64,000 nucleotides of DNA. It comes from Blepharisma japonicum. Its lineage: Eukaryota; Ciliophora; Heterotrichea; Heterotrichida; Blepharismidae. Position 1 is the first letter of the stretch; each line of letters starts with the position of its first letter. The notes beneath the pieces are model-generated. The model had not been told where the DNA came from. It saw only the letters and a program-made list of their open reading frames with translations, and searched no databases. The stretch is from NCBI GenBank assembly GCA_949751835.1, contig CATKHK010000049.1:1-64000 (forward strand), given 5' to 3'. The position numbers were made by a program, and so were the translations under genes. Below, piece by piece: positions 1 through 64,000 of this stretch.

Positions 1-480
1 TGAAGCATTTATATTTATTATAAACAAAAATCAGTTCATCTCAAAAATATATGCTTTAAATTAATTTAAAGATAGATTTTAAAGGTCTTCTCAATTATAA
101 TTATGAAAAACTAATTAAAAGCTATATTTACTGAATAATTTGTAATTGGAACTAATTAAGTCGTTTTGAAAGTGATTTTTATAATTGAAGGCTTTTAGAT
201 TATCATTTTGAAATATATATAGAATTTGTAGAGCCTAAAAAACATATAATTAATTCTTAGTTTAAGAATTAGAGTGCTTTTAAGTCTAACTAGATTCTTC
301 ATGCGAATCTCTTCTTTGTGTAGCTCTAGTGAAACGAAATAAAATTCATTTCTATAGGCATGCTGCTATCAAATTAATATAGCAGATCGCTTGTCTCTAG
401 TGCTAAAGCAAAGTTGAATTCAATGTTAAATAGTGTACCCATTATTTTCTGCCAATAACTAAGAAAAAAACTGCTTTAAT
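1..480. other. AT-rich stretch, no gene seen
   Basis: This AT-rich DNA has no open frame with recognisable protein similarity, no tRNA-like cloverleaf and no clear tandem repeat. It precedes a cluster of gene relicts and may itself be decayed coding sequence. Confidence 0.5.
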
Positions 481-489
481 ATCACTTTT

Positions 490-665
490 TATGAAAATTA
501 ATTTATCAAGGATATGTCACTGGAGTTTCTGAACCTTAGCATCAATGGTCTTTAATAGAAAGCTATAAAAGAGCAATAGATACACATGATGGACTCTGTG
601 TGATTCCTTTAATGGATCACATGAATCATTCTTACAAGCATCAAAGATACTATTTCTAATCTAAT
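490..665 (+). pseudogene. SET-domain protein relict (fragment)
   Basis: A stretch of about 110 bases reads LCVIPLMDHMNHSYKH in one frame, which resembles the conserved core of SETD3/LSMT-type SET-domain lysine methyltransferases (pattern PLxDMxNH). A closely similar stretch lies in inverted orientation at about 15630-15790. No start codon, no complete SET domain and no long open frame accompany it, and the upstream half is in a different frame. I read it as a dispersed gene fragment; the family assignment rests on one short motif. Confidence 0.45.
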
Positions 666-689
666 AAAAAAGAATAAAAAAGCTACAAA

Positions 690-1260
690 AATCCCGAAAA
701 CTTAAAAGAAGAAATAAACTCAAAAATGGAAAATGAGATGGAACAAATTAATTCTCAAATAATCAATGTAAATCAAGATCTCAAAAAAATTCAATTTTAT
801 AAACTCTCAAAATCTACTTAAAGAATTAAGAGACAAGAGATTAGAAATATTAAATAAACCAAATTATCCAGAATTAGAAAAAGAATTTAGGGAAATTTGA
901 TCAATCTACGAAAGCCATACCTGCATTAACAGTCCACCTATTCAGCAAGCATATCAAGATTATAACCTTGCTTACCGTCAAAAAACATCACTTTATAGTA
1001 TTCAAGAAGTTAATGACAAAACTAGTTTGTTTATTTATGATACAGAAAGAGAAAGTAGAGAAATTAGAGTATTAGAGACTCCTGAAACATTAGACCATGA
1101 CACATGTATAGCTCAACTGCCGCAAGCTGATAGCGGCTGCACAAATATAATATTTAATCAAAATATTTTGATTTCTGCATTCTATAATAAAAATCTTTTG
1201 CGATGTTCAATTGTTAGCAACACTTTCGTAACAATTCCTTAGAGACCTCCAATTTATCCT
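690..1260 (+). pseudogene. Relict of the coiled-coil/Kelch protein family (internal deletion)
   Basis: From about 690 the sequence encodes broken coiled-coil text, then from about 1020 a readable stretch (TSLFIYDTERESREIRVLETPE) that parallels the intact minus-strand gene at 1816-3570. After the residues IAQLP the text jumps directly to a later part of the Kelch region (ADSGCTNIIFNQNILIS), so roughly 70 residues found in the intact paralogue are missing. The frame ends at 1240-1242 and the Cys/His N-terminus is absent. It lies opposite to the intact copy. A decayed paralogue is the simplest reading. Confidence 0.6.
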
Positions 1261-1337
1261 TAGAAAGAGAAAATAGCAGATTCAACATTTGAGTAACCAA
1301 TCTGCCGAAAAGTCACTGTTTTCGCAAATCTGATTTG

Positions 1338-1810
1338 AAAAATGAAAAGTTAGGCCTGAGAAACAACAATAATGATACTTTCAATAAAAAAATAAAAGAT
1401 TAAAAACAAGAAATAGATGCTTTAGCTAAAAAAAAGCAGATTGCTATTAATGAAAATAATTATAAAAGAAAAATTGAAAAATTGCAACAAAAAAAAGTAT
1501 TCTAATACCAAACATTTGGACACTTGAAAATAAACTTATCTAAAGTATCTTTAGTAATAAAACATTTATTGCAAGAGATAATTCATAATCTTGAAGTGCC
1601 AGTGATTAGAACAAAATGCAGATTTACGGTCAAAAATAGGTGATATACAGCATTATCATAAAGTTATTCCAATTTATTCCCTGTCCTTAATTAAAATGAT
1701 GTGTGATGAACTAGATAATTATTCAGTAACAATTGCGAAATCTATTATAAGGATTAACTATCCTTAACACTTATTTCAAAACCATTAAAAATATTTTTAA
1801 CTAACCATTT
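1338..1810 (+). repeat. Segmental duplication, copy A (noncoding/degenerate part)
   Basis: This block recurs almost base for base at about 7417-7880. Both contain the same broken coiled-coil text (LRNNNN, KIEKLQQKK) followed by the same downstream sequence, and both end at the 3' end of a Kelch-family gene. The duplication therefore covers the flank and the Kelch gene together. The block has stops in every frame, so I do not call a gene. Confidence 0.75.
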
Positions 1811-1815
1811 TAGAA

Positions 1816-3570
1816 TTACTCTAATTTAACCACTCTCTTTTCATTCAAATCAAACTTGAAGTATTCTATATTTGAGTAAAAACTTCTTACCACTACTATC
1901 CCAATGTATATTCCTCCTTTGTTATATGAACAATACACTTGAAAAGGAAATTCGATTATTGAGCCTGCTATTCTTTTCCAGTTCGTTTCACTTCCAATTT
2001 CACTTTCATAGATTGATCCATTATTGGATTCAATCAAATACAGTCTCTCTGCATTTATCAGGATCTTTCTTTTACCTTCTGCAAACTCATAAGGAATTGT
2101 TGAGAAAGAGTCAACATCAATTGAGTACAGCAAAAGATTTTTATTATTCCGTCCAGAAATTAGAATACTCCCATTAAATATTATACTATTGCAAAGCGAA
2201 TCAGCTTTTGGCAATGGAGTTAATGGAATTCATCGTTTTTGATCCAAATCAAATCTACTAGATAGAGTTAAAAATTTAATCCCATGATATCCTCCAAAGC
2301 AATAGATGCTGTTGTTGAAATAGATACATGATGAGCGATAGCAAGGAGTTCCAGATGGCAGCACTTCGACTCTACCATTCACATCAAATAGCAATGTGAT
2401 TCCAGAAGGTGGATAATTACCAAAACAGAATAGCTTGCCATTTGGAAGTTGAGTTATGCAAGTGCCTCAGTCTAGTGGTTCTGGAGTCTCCAAGATTTTG
2501 ATTTCTTTGGTTTCAGTTTCAGTGTTATAAATAGTTAATTCAGTTCTGTTGTTATTCTTTTTAAGATTATAAAGAGATGTGTTTTGTTGGTAAGCATTAA
2601 GATAATCTTGGTAAGCTTGCGCTAGCAGTGGATCATAAACGCTAGAATTGCTCTGGTACGCTGAGCAAGTTGCTCTGAAATCCATCTCTAATTCTCGATT
2701 GTTTGGTCTACTCAAAAACTCAGCTGTTTTATGTCTTAAGGTAATATTCATAAGATTTAATGGGTTTTTTATTTTTTCGAATTTACTGTTGATATCACTA
2801 GTAATGGAGCTTATTTTAGAATTAAGCAGTATTGTCTCGCTCTCATTCTCTGCTTTTAATCTTATTAAATTTTGAAACTCTTTTAAACTCTGACTGTTCT
2901 CATTTGCTTTTAAAGGAATCGAATCCTTAATGTTTGCTACCTTAATCCTAGCCGAATTTACAGTTTTATTATTTACTTCAATACTGTTTTCTTTATTTGA
3001 GCATATAATATTAAGAAATGCTTGAAATCTCTTATTAACGAAAGATGTAATTAAACTTTCTAAGTCTCTACTGTATATATGAAACAACTTTGAACCATTA
3101 TATCAATGCTTTTCGGCTGAGATTATCGATTTTACTTTGTTTACAGCTTCTTCAGGCTGTAAAGTCAATAATTCTAAAATTGAGTCTTGGTTTGACTTTA
3201 AAGATTTTTTAGCTTTGCAAATTTCTAAAACCAAATTTCCTACATTAGCTGATGAAGTATCTAAATTTCTAGTGTATTGTCTTAAATCTTTTTCTAAATT
3301 AGCTAGACGCTGACTAAAGGAATCTATAATTAACTTCTTTAGCTTCCTATACTTTGAAGCTTCTTTCATAAGAAATCTAAGAACAGCTTGTTTTGTCTCT
3401 TCATTAGGCTCTGCAAAAATAGAGTCAAATGAATGATCCCTGCCAGTAATTTTATTTTTAATATGCCTTCCGATATGCAGCTCACAGAAGAAAGATTCAG
3501 GAGAGGTGCATTTGCATACACACTCAACTTCATTTTTGCAGTCTGGCTCGAAGCACTTCTTTTGATCCAT
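1816..3570 (-). CDS. Cys/His (B-box-like) zinc module, coiled coil, Kelch-like repeat protein
   Basis: With TGA read as Trp this is one uninterrupted frame of 584 residues from ATG to TAG/TAA. Residues 6-36 hold C6, C11, C19, C21, C29, H32 and H36, a B-box-like zinc cluster with exactly the spacing seen in the two TPR genes at 11207 and 13765. Residues about 45-330 are helical with coiled-coil character. From about residue 365 the chain has Kelch-like beta-blade repeats (LPNGKLFCFGNYP, IYFNNSIYCFGGY, IIFNGSILISG). Three in-frame TGA codons sit within an otherwise conserved paralogous alignment, which supports Trp decoding. The likely role is a scaffold or adaptor, perhaps ubiquitin-linked; that is inference, since no catalytic domain is visible. 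It is the only full-length Kelch member here; truncated relatives lie at 0.7-1.26 kb and 7.9-9.0 kb. Confidence 0.8.
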
Positions 3571-4530
3571 CTAGAATTATTATTAAAGTAGCTAATTTAT
3601 ATGAAAAAATGTACATTAATCTCGTTTTTTAGATAATCCTAAGCACAGAAATATTCAATAAATAAATTTGCATTCTGATGATAAAGAATTTATGAATAAC
3701 TGATTAGGGTTTGAATTTGCATTAGCATAAAATGAGTACTCCAAGGATTAATAATGGCAAGCATCCTTTGGAAAATTTTAGGCTATCAAAATTCTTATAT
3801 TGGCTACCTGATGATTTGCTTTATAGATTTTCATAGTAAAAAATCTGCATCAAATTTTTCTTTCTTTAACTAGACATAGCCATATATCTGCTCAAATAAT
3901 TTATATACTGCCATCCTCATATTTGCACTTTATCATAAATTATGCTCATTTAGTGTCCGCTAGAAAGTATAGGCTTGATAGTAGTCACCTTTTTAGATGA
4001 TTAGATGTTTGTAAATTTCATTCAGCAAATAAATAACCATTCTGAGTTAATCCCAATTATAGAAGTTTAGGCCTTTACAACTCTCCTTTGAGCACAGTAA
4101 GTTTATATGAGTTCGTCAGACGCCTAGAAGTACCAGTCTCTACGCCAACTGGAAATTAATTCTCCAAGATTATTACTCTTACCCTGTGCATCAGATCTCT
4201 ATAATCTTGATTCTCCCAACATGATGACGACAATTTTGGCAAGGTGCTCCAAGAAGATTAGGTGAATAGGCTTACAATTGGGGCTGCTTTAAATTGGATA
4301 TTGCTTTCATCTGCAAACACTATATATTAAGTCTTGATGATATAAAATAGTTTGAGGGTTATAGAACAGTTATAAGCGGATTTCTATGATTATTAGATAG
4401 AGGTTCTTTCAGATTTTTCATCTCATTAGGTGATGAATGGTTTTAAAATCGATTTGTCAATTGTTTCTTAATTTTCATTTCATCCTCTTCTATATTCCAC
4501 AATACAAAACTGTGCGCTGAGACTGAGTTT
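3571..4530. other. Degenerate region, possible F-box-like relict
   Basis: No intact gene is visible. From an ATG at 3732 a short plus-strand frame reads MSTPRINNGKHPLENF and then WLPDDLLYRFS before a TAG; the LPDDLLYRF text is reminiscent of an F-box start, but there is too little to be sure. The remainder carries stops in all frames under either code. It is probably decayed coding DNA like its neighbours. Confidence 0.3.
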
Positions 4531-5145
4531 TATCCTTTAAATCAAAAAATTAAAGTACTTGGAAAAGAAAATAACCAAATAGCTCAAGAAAATTCTAATC
4601 TGAAGGATAATTTAAAAGAATTAAAAACTGATGTTGAGCAGGCTAAAGAGAAAAATATTAGTCTCTTAACTGAAAATCAATCTATAAAAAATTAAAGATC
4701 AAACAAGTGAATTTGAAGCAAAAGCAATAGAAAATGAGAGATAAAGAAAAGAATTTAATGATTAAACAATAAACTAGCAGAAGAATCACCTGAAAGTCAA
4801 AACCTTGCAATACAATTTAAAAACATTCAAAATTATATAAAGCATGCATTACTAACTCAGAAGATTTGACTAAAAATATGAATCATTAAAATCTCAGTTC
4901 AAAAGAAAACATTTTTTAAAAGAGATTATTAAAGATTTAATAATTGAATTATTAGAAGAACATGGAAAATCAAAAACAGTAAAAAATAAAATAGAAATGA
5001 TAAAATAAAAATTATTGTATTTTGAAGAGATTGAATATGGTCACGCTATAAATGGCAGTATAGATAATTTAACCTTGGCTGTTCATAAAATTTAAAAAGA
5101 ATCATAAGAAAGTATAATGAGAAAGATGATATAAAAATAAAGAAT
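4531..5145 (+). pseudogene. Degenerate coiled-coil gene relict
   Basis: The plus strand at about 4540-4695 reads KVLGKENNQIAQENSNLKDN and onward as heptad-like Asn/Glu/Lys-rich coiled coil, then breaks at stops and shifted frames, with further Lys/Glu-rich pieces to about 5140. No start codon or family-defining motif is present. It lies immediately upstream of the Sec63 J-domain remnant but I cannot tell whether it belonged to that gene or to an unrelated coiled-coil protein. Confidence 0.4.
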
Positions 5146-5149
5146 TTGT

Positions 5150-5395
5150 CTACTCTTTTTAAAAGTATTTGATCCTTATGAAATCGAAGTGGGCGCTTTA
5201 GATAAACAAATCCATTCAGTTTTAAAAAAACTCAGTAAAAAATACCACCCCGATAAAGACCCAGAAGGCATTTGGGAAGCAGGAAAATACATAACCATCG
5301 CAAAATCTTATGGAACCTTGAAAATGAGTTGGTTAAAGCAAATTATGAAAATATGAAAATCCTAATGAGCCTTATTTATTAATAGTAGGAAGGCA
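5150..5395 (+). pseudogene. SEC63: Sec63 relict: J domain
   Basis: The frame starting near 5163 reads KVFDPYEIEVGALDKQIHSV and continues through KKYHPDKDPEG, which carries the HPD motif of J domains; the FDPYEI entry and the trailing text (AKSYGTL, then ELVKANYE in another frame, then GNPNEP) match the Sec63-type J domain of the ER translocon better than a generic DnaJ. Frame changes between these pieces show it is broken. It stops directly before a DNA primase fragment that begins at 5397, and Sec63 text resumes only at about 6430. Sec63 normally recruits BiP to the Sec61 channel; this copy cannot. Confidence 0.65.
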
Positions 5396-5396
5396 A

Positions 5397-6230
5397 ATGG
5401 ACCCACAAACTTTAGAAAACTACGATAGAAATTATTTCCCTTGCAGCATACTTTGCAGATGGCTCAATCCAAGAGTTGAACTTGAAAAACAAGATCCACA
5501 TTATGACAAAACTTACTTTGAAAGTAGAGAATTTTCTTTCACTTTGCTGGGAGATATCAATTGCCGCCATCAAAGTTTCAGCTCTGCAAATGAATTTAAA
5601 AATTAGTTGATTCACGACAAGCCAAAAAATTTGATATTGAAGTTGCATGAACAGTCCTCCCAAACAAAAAGATTCAAAATAAAATAATCTATGAGATTCT
5701 CAAAAGAGAATTTGTCATTGATATTGATATGACTGATTATGGCAAAGTTAGAGCATGCTGCTCTGGCGCTGTAGTTTGCCAGCCTTGCTAGAGATTTTTA
5801 GTAGTCGCTTGCAAATCAATGGATATTGCCCTAAAAGAATCATTTGGATACGCTGTTAATTTATGGGTATACTCAGGAAGAAGAGGCATCCATTGCTGAG
5901 TTTCTCCCCCCCACAAGGCTTTTAAATGATTTTTGAAGAAAAGCATTAATAGAATTTCTTAATTCAGGTCCAAAACCTTCTCCAGATCTGCAGAGAAGTT
6001 TTGAGATCTCATTTGAAAAAATTATTGTCAGAGAATTAAATATATTTGCAAATCAAGAAAGACTAAATGAATCTGTTGAAATTATTAACAATTTAGCAAG
6101 TCTTTGTGAAAGAATTTGTGTCTTGTCCAGCAAAAATGACAATACGGCTGCTGATGTGTTTGCTGAAAACAGAAAACCATGTATCAATTTTGTTAGTCTT
6201 TTTTGTAATTGCGGTTAAAAATTTTGCCGG
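5397..6230 (+). pseudogene. PRIM1: DNA primase small subunit (PriS/PRIM1) relict
   Basis: The first frame begins with ATG and reads LENYDRNYFPCSILCRWLNP and then SREFSFTLLGD, the N-terminal signature of eukaryotic primase small subunits. After a one-base frame change near 5600 the text continues to FVIDIDMTDYGKVRACCSGA and [20 protein letters not shown], which include the catalytic DxD (DIDMTDY) and the SGRRGxHxW motif. A TAG occupies a position where the family has Trp (CxxCW). The C-terminal third is not recognisable. Functional PriS makes RNA primers for replication; this copy is decayed. It lies inside a broken Sec63 sequence, so it probably arrived as a fragment. Confidence 0.75.
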
Positions 6231-6430
6231 GGGTTTTTATTTTTTGAATTACGACGTCGAAAAAGGTGAATATGAATGGAGTTTTGCAAGATAACATGCT
6301 GATGCACATAAAGCTTATTAAATGAAAACATGAATATCAAGCAATGCTTATTGATGATTATTATCAGTGCTGAATTCCATAAACTGCGGTACCAAAATCT
6401 GATTCACTAGAGCTAAATAAATTAAGCAAA
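6231..6430 (+). other. Unassigned sequence between primase and Sec63 remnants
   Basis: A short open stretch up to 6294 reads FYFLNYDVEKGEYEWSFAR but I could not place it with confidence in either PriS or Sec63. Several in-frame TGA codons follow. The boundary between the primase and Sec63 pieces must lie in or near this interval. Confidence 0.3.
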
Positions 6431-7375
6431 AAATTGTTGAGTTTATTCCAAAAAATCAAAACTTCAACCCAAAGATGCTAAAAGATTCGCTGTTACTGGT
6501 TGCACATATGAATAGAAAAAATCTTTCAGATAAAGCCCAGATTGAATATGATTTTAATGAAAGAAGTCAATATTATAGAAACCATGCTTGATACGGGGCT
6601 ATATTATTAATTCAGGCCCAAGAACAAAAAATGAGCATCCACACATTACTTTATCAATAGAAGTTGCTCAATTAATTACCGCAAGTGCATTGGCTTCGTG
6701 AAAACAATCTTTTAATGTTCCCGCATATAAATAATAGTAATTTAAAATCAAATAAATGGAAAATTTCTGAAATTGACATCAATATTTATCAAAATCTGAA
6801 AAATCACTATCAGAGCAGCAATTTCTTACATAAAGAAGTCCTCAATTATTTCCCAGAGCTTAAAGTAGAATATCCAGTATATGTTGATGAAGAAGTGGAA
6901 ATTGCATATTGAGATGTTATTACTATAAAAGTTGTAATCACAAGAGAGCAGCTTCAAGAAAACCAATTTTTAAGGCACATCCATGCCCAAGAATTCTCTT
7001 ATCAAAAAATGAAAAGTGGAGGCTTCTTATTGCAGAGCCAAAATAAATAAAGTCCTCTAAAATCGTTTTCATCAATGAAAGAGCTATTGAAGACAAAGAC
7101 TTCAAGATACAGCAGGGCCTGCAAGGCTTTAATATTGGTCCAGACGAGCAGTCATGAAAACTTCACGTTAAATCTGGCTATTATTATGGTCTCGACGCCT
7201 GCGAAAAGCTTAACTTTACAGTGAAAACGCCTGGAGATACCAAAAAAGAAGAGTATAAAGTCCATCCTGATTACGTAAATATTAAAAATAACGCCATTTC
7301 AAAGTGTAATGACTGGTTTGCAGCTTGAAAAAGAACTTTCAATAAAAAATTATAAGTCTTTTCTCAGATATAGTT
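6430..7375 (+). pseudogene. SEC63: Sec63 relict: C-terminal Sec63 domain
   Basis: The text LLLVAHMNRKNLSDKAQIEY resembles the start of the helical Sec63 domain, HPHITLSIEVAQLITASALA its middle, and VEYPVYVDEEVEIAYWDVIT followed by TIKVVITREQLQENQFLRHI the beta-sandwich that ends Sec63. From about 7065 the frame NERAIEDKDFKIQQG to SGYYYGLDACEKLNF continues the same fold (compare the YLGLD motif before the final strands). Stops and frame changes separate the blocks. The last 300 bases recur at 9000-9245. This is the second half of the gene whose J domain lies at 5150-5395. Confidence 0.7.
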
Positions 7376-7416
7376 CATTTGGATGCATTCTTAAATGAAA
7401 AATAATGGCATTTTAA

Positions 7417-7880
7417 AAATGAAAAGTTAGGTCTGAGAAACAACAATAATAATACTTTCGATAAAGAAATAAAAGATTAAAAACAAGAAATAGCTGCTTT
7501 AGCTAAAAAATCCAGATTATTATTAATGAAAATCATTATAAAAAATTGCAACAAAAAAAAAAGTATTCTAATACCAAACATTGGAACGCTTGAAAATAAA
7601 CTTATCTAAAGTACCTTTAGTAATAAAACATTTATTGCAAGAGAAAATTCATAACCTTGAAGCCAGTTATCAGAACAAAATGCAGATTTACGGTCAGAAA
7701 TAGGTAATATACAACATTGACAGAAAGTTATTCCATTTTATTCCCTGTCCTTAATTAAAAGGATGAGTGTATGAACTAGATAATTATGCAGTAACAATTG
7801 CGAAATCTATTATAAGGATTAACTATCCTTAACATTTATATTTCAAAAGCATTAAAATTACTTTTAACTAACCATTTTAT
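7417..7880 (+). repeat. Segmental duplication, copy B (noncoding/degenerate part)
   Basis: This block is nearly identical to about 1338-1810, differing by scattered substitutions and short indels. The match carries on into the adjacent Kelch-family relict, so the duplicated segment is at least 1.5 kb. It begins a few tens of bases after the Sec63 C-terminal fragment ends, which marks a rearrangement breakpoint. Confidence 0.75.
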
Positions 7881-7882
7881 AA

Positions 7883-8995
7883 TTACTCTAATTTAATTAC
7901 TCTCTTTTCATTCAAATCAAACTTGTAGTAATTCATATATTCTCTTTCATCTATTATCCCCATGTATATTCCTCCTTTGTTATATGAACAATACACTTGA
8001 CAACAAATATTACCGATTTTTGAGCTAGCTATTCTTTTCCAGTTCGTGTCACTTCCAATTTCGCTTTCATAGATGTATCCATTATAGCATTCAATCAAAT
8101 ACAATCTCTCAGCATTTATCAAGATCTTTCTTTTACCTCCTGCAAACTGATAAGGAATTGTTGAGAAAGAGTCAATATCAATTGAGTATAGACAAAGATT
8201 TTTATTATTCTCTCCAGAAATCAGAATATTCCCATTAAATATTATACTATTGCAATATCAATCAGCTTTTGGCAATGGAGTTAACTGAATTCATCGATTT
8301 TGATCCAAATCAAATCTACTAGATAGAGTTAATAAATTCAAATCATATCCTCCAAAGCAATAGACACTGTTGTTGAAATATATACATGATGACTTTGTGC
8401 AAGGAGTTCCAGATGGCAGCAATTCGACTCTACCATTCACATCTAATAGAAATGTAATTCCAGAATACGGATAACTACCAAAACAAAATAGCTTGCCATT
8501 TGGAAGTTGAGCCATGCAAGTATCTAAGTATAATTCTGGAGTCTGCAAGATTTTGACTTCTTTGGTTTCAGTTTCAGTGTTATAAATAGTTAATTCAGTT
8601 CTGTCCTTAATCTTTCATAGATTATAAAGAGATGTTTTTTGTTGGTAAGCATCAAGATAATTTTGGTAAGCTTGCGCTAGCAGTGGATCATAAAGGCTAG
8701 AATTGTTCTGGTACGCTGAGCAAGTTGCTCTGAAATCCATCTCTAATTCTCGATTGTTTGGTCCACTCAAGAACTCAGCTGTTTTATGTCTTAAGGAATT
8801 AATATTCATAAGATTTAATTGGCTTTCTATTTTTTTGAGTTTACTGTTGATATCACTAGAATGGAGTTTATTTTAGAATTAAGCAACATTGCCTCACTTT
8901 CATTCTCTGTTTTGAATCTTATTAAATTTTGATGCACTTTTAAACTCTCACTGTTCTCATTTGCTTTTAAAGAAATCGAATCCTTAATGCTTGCA
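7883..8995 (-). pseudogene. Truncated copy of the coiled-coil/Kelch gene
   Basis: From about 8809 down to 7883 the frame is open under TGA=Trp and encodes the whole Kelch-like region of the intact paralogue at 1816-3570 with only modest divergence (IYFNNSVYCFGGYD, IIFNGNILISGENN). Near 8865 one base is missing relative to the paralogue (tcactagaatgg against tcactagtaatgg), which shifts the frame of the upstream coiled coil. At about 8995 similarity stops abruptly and Sec63-derived sequence begins on the other strand, so the Cys/His module is absent. It is a 5'-truncated duplicate; expression of the Kelch half cannot be excluded. Confidence 0.75.
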
Positions 8996-9285
8996 CTTAA
9001 TAAAAGAGCTATTGAAGACAAAGACTTCAAGGTACAACAAGGCTTTAATATTGGCCCAGGCGAGCAGTCATGAAAAATTCACATTAAATCTGGCCCACAT
9101 TATGGTCTCGACGCCTACGAAAAGCTTAACTTTACAGTTAAAAAGCCTGAAGATACCAAAAGAGAAGAGTATAAAGTCCATCCTGATTACGAAAATATTG
9201 AAAAGTACGCTGTTTCAAAGCGTGATGACTGGTTTGCAGCCTGGAGAAGAAAGTTCAGAAGAAGAAAATATCCCTGAGCTCGAAG
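8996..9285 (+). pseudogene. SEC63: Second Sec63 C-terminal fragment
   Basis: The frame RAIEDKDFKVQQGFNIGPGE and SGPHYGLDAYEKLNFTVKKP, then DWFAAWRR, parallels 7065-7375 and keeps better codons: the reading frame is open here through an in-frame TGA (EQSWKIH) that reads as Trp. It is followed by an acidic stretch (EENIPELEEI) that could be the Sec63 acidic tail in a shifted frame. It abuts the truncated Kelch copy on one side and an M18 peptidase fragment on the other. Confidence 0.6.
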
Positions 9286-9289
9286 AAAT

Positions 9290-9673
9290 CCCACAAAGTA
9301 AATCCGAAGGTTTCCATGTTTCAACTGATATGACTTATGCAATGCATCAAAATTATGCTGAAAAGCACTAAGTAAGCTACAGGCCAACTGTACATGGAGA
9401 GGTTGCTATAAAAAGAAATTCAATTAAAGGTATTCGACCGATATGCTAGGAGCAAGTTTATTGAAAGTCCATGCGGAGAGCAATGGAATTAAAAAGCAGG
9501 AGTTTAATGTGAGAAATGAGTCTCCTTGCGGAACGACTATTGGGTCAATTATGGCTTCATTTACTGGGATTAGAGCAGTTGATATTTATGCACCGATGTT
9601 TGCGATGCATTCTATTAGAGAAATGATGGGGACTGATAATATAGTCTATTATGCAGACTTAATGATATCATAA
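9290..9673 (+). pseudogene. DNPEP: Aspartyl aminopeptidase (M18) C-terminal fragment
   Basis: The text FHVSTDMTYAMHQNYAEKH matches the M18 motif SADMAHAVHPNYxEKH, keeping the second His. After a TAA and a frame change the sequence continues with MLGASLLKVHAESNG, VRNESPCGTTIGSIMAS, GIRAVDIYAPMFAMHSIREM, which are the conserved C-terminal motifs (DMPCGTTIGP and AMHSIRE) of this dodecameric zinc aminopeptidase. The N-terminal two thirds are missing and the last strand is cut at YYADLMIS. It is a broken host gene fragment. Confidence 0.8.
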
Positions 9674-9679
9674 TCAAGA

Positions 9680-9940
9680 TTCCTACAATTTTAGCGAAGG
9701 AACTGCTTAGCCATGGCTCCAAAGGATTTGGTGCAAATCCGCTCCCTTTGAATGGGATTTTTGCTTCAATTTTAGCTCCATATGGATGATTTTTTGCTAT
9801 AACTTCGTGCAACTTGGTAGCAGCAACTTCAGCATCCACCCCAGGAGGTAGTCTAACTGACAGTCTTAATTTTTTGCTTGGTTTTAGCAATTTTCCAGCA
9901 TTAGCAAGATCTGGGAGTCTTTGTGCTCCGGAATATACAC
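9680..9940 (-). pseudogene. M20-family peptidase fragment
   Basis: The minus strand reads GAQRLPDLANAGKLL, then KLRLSVRLPPGVDAEVAATK and NHPYGAKIEAKIPFKGSGFA with PNPLEPWLSSSF. This matches the dimerization-domain border of M20 metallopeptidases (LRPSTTLRLSLRLPPxxD ... PYGAKV ... PPWLS), the CNDP2/Cys-Gly dipeptidase type. Both ends are truncated. It lies tail to tail against the M18 fragment with almost no spacer, so the join is a rearrangement point. Confidence 0.65.
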
Positions 9941-11068
9941 AAATGAATATCCTAAGATTTTAGAGCACCTCAATGGCCTTCACCAGAATACTTCTAAGAA
10001 AAATGAGTTTATGCACTTCGCCGAAGATTTGCGGACTTTACTATTCAGATTCTTCCAAAAAATCCTTATTGACCTGCTTAACACATCACCTTACCACAAA
10101 AAACATTATTTCCAAGCCCAACAACCTTCTTCCCAAAACAGCCCAACATCAAGAGATTGGCCTCTTCAGTTTATTAGCAAAACATGCAAATTCTGCTAAA
10201 CTCAGCTTAAATATCCCGACAACCCTAATCAGTGAGTTACCTGAGCTATATATGGTACAAACCAAAACGGGAAAAAATTATTTTGGCATAGGAATGAACG
10301 CTTGAGGAATTTTTAAGCTTGACTGCAGACAAAAATGACTCGGATTTGCATTTTTTGTTACAAAATCTCTGGAAAGAAGTTATGGCCACTTTTTCAGAAA
10401 ATCTGCTGAAAGATTGTGAAATTCTTCTGAAGACCATGAAATTTTGCAGAATTTCATACAGAGCAAAGACGAATCCAGCCACAATTACAAGGATTTTGTG
10501 GAGGCGAGAATCAAAAATAAGTATTTTACTGTTATAAACCTCAAAAAAAAGTGTCAAGAAGACTCAAGAAAAGTGTTACCATTGCTGCAGGGCTCTCTTT
10601 TAGAAGAAATAAGCTTATGCATAATATAAAAACGCAGTAATGATGAATCCAGTGTCTCAATCTGCTGACTATCTTTTAGAACAAACCCGAAAATGCCTTT
10701 AAGTAGAAAATTTCTGACAATGACTGAAAAAACCAACAGTGGCCGAGTCCAATTTTGTGAAGTCTTGTCTACTGCTGTATCTAAAAATAAAAGACTATGA
10801 TTGTTATGACTCAACTGCATCTACTGATATTTCAAGCCAAGAAAACCACAATAAAGAATTCATAGTTTTCACTAAAGATGTAGATAGCTGCTACGCCGTT
10901 GAAAGCTATTCAAAAATTACTGAAATCAAGCTTATGGTATACCAAATCGTAGAGTTTTTAAATTTAGAAGTATTTAAGCACCATGACTGAAGGAGGACAA
11001 AATTTGGATAAAAGCCTTTCTTTGTACTCTAGGAATTATATAATAAAGTTAATTAATAGCTAAGCTAA
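9941..11068. other. Unidentified degenerate coding relicts
   Basis: On the plus strand several overlapping open pieces occur (about 9973-10305, 10319-10630, 10739-10990) with codon texture like real protein, for example DSCYAVESYSKITEIKLMVY near the end. None gives a recognisable family motif and they lie in different frames separated by stops. I read this as another decayed gene or genes of unknown identity. The last 80 bases are plain AT-rich spacer. Confidence 0.35.
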
Positions 11069-11206
11069 ATTTTCTTTAGAATTAGTTAATCATCACTTTT
11101 TAAATTAAATTAAACTTGCAATAACTATTGCAGGATTTTGTGCAATCTGAAGTCCAATATAATTGACTTAGGAGTCTAAATTTAATGGAAATATAATTGT
11201 AAGAAT
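11069..11206 (+). repeat. Duplicated 5' flank of the TPR genes, copy 1
   Basis: These 138 bases upstream of the first TPR gene are very similar to 13627-13764 upstream of the second, up to and including the ATG context (aatATGAGCACC). The shared flank shows that the promoter region was carried along in the tandem duplication, and may hold the common promoter. Confidence 0.75.
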
Positions 11207-12982
11207 ATGAGCACCATCAAATGCTATTGGTCAAAATGCGACCGAGAAGTTGAGTTTTCATGCAACTGCGCTTCCATTAATAAGTATTTTTGCAGAGAAC
11301 ACTGTGGGAGCCATTGCATATCTAGTAAAGGACCTCATGATCCCATTTCATTATTATATGAGCCTGTTGAAAGTACAAAAAAAGCGATCCTTAGCTTTCT
11401 TGCAGAAGAAAAATCAAAAATTGAGCAAATAAAAGCAAATCTCATCGCTTCTTTTTTTCAAACTATTTGTAGATATGAAAATATACTTAAACAAGTTTTA
11501 AAAGAAATCGACTCTGATTCTAGAAAAATTGGCAGTTATATAGAAAAAATATTGATAACAGAAAATCTATCTAGATTGGAGATAGATCCAGCTTTAAATT
11601 TGTTAGCTTTGCAATCAAATGCTGTTGATAAAGCTAGAGTTATTTTTATGGCAAAAGCAAATAAGAGCATTGAGTTATTTTGTGATATAGGAAGACAAAT
11701 TGATAGAATTATCAAGAGCTTCTATGAAAAAAAGTCCAAAAAGTATAAAGAAGCAATCAGAATTGATCCAAATGATGCATACTTTTGCATAGGAAATATC
11801 TTAAAAAATGAAAAGAGATATGAAGAAGCAGTAAAACATTACAATAATGCAATTAGAATCAATCCAAATGATGCACTTTATTACACAAATAAAGGATATG
11901 CTCTTAGAGAGTTAGGCAGGAGAGAAGAAGCTATGAAATGCTATAAAGAAGCTCTCAGAATTGATCCAAATTATGCTGATGCATACAATGAAATAGGAAT
12001 TATCTTTTATGATGAAAAGAAATATGAAGAAGCAGTAAAACATTACAACGATGCAATTAGAATCAATCCAACTAATGGACTTTATTATAGAAATAAAGGA
12101 AATTCTCTGGAGAAGTTAGGCAAAAAAGAAGAAGCTATAGAATGCTATAAAGAAGCTATCAGAATAGATCCAAATAATGAAATTGCATACATAGGCATAG
12201 GAAATATCTTGAAAAATGAAAAGAGATATGAAGAAGCAATAAAACATTACAAGAATGCAATTAGAATCAATCCAAACTGTGCAAATTATTATAATAAAGG
12301 ATTAGCTCTATGTCAGTTAGGCAGAAGAGAAAAAGCTATGAAATGCTTTAACAGAGCTATCAAAATTGATCCAAATCATGCACCTGCATACTTGGGCATA
12401 GGGAATATCTTCTATAATGAAAAGAGATATGAAGAAGCAATAAAGCATTACAAAAATGCAATTAGAATCAATCCATGAGAACCACTTTATTATAGAAATA
12501 AAGGATATGCTCTTGTAGAGTTAGGCAGAAGAGAAGAAGCTATGGAATGCTATAAAGAAGCAATCCGAATTGATCCAAATAATGCACCTATTTACAATAA
12601 CATGGGACTTATCTTGAAAAATAAAAAGAGATATGAAGAAGCCATAAAGCATTACGAAAATGCAATTAGAATCAATCCAAGAGAACCACTTTATTATAGA
12701 AATAAAGGATATGCTCTTAGAGAGTTAGGCAGGAGAGAAAAAGCTATAGAATGCTATAAAGAAGCTATCAGAATTGATCCAAATTATGCTGATGCATACA
12801 ATGAAATAGGAATTATCTTTTATGATGAAAAGAGATATGAAGAAGCAATAAAACATTACAACGATGCAATTAGAATCAATCCAACTAATGGACTTTATTA
12901 TAGAAATAAAGGAAATTCTCTGGAGAAGTTAGGCAGAAGAGAAGAAGCTATGGAATGCTTTAGCATAGCTAAAAATTTATAA
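11207..12982 (+). CDS. Cys/His module plus TPR-array protein, copy 1
   Basis: One frame of 591 residues, reading a TGA at 12477-12479 as Trp (neighbouring repeats have Arg, AGA, there). Residues 1-36 carry C6, C11, C19, C21, C29, H32 and H36 with the same spacing as the Kelch gene at 1816. A helical linker runs to about 180, followed by about 12 tetratricopeptide repeats of 34 residues alternating in two types (EAIRIDPNNA... and AIRINPN...), giving a 68-residue, 204-bp repeat at DNA level. TPR solenoids bind peptides, so an adaptor role is likely; the partner is unknown. Compared with copy 2 it lacks about 28 residues just before the first TPR (SFYEKKSK runs directly into KYKEAIRID). It is a tandem paralogue of 13765-15237. 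Confidence 0.88.
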
Positions 12983-13626
12983 AATGCATAATCTTATTAA
13001 TAATAAAATATATTTTCCTAGATCTCGATTTATTATATATATATATATTTATTAAAACTAGCAGTTAAAGAACAAACTTTAGTTTTAAAATAAAAGCTCA
13101 AAAGAAATGAATCTTTTATAAAAATAGAGCAAAGAGTAAGCTAACTTCATAAATGAACTCAAATAACTTTTAATCCTTAATGATACCCTTTACTCTGCAG
13201 GTTAAGCATCTATTGCGATATAGGAATAGCATTTCAAGGATATTAGATAGGAGAAATTCTTTAAATCAATGATGAAATGAAAAATTGCTGAAATAGGCTT
13301 AAATGGTTAAGATAATTCTTAATAATTGATTTTCTTTTTTTTATGCGCATCTTTAGCTCTAATGTCTAGATGATGTTTTCATTTAAATTCCAAAGTTAAA
13401 CCAAAGAGTTCGAACAATCACATTCTTGCCAAATTTATAGCTCAAGCTGAGATTTTCATTTTAAACAAAGATAGCCAAGTTTCGTTTTCAAAACCTATTC
13501 AAAAGTGTCATTATTTGGCATTCAATTAAAATAGGTTTATTAATAGTTAACATTCTTATCTCATGGCAAATAATCAAAAATTTTTCTCCCTCATAAATAT
13601 ATTTTTCTTTCTTAATATTTTATCAA
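12983..13626. other. Spacer between tandem TPR genes
   Basis: The first part, with text such as ataataaaatatatttt, matches the 3' flank of the second TPR gene (15238-15480), so the downstream flank is also part of the duplicated unit. A short TA dinucleotide run lies near 13037-13050. No gene is visible. Confidence 0.55.
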
Positions 13627-13764
13627 ATTTTCTTTAGAGTTAGTTAATCATCACTTTTTAAGCTAAATTAAACTTTCAAAAACTATTACAGAATTTCGTG
13701 CAATCTGATGTCCTAAATAATTGATTTAGGAGCCTAGATTTAATGGAAATATAATTGTAGGAAT
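13627..13764 (+). repeat. Duplicated 5' flank of the TPR genes, copy 2
   Basis: This is the counterpart of 11069-11206 and shares most bases, including ttagttaatcatcacttttt and the sequence leading to the start codon. It probably contains the promoter of the second gene. Confidence 0.75.
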
Positions 13765-15237
13765 ATGAGCACCATTAAATGCGATCGGTCAAAATGCAAC
13801 AGAGGAGTTGAGTACTCATGCAATTGCACTTCCCCTGATACTTATTTTTGCAAAAAACACCGTAGGAATCATTGCACATCTAGTAAAGGACCTCATAATC
13901 CCATCTCATTATTTTATAAGCCTGCTGAAGACACAAAAGAAGCCATCCTTAGCTTTCTTGAAGAAGAAAAATCAAAAACTGAGCAAATAAAAACAAATAT
14001 AATCGCTTCTTTTTCTCAAACTATTTGTAGATATGAAAATATGCTTGAACAAGTTTTAAAAGAAATCGACTCTGATTCTACAAAAATTAGCAGTTATATA
14101 GAAAAAATATGGATAACAGAAAATCTATCTCGATTGGAGATAGATCCAGCTTTAAATTTGTTAGCTTTGCAATCAAATGCTGTTGATAAAGCTAGAGTTA
14201 TTTTTACTTCAAGAGGAAATAAGAACATTGAATTATTTTGTGATATAGGAAGACAAATTGATATAATTATCAAGAGCTTCTATGAAGAAAAGTCAAAATT
14301 TATTTCAGATGAAATGCATTTTGAACTGAAAAACGATCTTGAAGAGAGCAATAACTTTGAGAATAGAGGAAAAAAGTTACAGCCAGCACTAGAAAAGTAT
14401 AAAGAAGCTATAAGAATTGATCCAAATAATGCACCTGCATACTTGGGCATAGGGAATATCTTCTATAATGAAAAGAGATATGAAGAAGCTATAAAACATT
14501 ACAACGATGCAATTAGAATCAATCCAAATTATGCAGGTTATTATTTTAATAAAGGAAATGCTCTTAGAGACTTAGGCAGAAGCGAAGAAGCTATGGAATG
14601 CTATAAAGAAGCTATCAGAATTGATCCAAATCGTGCTGATGCTCACATAAACATAGGAATTATCTTCTATAGTGATAAGAGATATGAAGAAGCAGTAAAA
14701 CATTACAACGATGCAATTAGAATCAATCCAAACTCTGTACTTTATTATAAAAATAAAGGAATGGCTCTATTTAAGTTAGGCAGAAGAGAAGAAGCTCTGG
14801 AATGCTATAAAGAAGCTATCAAAATTGATTCAAATCATGCTGATGCATACAATGGCATAGGAATTATCTTTTATGATGAAAAGAGATATGGAGAAGCAGT
14901 AAAATATTACAACGATGCAATTAGAATTAATCCAAATAACGTATTTTATTATATAAATAAAGGAAATTCTCTGGAGGAGTTAGGCAGAAAAGAAGAAGCT
15001 ATGAAATGCTATAAAGAAGCTCTCAGAATTGATCCAAATAATGCTAATGCATACAATGGCATAGGAAATATCTTCTATAATGAAAAGAGGTATGAAGAAG
15101 CAGTAAAAAATTACAACGATGCAATTAGAAGCAATCCAAATGATGCACTTTATTATAGAAATAAAGGAAATGCTCTTAGAGAGTTAGGAAGAAGAGAAGA
15201 AGCTATGGAATACTTTAACAGAGCTAAAAAATTATAA
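13765..15237 (+). CDS. Cys/His module plus TPR-array protein, copy 2
   Basis: This open frame of 490 residues ends in TAA. Residues 6-36 again hold C6, C11, C19, C21, C29, H32 and H36. Residues about 40-205 form a helical region nearly identical to copy 1 (for example SRLEIDPALNLLALQSNAVD in both), extended here by a charged segment (FISDEMHFELKNDLEESNNF). About eight TPRs of 34 residues follow, in alternating pairs. The N-terminal regions of the two copies match closely while repeat numbers differ (about 12 against 8), as expected from unequal exchange within the 204-bp units. It is likely a protein-interaction adaptor; nothing in the sequence fixes its partner. Confidence 0.88.
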   Translation: MSTIKCDRSKCNRGVEYSCNCTSPDTYFCKKHRRNHCTSSKGPHNPISLFYKPAEDTKEAILSFLEEEKSKTEQIKTNIIASFSQTICRYENMLEQVLKEIDSDSTKISSYIEKIWITENLSRLEIDPALNLLALQSNAVDKARVIFTSRGNKNIELFCDIGRQIDIIIKSFYEEKSKFISDEMHFELKNDLEESNNFENRGKKLQPALEKYKEAIRIDPNNAPAYLGIGNIFYNEKRYEEAIKHYNDAIRINPNYAGYYFNKGNALRDLGRSEEAMECYKEAIRIDPNRADAHINIGIIFYSDKRYEEAVKHYNDAIRINPNSVLYYKNKGMALFKLGRREEALECYKEAIKIDSNHADAYNGIGIIFYDEKRYGEAVKYYNDAIRINPNNVFYYINKGNSLEELGRKEEAMKCYKEALRIDPNNANAYNGIGNIFYNEKRYEEAVKNYNDAIRSNPNDALYYRNKGNALRELGRREEAMEYFNRAKKL

Positions 15238-15480
15238 AATGATTAATCTTATCAATAATAAAATATATTTTACTAGATCTTGATTTATTTATAAATTTAT
15301 ATAGATTTTTAAACTAACAAACTTTTTACTGATTTTAAAATAAAAGCTCAAAAGAAATGAATCTACTTATAAAAATAGAGCAAAAATAAATTAGCTCTTT
15401 GAAATACTATTGGGACCTACTAAATAGCCTTTAATCCATAATGATGCCCTCTACGTTTCAGGTAAAGCTGCTTTTGCAAT
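15238..15480 (+). repeat. Duplicated 3' flank of the TPR genes, copy 2
   Basis: This matches 12983-13230 with indels (shared ataaaatatattttmctagatct and aaaataaaagctcaaaagaaatga). It contains no gene and completes the tandem unit of about 2.5 kb. Confidence 0.65.
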
Positions 15481-16060
15481 ATAACTTAAGAAACCCAAAT
15501 CTTAACAAAAAATCAACACTACTTAAATTCCCAAAATTTCTTGTCAGATCCCCCTCAGCTTTATATCTCTTTCAGCTACCAGAGAATAAGACTCTAATTC
15601 TTTATAAATTTCACAATTTGGCTTGAAAGCATGGTTCATGTGATCCATTAAAGGAATCACACAGAGTCCATCATGTATATTTATTGCTTTTTTATAGCTT
15701 TCTATTAAAGACCATTGATGCGAAGTTCAGAAACTCCAGCGACATATCTTTTGGAATTTTTATAAAGAGCCTCATAAGTTTCTGTTAGCATTGATTTTTC
15801 TAAGCTATGCGCATTGGACAATCCCCAAGAATTTGTTCTTCCACCTTGATAAAGCTCTAAGGATTTTTATAGTCAGTTGGCCAGGAATCTAAATAATCGT
15901 GCAAAATGTGTCCAAGATTTCGGGTTATGTAAGAAATTTTGAATCCAATGCTAAGTCTTTGGTGGAGATCAAGCTTATGGGCCCATTGGGCATTTTACTC
16001 TATTAATAGAAATTTACTTAGCTCATATTGATTATGGGATTTGAATTCTATAGAATTTTA
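15481..16060 (-). pseudogene. SET-domain protein relict, larger fragment
   Basis: The minus strand encodes broken text including FASMVFNRKL and, in another frame, LCVIPLMDHMNHAFKPNC, which fit the two conserved parts of SETD3/LSMT-type SET domains (WxxxxVxSR and PLxDMxNH). Stops and frame changes interrupt it, and upstream text (for example LGHILHDYLDSWPTDYKN) is not assignable. The central 110 bases recur at about 530-660 in the opposite orientation. It is a pseudogene fragment; a working copy, if any, lies outside this window. Confidence 0.5.
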
Positions 16061-16952
16061 ATTCAGGCCACATAAGAGCAAAGTTTTAATTGTATTTTAT
16101 TCTGCGCTTAAAGACTTATAAATACTAGCTCACATAATATCCAATGTATAAAACTAAAACTTTTGGAAGCTTAAAAGTGTATTTTTGACTCAATTGCTTA
16201 TCAAAGAATTTGTAAATTTATTTATACAAGGCTTTAGCTACTTTTTATGTGGTCAAGATTAGTTGAATTCACAGTTTGTAAGCTTTGAAAATTTTAAGCA
16301 AGAATAACTTTATTGTATTGCCTTAAGGTGATTGCCTATGCGAGTTGGGGATTGGAGCTAGGACTGTGAAAAACTAATGAAGGGTAATAATATTTTAATA
16401 TATAGAATTAAAGATTCAATTGAATGCATAAGTTAAATTTTACAGGCGTTGCTTGAGTATCTCTTTTATCACCTTGCTCAAAGCATTGTTTTGACTCCAT
16501 TAATTATTAGACTAAATGTATTAAAGATAAACTATACTTAAAACTTCACTGTTAAAATACTTTAAATATAGGAATAAACTTAGCAAAGATCAATACTCTG
16601 CAGAATAAAACAAGCTTGTGCAAATTTATTTTTGCAGAAGCTACATTATAATTGTATGCTTCAAAAATTTTATGAATATACAATTTTTCAGGTTCTCTTT
16701 CGTTATTCTGATTATTAAAATTTTTATTATTGTGCCATTTCCTGAAAAATTTTTAAGCTTTATTACTCAATTTGAATTAATTGTGAAAAGTATAGACTAT
16801 TTCAAAAAATTGACTGCATTTTATTCAAAATAGGTTTGGCTTAAAGCTTAGTAAATCATTCTGCAATTTAGCTTCATAATTTCTTAAAAAGAAATTAATT
16901 TGAATTTTATTATTATAGTAATTTACACTACTTTTAAAACTTGACGCTCCTT
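16061..16952. other. AT-rich spacer with a small N-terminal relict
   Basis: There is mostly no recognisable content. On the minus strand an ATG at 16502 opens MESKQCFEQGDKRDTQ, which resembles the first residues of the Cys/His module (MDQKKCFEPDCKNE) before diverging, so a scrap of that family may lie at about 16440-16502. The hydrophobic plus-strand frame at 16618-16833 lacks any support. Confidence 0.35.
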
Positions 16953-19900
16953 TTATTCATTTTCTTTATTTTGAATTGGCATCACAAAAGATCTTTGAGA
17001 TTCTGGAGGATTAGTCTTTTTTTTCGATGAATTTAACCTTATAATTGATTTTTCAGCTGCCTTCCCAAATCTAAAAGCAAAATCAAATAAAATAGACTGA
17101 TCATTTCCTTTTGGTCTGAAAAGCAAACTGGGATACTTCTTTCATTGGACATATAAGCCAATTCCACACAAATTTATTCACCCCAAAAAGACTAGAACAA
17201 CTCAATAAAAGGCTCCATTATTTCCAATTAAAAGGTTCATCGTTGATAAAAATGAAAGTCAAGCCACTCCAATAATACTTATAAATTGCCACCAACTAAA
17301 TCGAGGATAGTTATAAGGATATTTTTTGAATATGAAAATATCATATAGAACCAGGATAAAAACAAACAGAAACCCATGAGCAGTTGCTTGTGCTCTTTTA
17401 ACTGTTTTATTCATAACAATTAGAGATATTTGTACACCTGTTTTTATCATCAAAAATGTTGGTGAAGTTTTAACATGTAGTTGGGACTGAAACTCTTGCC
17501 AAAGAGGCCTGCAGAATACAGCTAAAGGTTCATAAGTAAGCAATGCAAGAATAGATAGAACTACATAAATTATGTGACTGCCTTTCCAGCAAAATTGATT
17601 GCAATCCTTTGCCAAAAAACTGTCAGAAAAGCTGTTTCCAATTGATTGATCACAAACAAAGATATCTAAAAGAATTGACACGAAAGGAATAAAGCATAAA
17701 TTCCCCAAAACTGGCATAAATCAGTCTCCAACTTGTCCTAAAAATCTAAATAAAAAGAGTGAACTCAATTTTTCATCAAGCCTAAATAATATAATAAAAC
17801 AGAGAACTATCCAGAAAAAACATAAAGCTAGAATAATATCAAAGAAAATCCAGTAAAGATTATTTTCAAAAACAATTGCACTGCTCAAATTCAATGAAAG
17901 TAGATCTCCAATTTCCGCTAGAAAAGTATTTATTGGCCTATAATCAGGCCCCATAGAAGCAAATTGGAAGAACTCCACTACAATTGTAGCTCCGACCACA
18001 AAGTCCTGGATAGAAATTTCTTGTTTTGCAGTCAAATTTTCTATTTTCACATTCCATCATTTTTTTCATATAAAAAATGTTATAACTGCAGTAATAGTTC
18101 CAAGTGCAAAACAAATAGCAAATACAACAATTCTCCCATCTGAAAAAGTTCTGATTTCTTTATCAGAAAAAGGGCAGTTTCCATCTATAAGTCTCAAGTC
18201 AGAGGGCTTTGTAGTTGAATTATCTCCATATATAACAGGCTGACTAATAGCAAGGTAATGAGTTCCATAGGGGCTAAAAGTCCCTACGCGATATATTTGG
18301 ATTGTTCCATTCACAATATGATTGCTGCTAATGTCCATTGTTGTCATTTCTCTGTCATTTGTTCCTTTTAACATTCTTATTTTCCCTAAGCATCCAGTGA
18401 TGGCTATACTTCTAATCGTATTATTTAATTTTGAAGCATCTGTATAGTCCTGTCCTCGATTAACCATCCAATCTAATGCTGAAGCAATAAATCAAGCTGA
18501 GTCAAAAAAGTTGCATGCAAAAGTTCTTGGGGTAGCATTATAAGTTTTTTGAAGGTTATTATAAACTTTCTGGCCAAATTCCCCAACCCAAACTGAGCCT
18601 TGGAAAACCATCATTGGAACACCTATTTCAAGGCGTTTATATAATAAGCTGTCATTAAAACCGATGTCAGCTGGCGCTGTTGCAAGAGTTGATACAATAA
18701 CAAGATCACCTTTCCTAGCACCTAAATCATAGAATTTTTCAAAGACATAGCTCATTAAGTTGGAATACATAAATGCTAATATAAGTCTTGCTTTTGTGTC
18801 AAGAATTTTTTGCAAAATATATGTGTAGTTAGCAACCTGATCTCTAGTAAGCCCAGGCGGAATAACCCTATATTCGGGATCATTCAAAATTTCAACGCCT
18901 CCTTGCTCAGCAACTTCTTTGACTTTTGAATATGCTGATTGGCCTCATGCTTCATTTTGGTATAGGACTGCACATTTTTTCCATCCTAAGGCTCGAAGCA
19001 ATGTAGGGATTTCTGAAGCCAAAAATGCATCAGTGAGAGCTACTCTTATAAATGATGGGTAAATTGCAGTTGAGTTCAAACTTATAGCTGAAGCAGTAGA
19101 GCCTACAATCGGGATAGTAATATTTAAACTTTTAAAAGTTTTCAATTGAGATATTACCACGCTTGAAGAATAAGAAGAAACATGAGCTAATCCAAAATTA
19201 TCAATATCTCTTGTAAAGCAAGCAGCCCCAGCTATTGCATTATAAGAAGTTGCTCCACAATCAAAATCAAATAAATTAATTTCAAAATTTTCTAAAATTT
19301 CAGAATCTTGATTGATCATAGAAACTGCCATAAATGAGCCTCTCGCATATAAGGGGACATCATAATTAGGAGGAGAAGGAGCTGGATTTGATGGTCCTCC
19401 ATTTATGCTTAAATTTAGCACCTTTTTTGTCGAGATAGGAATACTTGTAGAATTTCCTGGAAAAAATATTTTCTTTTCTATAGAAATATGGCTCGAATTA
19501 AACGAGCCTACAATTGTCCTCTCTCCATTTCAAATATTAACTAATGAGAAATTTGATTTGCAAAATCTATCATTGCAGACTGAGTGTAGAATATTTGCAA
19601 TTTGGTAATTATTCATAATTGAGATATCTTTTGAAAGAAGCAAAGACATGATAAAGGAAATTGAATTAGATAAATAATCTTCTTGAGAATTAGATCATTC
19701 TTGACCGTCTTCAGTTATTATTAGTGCGCCTTCTATTATAGCTTCAAAATAACTGTCTTTTCCTATTAAAATTCCATCTCCAGTATGAATTAATTTTGTT
19801 GATAAAAGTGAAGTTTGAATTGATAAGGAGATACTACTATCTGTAAAAATATAATATAACTGGGCTCCTGATGGAGCAGCAATCTTTTTGACCGCATCTT

Positions 19901-20390
19901 CAATACTAGAATCGGAACTCACCCTAATTTTCTTAAATGAAGAGGAGTAAGTAAATAAAAATTTTTCAATAAATTCATAATGATAAGAGTTGAAAATTAA
20001 GCCTTGAGTTCAGTTGAAATATTTTAAAAGCGACGCAATTGAATTGAGATAATTTTTATATGACGTTGATAGCGAAAATGTCAAATTACTATAATAATCC
20101 AAAGAGCCTTCAACCACAAGGTGAATAACTCCAAGTTCTTCGCATAAAGATGATAACTGATAATGCTCAATGATATTTGATGAAAAATCAAATAGAATTT
20201 TTGGATCCTCTAAGCTTTTTAGAATGTTATTTGTTTCTTGAAAAGTTCTAGTATAATAATAATTAACTTGAAAATTTTCTGTTAAATTGAATTGGATGCT
20301 TCTATAGATAATGACTTCTATCGATTGAACAATAATGAAAATAAAATTTGCAATAAAAGCCAATCCCAATAAAATTGTAAATAATGACAT
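16953..20390 (-). CDS. Ligand-binding (ANF-receptor/Venus flytrap) membrane receptor with C-terminal multi-TM domain
   Basis: One intronless frame of 1145 residues runs through many in-frame TGA codons at Trp-like places (for example FFIWKKWWNV uses both TGA and TGG). An N-terminal hydrophobic anchor (LFTILLGLAFIANFIFIIVQ) is followed by an extracellular region. From about residue 325 the text fits a periplasmic-binding-like ligand domain, with RVALTDAFLASEIPTLLRAL, GWKKCAVLYQNEAWGQSAYS and FDSAWFIASALDW. After about residue 740 come seven or eight hydrophobic segments (FAICFALGTITAVITFFI, IILALCFFWIVLCFIILF, VVLSILALLTYEPLAVFC, WWQFISIIGVAWLSFL, YWVVLVFLGWINLCGIGLYV) and a short basic tail. 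This is the plan of class C GPCRs, though the TM part is too divergent to assign firmly. It is probably a surface chemosensor. Confidence 0.75.
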
Positions 20391-21544
20391 TTATTGGAGA
20401 ATCAGTCCGCTTTAAAAATGATAAGTTAAGCAATTTAGATCTATTAAAAATTTACTAACTTATTAGAAATTGCTTAAAGACAAATATTTATTTTAGTTGA
20501 GACATCAACTTTCGATTTAAATCAAATGTATTGAAAACAAAGAAGATGAGCTATTTTAAAGGGAGAAAACAAAACACAGAAGCTTAAAAAAATTAATCAG
20601 AAATTTTTAACACTAATTTGTGAAAAATGTCCTTTGATCTTATTAAATAAGCTTAATAAATGATTTTCCCATGGCCATGAAACATATAATTAAATTTGTA
20701 ACAACAATACGCAATTAACTCTGAAAAATGGTATCAATATAATTAAAGAATGGGCCCGCTAATTTTCAGATTTCCAGGATAAAGCCAGCATTATTTTAAA
20801 CTTCGTTGAGTAAATATTTATTCTATAATCAAAGTCACCTGACCAATTTAAACAACCCATATTATTAATTGATTCTTAAAGATAAACAGCCAATAATTTT
20901 ATTAATAATGCTAAAGAGATAATATTATAGTTCTCATATATTCAAAATATATTCTAAATTAATATTATGAATGCCATTAAATATGTAATAAAACTTGGAT
21001 AAACTAATATGGTAATATTTGCATAAAATATCAATTATTTCTTTTTTTCTATATGACAAAATGAACTCTTTTAATATATCTCTATAAAGTTCTGAAGTTT
21101 TAACCTGATGTCAAATCCCTAAATAAAGGGTCTATGCACTGCTGGTTACTTATCTTTTAAATAAATTTCCATCCGTACTAGTTCCACAAGGTAAATTGAT
21201 TAAAATATTTTAGTGTACTCATAATAATTATCATATATATTTTAGAATTTAAAAAATACAACATATTAACAAGAAAATCTAAGTACAAATATTTATATTA
21301 AAAATTTTGTTAAATTAAAAGGTGGAAATTTGAAAATTTATTTATATTACCTATTAAACCAAGAGAGTATTTTTCACTTGTTGAATTAGGGAATTTATGG
21401 TACTCTTAAAATTATCAGTGAGTTCTTTCGAGCTGATTCATTTTTTTAATAATAAACAGATTTTCGCATTCTTAAAGAGTGTATTATTTTAATAATGAAT
21501 TTTTTATTAGCTTAGCTAATTAAGATTTATCTATAAATCTTCAG
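20391..21544. other. AT-rich intergenic region, nothing recognised
   Basis: This 1.15 kb separates two convergent-to-codirectional minus-strand genes. I see no open frame with protein texture, no tRNA and no strong repeat. The end near 20391 should contain the promoter of the receptor gene. Confidence 0.5.
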
Positions 21545-23080
21545 CTACAAGCTATTCCTTCTCATTGATTCAATATCTGATCTTACCATATCTTCTGAGC
21601 TCATATAATACTTAGCATACTCAATATCTTCGCTAAGATCATCACTAACCCTTCTTACTTTAGATTTTGGAGCAATTTTTGGGTTTGCTTTAGATCCTTG
21701 CAAAGGAGAAAATGCTTCTTTATTAGCCTTGGACTCATTTACAGACTTTTGAAGCAACTTTGGTCCAAACAGTGTTAGCAGAATACTCCCTATCGGGGCA
21801 GTTAGAAGAATACTGAACACAGATCCAGTAAGTATAATAAGCCCATCCTCTTTATATTTATCATATTTATCATCACTTTCAGCTTTTGCTAGCAAAACTC
21901 CTCCTAATGCAGCTTGAATTGTTGCCTTTGGCAACCATGCGATCCCTACAAATGCTTTTTCTTTGTTTGCGAGCTTGCTCCAACTAACTGTATAATAGGC
22001 AGCAACAATTCTTACAAATGAGCCTATGATAATTATGGCACAGCATTCACCGACTGTGTCACCTGATAATTGAGGGAAATAAAAGGTAGTTCCTACCAAT
22101 CCAAATAATGCATATTGGAATACTTTCCATATAAGCGTTATAACTCGAGCAACTTTCGCTGTTGAGTCTTTTCCCCATTTTACTGCTGCAAAAGTTGAGC
22201 TTATTACGACTCCGAGGTATCCTAAGCCAGATATATTTAAGTAAGACGCAGCATATACAAGTCCATATGATACCAGCGCAATGATAGCTCCTTTTATTCA
22301 GTCGTTTAATTTTGTTAAAAGGAAAAAAAAAGTTCCTAAAATAATCCCTGCAATTATGCCTCCAACAACAATCAAAGGCCCGATTGACGCATAATATGCG
22401 GTATTGTCACTTCCAAAAATAAGAGAATTTCCTGAGCCTCCGAGCCCGATATTTATAAGTACTCCAAATACTAATTAGCAATTACATGCAATAGCAATGA
22501 CATTGTCCAGACTATTTGCAGCCATCAGAATACTTGGGATTCCAGATCCCAACCCAAATCCATCGCGGATTAATTCGCTTAGGCATGGAATCAGCACAGC
22601 TGGAGATACAGCAGCTATCATAAAGCCCATAGCAAAACCAAAAGACCAAGATAAGTCAAAAATGAGAAATGATAATAGAGCAATTATTAAGGCTTCCAAT
22701 GCTTGTGGAATTATGGAAAGACGAAGAATGCCTCCACTTGAAGCTTTTAGTTTTTGGACATCTAGTCCTAAGCCTGCTTTCAATAAGATCACAGCAATTG
22801 AAATATTTCTGATTTGCAATGCCCAAGCTTGGTCAAGGCGAGATATCTCCTTATGAAGCAAATTGCCTGCTATTATTCCACCTAATATCATTCCAAGCTG
22901 CTTAAAATTTACCAAAGGAGGTATTGGGATTGTTGAAATAATTCCTTTGAACCGAAAGGACTTTATCCTAAATCCCTGATTTAAATAAGACAATAAGTTA
23001 CCGCCAGCAAACTACATGCTGATTACTGAAAACGCTAGTATGAGGGCGATGGCAATTATCGAGTAAGTGATAGAATCCAT
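21545..23080 (-). CDS. SLC9B/NHA-type cation/proton antiporter
   Basis: Three exons joined by two 15-nt introns (23012-23026 and 22471-22485) give 501 residues from ATG to TAG. The chain has about 12 membrane segments and matches SLC9B/NHA2 family motifs: RAGLGLD-like LLKAGLGLDVQKLK, AVSPAVLIPCL, GIPSILMAANSLDNVIAIA, and WLPKATIQAALGG. Such proteins exchange Na+ or Li+ for protons across plasma or organellar membranes. The family's ion-binding pair is Asp-Asp (FDDVLAI in animals); here the pair reads D187-N188, so the second Asp is replaced. The C-terminal tail is hydrophilic, rich in Ser, Lys and Asp. Family membership is secure; transport activity is uncertain because of the substitution. 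Confidence 0.88.
22471..22485 (-). other. 15-nt spliceosomal intron (antiporter, intron 2)
   Basis: On the minus strand the intron reads gtaattgctaattag. Removing it restores frame between NVIAIA and LFGVLINIGLG inside the antiporter. A at position 10. Confidence 0.9.
23012..23026 (-). other. 15-nt spliceosomal intron (antiporter, intron 1)
   Basis: On the minus strand the intron reads gtaatcagcatgtag. Removing it avoids an in-frame TAG and joins MDSITYSIIAIALILAFS to FAGGNLLSYL. A at position 10. Confidence 0.85.
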
Positions 23081-23678
23081 ATTTTATTAAAAAATTTATA
23101 TGTGATTGAGTATATTCATCGTAAATTATTTAATAAGTGTTTCTTTGTCTGACGATATCTAGCAAAATTTATATGCTCTCATAATACTTGAATTTGTGAA
23201 TGATCTTGCATTATGATTTTTTTGACTCTACTGATAATAATTAAGTTAATTTTTTTTATTGAAATAAGACTTTATTGAAATTCGAAAATAATATAGGAAA
23301 ATACAGATTGTTAATAATCTAATAATAAATGAAAATTGTCTAAAGATATTTAAGATTTTTTTGTATAAAAAACGAATTATTGAAGGCCATTAAGATTAAA
23401 AAAGAAAGTATGCGAAATTATGCAATGACGCATGCTAGAATTGAAGACTTGGGATCTATCAATAATGATAAATAATTCATTCAAAAAATATTAATAACAT
23501 TAATTTTACTTTAATACTCCTTTCAATTAATTCCAATTAAATTAAATTTTCCAGAAAGCCCTTCAAAAATCCCATCCATTATTTTTTCTTATTCAAAATC
23601 ATGGTTTAATTAAGAAAATATTCCTCACTTTTTTATCATCCCCACTGAAAATTCTGAAATTTACGACGATAATAATAA
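23081..23678. other. Divergent intergenic region
   Basis: This AT-rich spacer lies between the antiporter (minus) and the SR-protein gene (plus) and should hold both promoters. No gene or conserved element is recognised. Confidence 0.55.
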
Positions 23679-24286
23679 ATGGCCTCATCAGGCAGCAGCA
23701 GTCCTCATTCTCGCCATGATTCTCATTCCCCTTCCCCTCATTCCCCGCGTAGATCTCGCAGTCCTCCCCGCAGGGTGTCTCTTTTGGTCAGGAATCTCGT
23801 AATTTTCACACAGGATCCTCACACTCGTTCCGAAGACATCCGCAACCACTTTTCCAAGTACGGCGAGGTGCGGGATGTCTATATCCCTCGCGATTACTAC
23901 ACCCAGCGTCCTCGTGGCTTCTGTTTCGTCGAGTTTAACAAGTACGATGATGCCAAGGCAGCTCTTGAAAAAACAGATGGGACCGAGCTCCAAGGCAGCA
24001 CGGTCAAAATTGTTTTTGCTCGCGAAGGCCGAAAAGGAGTAATTGTAATGTAGCCTGATGAAATGAGGCGAAGAGATAGATGGAGAAGAAGAAGGTCCAG
24101 CTCTCCAAGGTACCGGAGAAGATCTAGAAGGTAAATTGCACATAGCCGCACTCCTCCAAGGCATACCAGAAGAGACAGATCAGAGTCAAGTTCAAGGTAA
24201 TTCAAATATACAAGTTTTTGAGAGCACATTCTAACTTGAATAGATCTCGCTCCAGAAGAAGATCTTCATCTTCTTATTCTCGCTAA
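23679..24286 (+). CDS. SR-type splicing factor, one RRM plus RS domain
   Basis: Five exons give 171 residues once three 15-nt introns (23799-23813, 24039-24053, 24131-24145) and one 47-nt intron (24197-24243) are removed; the total exon length is divisible by three and ends in TAA. The N-terminus is Ser/Arg/His-rich (SPRRSRSPPRR). An RRM follows: RNP2 is SLLVRNL, RNP1 is RGFCFVEF. The tail is a short RS domain (RRRRSSSPRYRRRSR, then SRSRRRSSSSYSR). This is the SRSF2/SRSF10-like class that binds pre-mRNA and recruits the spliceosome. It has the most introns of any gene here, and the only long one, in keeping with the known habit of SR genes to regulate their own splicing; that regulation is inference. 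Confidence 0.88.
23799..23813 (+). other. 15-nt spliceosomal intron (SR gene, intron 1)
   Basis: It reads gtaattttcacacag. Removing it joins SLLVRNL to DPHTRSEDIR, giving the normal RNP2-helix spacing of an RRM. A at position 10. Confidence 0.85.
24039..24053 (+). other. 15-nt spliceosomal intron (SR gene, intron 2)
   Basis: It reads gtaattgtaatgtag and removes an in-frame TAG. It joins AREGRKG at the RRM end to PDEMRRRDR. A at position 10. Confidence 0.88.
24131..24145 (+). other. 15-nt spliceosomal intron (SR gene, intron 3)
   Basis: It reads gtaaattgcacatag inside the RS domain and also removes a TAG. It joins YRRRSR to RTPPRHTRR. A at position 10. Confidence 0.88.
24197..24243 (+). other. 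47-nt intron (SR gene, intron 4)
   Basis: It starts gtaattc, ends cttgaatag and contains ctaac 14 bases before its end, a classical branch-site sequence. Removing it keeps the frame and yields a Ser/Arg tail; retaining it, or cutting only 18 nt to an internal ag, gives a non-RS tail. It is the only intron in the window not 15 nt long. Confidence 0.6.
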
Positions 24287-24510
24287 CTAACTCGGGCATA
24301 AATTACTTAATTATTCTCGGAATCCTTTATTATTCTTGTTAATCTTGTTAATATGAATAAGCTTGTTCTTGTCATTCCTCAGCTGGGTAGCCTTAATGGC
24401 TGCCCTCAATTTAAAAATTTATCTGGCAACTATGGACTGCCCTTTTGACTACACAAAAAATATTTAATATCATTAAGCGTTTAGTTATTTAGCATTTTTG
24501 TATGTTAGAG

Positions 24511-27500
24511 CTATATATGGACTATGAAGGAGTATCTTTCGCCGTCCTCTCTGGTGACCAGGACCGTTTTATTGTTTTCGCCCCATCCAATGCTGATCAA
24601 TTTCAAATATTCCCTGTATGTTGGCTTGATGCTTTTTATTTTTGGCAGATTTATCACTTCTTTGGCTCTCCTGATGTTCCCATATCCACTAAATATCCCT
24701 TTGCTTGCTTTCCAGATCCTCACAGTGCAGTCATCAGAACTATAAGATGCTAAAAGATTACCGTCACTGCTAAACTGAATTGCACAAACAGCGCCTTCAT
24801 GTCCTTGATATATTTTCCATTGTGCCGTCGATTTAATATCATAGCATACAATCAGTTTATCCAAAGTCCCAACCGCTAATTTCTGTTTTTCTTGGCAAAA
24901 TGCAACCATAGGCAGAGTAATTAATTTTTTAAGAGTTTTCCCAGCCTGCCTAACGCAGTATTTCCTAAGATCAAGATTTACAGGGTTCAAAGCTTTCATT
25001 AGAATTTCAATGATACTAGGAAGGAAAACAGCAACTTCTTCATACCTTTTTTCTATTAGCATTGACAAAGAATTAAGGCACGAATTTGGATAATCCGAGC
25101 CTTTATTTAATTTTTCAATTTCAATTGACAAAAATTGTGTATAAAATCCCATATCATCCACAGCAATCCTTACAAGAGCTCTATAAAACACATTTTGCAG
25201 CCCATCACGTTTATTTGAGCCATTAACTAGCATTTCTCTACAAATCTCTGAAATCTGTTCATTATTTAAAGTTTCTTTTCATACAGAAATCTGCTGGCCA
25301 ATTATTTTTGAAGCTATAGACACATAGTGAGGAAGCCCTGTTTTTAGCATATTTCTTAAGGCCAATAAAATCGATTCAAATATTTCTTCACTGATGTTCC
25401 TTAAATCGCCTGTTAAGAAACCCAGAAGACATATACATAAAGCTTCAATTTTGCCGATTTCGTGGGTTTTTTCATGAGATGCCTTTTTGGAGCCTTCTAA
25501 CTTTTTCTCAACAACACAGGCTGCTGTGCGTAGTATTAAGAGTTTTTGATTATTGTCAATGAATGGTAAATATTTGCTTAAAATATACCCTGCTGCATGG
25601 TTTCCATGGAGATATTGCAAAATTAATACAGAAAGGTCAGGCTTTTTAAAGGCTGGGTGGGAATAAATGTGAGAGACAATAGTTTTCTTTATTTCGGTCT
25701 TGCAGTCTTTGTTTAAGTTAGGTAAAGCGTTTATGATCCCTAGTGATGAAGCTAAAAGTAGCCCAGAGATTACTTCAGAAACTTCATACTTATCCCTTTT
25801 CCTAGGAAAAGTGAAAGAAATGCTGCTTTCCACTCCTGCAACTCCAATATTTCCTATAATTGCAGGCTCCTGCATAGATATACACCCTTTAACATTTTCC
25901 ACTAAGGAATCATGAGACTCGCACTTTTCAATCCAGCAGGCAAATAAGCTTACTATATAATCTAGCTCAATGGGAGGGCCAGTTGGAAATTTGATTTCTG
26001 AAATAAAAGCATTAGAATTTACATGAAGTGTTGTATAGTCACATAGACCTATTGAAACGTGGTCTATAGAAAGCGGCATATCAGAGTGTGCTAAAAATTG
26101 CTGCCGAAGGTTATAAAGTAAAATTAGATGATTATCATCAACTGCGTGCTCAAGGTCGTCCATTGCATTGTATTCTGCAAAGTTTGGGAGGGTCGTTCTC
26201 AGGACTTTTCCTGTTTGTTCTCCTGAGATAATTCTTTCTAGACATTGAGCAGTCATATCGAATACATAGATCTTTTCATCAGCACATGAAACTAATAAAT
26301 AGTTTAGCATCACATTAAGCTTAGCGTCTAGTATGACTGACTCAATGGCTTGGAAATAGCTGAGAACTCCTTTTCTGGTTAGCGAGATAAGTAAGATACT
26401 ACCGTCTTGGCATTGGGCAACTAAGGTTGTTTCCCAGTAGCTTAAAGTGCTTGCAAATTTATCTTCATTTGAGTCTGTATCTTTTAAAATCCCTACTTGT
26501 AAAGCTCTTTTGACAGGACTTCTATAAGTTTCAATGACTTGAAAGGGCTCGTGCTTTTTGGCTTCTTTATAATTGTCCTCATTTGATATAGATTTTCTAC
26601 TCAAAGATGACATTTTTCTGTTTTCTGTCTTTTTCCTCGCAAAAACTGCTCCTTCAATTTCAAAGTCTCATATACACATAATATTGTCGCTGCTGCAAGA
26701 AATGAGCCTGTTATTAATCAGATGAATACAGGTTATTGAAGCTTGATGGTAACTATATATCTGGGGCTTTAATCTTGGCTGAAATGGACAAAGAATCATA
26801 TTCCCTGAAGAAGTCCCTACAAGATAATAAGGCCAATTATTGGTTAAACAAATTGTGCTTATTGTGATGGTTTCATCTTCTTTTAGTAGAGAGCTCATTT
26901 TGCTGTCAGCGAATTTATCGGGGTCTCCAAGGTTTAAGCTAAAAGAAATTGCCATGTGGCTTAAAATTGAATGCTCCTTAAATTCATGCAAATTAGCCCT
27001 AAGTATTGTCTGGCTGGTCCAAGAAAGAATAAAGTTTTCACAAAAAGCTATTTGTTTGAGTATGCAATCTAATTTGCAAAGTTCATAATCGATGTAATTT
27101 AATGAAGGCTCAGCGCCTGATTTACTCATTGAGTTTCTTTGACTGAATTGCATGCTGTCTCTTACCCCTATCCCATAGAGAATTTCTGTAATTTCGTACC
27201 TCCTGAATTTTCCATCTTTAAATAACACATAAAAGTTTCCTTCTAAAAACTCCGCGCCTAGTAGTGGGCTTTCAAATTCTAGCTTAGGTGGGGTATTTCC
27301 TTTTTTAAATCATGATTTATGGAAAAAAGAGACTGAGGTCTCATAAATAACGGCTAAAAGTCCACTAAAATCAGATATAGCCAGAGATAACGGGCATTCG
27401 CCTTTAGAAAAGCTTAAAGATTTTGACTGGAAAATATCGATCCCAGGGAGTTCATCCTTATGGAAACAGTAATCTTTAAGATCAGGAATTGGCCAAAATT

Positions 27501-28047
27501 CCATGCTGCCTTCACAATCTAGCCCAATAATATGATTTGTCCTTCAAAAATTGCAGCTTTTAATACTAACTATCATGCACAGCATGCTAAAACATGCAAT
27601 TGGCTGCATTGACCAAGCATCCAGCAAAAATATGTTTTTTACTTCTCCGCTGACAGCTAAAAACCTCTGTTGAATCGTGATTAATAAATGAAGACTAGAC
27701 AGCTCAGGCAGCATCCCAACCTGAGAAGCACTCATACATCTGCCATCTTTTGAATCCCAACTTCTGACTCGGCCGTCTGAGTGTAAAGAAACTATTCATT
27801 TTTCGCTGCTAATCAATTCAGGGCTGGGAGGTAGAGCAGTTGTAAGTGCTTTGCATTCTATATCTTTTCCAGGTGAACAAATAATGTCTGGGATATAACC
27901 ATCATCAGATAAAGCCCATAAACAAATTTCTCCAGAATCTGAGCCTGTTATTATAAGGGTGCCGTGCTGGATTGCGCAGGTAATGACGTGCCTGAGGTCC
28001 TTACTCTTTTTATTCCAAAATACGAATGGAATATTTGAAGCAGGCAT
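24511..28047 (-). CDS. WDR7: WDR7 / rabconnectin-3 beta homologue (WD40 protein)
   Basis: A single frame of 1178 residues carries in-frame TGA=Trp codons at several places, including the WD-like CIWDFEIEG. The N-terminal part opens with a WDR7-like start (PFVFWNKKSKDLRHVITCAI), followed by WD repeats such as ITGSDSGEICLWALSDDG and IVSLHSDGRVRSWDSKDGRC. A long helical middle (about 480-940) leads to a C-terminal WD pair: LPMVAFCQEKQKLAVGTLDK, then YQGHEGAVCAIQFSSDGNLL, which matches the end of WDR7. In animals and yeast, WDR7 with DMXL/Rav1 promotes assembly of V-ATPase and endosome acidification. The length is somewhat below the roughly 1490 residues of human WDR7. It lies 74 bases upstream of the CDT1 3' end on the same strand. 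Confidence 0.82.
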
Positions 28048-28121
28048 TTGTATCTACTGTAAATTATTATTTTCTATTAATCTGATTATTGAAGTATAAA
28101 AAAGTTGTAAGAGCCATAAAA

Positions 28122-29423
28122 TTAGTTAAATTTAGCATTCACTTCTTCTTGAATTTTTTTTAGTGGCATTTCTAATTGACGGTTCATTCGGACTACCTTC
28201 CCAGCACTGGTGTCTATCAGCTTAAGTCAAGATGGGAAAAGCTCAATTGTGTCGTTCAGATCTTTTTCTATAATCATGGAGTCAGTAGAAATTTTACCTG
28301 TCCCTTTGATTTTCTTTACCAAGCAGCTGTAAAAGATGCTTGGAGTTTTTTGACTCAGAAAAATAGATTTTAGCATCTCACAGAGAGTCGTCATCCTCTC
28401 CACCTTGGCATGAACGGAAATGTTCTGTGTTGGCTGCAGGTTTTTGAGCTTTTCTTTATGCAGCTTTTCTTTCATTCTGATTTTTGCTGTTAGCTCAGGA
28501 GTTAAGCCAGGGATCACATCATTTGCGTCTATAATTTCAGGACCAGTCTCTATTTTACGGTTTTTTTCATTAATTTCAAACTGTTTTTTAAGAAAATCTG
28601 ATATCGAGGACTCTGTAGTATCTACTGGCTTTTCAGGCAATTTAAACATTGGGACATCAGGGACCTTGGAGATATCAAAATTTGGATGCCAAGAGCTCTC
28701 AGACTCCCAAACTTCATTTAGAGACTGCAGAAACTCTAAATGAATACTTTTCACCAAATCCAGCAGCTTTTTTCTGACGTTGTTTTTCCTTTCCTCTAAT
28801 TTTTCATTTGAAATCTGCCCTTTTTCCTTCTCCAATTCCGCCGGAAACTCTAAAAACAGCTTATAGTCCTTGGCAGAATCCTTTGCCCAAAAAACTCTAT
28901 AGAGGCTACTATCAATAAATAATATTTTTTGCAAAATTTCGATGTCATAATTAGAGTGATAGACTTCTTCAATCCCTTTCTTTATATTCTCAAATGAAGT
29001 TATCGCTTTTCTGTGCTTTGCATAATTAATTGTATTATCAGTCCTCTCAAACATAGTCAACACTTTCTTATAATGTAGTGGCAGCTGCGGCCCTAATAAG
29101 TGCCCATAGATTTCTTTCATAGGCTTGGAGTTTAAAATCTCTTCAGTTGGCCTGGTCGCTGGCTTATGACTCGTTATTTGTAAGCTTTTCAACAAATTCG
29201 CAGTCCCTTCTGACAGCGCTGGCATTTGCGTAGAAATTGGTTTGGGTATTTTTTGAGCTTGGTCAGCTAGCTCAGATTTTTTCATAAGTGTATTTAAAGT
29301 TTCAATTAAATTAACATCATTCAGCTTCGGGGCAATTTTTCTTGTTTTTTTGCTGCCTGTACAAAGGTTGGGTTTCTTTCTTTTCCTTGAGCTCTCAATT
29401 TGAATTGCTAGGACTTCAGACAT
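28122..29423 (-). CDS. CDT1: DNA replication licensing factor CDT1
   Basis: The frame of 433 residues includes a TGA=Trp at 28227-28229 (FPSWLKLID), without which the protein would lose its last 35 residues. The basic N-terminus (RKRKKP, SKKTRK) may be a nuclear signal. The central winged helix starts near residue 112 (PQLPLHYKKVLTMFERTDN, the family's LPxxFKxLxxxFxxLD) and ends with SSWHPNFDISKVPDV, the conserved WHPxFxxxxVPDI. A second winged helix occupies about 320-425 and would bind MCM2-7. CDT1 loads the MCM helicase at origins in G1; geminin is normally animal-only, so control here is probably proteolytic. The gene is divergent from the surface-protein gene, whose ATG is only 81 bases away. 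Confidence 0.85.
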
Positions 29424-29504
29424 TATTTATTATAGCGGGAAAATTAGCAAGCTTAACTGGTTCTGATTAATAAAACCTATTAATTATAAGCTTCTTTTTA
29501 TAAT

Positions 29505-32500
29505 ATGAATTTCTCTTATCTTTTGAAGGCTTCTACCCCACAGTTACTTCTTTATATTAGCCTTATTGTTGTGTGTTCCTCTCAATCAATGGATGTAGGT
29601 CAAAGAAGTACTTACTTTGACCCTGGAAGAATAACATGATGAAAAGAAAACTGAAGCATAAATCCTATAGTTCTTGACACCGTAACAACTAGCGCTACAG
29701 CGACTTTTACGTTCAATTTTAGGCTCTCAAGTGATATTTCGAATGGGATTATTGAAATTACTTTTCCTTCTTCAATATCTTTATCAGGAGGCCAAACTGT
29801 AACAATTTCTTCAGCATCCTATTATGGGTCCTATGATTCCTCAGTCCAAGTTTCAAATATAAAACTCCCAAGCTCAGCTGGAGCTTATGGACCTTTTTCT
29901 ATACAAACTAGAAACTGGGCAGGTGGCCAAATTATTGATATAAACAAAGTCTTTGGATGTGTCGCTATTGTAAGTGCAGTCACTGCATCAACATCGCTGA
30001 CTGTGAAACTTGATTCTGGAACTACAAGTCCTACCATTCAGTCAACGGATAACTTGATATTCAGCTTTACAATCACCCAAGATCTATGGAAACATGACTT
30101 AATAGTGATCACTCCTGACTCAACTTGGACTCCTTCCTCTTCTGTTTCATGTCTTTCCCAAGACTCGACAACCTGAACCAGTGTTTTATTTGGTCCAAAT
30201 AATGATGGAAACCTCCCATGTGCAGTCGATAGCTCAAACACAATAACGGTTTATGGGCTAGCTCAGGATGTTTTGCTTGGATCTTCTTCTCATGGGGTCA
30301 ATCTGAAGATTACAAAGTTTACGCTTCCTAGCGTGGCTTATCAGTCATCAGATTTTAAGTGGAAAATAAATATAGTTAGATGGGGAACGAATGCTATAAT
30401 AGCTCAATATACAGCGAGTTCAGGACCTACTGGTCTCAGTCCTGGAACTTTGAAGCTGACAAGCTGGAGCCCAAACAGCTCTATAAGCTTAACCGATGTA
30501 GTACAGTCTATGTCTCTATATATGAAGCTTACGTTTACTACAAGCCACCCAATAACAGCTGGAGGAAGCGCAATAGTTACTATGGCAAATGTAGATTCCA
30601 CCAAAAACTGATGGTCTGAAACAGATGGGACTAATTCAAGTGGTCAGAAGTGCTACGTTACCCCTTACGTAAGTGGACTGTCATGTACCGTTACCTCTGC
30701 GACTGTATTAACTATTACTACCGCCACTTCTCAAATCAGTGCCCAAACATTTTATGTTTATATGCTTGTAAAATTCTTATCAGGGACTCCTGGTGTGTCT
30801 TCAGTCGTCACAAAAAATGCAGCAGGCAGACAAATTGATACATCTAGTGCTGGAATTACCTTTACATATAGCACCTCAAATACAATTTTTACTACTTTTG
30901 AATTCTCTGCAAGCCCAAATTCTCAACTAATGGATAACCCACAGACTGGCTACTGGGTAGGTGGTGCTGGGAATGGCCGATACTTATTCTACACATTTAG
31001 TCCTGCCAATAATTGGGATACATCAACTGTGATAGATATTTACTGTCCTCTGACCATTATGGGGATCTCATATACACAAATTTTTGCTGCTCAGGATGCA
31101 ACGGTTTATGACTATTATGGGTCGACGCAGGCCATTTCAGAGGATGTTGTCAGTCAATCAGTGTCTCAAAGTATAACAGTTTACAACTCCCATATATATA
31201 TTTCCATAGTGACTCCTCAAGGGACTAATTATTACTCAATGGTCGTCAGTGGTAGCGGCCAAACTGCTTACCCCCTTGTTGCTTCAAATTTGGCTACTTA
31301 TTATGAATGCTGGGCAAAGGCGAAAACGACTACTACAGGAAACGTAAGCACTTATATTGGAAGTTGGCAGTTCTCAGTCACCCAAATTACAGCTTCTTCT
31401 ACAGATATATACACAGTTCCTATGTGTCTTAGCAATATCCCAGGCATCCCTCTGATTGCTTACTTTACAGCACTGCAAATCAATATGGACTTTTCGACCA
31501 CCAATCTGGTATACCAAATTACCTTTTCTGGCATGACAGATCTTGGGATAGGATTAACTACAGGCTCATCAGTGCCTTTCTATTCTAACGAAGTTCCTAA
31601 TGCTTCAATAGTCCTTTCTTCAGACAGCAGCTCAAATGTGGTGCTAAAAATCACTAATCTTGGCTCATTCAATATTAATGATGTAGCAACTCTTTATATT
31701 CCTAAAGGAGTGACAGCAACCACTTATACTGTATATAATCAGCTAAGCTATACTCTTTCAAGTAACCCTAGCCTTGTGTATTATGTGTATTCAAATTCTG
31801 CCTCTGTGACTTATAGCGCAGGGACAGCTTTTAGTACAGCACAAACACTGACTTCATATACTAAAACGGTTAACCAAGATTTTAGCATGTCTCTTAAACT
31901 GGTTACTTCTCTTGCAAACGTTGATAAATACATCGGTGTCGTCATCCCTCAAGGTTTCCAAGTTTCCTCCTCAACTACAATGGCGGTCAGCGGGAATAGT
32001 CCGACTAACTATATTTACATTTCTTCGACAGACCAAAGATTTAAAGCGGGGGTAGTGATAGGAACACAAACTGGCAGTTTTCAAATAAGCAATTCAAATA
32101 CCCAGCTTGACCTTACCAAGATCCATTCCGCTTTAGGCGCTTCATCAGCTTCTGAAAGCAATGTCGCGTTTTATGCATTTCAAGCTGACCCCACTTCGGT
32201 AGGCACAGCATGTCTAGGAGTGACCACTTCTTCTATGACAGGAGTTTCTGTTACCAGCGCGACTATAACTACGTATTCATTTTCGCCTACAAGTTACTTA
32301 CAGAGAGGCCCTGGAGCTGTAAGTGTGACAATGACGATCACTTTTAGCACGGTAAATTTTTTGCCACAAGGAGGAAAAATAGAAATCGTGCTGAGTTCGA
32401 ATTTTGTGGCCGATAGCAGCTTATCGTCATGCAATGCACAAGGAATGACTGCTGCTAGTGGATTGTCTATAAGCTGTGTAATAAGCTCAAATACACTGAC

Positions 32501-35500
32501 GATAACGAATTTTGCAGATATTTCAGCTTCTACAAGTGTGTCAGTATATTTAAGTGGATTGCTGCCGCCTTCATCTGGAACGAGCTCGGATTATTTGACT
32601 TCTATTAAGACTTATGACTATATTGGAAAAATAATTGATTTGGCGACATCATTTACTCAGACATGCTCTTTGAGCACAGCTCAGGCAGTGGGAACTTCTA
32701 CTATTAAGGCATATGCTTTTCCTAACCAAGCTGGGCTAAAAGCAGTTGATATTGAGCTGGACTTTTCTTTAAGCGTGAATATCCCAGCAGGAGGAGTCAT
32801 CAAAATCACAAATGGAATAGGAAGCTGGCTTTACACAACTGGCTCTATTGCAAACTACTGCTGGAGCAGCTTGAAGTATTCATCATGCCAACTGCAGAAT
32901 TCTGCTGTGCAATTAACTCTATCCAGCGACTACTCATCAGGAGGCTACATTTCTGTATATTTAGACGGCGCAATGGATTTGCCAAGCACAAGTGGAGCAA
33001 CTACTAATGGCTTTTCCATTACTTCTCTTTGGAACGGAGTAACTCTAACTACTGATTCCAGCTCTACCCCTATCACAATTAACGATAACACCCCCACAAC
33101 CATAACTCCTGACTCCACAAGTGCAATTTCTGTCAATTTTCTCCACGCCAACGAAAAAGCTAAATACACTTTTACATTTTCCTCAGGCAGTAGCATAGTT
33201 TCTGGTGACTCAATTTGGATAGTTTTTCCAAATACATATGACCCATTTATAGGAGATGCTGTGAATTCATATTCATCAAATAACCAAAATTACTACTTAT
33301 CATGCAGCTCCTCTTTGTTGGGCAGTGGTATATCATGCACAGCAAGTCACTGGATTTTGGTCATTTCAGGTATAACTTCAAGTGTTGCTACAGGAACATC
33401 GCTATCAGTGTCAGTGTGGTATATAAGAAATCCATCAAAAGGAGACACAAGCAATTTTATTGTTTACCATATGAGCTCAAGTGATAGCGTGAAATCTTAT
33501 ACGTCTTCCTATGGAAAAGTTACTATAAGTGACGTGCCTTCTGTTTTAACCTTAAAAGGAGTAACTGTAGCAAATAATGAGTTGCTAGAAACCACAGACT
33601 ACACCTTTGATTTCTACACCTCAGGGACTTTTACATCTCAATATTCTTTCTATATCAACTTTCCAGACCAATATTCTCTATACTATTCCAGAGGAAACCA
33701 GCAGGCTACTTGTAGCTGTGTATATTATGATGAATCTGGCACAACAGACACAGATTCAACCAAAGCTATTTCCTGGAACCCTACCTCCAGCTGTCAAGCC
33801 AGCTACAACTATTTTGAAGTCGACATATCCTCATCTATCTCCCAGCAAATAAAATCTAACTACCGAATTTCAATCACTTTGTCGTCCATACCTAACCCAG
33901 AATATGGTCTACCACGAGCCGCCTCAAGTTACTGAGATATGACAGACTATACCACTTTTTCTGACTACGACTTCTGAACTACCAGATTTGAAGTTTTGGT
34001 GTATGATAACACAAATTTAAGCATTATCAGTAAAAGTTACGGATTACTTAATTCAGCTTATTTGGGGTTCACAAGGAGTTATTATCCTTTGAGCATCAAT
34101 AACTATAACCCACTGCTAATGACTAATAGAGTTATGGTATATTCAGGGTCACAAAGCAGCGATTTAGTGATAAGCACTGGAAGCTGGCCATGTGTATCAC
34201 AAAAAGTAGTACTGACTTCTTCAATTAATACACAGACAATGGATAATGGCGGGATTCAGCTCACTTCGTCTATACATGAATTCACTATTTATCAGATGGT
34301 CAATGAAATCAATTTCAGAGTGTCAGCTTCAAGCGCAACGCCAGCAGGACTTTATTATGTAGATTGGAGCACATCTGAGGTTGTACAAAACGGTATTGCA
34401 AATAGTCAATATGTCGCACCTTATAATTTATTAGTAGAAGTAAGTGATGGGGTCTCCAAAATGTACATGGTCTCTGTTGATACGATCCCAATGCTATATG
34501 CAGGCTATACAAGTATTCCAATAAAGGTTTCAATCCCAGCAGCTCCAGCTACAGATATATCTATTAGTATGGCTTTTGAAAGCTCAACTGGCATAGCTGT
34601 ATACCCAACCTCTTTAACATTTCTCCCTGATATTCAGGCTTTATATTTTGAAATTAAAGTTGATAAAAGTTATGATACGTCACAGAAGTCACCAAAACTG
34701 ATTTTCACGCTAACAGGAACTGATGCAGCTATATTCTTGCAGCCTGAATCAAAAACATTGAAAATTTCATCTGGATCCTCTTCGTCTACTCCTGTGGCAA
34801 CTCTTACAGCTAAAGTAATCAGTGGAACTGAAGCCGTAGTTACTGTAAATCCTTCCCAAACTGGTCTACTTTACTGGTATCTGGCATGTGCACAGACTCC
34901 AATTCCTACTTTTGAAGAGCTAAAAACAATTACTTCTGATTTAGTTTACTCTGACAATAACCCATCGTTAAATGAACAATTAAAGAGAGATTATTCTAAT
35001 ACTGAAGTAAATCCTATGAATGATGTAGATGACGATATTGTCGCTTTTATGCGAAGAAAATATGCAGACCACTGCGAAACTCCTTATTATGAAGCAGTCC
35101 CTATATACCAAAGCAACTCTATAACGCTGGATTTCGACTGGCTGTTTGGAGGAACTAGTTATACTCTGACGACTTATATAGACAACAGGGTAATAAATTC
35201 AACCTTACTTCAAGCGGTTTCTAAAAATTTCACCACAAGCTCGCTTCCTCCCATCTATAAATTTACAGTCTATTTTTCAGGAAATATAGCATCAAAATAC
35301 GCTGATGGGATTCGGCTGATTTTGGCCCAATATATGGGCATTAATCCTCTGTGGCTCTACGACCAAGTTGTGACAACCAGCAAATATAAGCCTGGGACGC
35401 TGTTTAACTATACCGTTCTTTTTGATAGGTCTAAGCCCCAGTACACCTCTTCAATGATTCTTCAGATGAATTCTCAGTCATCCCTCGCCAAAGCTGCTAT

Positions 35501-35978
35501 TCAATCTTTAGTAGGCTCCGCTCCCACATTTTCCAGTTTTGCAATTACTTCTGATGAAATTCCTCAATGGAGCATTGCCCCGTCCACCTTGGGTGTCACT
35601 GATACTTCTGCATTCTTTACAGCGACGCTAGACACAGATGGGATTACTTGCTTTATGTGTGCAACGAGCAAGTCGCCTGCTACATTGGCTTCACAGGTCC
35701 TTGTAGGTTTAACTACAAATAATACGAATTCTACGATATATCATTGCATAGATACCTATGAAAACACTCCTATGAATTTTTATGTTGGCAATTTGTCGCC
35801 TGGGACAACTTATTATTGCTACTTTACAGCTTGCAGCACTTATCCACTGTGGCCTTCTTGCATTGAAGGGGATGACTACTCAGGACTGGCTCATGTTTAT
35901 GCGAAAATGAAGAACAGGACAATAAGTGATGGGTGGGTTTTGACAATTGGCCTTTTGGCTTGCTTAATTTTTAGCTAA
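29505..35978 (+). CDS. Giant GPI-anchored-type cell-surface protein with repeated beta-sandwich modules
   Basis: One frame of 2157 residues, reading several TGA codons as Trp (ITWWKENW, TTWTSV, SSYWDMTDY). The N-terminus is a signal peptide (LLLYISLIVVCSSQ). The body is Ser/Thr-rich and built of repeated modules of roughly 130-170 residues sharing a plan: a start like YTFTFSSGSSIVSGDSIWIV, then FP, a Cys pair (SCSSS...GISC), L-x-I-x-G/N, and an end like LSVSVWYIRNP. After about residue 1750 a different Cys-bearing region follows. The last residues, ISDGWVLTIGLLACLIFS, form a short hydrophobic tail with no basic end, as in GPI-attachment signals. It likely forms part of the cell coat, mating surface or adhesion layer. 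I do not recognise a named family. No close paralogue lies in this window. Confidence 0.8.
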
Positions 35979-36272
35979 TAGATTTATTTTATATTAAAAC
36001 TGCTAAGATATCTAAAAGCTTTGAAAAAGTTTGAAGCAGATAAGAAAGAGCAAGATATGCAAAGACAGAAAGCAACAAATCTCAGCCTCAAATAGCCATA
36101 GTCTTATAGGAGCTAATTATTCAATATTATTTTCAGCTTGAAATGATCAAATACCAGTAACCTCTTTGACGAGTTAAGAAACTCCTCACAGTTTTATGCA
36201 GATTATAGAGATAAAAACAAGAATTATGTTAAGTCATACAAAAAGCTTCTTAAAGTAAGAATTGTTATGCTA
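35979..36272. other. Intergenic, possible coiled-coil scrap
   Basis: The plus strand holds short broken charged pieces (KALKKFEADKKEQDMQR, then FADYRDKNKNYVKSYKKLL in effect) without a usable start and with TAG/TAA stops between. No gene is supported. Confidence 0.35.
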
Positions 36273-36449
36273 TTATTGCCGTTCAGAACTTTTCAATAGG
36301 TAATGTCCGAGCCATTCAATAGGGTTTGCCGGTCTTTCCTTGGCGAGCTCCGAAAGTCCTTGAAGTAGCACAGGTACAACAGTTTGATCAAGATAAGACC
36401 TTATAGGCAGTGATTGCATGCTTTGGTTTGCTTCAGCCTTTTTATCCAT
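36273..36449 (-). CDS. DPY30: DPY30-domain protein, 58 residues
   Basis: A short frame runs from ATG to TAA. Residues about 15-55 read [20 protein letters not shown] then [18 protein letters not shown], an almost perfect Dpy-30 motif ([34 protein letters not shown]). The motif is a two-helix dimerization unit, found in the COMPASS H3K4 methyltransferase core and also in axonemal and AKAP-docking proteins. At 58 residues it is a bare motif with a minimal N-tail, shorter than human DPY30 (99). It lies 80 bases downstream of the PKA regulatory subunit gene on the same strand, whose N-terminal domain shares the fold. Nuclear or ciliary use cannot be decided from sequence. Confidence 0.9.
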
Positions 36450-36529
36450 TTCGCTTGAAAATAATAATTCAAAAGGGGTATAATAATTCCCACTTATATA
36501 AATTTCATAAAATTAACGAAGAATTATTT

Positions 36530-37699
36530 TTATCTCTTCATGGCTATTATCTCTTCGTAGTATTTCGCATTTCTCTTCAAGATTTCTTCAAGAGGTCCTA
36601 GCATTCTCTTAAAAGAGTGCCTGTCAAGTGATACACATCTCAAGCGAGAAGTCGCTAATACATTGGCCGCCCTTGGCTCATTTCTAATCAAAGCCAGCTC
36701 TCCAAAATAGTCTCCAGGGCCATATTGTTTGACTTCTTCAGGAGCACGACCATGAGTAATAGTTTTTGTGGCAACTGCTGAGCCTTCTTCAATTATATAA
36801 AACACGTCTCCTTGCTCGCCTTCTTTAATGATATAGCTTCCTTCTTCGTATTCAGCAGAGACAAAAGCATCAGCAAGCTGGGACTTTTCATAAGGATCCA
36901 TTGAGCCTAAGATTTCAACTCGTGATAAAAAGGCTTCGTAGCGTTCTCGCTTGCGAATTGCTGAGCCTTTCACGATGTGGTTGAAACATTCACGGTCTAA
37001 AGACCATAAGACGCAGTCACTGGAGGCTATGATGGTGGCCGCGCGTGGGGCGTTATAAAGTAAAGCGAGCTCTCCAAAGGCTTCTCCTGGAAAATAATCT
37101 TTGAGGAATTTATTTTGGCCGTGGATATTTTTGTAGCATTTCAATGTGCCGGAGTCGACTACGAAGAGCTCGTTTCCATCTTCTCCTTGATTAATTACAG
37201 CGTCGCCATTGCGAAAGATGCGTTCATCCATAGCATTGACAACAATCTCTTTTTCTCTTTCATCTAAAGCACTAAACATAAAAGCTCGGCCAAGTCTCTC
37301 CACAATCCTTGCTTTTTGATCAGGCATTTTTTGAATGACTCTTGGGACGAAGTCTTCTTTTTTGTTCCAGCTCCCATAGACTTCGGCTGAAACTGCAGCT
37401 CGGTGAGATTTTCTCCTACTTTTTTCTGCTAGATCTTCTTCTATAGCTTCTCCTTCAGAAATTTCGCTTTCTTCGCCTTCTGAACCGGCGTTTTGAGTTG
37501 ATTTTAGCCTTGCGACTTCTTGTCTTAGCATTCTTAGTTCTTCTTTTTCTGAAGGCTGATCTTGTAGCCCTAAGCGGCCTTGAAGCCATTTGATGATGAA
37601 TTGTAAGGGATCTTCTGGTTTGGTTTCAATTAGAGTAGCAACGATTTCTTGGAGGAACGGATTAAGAGTATGTTGAATGTACTCTTTATGAGAATTCAT
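36530..37699 (-). CDS. cAMP-dependent protein kinase regulatory subunit
   Basis: The 389-residue frame starts with a dimerization/docking domain (residues about 6-45: YIQHTLNPFLQEIVATLIET, PLQFIIKWLQGRLG). An acidic and basic linker leads to an inhibitory segment HRAAVSAEVYG near residue 110, which aligns with RRGAISAEVY of type I subunits, with His in place of the first Arg. Two cyclic-nucleotide-binding domains follow, each with a phosphate-binding cassette: FGELALLYNAPRAATI and FGELALIRNEPRAANV, both keeping the Glu and Arg needed for cyclic nucleotide binding. It would hold PKA catalytic subunits inactive, docked to AKAPs, until cAMP rises; in ciliates this pathway controls ciliary beat. 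Length is normal for the family. Confidence 0.93.
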   Translation of the reverse strand: MNSHKEYIQHTLNPFLQEIVATLIETKPEDPLQFIIKWLQGRLGLQDQPSEKEELRMLRQEVARLKSTQNAGSEGEESEISEGEAIEEDLAEKSRRKSHRAAVSAEVYGSWNKKEDFVPRVIQKMPDQKARIVERLGRAFMFSALDEREKEIVVNAMDERIFRNGDAVINQGEDGNELFVVDSGTLKCYKNIHGQNKFLKDYFPGEAFGELALLYNAPRAATIIASSDCVLWSLDRECFNHIVKGSAIRKRERYEAFLSRVEILGSMDPYEKSQLADAFVSAEYEEGSYIIKEGEQGDVFYIIEEGSAVATKTITHGRAPEEVKQYGPGDYFGELALIRNEPRAANVLATSRLRCVSLDRHSFKRMLGPLEEILKRNAKYYEEIIAMKR

Positions 37700-38070
37700 T
37701 TTATTGTGAATAGATTTTGCATATTTCTATTAATTCTAGGATAAATATTGATTTAAACAGAAATCATACCTACTAAATTAATAATAAACAATACAAAATA
37801 TTATGTGGTTATTTTAAAAACTTGTTAGAAGTAAAGTGAATTATTTTAAGTTTTGCTCAGCTGATACATATTAAAATTTCTATATATGAAAATTAATTAA
37901 TTCTTCGAAATTGTTTATTAAAAATTTATTGTCAGCTCTTGGCAGGGCATAATATTGTATAAAAAAAATGAAAATATAAAAGTTCTTTTGCATGTCAGTA
38001 TTTGATTAAATAAAGTCAGAATCCCTTTTTCATTGTAATTCTGTTTTTTTATTGTTTTACTGAGTAATAA
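37700..38070. other. Divergent intergenic region
   Basis: This AT-rich spacer lies between the PKA regulatory subunit (minus) and a small plus-strand gene and should contain both promoters. Nothing else is recognised. Confidence 0.55.
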
Positions 38071-38406
38071 ATGGACCTAAATAAAAAACTAAGCATAATT
38101 TCCGAAGCTCCTTCTAAAGATGAGCAAAGTGTTCATTCTTCTCCTCACTGCACGCTTTATTCCTTAAGAACTCACAAAACCATTGATAAAGGCTTGGATC
38201 TGATATCTGAAGAAGACCAAGACTTCGACTACTCACAAAACACTTATTATGGAGAGACATCGAGTCTTGCCTTTGCTAACAAAGCTACAATAGAGCAAGC
38301 ATCGACTCGAGACCAAATTCATTTCAGAGAAGAAAACCTAGAAACTCTAGCAAAATCATGCATAATTAAAAACAACAACTGCTCTTGCACATGCCAAACA
38401 TTCTAG
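38071..38406 (+). CDS. Small hypothetical protein with Cys-rich CxxF C-terminus
   Basis: This 111-residue frame runs from ATG to TAG. It is hydrophilic and Ser/Glu/Asp-rich with no domain I recognise. The end reads NNNCSCTCQTF, so three Cys precede the stop and the last four residues, CQTF, fit a permissive CaaX pattern with a neighbouring palmitoylatable Cys. If so it would be a small lipid-anchored protein; this is inference. It sits between the PKA regulatory subunit and importin alpha genes with short spacers. It could be ciliate-specific. Confidence 0.6.
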   Translation: MDLNKKLSIISEAPSKDEQSVHSSPHCTLYSLRTHKTIDKGLDLISEEDQDFDYSQNTYYGETSSLAFANKATIEQASTRDQIHFREENLETLAKSCIIKNNNCSCTCQTF

Positions 38407-38615
38407 CTCTGTTAAGAAAGCCTTTAACTTGAATTTGCAATTATATATATTAATAACCTATAATTCCGCTCCAATTTCTCGATTTTTTAAAAATATCCTT
38501 AATACTAGCTAAAAACGCTTTTAATTTTAAAATGCATTTCTTTGCTAATAGATTTTCAATAAATTGATTTTCTATTAAAATACTAATAGTAACCCATAAT
38601 CAATTTAATTTGCAA

Positions 38616-40151
38616 ATGGACCGCGAAATCACTTTCGAGCACCGAAAAATCTCTTTCATGGACACAGGACTCGCGAAATCTGCAAATGAATTTTCCACAC
38701 AAAGATCTCAAGCCGTTGTGACGCTCCGCAAACAAAAGCGGCAAGAGTCAATCAGATATAAAAGGCTTAAACAAACGACTTCTCCAAGCTGCAATCTTTC
38801 GCTTGACAAAGTCCTTAATGAGCTTGATATAAACAAGGTCCCAACAGTGAAAAATCTTCGTAAGCTGCTTTCATATCAGAAATTTGACTTCAATAAGTTG
38901 GTGCAAATGTGCCCAAATGTCATAGAAATCCTTACCCCAGGGCTGAACAATCCACAATCAGAGCTTGCTTTTGAAGTATCCTGATGCCTTACAAACTTAG
39001 CATTGGGCCCTTCGTATTTGATTATGGAAATCTCAAAGCTTGTCCCAGTTATCAGTGCTTTTATAATTAACCCGGTCAATAAAATGCTTGCTGAACAAGC
39101 TTGCTGGATATTAGGAAATTTAGCAGCTGATTCTTTTGACTTGAGAAATGGGATTAGGCAGGTTTGTGGCTTGGTGAAAGGAATTTCAGCGCTTTTGCAA
39201 TTTAAAATCCCAAGTTTGAGCGCGATTACTTGTTGGACACTTTGTAATTTGATAAGAGGGTCTAATCCTGATATTTCGCTTTTTGTGGAAAATGGGGTGA
39301 TTTTTCCAGTTTTAGACTTAACTCAGAGAGACCCAAATTCAGATCAGTGCATAGAAGCTTTATGATTTTTGTCACTGCTTACAAATAATGCATCTCCAGA
39401 AGCTTTTCAGCAGATTTTTAAAGAAGAGAATATTTCAAGATTTTTCTTGATATTAAGCTCAGCAAGTGACCCGAAATTGATAATCCCTATATTGAGGATC
39501 TTTGGGAATGCCTTTTTATATTATCCTTATATAGATTATCTTTTTAATAGGAATTTCCTTGAGTTATTGGTACAATTTCTGAGCACTGAGGACAGCCAAA
39601 TCCAAAGAGAAACTGCATGGCTCATTTCAAATATTGTTTCATGCCCCAGAGAATATACTGATATTTTAATGAACTCAAATTTAAGCAACGAAATCCTTGA
39701 TTTATTAATATGGTTTCTTGAGAGCGATGCAGGAGATATTAAAGCTGAAGCTGGGATTGCGATATACAATATCTGTGAAGTCCAGTCATCAAAATATTTG
39801 TTAAGGGTCCTCAGAAAAAAAGGAGGAAGACTTTTGAGTTTTTATCAAGAGGTTATAAATAATGTCCCTCTATGGCTGAAACTAGGCATCCAAGCCATTT
39901 ATGATGTAGATTTGCTTAAAGCTAGCCTAGGGTTTTGCCAGCTTTGTTTTGAACTTTCAATACAAAATCAACTTGATACTCCTGAAGAGATTTATAGTGC
40001 CTTAAATGGGTTAGACCTGCGTGAAACTTTGGAAAACTGCTTTTTTGTATTTAAAGATCTTAGGGGACAGAATGAACAGTTCATGAATGCGTTTTGTTCA
40101 GATTTATTGAAGAGGTATTGTGAGGGGAGCCAAGGTTTTACTTTTACTTAA
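38616..40151 (+). CDS. Importin alpha (karyopherin alpha) family protein
   Basis: The 511-residue frame starts at the first ATG (38616) and ends in TAA, with TGA=Trp at VSWCLTNLA and ALWFLSLLT, exactly where ARM repeats have Trp. Residues 1-60 form an IBB-like basic region (FEHRKISFMDTG, VTLRKQKRQESIRYKRLK). About eight armadillo repeats follow (LAFEVSWCLTNLALG, LAEQACWILGNLAADSF, ITCWTLCNLIRGSN, IQRETAWLISNIVSC, DIKAEAGIAIYNICEV). The Trp/Asn array of the NLS groove is partly kept (WxLxN). Importin alpha links NLS cargo to importin beta. Divergence in the last repeats means it may be one of several paralogues, for example specific to one nucleus, which is speculation. Confidence 0.85.
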
Positions 40152-40336
40152 TTAATGTTTAATTATACAATTAGCCTAAAAATTTCCAAATTGCAAAACA
40201 TACTTAGCTGGATTTTCATGAATAATGGCAGAAAAAAAGAAGATGATACCATTAACGCAAGCCAAATAATATGTATCAATAATTTCATAATAAATTTATA
40301 AGGCCCCTTTTAATTAAAACCATTAAATAAATCCAA

Positions 40337-40819
40337 ATGAATATTCTTCAAGAAAGTATAGAAGAAAATCTTCAAGGAAAAAAGGTCAATGTTTTTACTT
40401 CTCAAAAGAAAAAATGCTTGAATTGGAAAGTTAGAAGGGCAATATATAGGTGCTTAAGAGAAGAAAGATTTGAAGAAATTGATGATATTCTTGAAGGAAC
40501 CAGGCCTAGCGATGTGGAAAAGTTCTATAAAAGTGAATGCCATTCACTGCTTGATCTAGTCTTCAATACTTATAAAAGCTCTCGACCACTGGAGTACCTT
40601 ATTAAAATAATTCCAAGTTGAAATTTATCAGAAGCTTTAAAAAGCAGAAATTATAAAATGCTGGAAGCTTTGGCTAATACCGCAAAACTGTTTTCAAGAG
40701 TTTCTGAAGAAGAAGAAGTGTTCAAAAGCAAGCTGAGAGCTTTATTAAAAATAAAAGACCCAGAGATTTGTAGTTATATTATGAAAGAGCTTCCTGATCT
40801 GTTATTGGGTAAAAAATAA
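40337..40819 (+). CDS. Hypothetical helical protein
   Basis: The frame of 160 residues runs from ATG to TAA through one TGA=Trp (IIPSWNLSEAL). It is basic and helical, with text like LNWKVRRAIYRCLREERFEE and HSLLDLVFNTYKSS that suggests ankyrin-like or helical-repeat structure, but no defining motif is present. It follows importin alpha by 185 bases on the same strand. Function unknown. Confidence 0.6.
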
Positions 40820-40947
40820 CTTTAATTGATAAATAATTAAAAATTTGATTATAAAAAAATTATAAGTATTTCATAATTATCTTTCAACATTCAAATTCTT
40901 AAATATAAAATATATTATAGTCTGCATGATATATTTAAATTATATAA

Positions 40948-42300
40948 ATGGGATCAGGCAAATCTAAAGGCAAAAAAATCAATTTTACAAAATGTAAAAT
41001 TGATTTTTTAGACCAAGAAGAAAAAAGAAACTCTATAAAAGCTCCAAAAACCTATGATGAATTAAAAGCCCAAATTATGTCCCATTTCCCAGATGGCGAT
41101 ATTATCATTTCTTACAATCATCGTGAAGAAGGTATAATTCCAATCACTACTCAACAAGAATATATAGAAGCTATCGCTTTAAATCCTACCAAATTAGAAA
41201 TCGAAATCTCAATAGCCTTTGCTAAGCAGCCTTCATTCCAGCTTAGCCCGAGGAAAAAACCTGACAGTCTAAACAACTCTCGCCTTGATGAAGTAAACTC
41301 TCGGTCTCCTAAGCCTCCTTCCTTTATTAAAAGCCCTGCCAAGCCTTCTTCTCCATCTTTAAAGCATGATTCCTTTATTAAAAGCCCTTCCAAGCCTTAT
41401 TCTCCATCTTTAAAGCACGATTCTTTCTTTGATCTCCCAAAGATCTACGAAATCAATCATAATACTTCTTCCAATATCATAAAAGTCGAAGAACTAGAAG
41501 AAGTTGAGCCACCTGATTTATTCAGAGTAGACACAATGGAGGCAAATGATTTAAATATTTTTGACCAATATGTAGTTAGGATATGAGAAGGATTTTTAAA
41601 AGTATTGAACGCAAGAACACTTGCAGTTAAAAGACTAAACCATCCTTTATATGACATGAATAGCCGAGCTTCTGTGCTGTCAACAGGAGACATAATTATT
41701 ACTGGGGGCTCAAAAAGACCAAAATCAGTTATTCAAGTTTCCCTTTCTTCAGAAAAATTTATAAAATTAAGAGAAATGAATTTTCCAAGAATGAATCATG
41801 CATCTGTGTGCTTAAATGACGAAATTTTTGTAATTGGAGGGAAGCAAAGGGTCCCAATGAAAGAATGCGAAGTTTTTTCTGAAGGAAATTGGGAAAAAAT
41901 TGAAGACTTAAATATTGGAAGACATGGGCACAGTGCTGTTGTCTCTGGGAGTAAAATTGTGGTTTGTGGAGGTTTAGGTGAAAATTCTATAGAATTATAT
42001 AGTGGAAACCAATGGATTTTAATTTCTTTAAAAATCTCAATACCATTGTCTAAGCCTGGACTATTTCCTGTCAATGAAGGAAATATTTATATAATTGGAG
42101 GTTCAAGTGGCGAAATTAAAAACAAAATGTGGATGATGGATATCAGCACAGAAATGATTGCAGAGCTCGATAAAATTGAATTCGCTGACACTTTTACATG
42201 TGAAGGACTGAAAAAAGATGATAGATTTTTGATTTTAGGAGTCAGCAACGGGTATGAGTACAATTTCCGAACAAAATCATGGAAAATAATTCCTATCTAA
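40948..42300 (+). CDS. PB1-like plus Kelch-repeat protein with N-myristoylation signal
   Basis: The frame of 450 residues includes TGA=Trp at VVRIWEGF. It starts MGSGKSKGKK, a good N-myristoylation sequence (Gly2, Ser/basic following). Residues about 33-92 resemble a PB1 domain (TYDELKAQIMSHFPDGDIII and SYNHREEGIIPITTQQEYIE). A linker holds a tandem 18-residue Ser/Pro/Lys repeat (FIKSPAKPSSPSLKHDS twice or more). Residues about 235-450 carry Kelch blades (DIIITGGSKRP, EIFVIGGKQ, KIVVCGGLGENSIELY, NIYIIGGSSGE). It is probably a membrane-tethered scaffold. I have seen no catalytic domain. Confidence 0.72.
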
Positions 42301-42346
42301 TGTAAAAATGTTTATAAATTTCAAAATTAATTATGCCATTGCAGAA

Positions 42347-43198
42347 CTAAAAAACTTCGCATTGGCATCCAATGGTTTTTTCTTCTTTTTCCACTTTTAC
42401 ACTTTTCTCATTCAGTGCATTATTTAATTTTTCGATCAAAGCTTTCAGCTCTAAATTTTCTTCACATCTTTGCATGACTTCACTTTCCCTGGTTATGAGT
42501 CTGCTCTGTATGTGGCTTGCTTTTTGCTGAAGCTGCTTTATTTGTTCTGATATGCTTGGCTCATAAACGCTTCCTTTAATAGCACTGACGTCAAATTCTA
42601 CACATTCATCTTTGACAAAAGGGTTATTTTCTTCTCCTCTAATGGTATCAATAACACTTTCAAAGTGACCTCTCATGCTGCTTATATGCTCCTTAGTTTG
42701 GCTTGCTTCTTCAAGCAGTTCGTGTATTGATTTTTTCATCTCGCTGACCTGAGATTTATAGTTTTCTGCTTCTTTGCTACTTTTATTGATATGTTTTAAG
42801 CTTTCTGCTGTTTTTTGTTTAAGCTGTTTAAGCTGCTGCTTGACAGCGCCACAGATATATTTATTTTTTTGTTTTATGCTGCGGTCGCTTGAAGAATTTG
42901 AACTATCAGAGCTGCTTAAACTTATTTCTAAAGAGTTTTTGGTGGCTGATCTTCGAAGAGTTTTGGAGAGCTCATCTGAGGGATAAAGCTCGTAATTGGA
43001 ATCATCTCGATGCTCTGTCTCATGATTATCAATATCCGATAAGGTAGTGCTAGATTTTTTGTTTTCAGAGATTTGCTTGACTTTTATTTCTAAGTCAGAA
43101 ATCCCTTTGATATTGCTGAGCGTTTTTAGCTTATTTACTTTTTCAGTTACCTCACGTAAAAAATCTATCGTCATTCCTTTTTGCACCGTTTCTGCCAT
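42347..43198 (-). CDS. Coiled-coil protein with CxCxxF C-terminus
   Basis: Starting at the ATG at 43198 (MAETVQKGMTIDF) gives 283 residues; a further in-frame ATG at 43246 would add 16 AT-biased residues that I regard as leader. Nearly the whole chain is heptad-rich coiled coil (VKQQLKQLKQKTAESLKHIN and IKQLQQKASHIQSRLITRES) with a Ser-rich break (LSSSDSSNSSSDRS). It ends TIGCQCEVF, so a CaaX-like tetrapeptide CEVF with an adjacent Cys, as in the small protein at 38071. It could be a membrane-tethered cytoskeletal or tether protein; function unknown. Confidence 0.65.
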   Translation of the reverse strand: MAETVQKGMTIDFLREVTEKVNKLKTLSNIKGISDLEIKVKQISENKKSSTTLSDIDNHETEHRDDSNYELYPSDELSKTLRRSATKNSLEISLSSSDSSNSSSDRSIKQKNKYICGAVKQQLKQLKQKTAESLKHINKSSKEAENYKSQVSEMKKSIHELLEEASQTKEHISSMRGHFESVIDTIRGEENNPFVKDECVEFDVSAIKGSVYEPSISEQIKQLQQKASHIQSRLITRESEVMQRCEENLELKALIEKLNNALNEKSVKVEKEEKTIGCQCEVF

Positions 43199-43299
43199 TT
43201 TATTTATATTTAGGTTTTGATGATTAATTTTTCTGTTTAAATACATTTTAGGTAAAAAACTTTAAAATACAGCCAAATAAATGAATTTTAAATTATTTA

Positions 43300-45396
43300 T
43301 TATAAATGTCTTACAATTGCTTCACAAGGATGCTTATAAAGTGTGTTAATATCCCCTGTCAAATCATAAAATAGAAGGGATTCTTCCTCCTTTCCTCTTT
43401 TTCTGTTCAAAAATTCCAGTATTTTTGCATCTACAAAAAAACAAGCTAAAAACGTTATCATTGAAATTCCTGCAAAACATCACCCAAAATAAAAAAATCA
43501 ATTTTCTCCACTTACCATGAAAACCCCCGAATTCACTAGCTGAAATAGTCCAATCGCTATCATGATAAACATCAAAATCGCTTCTTGTGCTTTTCCTATA
43601 CAAGTCATTTCGACTCTATATACAAATAATAAATTGTACTTATCTACCCAATACTTTATAAAAATATAGAGGCAGCCAAATGGTAAAATCAGAGGCATTG
43701 TAATAGAAAACATCAAAGTTACAGTAAAAACGCCCAACATTTTAGAATATTCTAACCCAAAATCAAATTTCGGCGCTCTGGCAGCTTCTTTCTCTTCTTC
43801 TGGAGTAATTGCCTTTCATTCGTTATATTTTGTGGTCAAAAGTGTTGGAACTGCTAATAAATCAAGCAAATTTGATACAAAACTCATAGATATCACAAAA
43901 CTCACAAAAAATTCTCCTACAGAAATAATATTTTTGGCGAATCTTATATTCCATTCTAAAATTTCTACTTTAGATAAAGTCACAAAAGCCATGCTTAAAG
44001 TAACAGCTCCTAGTAACGGGAATATAATTAAATTTGTGATTACAAAAATCAAAAATTTCCATATAGAGCTTGCTATTGATTCTGAAAATAATGAATGCAG
44101 CTCTTGTCTTACTAAAATTCCGACAGCAAAAGGGATGATTAAGGATTGAAATAAACTTAGTGCAATTGAAGGCAGCGAAAAAGAGATTAAAGCCTTAATT
44201 CCAGTAATAAATTCAACTTTTTCTATAATTGTTGAAGCCAGCCCTGCTAATGTAAGAGGTGTCAATAAAATCAAAAAAATTAAAATAAATGAAAAATTTG
44301 CAATTCATTTTTTTAAATTTGAATAAAATTTGCTGACACCAATGTTTTCTCATATAATATCAGAGTTGTAGGGTGCACGCTCAAATTTTCATTTATTCAT
44401 CTCAATACCTAAATCATTACTTGGATAAAAGTTTTCTAATAGCAGCTCAGCAGATTCCGGGTTTTTACAAACAATAAATCCATATCCTAGATTTGAGTCA
44501 ATTTCTTTATATTTTTCAATCTCAATTAAATCCTCTATTTCTTGTTTCTTTCTCTCATAATGCATTATGGCATCAATTTTGTTAGAAAATCAGCTGGCCC
44601 TTATTTTTGGTCTTTGGTTATTTCTATATAAAGCTTACTCTCTTGCTATTACTTTATATCGGCTTATTATTTTTTCTAATTTTTGTTGTTCTTGACACAA
44701 TGAAAATAATTTAGATAAATTCGGAACCACATTCACTGATAAAATTTCATCAGGATATCTAGTATGAATGTGATTGTAAATAATCCCATTCAGTTTAAAT
44801 GGAGAAATCCTTTTTGGGATATTGGAAATTTGAATTGCACTAGATTTTACATATAATTCTTTGCTAGCTTCAGGCTATATAAAATTTACTGTCAAAGACA
44901 TCTCTCTTGTTTTGGTCAACTTGAAAAAAGTATATGCTAAAATATAAGATCCAGCTGAAAATAAAAGAGCACAAACCCCAGGTAAAATCATTTCTGTGTC
45001 GTACCCACTGACATGTGCTATTGAATAATATGAAATATCCCCTTGATTTGAAGAAATTTTCTTCTTTCCAGTCATATAAATTGGAATTAGCCCAATAATT
45101 CCAATAATTGAAAAAATAAACAGCAGATATCCCACTCTTCTTATTAGTGCTAAATATAAAGCTCCATCCATTTTGCAGTATATTGATAACTCATGATCAG
45201 AGGTGTAATAAAGCTTATGTATTGCTTCTGTTATTGATATGTGACCTTCGGGAAAAGGTGGGCCTGAAACCCTTTCTGAAGAAAATAGAGGCTTTGAGCG
45301 GAGAGACCGATATAGTAAAAAAAAGAGAAGGCATATAGAAAAAACAATTGTGTTTGTTATTACTGTAAGAAGCAAGCCAGATATTCCATCTTCCAT
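43300..45396 (-). CDS. CSC1/OSCA/TMEM63-family osmosensitive channel-like protein
   Basis: Three exons joined over two 15-nt introns (44875-44889, 44624-44638) encode 688 residues, with TGA=Trp at several spots. The N-terminal TM (TVITNTIVFSICLLFFLLY) and two further segments are followed by a cytosolic region with YVKSSAIQISNIPKRISPFK. The C-terminal transmembrane block contains the family hallmark near YWVDKYNLLFVYRVE, with ISFSLPSIALSLFQSLIIPF and AIGLFQLVNSGVFMVSGEN. These proteins form mechanosensitive Ca2+-permeable pores in plants, yeast and animals. The last exon ends in TAA at 43300 after a hydrophilic tail. It would act in osmotic or touch response; channel function is inferred from family. 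Confidence 0.85.
44624..44638 (-). other. 15-nt spliceosomal intron (TMEM63-like gene, intron 2)
   Basis: On the minus strand it reads gtaagctttatatag and removes an in-frame TAA, joining KVIARE to NNQRPKIRASW. A at position 10. Confidence 0.88.
44875..44889 (-). other. 15-nt spliceosomal intron (TMEM63-like gene, intron 1)
   Basis: On the minus strand it reads gtaaattttatatag and removes an in-frame TAG, joining KTREMSLT to PEASKELYVK. A at position 10. Confidence 0.88.
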
Positions 45397-45617
45397 TTTT
45401 ACTTGATTTATGAATTTAAATTAAATAGAAAGTAAAATTATAACGATCATTGAGCATAAAACTTATAATTTTGGAAAGAGAACCGATAGATATTATTTTA
45501 TTTAAAAATTAAATGATTTATTTTAAATTTTCAAATAATTTTTATAAAAAGAAAGAATATGAATAGGTAAATATGACTGCTCAAAGATTATTGATTATTT
45601 AAATGTATAAGAATTTG

Positions 45618-45633
45618 GAAAAGAAAAAGATTA
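45618..45633 (-). terminator. RNA polymerase III terminator of the 5S gene
   Basis: Directly after the 5S 3' end the RNA-like strand has a run of five T and then four T (tctttttctttt), the usual Pol III stop signal. Confidence 0.75.
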
Positions 45634-45751
45634 GCTGTCAGCACGAGGGCTTCCCTGGCGGTCCCCCACCCAAGTACTAACCTCGCCTTATGCCGCTTAA
45701 CTTCAGAGTTCGGATGGGATCTGGTGCGTTAGGCATAGTATGGCCGACAAC
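45634..45751 (-). rRNA. 5S ribosomal RNA
   Basis: The minus strand is a complete 118-nt 5S rRNA. It starts GTTGTCGGCCATACTATGCC, pairs its first six bases with the terminal GACAGC (one G-U pair), and contains the universal segments CCCATCCGAACTCTGAAG and TTAAGC followed by GGTTAGTACTTGGGTGGG. The internal promoter region (box A, IE, box C in the middle of the gene) is intact as far as can be seen. It is a single dispersed copy between two protein genes rather than part of a tandem array in this window. Confidence 0.97.
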
Positions 45752-45983
45752 GAGAATTAATCTTCCTGCTGCTTTAAATATACCTTCAATTGTATCTCAC
45801 GCTCGAAATAATAAGATGATTATTAATATATCATTCCAATATTTCTTATAATCATTTTTATGTTAAAAATATGGAAAGGAGAGTGTAGACGCTTCGCATT
45901 AGAAACTATTATTTTTTAATTAATTTCTTTTAATTAATATTACTCTTAAAATTCTTCTCTTAAAATTCATATGTATTTATTTA

Positions 45984-46481
45984 TTATTCTGCAATCGGTC
46001 TGTGCCTTTTTTCAGGAGGTGCTACATATTTCTTACCATTTGGGTTCCCTCTCTCATAAAAATCTTTGAAAATCTTAATTGCTTCTTCCGCAAAAAATCC
46101 TCCAACACTTTCATATTTTCTACTTTATAAGTACCCTTCATGTACTGAAAGTATAGACCCATTTCCTCCAAACCTTTCGTTATAGCACCCAAAGTACACT
46201 TTTTTTATTCCAATTATTTCTAAAGCAGAAGCACACATAATGCAAGGTTCACAAGTAACATATAATTCGCACTCTTGAAGGATAGAAGGAGGATGGGTTT
46301 TAAGAATCTCGTCGATTGCAACGATTTCGCAATGCTTTGTCGCATTTTTTGTTTCATTTGTCATGTTTCATGCTTCAGCAAGAGCTTGACCATTGTGGAC
46401 AAAAACGCAGGCAACTGGGATTTCACCTTGACTGCTTGAGTGGCGAGCAAGCTCAAGAGCACGCCTCATAAAGGCTTCCAT
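45984..46481 (-). CDS. ADAT2: tRNA-specific adenosine deaminase, ADAT2-like
   Basis: Two exons joined over a 15-nt intron (46120-46134) give 160 residues. It is a cytidine-deaminase-fold enzyme: the zinc/proton-shuttle motif is [10 protein letters not shown] with H50 and E52, and the second motif PCIMC holds C80 and C83. The ending [20 protein letters not shown] matches the C-terminus of ADAT2, the catalytic partner of ADAT3 that converts A34 to inosine in tRNA anticodons. Most relatives have HAE rather than HCE; the zinc ligand and catalytic Glu are unchanged. Without the intron the frame would stop at HEGYL. The length is normal (human ADAT2 191). Confidence 0.9.
46120..46134 (-). other. 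15-nt spliceosomal intron (ADAT2-like gene)
   Basis: On the minus strand it reads gtacttataaagtag, removing TAA, and joins SVHEG to [10 protein letters not shown] at position 10. Confidence 0.85.
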
Positions 46482-46953
46482 TTTTACATAGCTATGAAAA
46501 TCAAATTTTATGCAAATTAAATGCTATTTTTAATTAGAAGTCATATAGCTTAGATGAATGAGTATTTTTTTAGCGAGAATGGCTTTATTTTTATATGCAT
46601 AAAAAATTGAATAAAAAATGTTTTATTTGCTATATGGATACAAATTATCCTTTTTGCAAGATTTAAATCTTAATGAAAAGCATATAGTAAATAAAAGACA
46701 GTAAGAGCTTTTCGAATTTCAAACTTAATTTATTTTTCTGAGATAGAAAAATTCCATTTATTCACCAGTTGACAGTGCAAAATGACTATAAAAGTATTCA
46801 AGATCTAAAAGAAGCTACCAAAGTATCATAATAGCATAGAATTTCATTGATTACTTCCTAAACTAAGTCTAAATACATTTAGCAAATTACTATTTTTGTT
46901 AAAATTAATTAGAATTGTATATAGAAATCAATTTTATCTTTTAATAAACGAGT
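46482..46953. other. AT-rich intergenic region
   Basis: No gene, repeat or RNA is recognised. It contains the promoter of the ADAT2-like gene and the 3' end of the RING-CH gene. Confidence 0.5.
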
Positions 46954-47550
46954 TTAATTTACAATCTTCTTTTGATTTTGAATCTTCCCACTGATACTTT
47001 TTACCTCGAAAACTTGGCATTCTGATATTAAATTTTTGATGAGCACCATAGTGCTATACGCAATCGTGGGAGCCGACGCTCCGAATACTGCCACAGGCAG
47101 CAGTCCTATTAGAAATCTAATATAAAACTTGGTCAGCATAAATAATTTCCTGCATCCTGAACTTTGAAGTTTGATTAAATTTATATGAGATTTTGACACA
47201 TTTAAAAGATGACGTAGCAGGTAGTTAAACTTATATACCAGATACAAAACTACAGGGACATTGAGAATAATGTAAATCAAAGCCTGAGTTTCTTTAAGTT
47301 TCTTAAGTATCCCTGATATCCCTAGAAACCTTAATTTCCCTTGAAATTCATACTTGCAAAGTTCGCATTTTAATCCGGTATTGCATCCCCTAGTCTTAAT
47401 AGGCATTGCTTTGTATCGATTAGGGTATTTTTCTTTTAGCCAGTGCTGTAAGCAATGTGAGTGAACGTATTTAATAGAGCCGCTGCACATACATGGAGAA
47501 ATGAGGGCGGAGTCGTTTGAAGAATTTAAACAAATTCGGCACTCTGACAT
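46954..47550 (-). CDS. RING-CH (MARCH-like) membrane E3 ligase
   Basis: The frame of 198 residues opens directly with a RING-CH zinc finger: [19 protein letters not shown], then [20 protein letters not shown], and [10 protein letters not shown], giving C4HC3 spacing. Two hydrophobic segments follow ([17 protein letters not shown] and [20 protein letters not shown]). MARCH-type ligases ubiquitinate membrane proteins at the ER, Golgi or endosomes. The short hydrophilic C-terminus carries no further motif. A second RING-CH protein, fused to FHA, lies at 62.5-63.9 kb. Confidence 0.85.
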
Positions 47551-49044
47551 TTTTGTTCCTTTATGGATACTTTTCTGCTAAGTTAAAATTTGTGTCGCTT
47601 AATTCCTATATGAATTTTATTTAACAAATGAATAAAATTTATTAATTCTTATAATAATGCAGTAAAATAAGTAAAAGCTGAGATTAGAGTGCATCTAAAA
47701 ATAATATCTTTTTAATTAAGTAATTAAACTAATAGTTTATGATTAGTTATGCTTTCATTCTAAGTGCATTTGATCACTCAAAATATTGGATAATACTTAT
47801 GATGCGATAGAAAGTTAATGCAAAATCAATGCTGCATATCAGCATCTTATTCAGTAAAATCGCTATAAAGTTCCTGACTTATATGTATGATTTTCTTCTC
47901 TATTCAGTCTGCTTTTTCGATCTTTTAGGATTTTTTAGTATTAATATATATTATTTACGCATAGTTTTATATGAAATATTTTAAATTTTAGATCAGTAGA
48001 CTAAATATTTATTTTTTACAGTAAAATTAATGCTCTAATGTTTCTTTAATTTGGCAAAATTTTTAAAATTTATTTATTTTCTGATAGAGTTGGCATACTA
48101 CATAGGCTTGGAAATATAAAAATATTAAACGAGGCTTAATAGTTAATATTTTGCAACATATTTTTGGAGTCAAAAATGGTTACAAAATTTTAAATTCATA
48201 TAACAAATAAGTTCTTAGAGATAAAATTGATATCTTCGCTGATCTGTCCTTATTGATTATTTTAATACAAATAATTTTTTTAAACATCATTGGAAGAATA
48301 ATCTAAACTTTACTAATTATTTGGCAAGTGATAATATCCCATAATAATCAATAATAAAATCATAAACACAATCTATTTTAAAGCACCGTCTTACTCCTTT
48401 CCATTAAGAGAAAAAGTCACTTGAAAAATCCTTTTATAAAATGTTTTCTTAAATATGTAATATGCCTATAACGCTATAATCAGTTTTTATTCTAATTTTA
48501 TTATATTTAGTAAGCTTGAATTTTAAATACATGAATCTTGTTATTTAAATAAGATAATTCTTTTCAGCTATTTATATTTAAAATTTAATATAATGTTTAG
48601 AAATAGTAAATTTACTCCCTTCAAAAAGTGTGCTCGTTTTTAAGGGGGTTATAATTTAAAGCTTATTTTGCTTGTAATTATAATTGAAATTGAGGCAAAA
48701 ATGCCTTATTTAATTTTCATTGAAAATTTGGGTTTTAAAACAACTTTATATAATAAATTTCTTTCTGTTACTCTTTTTATATTAGATCTTAAACCACTAA
48801 AATGTATTGCTCCCATATCTATTGAGGAGTAAAAATTCTAAGCGAGTATTGTTATTTAAAAAATTATAACTAGTTTTCATTTAAAGTAAATTAACTAATT
48901 TATGTTCAAAACGCCTAAATTAAATATAAAATTTTCTTTATCAAGTCTTAAAAACTTACAATTTTAAAAAAATTGTTATTCTTTTCTCTATTGCATTAAG
49001 AAGTAAACATTCGCAATAATCATTTATTTGTTTCGGCATATAAA
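47551..49044. other. Long AT-rich intergenic region, nothing recognised
   Basis: At 1.5 kb this is the longest spacer in the compact right part. I found no protein-like frame, tRNA, snRNA-like block or repeat array. It is divergent (genes leave it on both sides) and may hold regulatory DNA or an unrecognised noncoding RNA. Confidence 0.45.
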
Positions 49045-51189
49045 ATGAGTTGTGCCAATTGCGATGAGTCAAAATTTGTCAAGGAATGCCCTACTTGTCA
49101 AAAATCACTCTGTAGGATTTGCCAATGCAAAGACAATTGCATACCCTGTGAAGCTTGCGACCCAAAAATTCATATAAGAAGTACCTACGATCTTATATCC
49201 CTATGCGAAAAATGTTTCGCCGGCAGAATAAAGGATTTTGGAAGCACAATATGCTTTTTTAACTCCCCAGGAGCAGGAGGAGAAGAAGAATTAGCCAATA
49301 TTCAGTTGGACGTAAACTCAATTATCAATAAAAATATTTCTGACATATTGTTCTATGCTTTTCGAAAAAATATAGGGGAATTAGGTGCAGAACCTAATGA
49401 TGCAAATATGGAGGAGAGTTTGATACAAGATATCAAAGATAAGGTAGTATCAAAACTTGAACTGATCATTATAATAACGAATACTTTGTCTCATAGTATT
49501 CTAAAAGATCTCTGTGAGCTTATAAGAGATATGAAACTGAGTATTATTTGGTATAAGCCTGACTTAAAAGAAATGCATTCAATAGTTCCAACAGCCTCTC
49601 GAAAAGCAAAGCCAAAAGACTTAGCAAAAATTATAGATGAAATTTCATCGGAGGGCTATCCATTATGCACTCAAAGCAGAATTATAGAGAAATTTCATGA
49701 TAAAAATTTGAGATTTGACTTCAATAAACTTATTGAAGCTACAGAAAGAAAAAACTATATAAAATTGCTACTTTTTGAAGAGGAAAGCGAAAATTATTTG
49801 CTGCTTGCTTCAAAAAATGCACCTGTAGTTAATTCTGAAATTATTGAGAGTGTCATAAAATTTTTTGAAAATTCCAAACTGGTTCCATTTTTATTCAGAA
49901 TTCAAGAAATGCTGCTGAATATTTATGGAATTGATGCATCATTAAATTTTATAGAGACTCTTGTGCATGATATTCCTGGTTATGAAGTATACTCATCAGA
50001 ATATATGCTGGATCCACAAAATTATGTTAAAAGTGAAAATGCGAGAGAATTCAGGACAATTTTTCATAATGGCAAAATAAAGCAAAAATCTTTAGAAAAG
50101 TATGGAGCATTTTTAGTATTTTTAGAAAAATTGATAGGCAAGCGCATGCCCAAAGGAGTTTTAGCCCTTTCTCTCTTATATAAGCACATACATATGGCAA
50201 ATAAGCCAAAACTTTCAATCCAGGAGATCTATGAGTTTTTTGAATTTGGTCTTCAAGAAAGAAGCATTAATATCAAAAGAAAAAAACTCGCACAAGTAGG
50301 TCAAAGCGATCAAAGAAAAAACTCTGAAAATTACAATATTCCTCTATTTAAAAAAACCGACTTTGTTACACCTCAAGAATGTATAAATATGATCATTGGA
50401 ATTCTGCTCGAGCGTAGGCATGGGATACAAATTTCTGACTTATTTAACCTTGTGGGATCTTTATTTTTTCCACGAGTGGTCAGCTTAAGCTACCTTGGTT
50501 ATTTTGATTTTGAAGACCTGCTAACTTGTATAGATGACGTAGAAGTTTCTAATAACACCGTTATTTACAGTCTATATAAGCATCCAGAAGAGTGCCCATA
50601 TTGTATGGAAGAATTAGATGAAGAAGACACAAAGCTCGAATGCTCTCATCAATTCCATAATGCTTGTCTTATAGAAATTGTGAATAAATCAATAAAAAAG
50701 TCTCAATCTGGGGTAATTTGTCCTATGTGTAGAACTCCACTTTCAGAAAATATGATTAAGTATATTATAGATCCAGCCAGACAAAATAAAAAAGAAGTAA
50801 AAAAATATGAGAAAAAACATCTTGAAAAGAGAAAATCTTCGTCTCATCCGAAATGGCTGATACCTGGGATTATGAAGTGTTTTACGAATAATTGCCAGTA
50901 TTTTTTTGACCCTGGGTGTGCGAACAAGTATACTTGCCCACTCTGCAAAATTGAATACTGCTTGAAGTGTGCAATAGAGACCAAGAGAGAGTGTGAATGT
51001 GCAGTTAATGCTGCAAAAGAAAACGAGGAATTCCTTAATTGGATTGAAATGAATAATGGCAAGGCCTGTCCTAATTGCGGAATAGTGACTTTGAATGAAA
51101 CTGATAAATCTATGGTAAAATGTACGTCTTGCCATTCAACATTTTGCTTTCAATGTGGAAAATTGAAAAAGGGCTGTGTTTGCGCTTAA
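49045..51189 (+). CDS. RBR-type (RING-IBR-RING2) protein lacking the RING2 catalytic Cys
   Basis: An intronless frame of 714 residues. The N-terminus is a Cys-rich zinc region (residues 3-57). Residues about 65-190 and 190-260 look like folded domains, the second resembling a winged helix. RING1 lies at about 516-565 (CPYCMEELDEEDTKLECSHQ and CPMC), the IBR at about 610-652 (CPLCKIEYCLKCAIE, CECA), and RING2 at 675-707 (CPNCGIVTLNETDKSMVKC, CTSCHSTFCFQCG). In RBR ligases the residue nine after the second Cys of RING2 plus one is the catalytic Cys; here that position is K688 (AAA). The zinc ligands remain. It may therefore act as a RING-only ligase or adaptor. No Trp-encoding TGA occurs in this gene. 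Confidence 0.75.
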   Translation: MSCANCDESKFVKECPTCQKSLCRICQCKDNCIPCEACDPKIHIRSTYDLISLCEKCFAGRIKDFGSTICFFNSPGAGGEEELANIQLDVNSIINKNISDILFYAFRKNIGELGAEPNDANMEESLIQDIKDKVVSKLELIIIITNTLSHSILKDLCELIRDMKLSIIWYKPDLKEMHSIVPTASRKAKPKDLAKIIDEISSEGYPLCTQSRIIEKFHDKNLRFDFNKLIEATERKNYIKLLLFEEESENYLLLASKNAPVVNSEIIESVIKFFENSKLVPFLFRIQEMLLNIYGIDASLNFIETLVHDIPGYEVYSSEYMLDPQNYVKSENAREFRTIFHNGKIKQKSLEKYGAFLVFLEKLIGKRMPKGVLALSLLYKHIHMANKPKLSIQEIYEFFEFGLQERSINIKRKKLAQVGQSDQRKNSENYNIPLFKKTDFVTPQECINMIIGILLERRHGIQISDLFNLVGSLFFPRVVSLSYLGYFDFEDLLTCIDDVEVSNNTVIYSLYKHPEECPYCMEELDEEDTKLECSHQFHNACLIEIVNKSIKKSQSGVICPMCRTPLSENMIKYIIDPARQNKKEVKKYEKKHLEKRKSSSHPKWLIPGIMKCFTNNCQYFFDPGCANKYTCPLCKIEYCLKCAIETKRECECAVNAAKENEEFLNWIEMNNGKACPNCGIVTLNETDKSMVKCTSCHSTFCFQCGKLKKGCVCA

Positions 51190-51585
51190 TTTAATTTATT
51201 TATAAATCAATAATAATTTTTTCAGAATTCATAATTAAAAAACTATTATAATTCGCCATTTTAATGATTTTATAATATAATTCCCTCGTCTTATACTCAT
51301 ATCTACCTATGCACCAAATACATTTAGCTTGCAAAGCAGTAAAAATTAAGCAATTAAATTTCTTGTCATTTGAAAAGGTAAGCTAAATGAAGCTTACGAT
51401 TATTATATTAGAGTAGCAACCAGATTTCTCTAGCTTCAGTTACTTAAAAGTAACTTTTATCTTCTAGATCTATCTGAAATAGAAAATCCTTTTTGACATT
51501 AAGTACAGCCATAGCACTTTAATTTTCTCATTTATGATTTTTAACTCAAATAATAATTTTATTTTTATTTTAGTCTATAAAAATT
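51190..51585. other. AT-rich intergenic region
   Basis: No recognisable content between two plus-strand genes. It should include the promoter of the VHS-GAT gene. Confidence 0.5.
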
Positions 51586-54021
51586 ATGAAAGAAGAAGAT
51601 ATAGCTTTGCTGAAATCAGCTGTGCTGTCTATAGGAAACCAAGCATTAATTCAAGAAGTTGCTAATAGGTGTTCAAAAGCTCATAAAAATGAATGTAGGG
51701 ACCTGCTAAAAAGTTTAATAAAAATTATGGACTCTCAGCAGCCTCCTGTTTACAAGCTCCAAGCTGCCAAAATAATCGAAGCTATCACTGAGACAAAAAA
51801 TGGTAATTTCATTAGAATCCTTGGAAAAGGCTTAAAATTTTATAAAGAAATCGCCAAATATAAATGTGTAAGATTTATATAGGAGTCTTCTGACATGCTG
51901 AGAGGCATGAATTTATTTTTAGCAGATTCCGATGTTCAAAGAGAAGCCTCAGCTGAATTTTTTATTTTAGTTTTACAATGTATCCAAGAATGGGCTCAGC
52001 TTTTTCGATATGACCGACATAAAAACGATTCAATATTCTTTAAAACTTACCAAGAACTTAAAGAAATGGGCGTAACTTTTCCAGAACCTATCCCATTAGA
52101 AGTTTCAATAGAGGTAAATACTTCTAAAATTATCCAAAATATAAAAAAATGCAAAGAGTTACTTGGTTCAGTCCATAAAATGATGAATGAGGCAGATCCA
52201 GACAGAAATTTGATTAGCAGAAAAATAAAAATCTTAATTGAGCATAGAGTCGAGTTTGAAAAAGAAATGAATACCAGCATGGAAAACGACCCATTTCAGC
52301 TGATAAGTGAGTTGACACTGATTTCAGACGAAATCAATAAGGCTTATCAGATTTACAGGTACTGGAAAAAATCATCAATCCCTCTTACAGAGGACAAAAT
52401 GATTGCTATTCCCAGAAGTAATTTACTGCCCCAGCCAACTTCCAAGAATTATCCAGAACCAAAGCCAAAAAATGTTCCTCAAGCTGATCCTCGGCTTGAC
52501 TATCAAGGATCTGCAATTTGAAATGATATGGCAAAAACCTCAATATCTTTTTCAGAGCTTGAAAAAAGCCCTATTAAAGGCGAAAATGGCGATTTTGAGC
52601 TTGATTTAGACCCTGAGTGAAAAGAATTTAAAGAAGAATATTTTAATTTAAAAGACAAGTATGAAAATGCGCTTATTATAATTAGTAAATCAGAAGAAGA
52701 TTATAATGAAATCAATGAAAAGTTGAATAGTTTAATTGAAGAAAAAGAAAAATTTAAGGAAAAATATAAAATTAAATATTCAGAAAATAAAGAATTGGTC
52801 AAAAAAAATAAAGAGCTGGAAATAAGTGTAGCTAAAAGCGAAGAAAATCAGATTATGGCTGAGAAATATAAGGAAATCAACGAAAATTTGCAAAACCGAA
52901 TAAATGAGCTTGAGAATCAAATTAATGCAAACGAAGGAGAAATAAAAAAACAATTTTCAATAAATAAACAATTGGCAGCTCAAAGAGAAATCGCTGAAAA
53001 TGAGTTAAAAGTTCTAAAAAATGCAAAAAAAGATGAAAAATCATTCAGAATTGAAACCATTTTTTCATTTTCTGCTTGTAATAATAAACAAAAAAATGCT
53101 TTATCGAGTATTTCACAACCTACCTTTTTTCCGCTAACTTTAACTCCAGACATTTCTCCAATTAAGGCTGAATCAAGCCCTAAAGAGCCTATCAATGCTG
53201 CAGTTCTCGATTTTTCTTCAAATTTGATAGCTCATGAATCAAAATACCCAACAGTGAGACATATGTCTCCAATATATCAAAGAGATAGTATTGACACTCT
53301 CAGAAATACTCCTCTAAAAACTTCACAATCGCAATCTTTTGGAATTCAAGTGGAAAATGAAGATTCCTATTTAAAAAGTTTATTATCAAAGTCAGGGATT
53401 CTCTATAAAAATGAAAAAATTCAGATTGACTATAACTTGCATGAAGAAGGAAAAATCAAGCTAACAATAAATAATAACTCTGAGCTTGGTTTTAATAATT
53501 TCCGCTTAGAATTTATCGAGCGTCAAGGTATAGACTTTTCATTCCAAAACGAAAAATCTATCATCCCTGCAAATACAAGCTTGGAATTCTGCATCAATTA
53601 CACTATTTCAAGACCTTTCGAGAACTCTCCTATTTGGAAGTTTATATATAACACAGAAATTAATTATTTAAAGCTTCCGATCTCCTATATTTTATCATTC
53701 AAAAACTCAATCAGCAAGAACCCTCAAGATGCATGGAATTCTCTATCAAACGAAAAACTCACTAAAAAGTTCTACGGCTTAAGGAGTCATATAAGATCAA
53801 TGAAACTATTGGTAGAATATTGCAATTTGCATGAAATTATGAGAGCATACCCAGATGGCTACAGGAGTGTAGTTATTTATGGAGAAGGAGATTTTATTGC
53901 TTTATGTAAGATTACATTAAATAAATCAGCTTCAGCTGGAAAAATAGAAATTAGATGTCAAGATGGAGCAATTCGAGAAATTATGGCAAGTCTAATAAAA
54001 AGCCTAATTTCAATTGAGTAA
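51586..54021 (+). CDS. VHS-GAT sorting adaptor with coiled coil and adaptin-like appendage
   Basis: Two exons over a 15-nt intron (51868-51882) encode 806 residues, with TGA=Trp at SAIWNDM and PEWKEF. Residues 1-135 form a VHS-like helical solenoid (VYKLQAAKIIEAITETKNGN, SDVQREASAEFFILVLQCIQEW). About 175-285 fit a GAT domain (LLGSVHKMMNEADPDRNLIS). A coiled coil covers about 340-480. The C-terminus (about 587-806) resembles the two-part appendage of AP-2 alpha: a beta sandwich (IDYNLHEEGKIKLTINNNSE, FNNFRLEFIERQG) and a platform (AWNSLSNEKLTKKFYGLRSH). GGA proteins have VHS-GAT-hinge and a single GAE ear; the platform here is unusual. It would sort cargo at the trans-Golgi or endosomes. Confidence 0.75.
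51868..51882 (+). other. 15-nt spliceosomal intron (VHS-GAT gene)
   Basis: It reads gtaagatttatatag, removes TAG, and joins IAKYKC to ESSDMLRGMN within the VHS domain. A at position 10. Confidence 0.88.
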
Positions 54022-54774
54022 TTATAATAAATTTTTCAGATAAATGTGATTTATTTAGCTATAAATGCGAAGTTTGTATAGCTCCTCCTGAATTTTTGCC
54101 TCATGGAAAGCCATACTTGTAAACCCAATCTGATTTTAAAATTTCAACCTTAAATAATTTTTAATTAGAGTGGATAGATTCGCATAGCCATAAAAGAGTT
54201 AAAACAATTCATAAGGCATAATGCATCATAGGCTTTTTTTGCTCAAAAATAAGGAACTATCTGAAATAACTTTATTATTTTATTATAAATATTTTTTCAC
54301 TTTTATTTTTTTTAAAGCAAGCTGAAATAGGTTTAATTAAACTTCCTTATAATATTTCTTTTGCATTATCGTAACTTTTAATATGAAACTACGTTCAAAT
54401 CTAATTCGACAAAAAAATGGTAGAGAGGAGAGTTGATATCACCTCCAACTAAAATTTTTTCAACCAAAGCTTTCAGCTACAAAACTCACGGCTCCTCAGT
54501 AATCTCAAATCCTACAAGAAATCTCCATAAAAACCCATAAAATTTGAATTTTTGGCTAAGCACTGGCAAAAATCTCTTTTCAACATAACCAATTTTTCAA
54601 CATAACTTTGAGCTTCAAGCTTTTTACCACAGCAATTCAACTATTTATAAATTAAAGGAGAATGGCTAGAAAATATTTAATCAAACCCAAATTCCAAAAA
54701 TTTTTAAAAATACCTTACCAGCAAAAAATTAAAAGGAAATCGAGAATTTTCGAATTATTATTACTTAAAGATTA
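54022..54774. other. Convergent intergenic region
   Basis: The spacer lies between the 3' ends of two genes. A small direct repeat, tttcaacataa, occurs twice near 54579-54608. No gene is recognised. Confidence 0.45.
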
Positions 54775-56274
54775 TTAGCAAAAGTCCTTGAAATCATACT
54801 CAGTTTTGCCATCTTCTTGGTCTTTTATGATTTTTCTGATATTGTAAGTCATTGTCAGTATGAATGCAGATATGTACACTGTCCCCAAACAGAACACCAT
54901 AATGGAAGGTCTTCCAAATTTGTCTACCAGCTTTTTAACCACGAAAACACCAAGTGCAGATCCAGTAACTGAAAATGCTAAAAGCCAGAGTGAGTAGTTT
55001 ACTGTAACAAGTCCAGCCTTTAAAAACAATATAAAGTTCATGGTGGAAGTAAGAATGACAATGCAAGATGAGGTTCCTGTAGAAACTTCAGGCCTAACAC
55101 CAAACGCCAATTGGACAGGCCCTAAAATAACTGCTCCTCCGACTCCTGCAAGTCCTGAAAAAAAGCCGGCCATAAATGAGAAAAACATAAAGGTAGCACA
55201 CTGTTTGATGGTCCAACGCAAGTCGTGGACATCAAAATCGTAGCCAAGTGATACCTTTAATTTATCCCTTCTATTGAGATATGTGGAAACACTAAGTCCG
55301 ATCAGCACCATGGAAATCATGAAGCCAACAAAAAATCCCCAAAAATCCTTTGTGCAAAGTTCCCAACCGGCAATTGACTCAGTGTTACTATCACCTCTAA
55401 TAAAAGCTGCTACAACTGCCCAAGAAAAAATTGCTGCTACTACTAGAACTCTTGAAGGATGCCACCATTGGCTCTCGAACTTGTAAATATTTTGTAGCTC
55501 TGTGTGTATGTCTCTAATTGGTCTGCCAGTCTCTGCCTCAACGATGATAAGATTTGAATCCTTGCTTGTCTGATTATCTGGCTGATTTTCTGGTCTGGAA
55601 ACGACTGGATCTTTTTCAGAGTCATCAGCCTCTATAACGTCATTTTTATTGTCTCCATCAAGGGTGTCAATTTCCACTGTGTCTTGACTATTAACATTGA
55701 CATGTGAAATCTTTTTAACCTTGGTCTCTTTTCTGTAAAGTAAGAAACCTCTGATAAAAGTAACGATTATCAGACACAGGGTAATTATGCAAAAAATTGA
55801 TAAGATGAGCCACCATGGGAAACCGATGTTAAGGAACACCCCAACTGCACTCCCGAATAGCATAGGACCCACTTCTAGCATTAAGATATCGTAAAGAATT
55901 AAAGGACGGTCCCTTGTAGGGTGTCTGAGTCTGACTTTCATACCCACTGCTACTATGCTTCCACTTAAAATGATGACCTGGACTATTGGAGTAACCATAT
56001 GAGTCTCGAAATTGAAGAGGAGAAGTAAGAAAGGGATCATTATAGAACTCCCTCCTATGCCTCCGGCGTTGGACAAGGCACTCATAATGAAAACCAAGAA
56101 GGTGCCTGCCCATTCTTCTCCGGCAAGTGGCCATAAGTCTTTGTGATAGCATTTTCCTAGCTTTGTGTTGCATGTATTTAAAGGGTCGCAGTCGTCGTCG
56201 GACGAGCACTTTTGTGAATACTTGTTTTGAGCTTGAACTGCTGCTATAAGTAAAATAAAAAATACCAACCTCAT
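54775..56274 (-). CDS. TauE/SafE-family membrane transporter
   Basis: The first ATG in frame (56274) opens a signal peptide (MRLVFFILLIAAVQAQ); the upstream sequence in this frame has no ATG. The chain is 499 residues. A small Cys-rich ectodomain follows (CSSDDDCDPLNTCNTKLGKC), then two bundles of membrane segments each starting with the family's Gly-rich motif: SNAGGIGGSSIMIPFLLLLF, and FFSGLAGVGGAVILGPVQL. A cytosolic loop of about 90 acidic residues lies between the bundles. TauE/SafE proteins export sulfite or organosulfonates in bacteria; eukaryotic substrates are little known. The Cys-rich N-terminus resembles that of other protist members. Confidence in family high, substrate unknown. 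Confidence 0.88.
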   Translation of the reverse strand: MRLVFFILLIAAVQAQNKYSQKCSSDDDCDPLNTCNTKLGKCYHKDLWPLAGEEWAGTFLVFIMSALSNAGGIGGSSIMIPFLLLLFNFETHMVTPIVQVIILSGSIVAVGMKVRLRHPTRDRPLILYDILMLEVGPMLFGSAVGVFLNIGFPWWLILSIFCIITLCLIIVTFIRGFLLYRKETKVKKISHVNVNSQDTVEIDTLDGDNKNDVIEADDSEKDPVVSRPENQPDNQTSKDSNLIIVEAETGRPIRDIHTELQNIYKFESQWWHPSRVLVVAAIFSWAVVAAFIRGDSNTESIAGWELCTKDFWGFFVGFMISMVLIGLSVSTYLNRRDKLKVSLGYDFDVHDLRWTIKQCATFMFFSFMAGFFSGLAGVGGAVILGPVQLAFGVRPEVSTGTSSCIVILTSTMNFILFLKAGLVTVNYSLWLLAFSVTGSALGVFVVKKLVDKFGRPSIMVFCLGTVYISAFILTMTYNIRKIIKDQEDGKTEYDFKDFC

Positions 56275-56923
56275 ATTTATAATCACCCACAGACCAGTCA
56301 AAATAACTGGTAATAAAAATGTCTACCTTCGATATAAGTAATTAAGAAGAAATTTTAATCAAAACTATTTTCAGTAATTTTTTGGCTTGGCTTTGTAAAT
56401 AATTTTAGCACTGTCTAGAACCATGCTTTTTTTAGCTAAATTTTCAAATTTTTGGAACTTGGCATAAAAGAGAAAATTTAAATTTTTTCATTAATTATGA
56501 AGAGTTTATAAATTTTTAATTATATTTAAGCAATTGAAATGCATAGCAGCTTAAATTTATAAGCTGCTGAATTCAAAGTGTTTTAATTTTTGTCTCAATA
56601 ATCTTTTTGTGATTATTTGAGATGATAATAATCCTTGTCGGAAAACTAATTTTGATTTTATATAAAATTAAGATTTCTAGGACAATTATTTCTTGGCTAA
56701 AAATTTTAATTATTAGACTCTTTATATATTTTTATTATGATCAAAATGGCAATAATTTTGAATAGATCTCAATTCAATGCAAAAAACCAATTTTTTATGA
56801 TAAAGTAACTAGACTTGAAAATTGCGATTTTTGATAGAAATATCTGAATTATGGAAAATATTTTTTGTACTTAAAAAATTTTATAAATTTTGCTTAAAAT
56901 ATGTATTTTACATTTAAAGTTAA
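56275..56923. other. Divergent intergenic region
   Basis: This 0.65 kb AT-rich spacer should carry the promoters of the transporter (minus) and the kinesin-like gene (plus). Nothing else is recognised. Confidence 0.55.
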
Positions 56924-59626
56924 ATGACTCAGCGAAATCCCAATATCGCAATCCTTTGCAGAATTCGGTCTTCTCCTATCGACAAAAGCTGCATCATCCC
57001 ATATCCCGACTCCAAAAGTATTATCACCAGCCAAAGTCCCCTTAAACAGCTTCGGCCAAGTGATTTAAAAGATCCCATAAAATTAAATTCCCTCAGATCT
57101 ACCCTCTTAGAGGATTCCCAAATGCTAAAATTCGACAGTGTCATCCACTCCGAAGTCTCCCAATCCAAGCTTTTTTCTGACTGGGTCGAAAAATCCATTG
57201 TTCAAATGATAGCCGGGAGAAACGTATGTATTTTGGCATGCGGAATCTCAGGCTCAGGAAAAAGCCACACACTCCGAGGTGATGACGGAAATAACCGAGG
57301 AATTATTATCAGAAGTGCTGAAACTCTGCTTAATCAAATTAAGCAAAATAACTTGTATTTGCAAGTAAAATTTTCAGCTATAGCACTAAATGGGGATATT
57401 TTAGCTGATTTGATGAATGGGATGGAGATGACAATTTCTAATATGAATGACCTGGCCACGTGTATCAGAGCCGCAATTATGAATAGAAATTCGTTTGCTG
57501 ATAAAGAAAATAAAGAGAAAATACATTTTATTATAAGCTTAAAAGTGTATCAAGGAAATCAAGCTATCTCAAGGGCTGATTTTTTGGAATTTGCAGGGTC
57601 TGAGTTTGTGAAGGAAGATAAATCGATTGCAAGAGCTTTGAATTCAATTTCTAATATGCTGACTGATAATTTTGAAAATATTAGGGAAAATGCGCTGATT
57701 AATTATATTAAAGATACGCTTGATGTGTATCATACTAATACAAGTCCTAGCAAGGTAATTCTTATATGCTGCGCATCACCATCACCTAGACACTATAAAG
57801 ATTCCTTGCCGATATTGAAATTTATTAGTAGAATTAAAGAATGCATTGATGAAAAGCAGATGAAATTAAATATGAGTAATGAAAAAGAGACAAGAAAACA
57901 AATAGAAATGCTAATTGAAGAAATTAAAAAACTTAATTTAGAAAAAAATGAATTGGAAGAAAAATATAATGAGGAAATTAAAAAAATGCAAAATCAGCAC
58001 TCAGAAGAAAAAGAAAAATTATTATGCTTTATCAAAATAAATTCAAAAAAAAATAATATTGAAAATGAAAGCACAGGCTTATTCAGCGAAATAATTAATA
58101 TAGATGAAAATCATTCTTTTAAAAGGGTTTTAGATTCAAGAATAGAAGAAAGTCCAATAAAGCAAGAATCTCCTGATTCTTATCGATTAAAGCACCGTTC
58201 AAATTCAAGCAAAGTTACTCAGATAAAAACAAAAGATCTTGCAGATCTACAGCATCAGCTTGAAAAACAGAATTTTTTACTAAAAGAAAAAGATAAATTT
58301 ATTGAAGAAATGAAGGTGATTCGTAATTTAACACCTGATATAATTTCCAAAAGGAACAGCTTCCAACTGGCAGAAAGAGAAATTGATGCAGAAAGCTTAA
58401 AGAAAAAACTAAAAATGACTGAAGAAATTTACAGCAAAAAAATCAGTTTGATGGCAGCACAGCTGCTAAAATACCAACAAATTACAAAAGAATTAAATAT
58501 TGAACTGCAAAATGTGAAAAATGAAAAAATCGAGTTAAGTAAAGAGCTGACAAGTTTGCATGAAAGTCTACAGATTTTTGAGGAAAAATATCTAAAATTG
58601 AATCATCAAACCAAACAAAATTATAATTGTGGAAATTTTGAAGAGTATTTAAAGCAGCCTTTAGATGATATACAAATAATAGTAAAAAATTTAATTGAAT
58701 TGCTCAGAAATGCTGAAAAATTTCTACCTTCCCAGGATGTAAATTCTCTTCTATCAAAATTCAATTTTATGAAGCAAAATGCAAAAAATGAAATAGAAAA
58801 AACAAAGCATCTGTTGCAGAATTCTCAAGAAATTATCCAAAAATCATCTGAAAATCCAGATAATTTTTCTTTTAACAGTAATAAAAATGAAAATCTTGGA
58901 GAATATCCACTTACAACGTCTTGCATTTTGGATTTATTAGTAAATATAGATTCCAAATTGAGTAAAGAAAAAGACATCCAGGAGAAAATAAGAGAAGAGG
59001 CGACTGCTTTTGATAAATCCCAAAACTTAGAAAATAAATCACAGAGATTAGAAATTGTTTATTTAATGAATCAGCTTAGCAACTGTATAAAAGAAAACAG
59101 ATCAAAAGAAGACCATATTCAAAGATTTTTAGTGTCTCTAAATTCATTAGAGTCTGATTCTCATAACTTTAAAGCTATTTTATCTGATTCCGATGATTTA
59201 GTAAATGAACTAAAGCAATGCATTTCAAATTTGTCAATAAAACTCGAAGAAAACAATGCAAAAATTGCAAAATTGTCTGAAGAAAAAATTAATTTGGAAA
59301 ATAGACTAAGTAATTTGACAAATGAAAAAAATGCTAACGAAAAAAAATTCTATCAATACAGGCAAGAAAACGATTCAGTAGAACAAAAAAATGAATCAAT
59401 TTTAGCCGAAATTGATACAATGAGGATGCAGATTTCTGATTTGGTGCTTATTAATAATCATTTACTTATTGAAAAAAATGAGCTAAAAGAAGAAATTGAT
59501 AGATTAAACAAACCATTCAAATTCTATAAAGCTCACATAACAAAAATAGAAAATTGTTTTGAAACTTTAAAAGAAATTCAAGAAAAAAATAAATTTATTG
59601 TAACTGAAGAAATATTTCAAGGCTAA
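56924..59626 (+). CDS. Divergent kinesin-like protein with long coiled coil
   Basis: The frame of 900 residues has a motor-like N-terminal 310 residues. The P-loop is GISGSGKSHT (107-116), against GQTGSGKTYT in kinesins. A switch I-like NRNSFADKEN, switch II-like DFLEFAGSE (canonical DLAGSE), and ARALNSISNML (canonical NxSLxxLxxVI) occur in order, followed by a neck-like IKFISRIKECI. Several catalytic positions differ: switch I lacks NxxSSRSH. The remaining 580 residues are almost continuous coiled coil. Kinesins move along microtubules using ATP; this one may bind ATP weakly or serve as a structural microtubule protein. No TGA Trp codons occur, since Trp is rare in it. Confidence 0.82.
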   Translation: MTQRNPNIAILCRIRSSPIDKSCIIPYPDSKSIITSQSPLKQLRPSDLKDPIKLNSLRSTLLEDSQMLKFDSVIHSEVSQSKLFSDWVEKSIVQMIAGRNVCILACGISGSGKSHTLRGDDGNNRGIIIRSAETLLNQIKQNNLYLQVKFSAIALNGDILADLMNGMEMTISNMNDLATCIRAAIMNRNSFADKENKEKIHFIISLKVYQGNQAISRADFLEFAGSEFVKEDKSIARALNSISNMLTDNFENIRENALINYIKDTLDVYHTNTSPSKVILICCASPSPRHYKDSLPILKFISRIKECIDEKQMKLNMSNEKETRKQIEMLIEEIKKLNLEKNELEEKYNEEIKKMQNQHSEEKEKLLCFIKINSKKNNIENESTGLFSEIINIDENHSFKRVLDSRIEESPIKQESPDSYRLKHRSNSSKVTQIKTKDLADLQHQLEKQNFLLKEKDKFIEEMKVIRNLTPDIISKRNSFQLAEREIDAESLKKKLKMTEEIYSKKISLMAAQLLKYQQITKELNIELQNVKNEKIELSKELTSLHESLQIFEEKYLKLNHQTKQNYNCGNFEEYLKQPLDDIQIIVKNLIELLRNAEKFLPSQDVNSLLSKFNFMKQNAKNEIEKTKHLLQNSQEIIQKSSENPDNFSFNSNKNENLGEYPLTTSCILDLLVNIDSKLSKEKDIQEKIREEATAFDKSQNLENKSQRLEIVYLMNQLSNCIKENRSKEDHIQRFLVSLNSLESDSHNFKAILSDSDDLVNELKQCISNLSIKLEENNAKIAKLSEEKINLENRLSNLTNEKNANEKKFYQYRQENDSVEQKNESILAEIDTMRMQISDLVLINNHLLIEKNELKEEIDRLNKPFKFYKAHITKIENCFETLKEIQEKNKFIVTEEIFQG

Positions 59627-59703
59627 TTTAAATAATTGATATTATGTTTTGCATTAAATAATAATTTTTTTATTTCACAGAAAGCGTTGCATTTTCACTT
59701 AAA

Positions 59704-60378
59704 ATGTCAAATAATTCATCTTTAAATTTTTATATAAAAACAATGCAATTTCAAAACGAAAATGCTCTCTACGATCCACAAACTATTAAAAATTTCAACG
59801 TTTCCTCCAAGAAAACCAAAGATTGGAGTAATACCTGATCTCAATGAATTTTTCCGCTTCAGAAGCCTGAATATACTCCAGAAGTCTTAACAGCTTTAAG
59901 TACACTTGATACCCATCTCGCTGCATTTACTGAAGCCTTAAAGCAGCCTTCAGATGACGATGAGTCATCTCCTATAGAAGAGCCAACTGTGAATCCCTTC
60001 AGTCAAAGGCTAGTTCCTATCCCTGAAAGAGCCTATTTTAAACGTCGAAAATCAAGCATAGGGAATTTTGAGAAAAAACATCAAATTCATAATAGACGGA
60101 GAAGTGATGTAAACCCTATAGAAACAAATGAAAAATATAGGCATTATCTGACTCCAGAAATAAGGGATTTTAATAAGGATTTGAAATTGCTTAAAAATCC
60201 AGTTTTAAGAAAATACTCGATAGGTGCAAGAAGCAGCTTTGATCTGAGGACAACCATTCTTTCGAGAGAGTTTCGTACAGATATTGTCAGCAGAGATGGG
60301 ATTAATCTTAATTCAAAAGTCCAGCTAAAAGACCTTAAGAAAAGTAAAGTAAGAAGAATTTTACTTTCTGGGTTATAG
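59704..60378 (+). CDS. Hypothetical basic Ser/Arg-rich protein
   Basis: From the ATG at 59704 the frame gives 224 residues to TAG; a second in-frame ATG at 59743 is also possible. Two close TGA codons read as Trp (NTWSQWIFPL). The second half is basic (FKRRKSSIGNFEKKH, NRRRSDVNP, LKKSKVRRILLSGL), with RRKSS and RRRS sites suited to PKA-type kinases. I do not recognise a domain. It lies 77 bases after the kinesin-like gene. It could be a cytoskeleton-associated or phosphoregulated protein; function unknown. Confidence 0.65.
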
Positions 60379-60585
60379 CGGATCAGCATAATGTTGTTAT
60401 AATTTATATTAGTTAGAAGATGAGTTGTGAATATTAACTTAAAAATTAAAAAATTTCGCTTCTTATTCAGGAAAATCTATATTTACCTTATTTCAAGCTA
60501 ATAATATTCTCCATAATTAATAGACTCCTTTATACAACTAAATATCTTATTGTTATCAAAAATAATTATGCATATTAATTATATA

Positions 60586-61875
60586 TTATCGCAGATCAAA
60601 AGCACATGGGAACAATGCTGTTTTCTGCCCAATCTCACAACTTTCTTTATTCCCAGGGAACAAATCCCAAAACCTCAAAGTTTCATCACCAGCCCCTGTG
60701 ACTACAGTTTGTCCATCTGGTGACATGCACAAATACAGCACCCTAAAAGTATGTCCAGTCAGTGTCGCAATTTTCCTCAGTCCCGGATACTGTCACAGCA
60801 TAATTTGGTTTTGCGAATACCCATGTGTCGACACAATCTCATCACTATTTTTTGAAAACATTAAATTGCATACCTGTGACCCTGTATCTACACATTGCAG
60901 CTGCTCATTGGTCAAAGTATTTCAAAACCTTATCGTTCTGTCTGCAGTTCCCCCACCACTTGCTAAAAGTCCATGCTGGTGTGGAGACCACGCTATAGCT
61001 TTTACAGCTGCTATATGATCATTGAATTTTGCCATGGGTGATGTGGACTGTAAACTTCATAAAATTAATTTATTGTCATTTCCGCCTGATGACAGTTGTT
61101 GGTCGTCAAATGACCATTTCAGCCCACAGACTTCTTGCTTATGCCCTATAAGTCTTCCGACAAATTCTTCAGGACAACGAATGTCACGGTGCAAAATTTG
61201 TCGGTCGCGGGATCCTGTGGACAAAATTTTATTGCTTCAAGCCATAGCTCCAACTCTGCTTGAATGTCCTGAAAAGGACCGGATTAATTTTTTACGGTTA
61301 GAGTCCCATAGTAGTGTACTTCCAGTATTTGTACCGATGGATATGTAATTTCCATTAGGAGATCATGAAACACTGGTAACTGGGTCCATTGACCCTAAAT
61401 CACAGAGTTTTGTGACTTTTGAGGTCGACGCATCTCAGAGGTAAACTGAAGATCCTAAGCCAACACCTAGGACGTTATTTGATGATCAATCTAATAAATT
61501 TAGATAAAAATCATCTTGTAGAGAAGGGGCGTCAAGGACCTTAAATGGAGCTTTAGGAATATTTCGTTGGGATTTCAGTGGGGTATAAATGTCTTCTCCT
61601 GTAAAATTCAACGGCATGTTTTCTTTGGTTAATGTGTTTTGGGAGTAGGTGAATCGATTGTTTTTGGATGCGGAGTGGTCTAAGAACTGGTTCTTCAGAA
61701 GGGTTGTGTAGCCTTCTTGAGAGTCGTCAGCGACTGGGTCTTGGGATTGTTGGAATTTTTCGTCTTTGATTAAATCAAAGCTGACCTGCAAGTTCGAAGA
61801 GGCACGGTTGGGAAGAAATCTCTCTGTAAATTTTTGATCAGTATTAGAGAGTTTGGGGGTTATTAAAGGCTTCAT
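60586..61875 (-). CDS. APC/C activator of the Cdc20/Cdh1 (Fizzy) family
   Basis: The frame of 429 residues carries several TGA=Trp codons at WD-repeat Trp positions. A C-box-like motif is ERFLPNR at residues 18-24 (DRFIPxR). The family-defining entry [20 protein letters not shown] and [20 protein letters not shown] follows, then seven WD40 blades ([74 protein letters not shown]). The chain ends FDLR, which may act as the usual C-terminal Ile-Arg tail. These proteins bring substrates to the anaphase-promoting complex for destruction in mitosis and G1. The text leans to Cdh1/Fzr (NNVLGVGLG), but Cdc20 is not excluded. Confidence 0.9.
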
Positions 61876-62120
61876 TTGAATTAGACTTGTATATATTTAA
61901 TTATTACAGTTAGATGACTGTTATGAGGTGGCGAAAAATGGGGAATTTGAATTCTGAAAATTAAGAGGATTTTTTAAAATAAATTATTAGAAGCTAATAA
62001 TACCTTGGCTAAATTTGTGTCTAATATTGCTATTTGATAATTCAATATTATAATGCAAAATTCAATTTTAATAAAATAATGCTAAAATTTGAAAGAGCTG
62101 AATAAATGTGTCGTTAAATT

Positions 62121-62489
62121 TTATTTTCCAATTGCAATTACCACAGCAACTGAATACTCATCCTCATGCGAAAGTGACGTCATTGTATTTTCCACCCCAA
62201 TTTCTTCAAGCAGATTTTTCGTTTCCCCATAAGCTCTTATATACGGCTGCCCAGTTTCCTGCTTACAAATTTCAACTTCATGGAACCACACCCTCCTAGA
62301 AGCAGTCGCCTTTACTAGAGCTTCTTTTATAGCCCACCTTGACGCTAAATACTTCGAGCTAATTTCACCAATTTTTTCATTAGGATGCAGCACTTTTTCT
62401 AAAAATCTTTCCCTAATACATTGGTTATCCAGGATTTTTTGCATCCTTATGTTTTTACATAGATCTATCCCAATCCCAATAATTCTCAT
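62121..62489 (-). CDS. acpS: Holo-[acyl-carrier-protein] synthase
   Basis: A frame of 122 residues from ATG to TAA is the complete length of AcpS-type phosphopantetheinyl transferases. The two metal-binding motifs are present: GIGIDLC near residue 5 (Asp) and KYLASRWAIKEALVKA (the WxxKEAxxK box, with Glu). AcpS moves the 4'-phosphopantetheine arm of CoA to a Ser of acyl carrier protein, switching on fatty acid synthesis, here presumably in the mitochondrion although no clear targeting peptide is visible. It lies 26 bases downstream of the FHA/RING-CH gene on the same strand. Confidence 0.92.
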   Translation of the reverse strand: MRIIGIGIDLCKNIRMQKILDNQCIRERFLEKVLHPNEKIGEISSKYLASRWAIKEALVKATASRRVWFHEVEICKQETGQPYIRAYGETKNLLEEIGVENTMTSLSHEDEYSVAVVIAIGK

Positions 62490-62515
62490 ACTTTTTATTA
62501 TTTTTGCCTATTTAT

Positions 62516-63868
62516 TTATATTATTGAAGCTTCATTTAATATCCTGTCATTGCTAATGGACTTTTCTTCTTCATTTACTGTCTCAATTGCAATGGAAACT
62601 TCTTGATGGGCCATGTCTTCTCGGTTCCATTTAACTTCAGAGTCGCTGTAATTCCTGACGTTGGTTTCTTCTACAACTGAGCTTGTAGGAGCTCCAAAAG
62701 CGGCAGGGTTATCTTCAATAATATCAGCCTGCGTCAAATAGGAACAATGGGTAATAGGGACCACCTTTTTAATTCCAAAAGCCCAAAGGCAAGATTTGCA
62801 GCTAAAAGGCTCTTTTGATACTAAATGAGCAATAGTTCGTCCTATTTGGACAGTAACCTCTGTATGTGGCTGCAGAATAAACGATTTTTTCATCAGCACA
62901 AGGGTACCAAATTTGCTGTTGCTGTCTTCCAATACAAAATTTCCGTCAATGAATTTCAGTTTGCAATGTCTTCGGCTTACTGAAACGTCAGAAATTTTGA
63001 TTTCGCTGTCATTGCCTCTACCTAAGCTTGCAGATTCACCGTCATTTAAGCTTACGACGTGTAAACATCGAGATTCACTTCTTTCAGGCCTATAGTCTTC
63101 CAATAATATATAAGGTTTATCAGGATTTACGATTGCAATTAAATCAAATCGTTCTTTTCCTATACATATACTTGATGGTAATGGTGCCTTGCAGATCTCG
63201 CAGGACAATTCCCCCCAATAATAAGAAGTCGCTTTTTGCAGCCTGTTTACAATAACTTTATTAGTCAGCCACTCCTGTAAGCACCCAACGTGGATATTTT
63301 TCATAGTTCCTATACAGCTGCAAGGTGAAATCAAAGGGTTTTCTTTAGAATTTGTATTGCTTAAGCATATGCGGCAAGATACAACTTCATCCCCTGGAAA
63401 TGGCTCAAAATACTGAAAACTCGCTTTTTCTATATTTGACTCTATTGGTATCGCTAAATTTGAATTGAAATTTGTACAGATCCGCTTTACTTGTAGACGA
63501 ACGCGACCTAGCCTTATCCAGTCGCCTTCACAGATTTTGTAGCCTTTGATGCCGCTGTTTCGGATCGATTTTATTACTAGCCAAAGGCGTTCGTTTAAAG
63601 AATCACCAGCTTGCTGGATAGTGAACTCGCCTCCACGTGCTTTTATTGACAAAATGGGGTTTGAGTCTTCAGTGAGCTTTCGGTGGCAGCTTGAGCTGTT
63701 CAGGATGCAGGAATTATTCGCTCTATGCAAAATTGCTGAATAATTTAGTGTGAAATGATTTTTGGTTGTCACGGTAGCTTGATAATCGTAGAGACAGTTG
63801 GTATCACGATGCCAAGTGGACGTTTGGATTTCAAGACTGATTAGAACTTACTAAGTGTTTTCTGTCAT
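62516..63868 (-). CDS. RING-CH plus FHA domain protein
   Basis: Exon 1 starts at the ATG at 63868 and is joined over a 15-nt intron (63837-63851) to a long exon, giving 445 residues; without the intron no ATG precedes the open frame. Residues about 45-130 look like a divergent first FHA-like fold. RING-CH follows (CRICLSNTNSKENPLISPCS, GTMKNIHVGCLQEWL, LSCEICKAPLP). A clear FHA domain comes next: ESASLGRGNDSEI and VSVSRRHCKLKFIDGNFVLE with DSNSKFGT, keeping the GR, SRRH and N-x-F-GT-type phosphothreonine-binding residues. The pairing suggests a phosphorylation-guided E3 ligase, probably membrane-associated. FHA-RING-CH fusion is common in ciliates and other protists as far as I recall. Confidence 0.85.
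63837..63851 (-). other. 15-nt spliceosomal intron (RING-CH/FHA gene)
   Basis: On the minus strand it reads gtaagttctaatcag. It joins a 17-base first exon (MTENT plus two bases) to YLEIQTSTWHR and supplies the only ATG. A at position 10. Confidence 0.75.
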
Positions 63869-64000
63869 TTTCTATACAAAATATAATTTCTATAATAAAG
63901 AAATTTCAAGCTAAAAGAGGAGGCCAAACTAAGAAGTTTTTGCATTTATTGATTGTGATAGAAAGGGCTACTGAATAAATTGAAACACCGAAAAACTGTA
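63869..64000. other. Upstream region of the RING-CH/FHA gene
   Basis: This is a short AT-rich stretch without recognised genes. It probably contains the promoter of the minus-strand gene. Confidence 0.5.

What the first reader, a model, noticed from the sequence alone, without database searches (positions are those of the whole stretch)
3571..11068. A mosaic graveyard of conserved single-copy genes
Within 7.5 kb lie broken pieces of Sec63, DNA primase small subunit, M18 and M20 peptidases, a Kelch-family copy and unidentified coiled coils, in mixed order and orientation and joined with little spacer. No transposase or integrase text is visible. Such fragments of essential genes may come from capture of genomic or cDNA pieces during double-strand repair, or from imprecise genome rearrangement at macronuclear development.
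Basis: partly seen in the sequence, partly recalled or inferred. Interest (0 to 1): 0.7.

Follow-up and report, generated by a model that had tools for sequence, protein, structure and literature searches.

The report
Copied chromosome-end block of gene scraps
This stretch of a Blepharisma-like ciliate genome is one of about twenty decayed copies of a patchwork of ordinary gene pieces spread among chromosome ends; two of the pieces look like reverse-transcribed messenger RNA that landed inside other dead genes.

Summary
Window 3571-10995 holds broken pieces of Sec63, primase small subunit, M18 and M20 peptidases, a Kelch gene, a coiled-coil gene and an unnamed gene X. Intact parents of Sec63, primase, M18 and M20 lie elsewhere in the 45.2 Mb genome; X has a 72% relative. 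It is not a private graveyard: the same Sec63|primase join is found at 19 places, while each parent matches only its own half. Copies lie near contig ends; five telomere-capped ends carry block sequence, and 19 of 21 placed copies face the same way. Nine copies differ by about 9-10% on average, carry frame breaks, and vary almost evenly over codon positions: pseudogenes. Divergence of the left and right halves is uncorrelated, and the window joins two block lineages around a Kelch insert not seen in 13 other copies, so copies recombine. Two inserts (primase in Sec63, X in M20) are flanked by 11- and 12-bp target duplications, begin 25 and 11 nt before their ATG, and share 4 and 3 nt with the target at their 3' joins, like internally primed retrocopies. 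No poly(A) was seen and the intron test was uninformative. New variant of a known kind.

The parts
1816..3570 (-). Flanking intact Kelch gene, 584 aa with TGA read as Trp; source-type sequence of the copy at 7410-8994
3571..4490 (.). Remnant shared with many other contig-end places; 74% to C34:334782-335591
   Evidence: 59 matching pieces for 3571-5152
4491..5152 (+). Coiled-coil gene remnant; related sequence at C34:337478-338124 and C34:327437-328083 (81-82%)
5160..5373 (+). Sec63 5' part (C83:41385-41609); about 360 nt of Sec63 present in fuller copies is missing here
5363..5373 (+). Left copy of the 11-bp target duplication around the primase insert
5372..6115 (+). Primase small subunit piece, from 25 nt before the parental ATG, with an internal deletion (C91:128313-129054, then about 129334-129363)
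6116..6124 (+). Right copy of the 11-bp target duplication, decayed in the window
6122..7341 (+). Sec63 3' part (C83:41607-42862); its end segment 7074-7341 is closest to C125 (95%)
7410..8994 (-). Kelch gene copy, truncated at its 5' side and including 3' flank; not seen at this point in 13 other copies
8999..9309 (+). Second, overlapping Sec63 segment (C83:42590-42914), closest to C222 (91%)
9310..9708 (+). M18 aminopeptidase 3' part (C123:105787-105386), ends just before the stop codon
9706..9931 (-). M20 peptidase piece, antisense (C42:126694-126919)
9920..9931 (+). Left copy of the 12-bp target duplication of the X insert; the right copy is lost in the window with the end of X
9932..10995 (+). 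Gene X piece, starts 11 nt before the ATG of the C46 relative; truncated here at about 10985-10995, longer in C97, C135, C164, C170
11186..12982 (+). Flanking open TPR gene, 598 aa, of the same chromosome-end repeat neighbourhood

Best explanation
The region is one decayed copy of a composite pseudogene block that belongs to the chromosome-end repeats of a Blepharisma-like ciliate. Inferred history: a Sec63 copy beside a coiled-coil remnant received a copy of the primase message; M18 and M20 pieces were joined to its tail through short shared sequences; the M20 piece received a copy of gene X. The primase and X inserts look like retrocopies made by target-primed reverse transcription that started inside the message: the nicked target paired over 3-4 nt with the mRNA, copying ran to about the mRNA 5' end, and an 11- or 12-bp target duplication resulted. 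The composite then spread among chromosome ends by recombination while copies decayed without selection and lost pieces at microhomologies. In the window two block lineages were joined around a Kelch copy. Shown: pieces, parents, joins, duplications, copy number, placement, near-neutral decay, mixing of lineages. Inferred: retrotransposition, order of events, route of spread.
For: Join Sec63|primase at 19 places, each parent matching half. Joins and 11/12-bp duplications, each string once in its parent locus. 5' ends 25 and 11 nt before the ATG; Sec63 homology starts 3-18 nt before its ATG. 3' joins share TGAT and CTT with the target. 32 reverse transcriptase matches in the genome. Frame breaks in 13 of 13 primase and 9 of 9 M18 copies, even spread over codon positions. 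Telomere repeats at C90, C99, C108, C121, and C17. Orientation 19 of 21. Uncorrelated divergence of block halves, two lineages in the window.
Against: No poly(A) tail; intron test uninformative. The right-hand primase duplication differs from the parent at 2 of 11 positions in most copies. X's relative is only 72% alike. M18, M20 and Kelch pieces do not show the retrocopy anatomy. Only 3 of 15 block-side ends read, plus C90, carry telomere repeats; of 13 telomere-bearing ends in the listed part only C17 showed block sequence. Nearness to contig ends is partly expected because repeats break assemblies. Sec63 copies vary slightly unevenly over codon positions (p 0.01). C90 and C52 face the other way.
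Confidence: 0.6

Rival explanations
1. All pieces, primase and X included, are genomic DNA fragments captured at double-strand breaks by end joining or template switching; fill-in of staggered ends made the duplications. The composite then spread as above.
For: Microhomology of 7 nt (GAAGAAG) and 3 nt (CTT) at Sec63|M18 and M18|M20; deletions and a C219 insertion with short shared sequence; the Kelch piece carries 3' flank, so it is DNA-level.
Against: Two of two inserts with target duplications begin just before an ATG and run in sense direction, with shared bases only at the 3' join.
Confidence: 0.3
2. The block is, or was carried by, a gene-capturing DNA transposon of the Pack-MULE or Helitron kind.
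For: Fragments of several genes, multiplied as a unit.
Against: Copies end at different points, placement and orientation follow contig ends, and no shared terminal repeat pair turned up in window 1-14000 at the lengths asked. Copies were not read to their outer ends throughout.
Confidence: 0.05
3. Imprecise rejoining during macronuclear development, or assembly chimeras.
For: Blepharisma macronuclear DNA is heavily fragmented with many alternative telomere sites (PMC9942806, passages).
Against: The same join at 19 places, 84-96% identical to the window over the 101-nt probe.
Confidence: 0.05

Closest known systems
Subtelomeric duplicons and pseudogene patchworks (recalled, e.g. human and yeast chromosome ends)
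   Same: Blocks of gene pieces shared by many chromosome ends, diverged and recombining, mostly one orientation towards the end.
   Different: Here in a ciliate assembly, and the block contains nested inserts with target duplications.
Processed pseudogenes / retrocopies made by non-LTR retrotransposons (recalled)
   Same: Sense copies with target duplications of about 10 bp and 5' ends near the message start (primase, X).
   Different: No poly(A); the 3' ends lie inside the coding sequence with 3-4 shared nt, which suggests internal priming; intron loss could not be tested.
LINE/RTE-X elements in the B. stoltei macronuclear genome (PMC9942856, passages)
   Same: Reverse transcriptase genes are present in this genome too.
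   Different: The block itself holds no recognised reverse transcriptase piece in what was read; the elements are a possible tool, not shown to be the cause.
Pack-MULE and Helitron gene-fragment capture (recalled)
   Same: Composite of fragments from several genes, multiplied.
   Different: No common termini found; placement follows contig ends.

Membership tests
Subtelomeric duplicon | Same block at several chromosome ends | tested here: met
   19 joins; telomere repeats at block-bearing ends of C17, C90, C99, C108, C121
Subtelomeric duplicon | All or most copies next to telomeres | tested here: inconclusive
   Most block-side contig ends lack telomere repeats (3 of 15), which may be assembly breaks
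Subtelomeric duplicon | Uniform orientation towards the end | tested here: met
   19 of 21 copies with known contig length of 30 kb or more; set chosen after seeing the data
Pseudogene | Frame breaks and near-neutral change | tested here: met
   Sec63 part slightly uneven
Retrocopy (primase, X inserts) | Target-site duplication | tested here: met
   11 and 12 bp; right side of primase differs at 2 of 11 positions
Retrocopy (primase, X inserts) | Loss of parental introns | tested here: inconclusive
   No intron-like gap in the parents' captured parts
Retrocopy (primase, X inserts) | Poly(A) tail at the 3' end | tested here: not met
   3' joins read directly; the 3' ends lie within the coding sequence
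Pack-MULE / Helitron | Fixed element termini | tested here: inconclusive
   None seen in window 1-14000 and copies end differently, but not all copies were read to their outer ends

The most novel reading that the evidence does not exclude
Chromosome ends of this ciliate were patched by reverse transcription of host messages: broken or newly cut ends served as primers that paired over a few bases with mRNAs, leaving nested gene copies that then became a spreading end repeat.
Probability: 0.1. Interest if true: 0.8.

Novelty: new variant of a known kind. Interest (0 to 1): 0.5.

Why it matters
It gives base-exact junctions for how host-gene scraps enter and multiply at ciliate chromosome ends, and predictions that can be scored genome-wide to tell reverse transcription from break repair: 5' ends at transcription starts, short priming matches at 3' ends, target duplications. 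If the assembly is macronuclear, as its telomeres suggest, it also shows that sizeable inherited junk is kept in a gene-dense somatic genome.

Tried and rejected
Assembly chimera and developmental accident: rejected by 19 shared joins. Functional chimeric gene: rejected; 13 of 13 primase copies and 9 of 9 M18 copies aligned have frame-breaking indels, and 12 of 13 and 9 of 9 have TAA/TAG in the parental frame; for Sec63 11 of 15 rows have such stops, and the indel counts (1-24) are inflated by alignment noise. Intron test: uninformative. An apparent target duplication at a C219 insertion: on reading the letters it is a microhomology insertion, dropped. Empty-site test at the coiled-coil|Sec63 edge: the eight flanks fetched differ from each other and give no clean empty site. 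Parent of the piece beyond M20: the search found 6 places, all block copies. A similar scan for insertions with duplications against a C199 reference gave no further clear case.

Literature. PMC9942806 and PMC9942856 were seen as passages only; the string subtelomer does not occur in the held main text of either. Searches were seen as listings with starts of abstracts; none listed a report of such a block. Supplements were not read, and subscription journals are mostly not held.

Rows left out of the orientation count: small contigs C199, C205, C219, C222 (no unique side known), and C37, C118, C143, C166 (length not known to me). Places with only the coiled-coil stretch (for example C58, C141, C145) were not counted either. 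Copy numbers are lower bounds, as the tool states.

Full report
What the window is. It is the first 64 kb of contig C49 of a 45.2 Mb, 224-contig assembly. TGA reads as tryptophan in the open genes, and CCCTAACA telomere repeats are present (168 matches to three units, 0 for the reversed control). Both are published for Blepharisma stoltei (PMC9942806, passages), so this is a Blepharisma-like heterotrich and probably a macronuclear assembly; the species was not determined.

Pieces and parents. DNA comparison places the named pieces on intact genes elsewhere: Sec63 on C83 (650 aa, DnaJ plus Brl domains), primase on C91 (380 aa), M18 on C123 (456 aa), M20 on C42 (488 aa). A further piece, X, resembles an open 581-aa frame in C46 without a Pfam match; at 72% identity this may be a relative and not the direct parent. 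The genome has three intact-looking primase genes, two Sec63-like genes with open Brl frames besides two double-Brl proteins, and two M18 genes; in DNA comparison with the window the parents named are the closest.

Order. In block orientation: coiled-coil remnant, Sec63 5' part, primase, Sec63 3' part, M18 3' part, M20 antisense, X. In five fuller copies (C97, C108, C135, C164, C170) M20 resumes after X, followed by a piece with no parent found. The window copy lacks about 360 nt of Sec63 and the end of X, and has a Kelch copy between two overlapping Sec63 segments; in 13 copies on 12 contigs the Sec63 homology runs straight through that point.

Joins. Sec63 runs to C83:41609, primase follows from C91:128313, and Sec63 resumes at 41599 in most copies, so 11 bp of Sec63 stand on both sides of the primase insert; the right-hand side differs from the parent at 2 of 11 positions in most copies. 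M20 runs to C42:126919, X follows, and M20 resumes at 126908, so 12 bp stand on both sides of X. Both sides are exact in C108 (where part of X is inverted); in C164 the left side is exact and the right has two changes. Each string occurs once in its parent locus. Primase starts 25 nt and X 11 nt before the ATG of the parent or relative; Sec63 homology begins 3 to 18 nt before its ATG, depending on the copy. At the 3' joins gene and target share TGAT (primase) and CTT (X); at the 5' joins I see no clear shared bases. At Sec63|M18 both parents read GAAGAAG where the copies read GAAGG; M18|M20 shares CTT.

Reading of the joins. In target-primed reverse transcription (established for LINE elements; recalled) the nicked target pairs with the template at the copy's 3' end, copying runs to the RNA 5' end, and a short target duplication results. 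The primase and X inserts show these three signs, with priming inside the message in place of the poly(A) tail. Reverse transcriptase genes or pieces are present: 32 RVT_1 matches, at least 12 of them within 10 kb of a contig end (no chance level was computed, and repeats break contigs). LINE/RTE-X elements are described in B. stoltei (PMC9942856, passages). Lack of poly(A) and of a usable intron test keep the mechanism an inference. The Kelch insert, with 3' flank, looks DNA-level; M18 and M20 could be either.

A chromosome-end repeat. A 101-nt probe over the Sec63|primase join finds 19 copies, one of them partial, and the two parents with only their own halves. The stretch before it (3571-5152) gives 59 matching pieces. 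Telomere repeats cap the block side of C99, C108 and C121 and C90, and in C17 a coiled-coil piece stops 5 nt short of the first exact telomere match. Against: of 15 block-side ends of contigs of 30 kb or more read, only those 3 carried the repeat; the window's own start, C12 and C135 have none there; and of 13 telomere-bearing ends in the listed part only C17 showed block sequence. Orientation: for contigs of 30 kb or more with known length, the block's coiled-coil/Sec63 side faces the nearer end in C1, C15, C49, C77, C97, C99, C108, C125, C135 (starts) and C9, C11, C12, C31, C95, C105, C121, C138, C164, C170 (ends); C90 and C52 face the other way: 19 of 21, two-sided p 2e-4, on a set put together after seeing the data. 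Repeats break assemblies, which inflates nearness to contig ends, but would not by itself give one orientation.

Decay and exchange. Differences among copies are even over codon positions for primase (156/160/150, p 0.85, 13 copies) and M18 (66/66/58, p 0.71, 9 copies) and slightly uneven for Sec63 (330/264/329, p 0.01, 15 rows). Intact primase paralogs differ mostly at third positions (for example 83/58/195). Differences fixed between parent and copies are rich in third positions (primase 11/9/33, Sec63 31/22/50, M18 12/9/31), as expected if many arose in the constrained parent. In 9 copies with both halves the mean pairwise difference is 8.9% (Sec63 part) and 10.0% (M20-X part), without correlation (rho -0.18, p 0.30). 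The first Sec63 segment of the window is 95% identical to C125, the second 91% to C222, so the window joins two lineages.

Verdict. The finding is real. It is best described as one copy of an old, multiplied and decaying composite block of chromosome-end repeats, with two inserts that look like internally primed retrocopies. That is a new variant of known kinds (subtelomeric duplicon; retrocopy), of moderate interest.

Noticed in passing
G000 C96:48982-50062 (L057): A separate broken M18 copy, 76-80% to C123, that includes sequence beside the M18 gene, so it looks like a DNA-level duplication apart from the block.
   Followed up: no
G000 C91, C6, C61 (L009-L011): Three intact-looking DNA primase small-subunit genes in one genome.
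   Followed up: no
G000 C69:899-1605: Reverse transcriptase pieces about 1 kb from a telomere-capped contig start.
   Followed up: no
L071 (C108:4300-6357): Part of X stands in inverted orientation beside the direct part, as after a fold-back or inversion.
   Followed up: partly
window 11186-12982 and 13744-15237: Two neighbouring TPR genes whose N-terminal cysteine-rich part resembles that of the Kelch gene at 1816-3570; apparently large families of the chromosome-end neighbourhood.
   Followed up: no
window 814-1241: Another diverged Kelch-like fragment in opposite orientation at the contig start.
   Followed up: no
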